Assembly (NCBI GenBank): GCA_025056835.1
Contig: JANWVS010000028.1
Coordinates: 1 to 10,708 of the forward strand
DNA: 10,708 nucleotides
Source: Gemmataceae bacterium
Lineage (GTDB): Bacteria > Planctomycetota > Planctomycetia > Gemmatales > Gemmataceae
Direction: 5' to 3'
Both the position numbers and the translations under genes were made by a program. Below, piece by piece: positions 1-10,708 of the stretch (the first letter of the stretch is position 1; every line of letters begins with the position of its first letter). The notes beneath the pieces were generated by a model. That model saw only the letters and a list, made by a program, of their open reading frames with translations. It was not told the origin of the DNA and did not search any database.

Positions 1-281
1 CGTTCGGAGAAACTCTCGGCGGTGGTTTCGTCGCTGGTACGAAAAACCGCGATTTCGCTTACAGCTGGATCGGTTGCGGTGCTCTAGCCACGGCGTGGGG
101 ATTGGCCCCTGAGAATGCCCCGACCTGGTATCAATTCAGCAGCAATCACCCAATCGTTCAGTTTGCCAACGCCGACGGTTCGGTCCGCGGTGTGCGGCGC
201 TCAGCGGTCTACGCGAGTTACATCTATGCGAGCAGCTGGGGCGAGGGCTTCACCTACAATCCTGACGACGTAGGCCAGTAG
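1..281 (+). CDS. DUF1559-type pseudopilin-like protein, C-terminal part (5' end outside window)
   Basis: Reading from base 3 gives 92 codons before the TAG stop at 279-281; the gene begins left of the window. The visible part has an aromatic/glycine-rich stretch, then FSSNHP followed by FANADGSVR. This matches the C-terminal 'H-X9-DG' region of DUF1559 proteins, a very large planctomycete family with type IV pilin-like N-termini that are thought to be exported or assembled like pseudopilins. The spacing here is H-X8-DG, one residue shorter than the name of the motif. The N-terminal methylation motif cannot be checked because it is outside the window. The function of DUF1559 proteins is largely unknown. 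Family assignment is fairly secure from the motif and the overall texture, but it rests on only about 90 residues. Confidence 0.8.
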   Translation, partial: FGETLGGGFVAGTKNRDFAYSWIGCGALATAWGLAPENAPTWYQFSSNHPIVQFANADGSVRGVRRSAVYASYIYASSWGEGFTYNPDDVGQ

Positions 282-282
282 C

Positions 283-297
283 CGAGCCGATGGCTCG
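283..297 (+). other. Small hairpin just after the DUF1559 stop codon
   Basis: CGAGCC and GGCTCG (6 bp) flank a 3-base loop, starting one base after the stop codon. No T-run follows. It may help mRNA 3'-end stability or act with the larger hairpin downstream. Seen directly in sequence; the role is inferred. Confidence 0.4.
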
Positions 298-316
298 CTT
301 AAGTTGTAAAATCTCG

Positions 317-360
317 GAGACTTCCGAAGTCGGTTGACCGCCGGGTTCGGAAGTCTCTTT
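317..360 (+). terminator. Probable rho-independent terminator of the DUF1559 gene
   Basis: GAGACTTCCGAA (317-328) and its exact reverse complement TTCGGAAGTCTC (346-357) form a perfect 12-bp stem with a 17-base loop. TTT follows at 358-360. The T-tract is short, so termination may be partial, letting some transcripts run on into the lipoprotein gene at 391. Confidence 0.6.
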
Positions 361-363
361 ACT
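334..363 (+). promoter_or_regulatory. Possible sigma-70-type promoter for the small lipoprotein gene
   Basis: TTGACC at 334-339, an 18-base spacer, then TTTACT at 358-363 resemble a -35/-10 pair (5/6 and 4/6 matches). Transcription would begin near 370, about 20 bases before the ATG at 391. The -35 lies in the loop of the upstream terminator hairpin. Short motifs of this kind occur by chance, so this is tentative. Confidence 0.3.
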
Positions 364-390
364 ATCCGCTTCGGTACTCAGAGGTTGTTT

Positions 391-552
391 ATGATTCGCT
401 GGTTTTGTGTCCCGGCTCTCGGTGTTGCGTTGCTGTTGGCAACGGGTTGCAGCGGCGACAGTTCCAAGTCCACGACGCCGCCCCCCAAAGAGAAAGGTAC
501 GTCGATCCAACCCCCGCCGCCTCCGCCCCCGCCTCCGCCGCCCGGAAAGTAA
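391..552 (+). CDS. Small lipoprotein with an 11-proline C-terminal tail
   Basis: A 53-residue protein. Residues 1-20 form a lipoprotein signal peptide: Arg3, a hydrophobic core (VPALGVALLLA) and the lipobox ATGC with lipidated Cys20. After it comes a short Ser/Thr/Lys-rich linker and 11 consecutive prolines (41-51) ending in GK. The proline codons are mixed (CCC, CCG, CCT), so this is selected protein sequence or an old expansion rather than a fresh homopolymer. The start at 391 is preferred over the in-frame ATG at 334 because GAGG lies six bases upstream and because it gives a clean signal peptide. The mature protein would be a lipid anchor with a rigid polyproline-II rod of roughly 33 residues. 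No family is recognised. It follows the DUF1559 gene on the same strand, an arrangement suggestive of a small accessory lipoprotein. Confidence 0.75.
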   Translation: MIRWFCVPALGVALLLATGCSGDSSKSTTPPPKEKGTSIQPPPPPPPPPPPGK

Positions 553-566
553 ATTGCACACAACAG

Positions 567-595
567 CGAGCCATGTTGCTCGTCAACATGGCTCG
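567..595. terminator. Strong hairpin between convergent genes (possible bidirectional terminator)
   Basis: CGAGCCATGTTG (567-578) and CAACATGGCTCG (584-595) form a perfect 12-bp stem with a 5-base loop. It sits between the lipoprotein stop (552) and the subtilase stop (629, minus strand). Neither side has a good T-tract, so factor-independent termination may be inefficient; it may instead protect 3' ends. Confidence 0.5.
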
Positions 596-628
596 TCAAT
601 CGTGATGGGCTGTGGCGACGTTGATTCT

Positions 629-3175
629 TCACTTGACACGCACGATAAAAGTACGGCGGACCGTTGCCGAACCATCGCTGACTTCGGCTTCCAGCATCAG
701 CACACCCACGAATTTTGCCGGCGGCACAATGGTCAACCGATTGCCGACGATTTTGATTTCCGCTACCGGCGGCGTTTCCGGCTTCGCGTTCCATAAAAGC
801 TCTGGACGAGCGTAATAGGAGGCGTCCAATTTGGCCACGAGATTGGTCGTGCTCATCGTTTCGGCACGGGTGGCACCGCGGCGACGTACTTCGCCGTTGG
901 GAAGGATGCAGTACCAATTCGCGTCGTAGCCGGCTTCGCTGCCGCTAAGCAGCCATTTTTCTTTGAGGCCCTGGAAATTCTGAAAATACGAGCCGGCGTA
1001 ATTCAAGTCCAAGCGTTGATCCAGTTCGTAGGCCTTGGCATTGGCGGGTAAGACCCGGGCGGAGTAAGTCAGCGGATCGCCGTTCGGATCGAAGGCCTTG
1101 AGAGTGATGGTCGCCTGTTGCCCGCGCTTAAGGGTCACGTCGCCGATCGGACCAAGTGTCGGTGCGGCATTTTCGATGGTGACGATAAATGAAGTCGTGG
1201 CGACATTGACCCCGTCTGAGGCGGCAACTTCGACTTGAAACGATCCGCGGGCGTTGGACGACGGCTTAATTGTGAGCCGATTGTCTTGAAGCGCGAGGCC
1301 GACGGCCGGCGCCTGGCTGTTGCTGATGGCGACTACGGTAGCGCTATAGCTCACCAGCGAACCTTCGGGGTCAACGGCGTGCAAAATGACAACGCGTTGT
1401 CCCTCCGACGGTTTCATTGTTTGATCGCTGATGGGCGTCCAAACCGGTGGTCGATTGCCGACGATCACTTCGAAAGTCCGCGTCGCCGTCGCCACGCCGT
1501 CGCAAACGGTCACGGCAACTTGGAACGTTCCCGCGAAGTTCGGCGCGGGGATGATCGTGAGGACGTTGCCTTCGAGCACGAGTCGCGCGGGCGGCGGCGC
1601 CGCCGGCTGAGCATTCCACAATTGGCTCGGTTCCGCATAAACGGAGGGGGCCAAGGTAGCGATTAAATTGTCGGGGTTGAGGGAGGTATTCATGGTCCCT
1701 GCCCAGCGTCGGAGCTGTCCGTTGGGCAGCAGACAGTACCAAGTGCCGTTCTGACTGCCGAGCCACTTTTCTTGGGCACCCCAGGCATTGAAATAGTAAT
1801 CGCCGAGATACCGTAGGCCGAGTTGCTCACGGAGTTGGTACAGTTGCGAATTTACACTGGTGACGAGGTGCGCCGCATAGGTCAAGGAGCGCCCTTGCGG
1901 AGGGATCGCTTGGAGCACGACGACGGCGCTGCCGCCCAAGGGAATCGACTGATCGGCAATCGGTGCCAAGGAAGGACGAACCAGGCCATTTTGGCCGACG
2001 ATGCTGCACAAGGCCGCATAAACATCGACGCGCTTGAACGACAAGCCGGTGTTGACGACGTTGTCATCTTCGTCATCGCCGTCGACAATGGTCATACCGC
2101 TGGCTTGTAAGGTGTTGAGAACCGCATCGACGCCGACCGGCAAACCGCGCTCGAGCAGTGCTTCGCGCACCAGGGCAGCGGCACCGGCCACAACCGGCGC
2201 TGCCATCGACGTGCCTGCCATGACCCGGTAACCGCCGTGCAGATACGTGCTCGTGATCATGCCACCGGGAGCGAGCAAACTCAAACCGGCGCTGCGTTGG
2301 CTGAAACTGGCGATGCGGTCCGGTCCCGTACTAAAATCGCGGGCGCCCGACATCCAACTGACCTGCCCCACGTCCTTGGCCCACACCGCGCCGACGGACA
2401 CGACGTCGGCACTAACCGCGGGGTATGAAAGGCCCGGTCGGCCACCGAAGGTGAAGAAGCTATTGCCCGCTGCCGCCGTCACAAGCACATCGCGATTGCG
2501 GAGAGCCGCCAGTTCATCGTCGAGGTAAGTAAACGGATTGGTCGTGTAATTGCCGCTGCCGAGTGAGAGATTGACGGCTACGATGTTGTACTGGGCCTGG
2601 TGCTGGATTACCCATTGCAAGGCGCGTTCAACGTCGCCGAACGAACCGCTGCCGGTGGCATCGAGCACTTTAAGGGCGATCAAGTTGGCTTCCGGCGCCA
2701 CACCGGAATGACTCGTACTCGAACCGGCGATAATCCCGGCGACGTGGGTTCCATGGCCGTCGTCGTCCATCGGATCGGCATCCTGGTTGACAAAATCGTA
2801 GCCGGCGACGACCCGCCTGCCCCAGCCGCCACCGAGATCGGGATGGTTGTAGTCGATGCCTGTGTCGATGACGGCGATGCTCGCTCCTCGGCCGCGATAA
2901 GCAAAATCGGCGAAGGCACGATCTAGGCCAATCAGCGAGCCGAAGCTTTGGTTGACCGTCTGGGGGACTGGACTGGCCTGGACCGAGGCATTGGCCAAGG
3001 GCACATCATCCACCGAAAAGCGTTGCTGTTGCCACTGTTCGTAGCTCAGCGTCGAAGGAGTCAGGCGATCTTCGAGGAGTTCGACTTGCAGCGTCGCCTG
3101 GGTTTTCTTGGCTTTTGTTTGGGCGCGCCCCGCAGCCGGGAGGATTCTCCCGTGCGGCCACCACTGAGAGAACAT
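629..3175 (-). CDS. Surface-type S8 subtilisin-like serine protease with LEDRLTPS motif and three cadherin/Ig-like repeats
   Basis: An 848-residue protease predicted to act outside the cytoplasm. Catalytic residues are visible: Asp104 (AVIDTGID), His141 (DGHGTHVAG), Ser323 (GTSMAAP) and oxyanion Asn238 (AAAGNS); the peptidase domain spans about 92-390. The N-terminus lacks an ordinary Sec signal but has LEDRLTPS at 34-41, a planctomycete N-terminal motif resembling LEPR-type domains. Only about 50 residues separate it from the catalytic domain, so no full I9 propeptide is evident. From about 400 to the end are three cadherin/Ig-like repeats (...L.YSA...LTI.P...G.F.V.V..SDG...TF.V.V). The first and third carry a nested module of about 80 residues. 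The start at 3175 is chosen over the upstream in-frame ATG at 3490: AAGGA lies eight bases before it, the LEDRLTPS distance is right, and a c-di-GMP riboswitch fills the space just upstream. The substrate is unknown. Confidence 0.92.
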   Translation of the reverse strand: MFSQWWPHGRILPAAGRAQTKAKKTQATLQVELLEDRLTPSTLSYEQWQQQRFSVDDVPLANASVQASPVPQTVNQSFGSLIGLDRAFADFAYRGRGASIAVIDTGIDYNHPDLGGGWGRRVVAGYDFVNQDADPMDDDGHGTHVAGIIAGSSTSHSGVAPEANLIALKVLDATGSGSFGDVERALQWVIQHQAQYNIVAVNLSLGSGNYTTNPFTYLDDELAALRNRDVLVTAAAGNSFFTFGGRPGLSYPAVSADVVSVGAVWAKDVGQVSWMSGARDFSTGPDRIASFSQRSAGLSLLAPGGMITSTYLHGGYRVMAGTSMAAPVVAGAAALVREALLERGLPVGVDAVLNTLQASGMTIVDGDDEDDNVVNTGLSFKRVDVYAALCSIVGQNGLVRPSLAPIADQSIPLGGSAVVVLQAIPPQGRSLTYAAHLVTSVNSQLYQLREQLGLRYLGDYYFNAWGAQEKWLGSQNGTWYCLLPNGQLRRWAGTMNTSLNPDNLIATLAPSVYAEPSQLWNAQPAAPPPARLVLEGNVLTIIPAPNFAGTFQVAVTVCDGVATATRTFEVIVGNRPPVWTPISDQTMKPSEGQRVVILHAVDPEGSLVSYSATVVAISNSQAPAVGLALQDNRLTIKPSSNARGSFQVEVAASDGVNVATTSFIVTIENAAPTLGPIGDVTLKRGQQATITLKAFDPNGDPLTYSARVLPANAKAYELDQRLDLNYAGSYFQNFQGLKEKWLLSGSEAGYDANWYCILPNGEVRRRGATRAETMSTTNLVAKLDASYYARPELLWNAKPETPPVAEIKIVGNRLTIVPPAKFVGVLMLEAEVSDGSATVRRTFIVRVK
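785..1039 (-). repeat. Copy 2 of the EKWL/WYC-LPNG module in the subtilase (residues 713-797)
   Basis: This segment encodes YELDQRLDL, GSYF.NF.GLKEKWL, NWYCILPNGEVRR, NLVAKLDASYYARPELLWNA in order. It aligns along its length with residues 442-522 (copy 1). It interrupts the third cadherin-like repeat between its LTYSA strand and its NRLTIVP strand. It is a protein-level repeat; DNA identity is only moderate. Confidence 0.8.
1610..1852 (-). repeat. Copy 1 of the EKWL/WYC-LPNG module in the subtilase (residues 442-522)
   Basis: This segment encodes YQLREQLGL, GDYYFNAWGAQEKWL, TWYCLLPNGQLRRW, NLIATLAPSVYAEPSQLWNA. It is the partner of the module at residues 713-797 and is inserted at the equivalent place in the first cadherin-like repeat. 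Repeat 2 (about 570-668) has no such insertion. Confidence 0.8.
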
Positions 3176-3179
3176 CTCG

Positions 3180-3290
3180 TGATTCCTTCGGTAACCTGGC
3201 AACCACCAGTCGCGTGGCTGGGAAAGCGCCCCTGTTGGCCCATGGCTTTGCGTCCCCACGTCGCCGTGGGTTTGCCGTTGTCGGGAATCA
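3180..3290 (-). ncRNA. Cyclic-di-GMP-I (GEMM-I) riboswitch controlling the subtilase
   Basis: Read on the minus strand, the three conserved blocks of the GEMM-I aptamer occur in order: GGCAAACC (3276-3269), GGGACGCAAAGCC (3256-3244) and GGTTACCG (3196-3189). Between the first two, CACG-GCGA-CGTG makes the P2 hairpin with a GNRA tetraloop. GGC/GCC closes P2. A third stem can be drawn using CAG/CTG (3234-3232 with 3209-3207) and TGG/CCA (3242-3240 with 3199-3197). The outer P1 stem is TGATTCC (3290-3284) with GGAATCA (3186-3180). Its 3' strand overlaps the AAGGA Shine-Dalgarno of the subtilase, whose ATG is at 3175. Known GEMM-I aptamers bind c-di-GMP and stabilise P1, so this arrangement predicts translational repression by the ligand. 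The class assignment is strong; the direction of control is inferred. A homology search with the Rfam GEMM model would be decisive. Confidence 0.9.
3184..3188 (-). promoter_or_regulatory. Ribosome binding site of the subtilase, embedded in riboswitch P1
   Basis: AAGGA lies eight bases upstream of the ATG at 3175-3173 and decides the start. Its GGA is part of the GGAATCA strand that pairs with TGATTCC at 3290-3284, so the site is accessible only when P1 is open. Confidence 0.75.
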
Positions 3291-3312
3291 GCGTTGTACC
3301 GATTCTGCGTCA

Positions 3313-3341
3313 AGCATAGGCTACGCGCACAACGCAGGCAA
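3313..3341 (-). promoter_or_regulatory. Candidate promoter for the riboswitch-subtilase transcript
   Basis: TTGCCT (3341-3336), a 17-base spacer and TATGCT (3318-3313) resemble a sigma-70 promoter (4/6 at each box). Transcription would start near 3306, about 16 bases before the riboswitch P1 stem, which is the position expected for a riboswitch leader. The sequence match alone is modest; the position adds support. Confidence 0.4.
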
Positions 3342-3554
3342 ACGCTAGGCTCGATACAAAACTCACGCGCGGTAAACTTCGACTGACTCCCTAGCTCCGT
3401 CGAGACAAACCGGTCATTGACGAACTTGTCGCGTCCCAGCCTGCTGACCGGCGGGCGAATGGCGCAGACACAGTGTCGCGTCGTCCGCACTATTGTATAG
3501 ACGTGCTAATGTGTCCACTTGCGCAGAGGAACAGAATAGCTCTCGCGATGCGAG

Positions 3555-3587
3555 GCAAAGAAAAGTGACTCGCAAAGAAAAGTGACT
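3555..3587. repeat. Two tandem copies of a 16-base unit with 17-base period
   Basis: GCAAAGAAAAGTGACT occurs at 3555-3570 and again, unchanged, at 3572-3587, one base apart. It lies downstream of the HtrA-like stop codon (minus strand) in non-coding sequence. On the minus strand the unit is T-rich (ACTTTTCTTTGC). Confidence 0.85.
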
Positions 3588-3613
3588 GACGTGTTGGGTG
3601 GAGACAAAAAAGG

Positions 3614-4741
3614 CTACTCGGCTTTTTGCCGCCGGGCTGCACTGGCCCAATCGGCCACGGTGGCTTCGACCGTGATCGTGGACCGGTCGCGCCAGAGCTG
3701 CAAGCGGATGCGTTGACCAGGGGGAAGGTTACTGATCAAGTTGATGAGATGGTGTTCATTGCGGATGGTGATCCCCTCCACGGCCAAGATGACGTCATTG
3801 CCGCGCAATCCCGCAGCGGCAGCCGGGGTGTCTGGGTAAACGCGCTCGACCAGCGCACCTTGCACGCGATCAAGGCCAAGTTTGGCGGCATCATGGGCGT
3901 CAAACCCCGGCGACAGCTGCAAGCCGAGGTAACCGCGCTGCACCGCTCCTTGGTTAAGCAGCTGATTCATGACGCGCTTGACGAGATTGATGGGAATGCT
4001 GAAAGCGACGCCGCTGTTGCTGCCATTGTGAGACGCGATGGCAGTGTTGATGCCGATGACGTCGCCGTTTAAGTCAACCAAGGGGCCACCGCTCGAGCCG
4101 GGATTGATGGCGGCGTCGGTCTGGAGGAATTCCTTGATGCGGATGGCGCTTCCGAGACTCACCTGGCCGCGATCGCGGGCGCTGATGATGCCATGCGTCA
4201 CCGACTGGTTGAGTCCGAAGGGGCTTCCGATCGCCAGGACCCACCGGCCGACCTTGGCGTGATCGCTGTTGCCCAAGCTGGCGGTCGGCAGTTTGTCGAC
4301 ATTGTCCAAAATCAGCAAAGCGATGTCGGTTTCCGGATCGGCCAAAACCTGGGACGGTCGCAAAATGCGGTTGTCGGCGGCGTGAATTGTGATTTGCTGC
4401 GGTGGAGCTTGACCGACCACATGGTAGTTAGTGATGACGACGTAGCCCGGGCGGTTTTCGACGCGAATGATGACGCCGGAACCTGCTTCCTCGACCGGTT
4501 TGCCCTTTGGGCCCGAGCCGGTGCCCGCTGGTTTCAGCGCTTCGACAGCGACCACTGCCGGTACCACACGGCTGGCCACTGCTTCAAATCGCTCGCTCAA
4601 GGCGAACAGCGGATCGCCGACCGCCGTCCCCTGCGGTTGGGCACTGACGGAACCTCCAAACCGCACCGGTCCACGCCAAATCGCGGAGCCGAACAACAGC
4701 AGGACCAAGCCAACGCCGAACGAGACCGCGAAACGTTTCAT
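3614..4741 (-). CDS. HtrA/Deg-type periplasmic serine protease with one PDZ domain
   Basis: A 375-residue protein. Residues 1-34 form an export signal or membrane anchor (MKRF, hydrophobic 8-22, possible cleavage after VSA at 34). The trypsin-like domain (about 45-255) has the catalytic triad His107 (TNYHVVG), Asp139 (DPETDIALL) and Ser217 (NPGSSGGPL). The motif before the serine is GSSGG rather than the common GNSGG. One PDZ domain (about 264-355) carries the YLGLQL carboxylate-binding-loop-like segment and AGLRGNDVILAV. The family degrades or processes misfolded envelope proteins; single-PDZ members resemble DegS-type architectures, but this protein has no evidence of being the regulatory DegS. 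The start at 4741 is preferred over 4891 because of the signal peptide and the AGGGA about ten bases upstream. It is downstream of the DksA-type gene and that gene's terminator, so it is probably transcribed on its own. Confidence 0.92.
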   Translation of the reverse strand: MKRFAVSFGVGLVLLLFGSAIWRGPVRFGGSVSAQPQGTAVGDPLFALSERFEAVASRVVPAVVAVEALKPAGTGSGPKGKPVEEAGSGVIIRVENRPGYVVITNYHVVGQAPPQQITIHAADNRILRPSQVLADPETDIALLILDNVDKLPTASLGNSDHAKVGRWVLAIGSPFGLNQSVTHGIISARDRGQVSLGSAIRIKEFLQTDAAINPGSSGGPLVDLNGDVIGINTAIASHNGSNSGVAFSIPINLVKRVMNQLLNQGAVQRGYLGLQLSPGFDAHDAAKLGLDRVQGALVERVYPDTPAAAAGLRGNDVILAVEGITIRNEHHLINLISNLPPGQRIRLQLWRDRSTITVEATVADWASAARRQKAE

Positions 4742-4771
4742 GCGCAATGAATCCCTACCAGAGGGCACTCC

Positions 4772-4777
4772 ATTGTA
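4772..4777 (-). promoter_or_regulatory. Candidate -10 element for the HtrA-like gene
   Basis: TACAAT on the minus strand (5/6 match to TATAAT) would start transcription near 4765, about 24 bases before the ATG at 4741. The corresponding -35 (CAACTT at 17-base spacing) is poor. Tentative. Confidence 0.3.
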
Positions 4778-4848
4778 ATCGGCGGCCGGCGAGAAAGTTG
4801 AGGAAATTCGAAGGAAAATTGTTACAAAGCGATGCGATGCGCCGGTAT

Positions 4849-4880
4849 AAAACGCAAAGCCCGCGCTCCCGCGCGGGCTC
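4849..4880 (-). terminator. Terminator of the TraR/DksA-family gene
   Basis: On the minus strand AGCCCGCGC (4879-4871) and GCGCGGGCT (4866-4858) form a 9-bp GC-rich stem with a 4-base loop. The T-rich stretch TTGCGTTTT follows. It lies 24 bases after the stop codon at 4904 and before the HtrA-like promoter region. This is a convincing intrinsic terminator. Confidence 0.8.
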
Positions 4881-4903
4881 AACGAACGCACCCCTCACAA
4901 CCG

Positions 4904-5359
4904 TTACCGGGCGGAAAAATCCATCTCCAGGTCAGACAGTTTGAGGTCGCGCTGGTTGTCGAATGAAATGTCGGAAACTCGGTCCCAATCGCCGCTGACC
5001 CGGTCGTTCCAGGTGCCGTGAGCTTCCATTTCACGTTGACACGCGATGCAAGTGGTGCTGAATGGCAACGCGTTCAGCCGCGCCACAGGAATTTTCTTTC
5101 CGCACGATTCGCAGATGCCATACGTACCGGCTTTCAGACGAGCGATGGCCCGCTCGATCTTGCGCAGTTCCCGGGACTCCAACTGGGCCAGTTGCGAATT
5201 GACTTCGCCGCTGCCGGTATCGAACGCCAAATCAGCCGAATCGCCGATCACGTCGCTGGTTCGCAGTTCATTTAAATCTCCGCCAAGCCGACGGCGTAAC
5301 TCATCGCGCCGTGCCAACAGGTTTTTATGGAGGCGGAGCAAGGCGTCTCGTCGTGCCAT
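4904..5359 (-). CDS. TraR/DksA-family zinc-finger transcription regulator
   Basis: A 151-residue cytoplasmic protein. An N-terminal helical region rich in Arg, Leu and Glu (1-77) would form the coiled coil that enters the RNA polymerase secondary channel. The tip motif DxxDxA is present as D40-S-A-D43-L-A45, as in DksA. The C-terminal zinc finger has Cys83, Cys86, Cys104 and Cys107 (C-X2-C-X17-C-X2-C). About 44 charged residues follow, longer than in classical DksA. DksA-type proteins modulate rRNA and stress promoters with ppGpp; planctomycetes usually carry several paralogues, so the target here is unknown. The start at 5359 is supported by AGGTGG six bases upstream. A terminator follows, so the gene is probably a single transcription unit. 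Confidence 0.88.
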   Translation of the reverse strand: MARRDALLRLHKNLLARRDELRRRLGGDLNELRTSDVIGDSADLAFDTGSGEVNSQLAQLESRELRKIERAIARLKAGTYGICESCGKKIPVARLNALPFSTTCIACQREMEAHGTWNDRVSGDWDRVSDISFDNQRDLKLSDLEMDFSAR

Positions 5360-5877
5360 GGCTCACCACCTTTCCCTTTTGCGTAAAACTCCGCTGGGGA
5401 TTCCCATTCATCCGGACTCATTAGCAATTGTCGTGCCGTTTCCCATAAAAACTCACTAAGCTCACCAATTTCCTAACCGCCGATTCATAGGACTGTTGCA
5501 CAATCGCCAAACCGCGCCGACGGTTACCCGGCGCTATCCTTCGCCCCCATAACTGCCCATTTCGGCTGCCACTGTATCAGAATCGTACAGTTGACTAGCT
5601 CGTCGGCAATTATACCTGACGGATATGGCTTGCGTCGGAGCTGCCGGGCCAAAACTTGAAAATCGTTTGCCTCTTTGGCCAACCCTCCGTAGATTCCACC
5701 GCTTCTCACGGCCTTTTCGGCACGACCATATTTCCTTGCGACTTAGCACAAGTCGAGCCATGCCGCAAGGTTACATCGTCGGCCGACTTGCGGTTGACGC
5801 CCCGTGGTCCGTTTGCCATCATTCGCGGCCCACGACTCGGCGGCGAAACGCACCAGGGCTCGTACCTACGACGACGC
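5360..5877. other. 518-base divergent intergenic spacer
   Basis: This lies between the DksA-type gene (minus) and the metallopeptidase (plus). It should hold promoters for both, but I see no convincing -35/-10 pair. TTGACT (5591-5596) and TATACC (5611-5616) are only 14 bases apart. A 6-bp hairpin GCGCCG/CGGCGC lies at 5514-5534. Open frames within it, including the in-frame upstream extension of the metallopeptidase to 5656, lack protein character. I see nothing else in it. Confidence 0.6.
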
Positions 5878-8800
5878 ATGAGCCAAGTTCGTTTGATCTT
5901 GCTTCTGCTGAGCGCAGTGATCTTATGCGCCACGATCGTCCCGCGCGCTGACGCTCATGGTCAAGACAAAACAGAGGACCGTTCTTCGAAAAAGCCTGAG
6001 ACGTTGCCGCCGCCGCACAGATTGGTTCAGCCGCCCGCTTGGCTGCCGCGCTACGACTTGCTACTCCACCTTGACACGCGTGATCGGCGAGTAACGGCCA
6101 CGGCGACGGTAACCTGGACGAATCGCCACGCTCGTCCCACTGGGGAACTGATTTTCCACGCTCATGGCCGGTACACGATTCCAAACCATGAGGTGGGCCT
6201 GGTGGCCAAGACCGTGGAACTCTTGAGGATCGCTCCCAAGGAAGCGCTGAACTTTGATGGACCAGCTTTGGACGTCAAAAAAGTTTATCTTGGCGCCCCC
6301 CCCTTGGCCGAAGGCTCACAGTCTCTTGACTTCACCTATCCCAACGACAACCCCACGTCTCTGGTTGTTGCCTTGCCCAAGCCTGTGGGCCGAGCCGAAT
6401 CAGTCACAGTCACCCTAGAGTTTACGTTCAAAATCCCGCCCAAGAAAGGTCGTTGGGGCCAATGGAACGAGATCACCACCTTGGCCCAATGGCTGCCCGT
6501 GTTGGCGGTTTACGACGAAAGCGGTTGGCACGCCACGCCGTTTATTCCCTGGCATCAGCCGTTCTACAACGAGGCCGGCATTTATTCCGCCAAGATCACG
6601 TTGCCGACCGAATGTAAACTCGCTTGCTCCGGCAAGGTGATTAAGACCACCGATCTCGGTAATGGTTACAGTTGCCATGAAACCGCCTCAACGCCGCTGC
6701 GCGACTTTTCGATCGTGGTCTCGCCGTGTTTCGAGGAAACGACCGGACGCGCGGGACGAGTCACGGTCCGATGCCTGCACTTGCCGCAGCACGCCCATTA
6801 CGCCCGCGAATTGGTTGCTACCGCCGTGGACGCCCTGCCCGTTTATGAAAAATGGTTCGGCCCTTACCCCTATGAACAGTTCACGATCGCCGAGGCCTAC
6901 TTGGGTTGGAACGGCAACGAATGCGGCGGCATGGTGCTGATCGACGATCGCATGTTCAATATGCCGCACATCGCTCGCGGTTATCCCACGTACCTGGTCG
7001 CTCACGAATTGTGTCATCAATGGTGGTACAACATCATCGGCACCAACGGCTACTGCGAAACGTGGATGGACGAAGGTCCGGCAACGTACTTCAGCCATCG
7101 CTTCGCTGACGACCGTTTCGGTCGCAATAACGAATTCATAAAGTACCCTGCCTGGGCAGCATGGCTGCCCAACATTCGCCGCGAGGATTTTCGCAATGTC
7201 GGCTTCATCGGCTGTCGGGCGCGCGGCGAAGTGCTGCCCACGATCCAAGAACTGCCCAAGTATGGCCACCTCTTCAATCTCACCGCCGCCACGTACGATC
7301 GCGGCAGTAAAGTCATCGGCATGATTGAGGAACGCTTGGGGGAGACGGCGTTGTTCGATTTCCTCCGGCTTGTTTACCGCAAGTACGCGTTCCAAATCCT
7401 CCGCGTTGCCGACTTTCAACGCGAGTTGGAAGACTACACCGGCACGTCGTGGGACGACTTTTTCGCGCATTGGGTCCGAGGCCCAGGCATGTGCGATTGG
7501 GCCATCGAGCGCGTCGAAATCGATGGCTATCGCCGGCCCGCGCCTTGGCGCCGGCGAGGTACTCGGCCGGTGCGCGTCGTCATCGACCTGCAACAGCGCG
7601 GTGAGTTCAACGAACCGACGTATCTCGGCATTCGGACCATGCCGGGCGACGGTTATCAGATCTACCTTCCCATTCAACCCGAGGTAGCCACACTATCGCT
7701 CGACCAGCCCAACGCTCGAATCACATCGCGCATTCTTCCCGGTGCCAAACCGGAGCAAGGCCGGGCGTGCGTGCGCGTTGAAGTCGACCTGCCGTGCGAA
7801 CCGCTGCAAATCGCCATCGACCCGGATCGCGTGCTCCTGGATGCTGACCTGGCGAACAATCGCTGGCGGCCCGAGGCACGCGTGCGCTTGACGCCGCTGT
7901 ACACGATGCTCGACGAAGTTGAAATCGTCAACGCATACGACCGCTGGAACTTCATCGCCGGCCCCTGGGCGAACCTGTCGACCTATAACGACCCGTGGTT
8001 CAATCGCTCGCCACTGGCCGGTATTCGCATCGGCGCGGTGCGCCTTCAGGAATTCAAGGGCGGGGCCTTCCTCGCCTACCGTACCGACGATCGCAATATC
8101 ATCGCCGGGGCCGACGGCTTGTGGGAGCACATTCCCTTTCCGAAGGCGCAGGTCGGTTTCCTGATCGAGAAGAGTCTTGTCACGGTCAGCGACGACGATT
8201 TTTCGGCCACGCGCGGCGTGGTCTTCGGCCGATATGTCATGATGTACGGCAGCTCGCTCTACTTACCGCCGTTTGAGTACGTCGAGGTGTTTGGCAGCAT
8301 GCAGAACCGCTGCTTGCCGGAACCGCGGCAAGCGCCGTCTGATGCGTTGCCTTTCGATCGCCGCAATCTCCTGGGCGTGCATTACCACAAGTATTTGTTG
8401 ACGCCTTATTGGGACCCCGAAGGCGGCGCGGCGTTGGACGTCGCCTACGGCTACGGATTTCCGGTCCAGGGCAACCCGGCGTTTCATCAGTTCGTTGCTC
8501 AAGCGTCGACGGTCGTGAGTTTTCCCGAGATGCTCGCCCCCGGATTCGGCCCGGTGGCCGATTGGTTGCGGGCCACGCGCTTTGCCTTACGCTTGGGGGG
8601 GGCCTGGGCGTCGCAGCCCGCCGGACTGTTTTTCACGTTAGGGGGCGGCGACCATTTCCGCGGCTTTGACCTCAGCGAACGCCAAGGCAGTATCACCTGG
8701 TTCGGCAGCATCGAGTGGCGGATTCCCGTCGCACGGCAGGTCTGCTGGGACTTCGTCGATCATATTGCCGGCGTCCGCAATGTTTACCTGGCGCCGTTCT

Positions 8801-8991
8801 GGGATGTCGGGGATGCCTGGGTCAACGGCCGATCGCAAGGCGAGGTCGCCCATGCCTTCGGCGTGGGGCTGCGGATTGATGTGACTTGGCTAGGGCTGAT
8901 CGAACGCACCATGCTGCGCGTCGACGTGGCGAAGACCATCAACGTGTCGGCACCGTGGCAAGTCTGGTTCGGGATCACGCATCCGTTCTGA
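5878..8991 (+). CDS. M1-type zinc metallopeptidase fused to an Omp85/D15-like outer-membrane beta-barrel
   Basis: A 1037-residue exported protein. Residues 1-27 are a signal peptide (SQVR, hydrophobic core, ending near ADAHG). Residues 45-300 fit the beta-rich M1 N-terminal domain. The catalytic domain (about 305-545) has the zinc motif HELCH (His376, Glu377, His380), the third ligand Glu399 at exactly X18, and probable catalytic Tyr473 in TYDRGSKVIGMIEERLG. The GxMEN exopeptidase motif reads GGMVL (350-354), losing the glutamate that binds the substrate amino terminus. From about 700 to the end it resembles Omp85/D15 barrels: LGGGDHFRGF (921-930, the RGF/Y lid motif), LAPFWDVGDAW (971-981), glycine-rich GVGLRI and a terminal phenylalanine. 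The peptidase is thus probably tethered at the outer membrane. The start is chosen for the signal peptide; no clear Shine-Dalgarno is seen. The next gene follows after 97 bases and may be co-transcribed. Confidence 0.88.
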   Translation: MSQVRLILLLLSAVILCATIVPRADAHGQDKTEDRSSKKPETLPPPHRLVQPPAWLPRYDLLLHLDTRDRRVTATATVTWTNRHARPTGELIFHAHGRYTIPNHEVGLVAKTVELLRIAPKEALNFDGPALDVKKVYLGAPPLAEGSQSLDFTYPNDNPTSLVVALPKPVGRAESVTVTLEFTFKIPPKKGRWGQWNEITTLAQWLPVLAVYDESGWHATPFIPWHQPFYNEAGIYSAKITLPTECKLACSGKVIKTTDLGNGYSCHETASTPLRDFSIVVSPCFEETTGRAGRVTVRCLHLPQHAHYARELVATAVDALPVYEKWFGPYPYEQFTIAEAYLGWNGNECGGMVLIDDRMFNMPHIARGYPTYLVAHELCHQWWYNIIGTNGYCETWMDEGPATYFSHRFADDRFGRNNEFIKYPAWAAWLPNIRREDFRNVGFIGCRARGEVLPTIQELPKYGHLFNLTAATYDRGSKVIGMIEERLGETALFDFLRLVYRKYAFQILRVADFQRELEDYTGTSWDDFFAHWVRGPGMCDWAIERVEIDGYRRPAPWRRRGTRPVRVVIDLQQRGEFNEPTYLGIRTMPGDGYQIYLPIQPEVATLSLDQPNARITSRILPGAKPEQGRACVRVEVDLPCEPLQIAIDPDRVLLDADLANNRWRPEARVRLTPLYTMLDEVEIVNAYDRWNFIAGPWANLSTYNDPWFNRSPLAGIRIGAVRLQEFKGGAFLAYRTDDRNIIAGADGLWEHIPFPKAQVGFLIEKSLVTVSDDDFSATRGVVFGRYVMMYGSSLYLPPFEYVEVFGSMQNRCLPEPRQAPSDALPFDRRNLLGVHYHKYLLTPYWDPEGGAALDVAYGYGFPVQGNPAFHQFVAQASTVVSFPEMLAPGFGPVADWLRATRFALRLGGAWASQPAGLFFTLGGGDHFRGFDLSERQGSITWFGSIEWRIPVARQVCWDFVDHIAGVRNVYLAPFWDVGDAWVNGRSQGEVAHAFGVGLRIDVTWLGLIERTMLRVDVAKTINVSAPWQVWFGITHPF

Positions 8992-9018
8992 GTAGCACGC
9001 GCCGCTCGCAAAGTGGGC

Positions 9019-9082
9019 GATCTCACAACTGCCGTTGCCGATGACGGACAGTTGCTCCTACAAAGGATGTGGCAAGGAGATC
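9019..9082 (+). promoter_or_regulatory. Structured leader with a masked ribosome binding site upstream of the propeller gene
   Basis: CAACTGCCGT (9026-9035) pairs with ACGG-A-CAGTTG (9044-9054) as a hairpin with one bulged base. An outer helix can form between GATCTC (9019-9024) and GAGATC (9077-9082), the latter overlapping the AAGGAG Shine-Dalgarno (9074-9079). It fits no riboswitch class I recognise. It could be a simple translational control structure or chance. Confidence 0.35.
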
Positions 9083-9088
9083 ACGACC

Positions 9089-10432
9089 ATGCGCCGTTCC
9101 CCGACTTTCACGATGACCACGCGCCGTTGGTTGCTGGCGTACCTGGCTGCCGTTGCCCTCGCTGCTTTGCCGTTGCGGGCGGGGGCGCCGGCGGAGGGCG
9201 ACCGTTGGCTTCTGGGCCGAGCATTCCACATCCCCTCGGAGTACACCAACCAGGAAAGCGGCTATTTTTCGATCGTCGCCGGTCACGACAGCCGTATTTA
9301 CATCGGCACCGCCAAGTACGGCGTGAACGCGTATCTGATCGAATTCAACCCGCTCAACGCCATGATGCGCATGGTGGTCGATGTTCACCGTGTTATCATG
9401 CGTTTTCTCACCGGGTTCGCCGCCCAGGCTAAAATCCACACCCGCAATAACGTCGGCCAGCTCACCGGCAAGATTTATTTCGGCTCCAAGCAAGGTTATC
9501 CCGAAAAGGGCGAGAAACGCACCGACTATCCGGGCGGCTATGTGCTGGCGTATGATCCCAAGACGGGTACGACAGAAAACTTCGGCATGCCCAAGCAACA
9601 CCACGGCGTCATCAGCGTCATGCCGGACGAGCACCGCGGCCTGATCTACGTGTCCACCTGCGACGACGGTCGTCCCATCGAACATTCGCATTTCATGATT
9701 TACGACATGAAAAAGAAAACCTACCGCGATTTGGGCGACACCGAACATTCCTACGCCTTCATAGTCCTTGACCACAAAGGTCGGGCGTACCATCCCGTTC
9801 GCGGTGGAAAAATTCGGCGCTACGATCCCGACGCCGACAAGGTGGAGACCCTGGAAGTGACTGTCGACGGCCAGCCGTGCCCCAAGGAGATTGCCAAAGA
9901 CGGCCTCAATGCCGGCCATGGCGCGGTGCTGAATTGGGATGCCTCCCCCGACGGCAAAATGCTCTGGTGCACGGAAATGTCGACCAACATGCTTTACTCG
10001 TTCGACTTGACAGCCCCCGGCACCACCCTGCCCGGCAAAAGTCACGGGCCCTTGCTCGCCGGCACCAACGCCCAGGGAAAACCACGCATCACCGACAACC
10101 GCGCCATGTGTGTCGGTCCGACGGGCAAGGTCTGGGCCGCCGTCACTGAGCACGGCATCCCCGCGACCCAGCTGTACCTCGTCAGCTATACGCCCGGCGA
10201 CAAGGCGGTGCGCAACCACGGCAAAGTCGGTGTCGCCAATCCCAACGACCTCAAGTTTGTCGACGATAAAGGCAAGCCGCTCCCCTGGCACCACGCCATG
10301 CGCAAGGAAAAAGACGGCACGCTCACGCCCTGGGTGCCGATGGGCGTCTGCGAAGCCCGGGATGGACACGTCTATGTGCTGACCATTGCTCCCTTTACTT
10401 TGCTGCAATTCACGCCCAACCAGCTAAAATGA
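9089..10432 (+). CDS. Secreted protein of probable seven-bladed beta-propeller fold, function unknown
   Basis: A 447-residue protein with a clear signal peptide (Arg-rich start, hydrophobic 14-29, likely cleavage after AGA at 33). Seven segments of propeller type recur: YLIEFNP (82), YVLAYDPKTG (151), HFMIYDMKKK (201), KIRRYDPDAD (241), MLYSFDLT (301), YLVSYTPGDK (363) and LLQFTP (438). Several are preceded by DG or HKG turns and then (V/I)Y strands, as in NHL, SMP-30 or virginiamycin B lyase-like propellers. Histidines recur at the starts of predicted inner strands (171-172, 220, 277) and in EHSH (198-201), which could line a central pocket. The start at 9089 has AAGGAG nine bases upstream; the alternative ATG at 9113 has none. 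It may share a transcript with the metallopeptidase upstream. Fold assignment is fair; no enzymatic function can be given. Confidence 0.8.
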   Translation: MRRSPTFTMTTRRWLLAYLAAVALAALPLRAGAPAEGDRWLLGRAFHIPSEYTNQESGYFSIVAGHDSRIYIGTAKYGVNAYLIEFNPLNAMMRMVVDVHRVIMRFLTGFAAQAKIHTRNNVGQLTGKIYFGSKQGYPEKGEKRTDYPGGYVLAYDPKTGTTENFGMPKQHHGVISVMPDEHRGLIYVSTCDDGRPIEHSHFMIYDMKKKTYRDLGDTEHSYAFIVLDHKGRAYHPVRGGKIRRYDPDADKVETLEVTVDGQPCPKEIAKDGLNAGHGAVLNWDASPDGKMLWCTEMSTNMLYSFDLTAPGTTLPGKSHGPLLAGTNAQGKPRITDNRAMCVGPTGKVWAAVTEHGIPATQLYLVSYTPGDKAVRNHGKVGVANPNDLKFVDDKGKPLPWHHAMRKEKDGTLTPWVPMGVCEARDGHVYVLTIAPFTLLQFTPNQLK

Positions 10433-10491
10433 GAGGGGCATATCGTTTCGCCGTTCGCCACCATCGCCCCCTGGGAGTTTTGGAGATCCCG

Positions 10492-10708
10492 ATGGACGAG
10501 CAGCAGGATTCCTCCTCGGGGATCATCATTGGCGTCGCGGCAAGCGTTGTCCTTGCCGTGTTGATCTTCTTGGGCGGTGCTGGCGCCTTGGTGTTTCTAT
10601 GGCTGGCTATGGACCGCGAACCGGTTGCTCAATTTGAGGAGATCGGCGCCGTCGTTCCGGAAGTGCCTATGGCGCCGCCGGCATCAAACATGGAAGCATC
10701 ATCGCTCC
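10492..10708 (+). CDS. Single-pass membrane protein, N-terminal part (3' end outside window)
   Basis: The ATG at 10492 is preceded by GGAG six bases upstream. The 72 visible codons give an acidic, Ser/Gln-rich N-terminus (1-9), a long hydrophobic segment of Gly, Ala, Val, Leu and Ile (about 10-40) forming one membrane span, then an acidic, Pro/Val/Ala-rich stretch (EPVAQFEEIGAVVPEVPM). No domain is recognised. The gene begins 59 bases after the propeller gene on the same strand, so co-transcription is possible. Short anchors like this often precede large planctomycete periplasmic or enzymatic domains, but the rest is not visible. Confidence 0.75.
   Translation, partial: MDEQQDSSSGIIIGVAASVVLAVLIFLGGAGALVFLWLAMDREPVAQFEEIGAVVPEVPMAPPASNMEASSL

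Follow-up and report, generated by a model that had tools for sequence, protein, structure and literature searches.

The window, by which we mean the whole 10,708-nucleotide stretch of contig JANWVS010000028.1 from a Gemmataceae bacterium, contains on its minus strand a subtilase gene whose ATG at 3175 lies 10 nt past an RNA aptamer. The first-pass annotation had described this gene as encoding an 848-residue subtilase with cadherin-like repeats, and the Pfam search agreed, returning Peptidase_S8 at an E value of 1.3e-44, which places the protein in the S8 family, together with Big_9 and Cadherin_5. The catalytic residues D, H and S fall in invariant columns of the protein alignment A1, in the motifs DTG, HGTH (HGTN in one orthologue) and GTSMA. 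The Big_9 and Cadherin_5 repeats and the N-terminus suggest that the protease acts outside the cell or at its surface; we take the LEDRLTPS-type N-terminus to point to such a secreted or surface location. The elements of the gene and its leader are as follows.

629 to 3175, minus strand: 848-residue S8 subtilase with D/H/S motifs, an N-terminal LEDRLTPS and Big_9/Cadherin_5 repeats (open reading frame, Pfam, alignment A1).
3180 to 3186, minus strand: GGAATCA, the 3' side of the extended P1, which holds the core of the Shine-Dalgarno sequence; exact complement of TGATTCC.
3186 to 3285, minus strand: aptamer of the c-di-GMP-I (GEMM-I) type with helices P1, P2 and P3 (RF03167 and RF01051 scores).
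3191, minus strand: C at the C92-equivalent (sequence and alignment).
3249, minus strand: A at the A47-equivalent, where the RF03167 consensus has G (cmscan alignment).
3276, minus strand: G at the G20-equivalent, which discriminates c-di-GMP from cGAMP (sequence and alignment; role from the accessible parts of PMC4744006 and PMC6456294).
3284 to 3290, minus strand: TGATTCC, the anti-Shine-Dalgarno strand and 5' side of the extended P1; exact 7-bp complement of 3180 to 3186.
3299 to 3305, minus strand: GAATCGG, which can pair with the anti-Shine-Dalgarno strand in a competing 5' hairpin (minimum free energy folds).
3313 to 3341, minus strand: candidate sigma-70-like promoter TTGCCT-N17-TATGCT (3341-3336 and 3318-3313; read by eye).

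Directly upstream of the subtilase gene, on the same strand (3614-4738), lies another protease gene. Its product is HtrA/Deg-like and has trypsin and PDZ domains, and the Rfam scan detected no aptamer belonging to this gene. On the plus strand (5875-8991), a further gene encodes an M1-type peptidase (Peptidase_M1, 3e-15) with a C-terminal Omp85-like region, whose match to NCBIfam Omp85_fam (2e-6) is far below the cut-off of that model. To our knowledge, this is an unusual combination.

Identity of the aptamer and its ligand pocket

The whole window was scanned with cmscan. The c-di-GMP-I-GGC model RF03167 matched the minus strand at 3285..3186 with 65.7 bits (gathering score 59, E 4.6e-14), and the original GEMM-I model RF01051 matched the same stretch, shifted by one base, with 63.7 bits against a cut-off of 35; the next best Rfam match in the window had an E value of 1. 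The first-pass annotation had claimed a GEMM-I riboswitch here and proposed scoring with the Rfam covariance model, and with both models above their cut-offs this claim is borne out. The motifs that it had named, GGCAAACC, GGGACGCAAAGCC and GGTTACCG, were all found within 3186-3285 of the minus strand, P2 is capped by a GNRA loop (GCGA) as it had described, and all 27 named pairs of the aptamer and its P1 extension are standard.

According to the accessible part of PMC4744006, the contacts of c-di-GMP in the Vc2 riboswitch are G20, A47 and C92. All three are canonical in the window, in keeping with membership of RF01051. RF03167 is the best-scoring model for the window, yet the window has A, not G, at the A47-equivalent. 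The label GGC, which we presume to name bases 20, 47 and 92, does not fit this pocket because the three contact bases are the canonical G20, A47 and C92, and membership in the GGC variant was rejected on account of the A. That the RNA might nevertheless belong to this variant class and bind a ligand other than c-di-GMP is suggested by the advantage of RF03167 over RF01051, which is 2 bits in the window and about 10 bits in the second aptamer copy of the same genome (C30). We regard this as highly improbable, given that the window has A at the A47-equivalent, as do 100 of the 102 aptamers that were examined (C30 among them); of the other two, one has G and one has C. Judged from its sequence, the window RNA appears to be GEMM-I by structure and by pocket, and the GGC label seems to reflect scoring rather than the pocket.

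The sole G20-G47-C92 combination among the 102 aptamers occurs at L118 (G010:C1167, aptamer 7613-7704 of the contig), which precedes a 941-residue LEERLTP-type protein at +454 and is a candidate for a true GGC-type member.

Conservation with the subtilase gene and covariation

RF03167 matched at E 0.001 or better in 40 of 59 genomes, comprising the window's own genome and relatives in its family, order and class. The subtilase alignment A1, built from the first seven proteins (window included; the six others are 48-56% identical to the window subtilase), was searched against 95 genomes of the family and gave a match at E 1e-60 in 14. One of these, G035, matches the repeat part only, which leaves 13 genomes with a full-length subtilase, and the aptamer is present upstream of the gene in all 13, including the six that were outside the initial RF03167 list. 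Thus, a genuine GEMM-I riboswitch lies upstream of the subtilase and is conserved with the gene in one planctomycete family. The best matches in the named collection were four Planctomycetota metagenome-assembled genomes and one labelled Deltaproteobacteria, and three of the former had already been counted (L136 is G026, L139 is G002 and L135 is G099). No Rfam hit was obtained, even at E 1, for the fourth (L138, 46% identity), for the match labelled Deltaproteobacteria (L137, S8 part only) or for the paralogous matches L229 and L235 of G097, and the repeat-region matches L228 and L234 had no aptamer at the gathering score. Because L138 lacks the aptamer and is unplaced in the tree, aptamer loss is possible.

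The check by covariation among orthologous leaders that the first-pass annotation had proposed was carried out on alignment A4, which holds 25 leaders of two gene groups, subtilase and HtrA, and omits one of 26 (G036:C118, with a very long P3 and a contig end). Changes on both sides were found in 12 of 25 pairs, distributed across P1, P2 and P3 as expected of an RF01051 member, compared with 0-5 pairs in controls with slid 3' partners. In total 92.8% of cells pair, against 25-51% after sliding, a comparison that favours the real structure because the window row supplied that structure. None of 500 shuffles reached the covariation score of A4, and the number of further pair types did not exceed that of the shuffles (408 of 500 as high). 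The weakest helix is P1 with its extension, in which 76.6% of cells are paired. Within the 13 subtilase leaders alone, both-side changes were seen in 2 of 25 pairs, none of them in P1. The P1 extension is invariant in this group and therefore provides no covariation evidence of its own there.

The pairing of the flanks was also examined by swapping 5' and 3' flanks between sites, with one HtrA site (G020:C394) omitted. For the 12 HtrA sites together with the window, own flanks paired better on average than exchanged ones (92 of 5000 permutations as good), and own partners were best at none of the 13 sites. With the 12 HtrA sites by themselves the effect was weak (286 of 5000), and the seven subtilase sites showed none (913 of 5000).

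In the window, the mechanical open reading frame of the subtilase is open upstream to a GTG at 3490, a feature that would be in line with a chance resemblance to an aptamer within an N-terminal extension of the protein. This explanation is already contradicted and has next to no probability, in view of the E value of the RF03167 match, the covariation of the aptamer pairs, the 1-nt length steps between orthologous subtilase leaders and the in-frame stops inside the aptamer in 6 of the 13 leaders. Because of these indels and stops, the leader is unlikely to be coding, and a coding extension was rejected on the same grounds.

Turnover of the ligand-reading base 20

Base 20 is G in three of the 13 subtilase leaders (window, G026 and G002), A in six and C in four; for four leaders, the A20 and C20 states can be read directly from the cmscan alignment. 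It is other than G in 10 of the 13 subtilase leaders versus 5 of 116 other aptamers of relatives (95 other sites of the main set and 21 further), a contrast for which Fisher's test gives 3e-9, although this value overstates independence because seven of the 13 leaders come from one genus. Within a single genome, G012, the subtilase leader has A20 and the three other aptamers have G20. On the protein tree, in which 7 of 11 inner branches are unresolved, the three base-20 states take four changes, and C20 alone takes three, forced by well-supported branches.

The accessible texts of earlier studies bear on what such changes may do. An A20G change turns a cGAMP riboswitch of Geobacter to c-di-GMP (PMC6456294), and Vc2 loses affinity by a factor of about 30,000 when G20 is mutated (PMC4744006). 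Across the class I switches, A47 is conserved without exception, G20 and C92 less strictly (PMC9049102). The orthologues may accordingly have changed their ligand, retuned their affinity or decayed. We put forward, as a tentative possibility, that the subtilase riboswitches of this one family have repeatedly changed base 20 and form a natural series in which affinity was retuned or the ligand switched, to cGAMP or another cyclic dinucleotide, against a nearly constant background of gene and remaining aptamer. The surprise is tempered by precedent, namely the lesser conservation of G20 and, in the part of PMC9481103 available, a comparable change in Desulfobacca.

The signal side

One GGDEF gene was detected in the window's own genome, which is 75.7% complete. 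It has, as read by eye, a receiver-like N-terminus. Directly downstream of it comes this genome's second aptamer copy (G000:C30), which in turn precedes an HtrA-like protease gene. The Asn and Asp residues of diguanylate cyclases are retained in the GGDEF protein; their roles were taken from the accessible part of PMC6456294 and mapped here. The same order of GGDEF gene, aptamer and HtrA-like gene is found in G029, where the GGDEF protein is 75% identical, and in G026 the end of a GGDEF match lies some 1 kb upstream on the same strand.

Hypr cGAMP synthases carry Ser where canonical GGDEF proteins have Asp (PMC6456294, in part). Our motif scan covered 30 loci of 43 GGDEF matches in 13 genomes; one locus, L247, gave no motif match, and all 29 readable motifs have the canonical Asp. 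No SMODS match was found in any of the 13 orthologue genomes. No cGAMP synthase to match A20 was found in these incomplete genomes, which speaks for retuning or decay in the orthologues rather than for cGAMP sensing. For the window itself, cGAMP was rejected as the ligand, with base 20 being G and the sole GGDEF protein found being canonical. The cGAMP-sensing GEMM-Ib riboswitches of Geobacter have A20, and this cGAMP-type base is also that of 6 of the 13 orthologous leaders, whereas the G20 of the window sets it apart from GEMM-Ib, as do the canonical GGDEF motifs and the missing SMODS matches.

Expression platform and proposed mechanism

The Shine-Dalgarno sequence AAGGAA (3188-3183) sits at the 3' foot of P1, with 6 nt from GGAAT to the ATG, and its core is part of the P1 extension. 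With the seven extension pairs added, the evaluated energy falls to -27.7 kcal/mol, compared with -19.6 kcal/mol without them. When the window leader was folded alone, requiring the P1 core raised the pairing of the P1 extension from 0.38 to 0.88 and lowered the mean accessibility of the Shine-Dalgarno sequence from 0.28 to 0.10. The ensembles with and without this requirement were 0.7 kcal/mol apart. All 13 orthologues have the five counted extension pairs and the two core P1 pairs, and a strand like GAATCGG was recognized by eye in 11 of the 13 leaders.

On these folding models, the layout of the window leader appears to be that of a translational OFF switch. With moderate confidence, we propose that this RNA belongs to a planctomycete subtype of the c-di-GMP class I (GEMM-I) riboswitches and exerts translational OFF control over the subtilase. 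We infer c-di-GMP as the ligand and OFF as the direction of control. Without ligand, GAATCGG would pair with the anti-Shine-Dalgarno strand TGATTCC and leave the Shine-Dalgarno sequence free. Binding of c-di-GMP at the junction of P1, P2 and P3 would stabilize P1, which would then zip on through TGATTCC:GGAATCA and bury the Shine-Dalgarno core, so that the subtilase would be off at high c-di-GMP.

A scan of 3100-3620 found no terminator-like site, and transcription termination was rejected for this reason. The candidate promoter at 3341-3313 would set the +1 just 5' of the GAATCGG strand; it lies below the threshold of the promoter scan because it matches 8 of 12 consensus letters. The scan itself returned a single promoter-like hit, at 3517-3489 on the minus strand (0.1 expected), and its use would mean a longer leader than is assumed in the model of OFF control. 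An upstream strand (AGCTATGGTT in relatives) that pairs with P3 in folds with more 5' sequence was also considered and rejected, because it coincides with the candidate -10 element and is probably untranscribed.

Some of the folding results count against OFF control. In a longer fold, extended by 40 nt on the 5' side of the aptamer and by 30 nt into the coding sequence, the accessibility of the Shine-Dalgarno sequence hardly changed when the aptamer was enforced (from 0.31 to 0.28), because base pairs with the gene start cover this sequence as well; in the minimum free energy structure of this longer RNA, the Shine-Dalgarno region is paired with the gene start with or without the aptamer. Moreover, when the 13 leaders were folded alone with the P1 core required, the extension formed in four (window, G026, G002 and G003; at least 0.87) and stayed at 0.23 or below in nine, mostly because the 5' hairpin survives. 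Both observations also favour an ON switch built from the same riboswitch and ligand, in which the bound P1 would stay short, the 5' hairpin would persist and the ligand-free RNA would hide the Shine-Dalgarno sequence by pairing it elsewhere, for instance with the first part of the coding region; in the accessible part of PMC4744006, Vc1 of Vibrio is described as an ON switch with no apparent terminator or anti-Shine-Dalgarno strand. We consider an ON switch rather unlikely, in light of the exact 7-bp P1 extension over the Shine-Dalgarno sequence in the window and the presence of the counted P1 pairs in every orthologue.

The distribution of base 20, which is not G in most orthologues, is a further point against OFF control. 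Together with the affinity loss of the Vc2 mutant cited above, it also fits a leader that is losing or relaxing its response to the ligand, a former riboswitch that would now be mainly constitutive or weakly responsive. The window copy keeps G20, and outside base 20 the aptamer is strongly conserved, with a mean column identity of 75% in alignment A3 and an invariant A47 there; we judge such decay to be improbable for this leader. Translational OFF control in response to c-di-GMP remains our preferred reading.

Relation to known systems

The window shares the P1-P2-P3 fold and the G20/A47/C92 pocket with RF01051 and with Vc1 and Vc2 of Vibrio cholerae, and differs from them as a planctomycete subtype with a slightly better RF03167 score, a Shine-Dalgarno core inside the extended P1 and a subtilase as its target. 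A functional likeness is seen with zmpI/PPEP-1 of Clostridioides difficile, where a class I c-di-GMP riboswitch precedes the gene of a secreted protease and c-di-GMP lowers the protease (PMC6366702, accessible part). There, the enzyme is a zinc metalloprotease of a Firmicute in which the functional class I switches work through transcription termination, whereas here a subtilase of Planctomycetota is predicted to be under translational control. In Desulfobacca acetoxidans, clusters of near-identical c-di-GMP-I aptamers include one with a pocket change for c-AMP-GMP (PMC9481103, in the part available); that case concerns one 7-kb region of one genome, whereas the present one concerns orthologous leaders of one gene in different genomes.

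In the literature searched, c-di-GMP riboswitches and planctomycetes occurred together only as an unrelated co-mention, which is no proof of absence, as most subscription papers fall outside that literature. GEMM riboswitch, subtilisin and c-di-GMP were found together only in a Geobacter mutant study, and c-di-GMP-I-GGC only in incidental mentions. As far as this literature goes, the riboswitch is ordinary in kind and new in its place and target. If our reading is right, c-di-GMP would control proteolysis in Planctomycetota through RNA, in parallel with the case of ZmpI in C. difficile. The feature that merits testing is the turnover of the ligand-reading base specific to these orthologues, as it offers a natural series for the evolution of ligand preference or affinity in a riboswitch before one gene.

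Other aptamers in related genomes

For the survey of downstream content, 102 aptamer matches were taken with their flanks from the RF03167 list. Seven precede a subtilase gene, 13 an HtrA-like gene and 28 a Flp-pilin gene (motif search), 15 and 19 are followed by one or the other of two conserved 3' elements, and 20 have other contents. A tblastn match to the G000 copy was obtained for 12 of the 13 HtrA-like genes, the 13th being cut by a contig end, and trypsin-like and PDZ domains were found in all five that were scanned with Pfam.

The 15 sites of the first kind (L048, L049, L051, L052, L057, L058, L062, L064, L066, L068, L070, L074, L081, L122 and L124) carry directly 3' of the aptamer the near-invariant linker GGGATGGACGGGACC, followed by further conserved letters and a hairpin, after which a T-run was seen by eye in 13. 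The open reading frame listing gave no obvious adjoining gene at these sites, which are possibly free-standing c-di-GMP-responsive small RNAs. The 19 sites of the second kind, for example L046, L054, L072, L073, L076, L089 and L102, have another conserved 3' domain, typically GGGATGGAC.GGCGAAGAGCCCGTCCGTCCCC, with a hairpin and further stems. Rfam scans of 10 loci, of which three were of the GGGATGGAC.GGCGAAGAGCCCGTCCGTCCCC type and two of the GGGATGGACGGGACC type, reported the aptamer alone. The 28 aptamers before Flp/Tad pilin genes, as far as the motif search identifies these genes, would fit control of surface attachment by c-di-GMP in the same lineages as the proteases.
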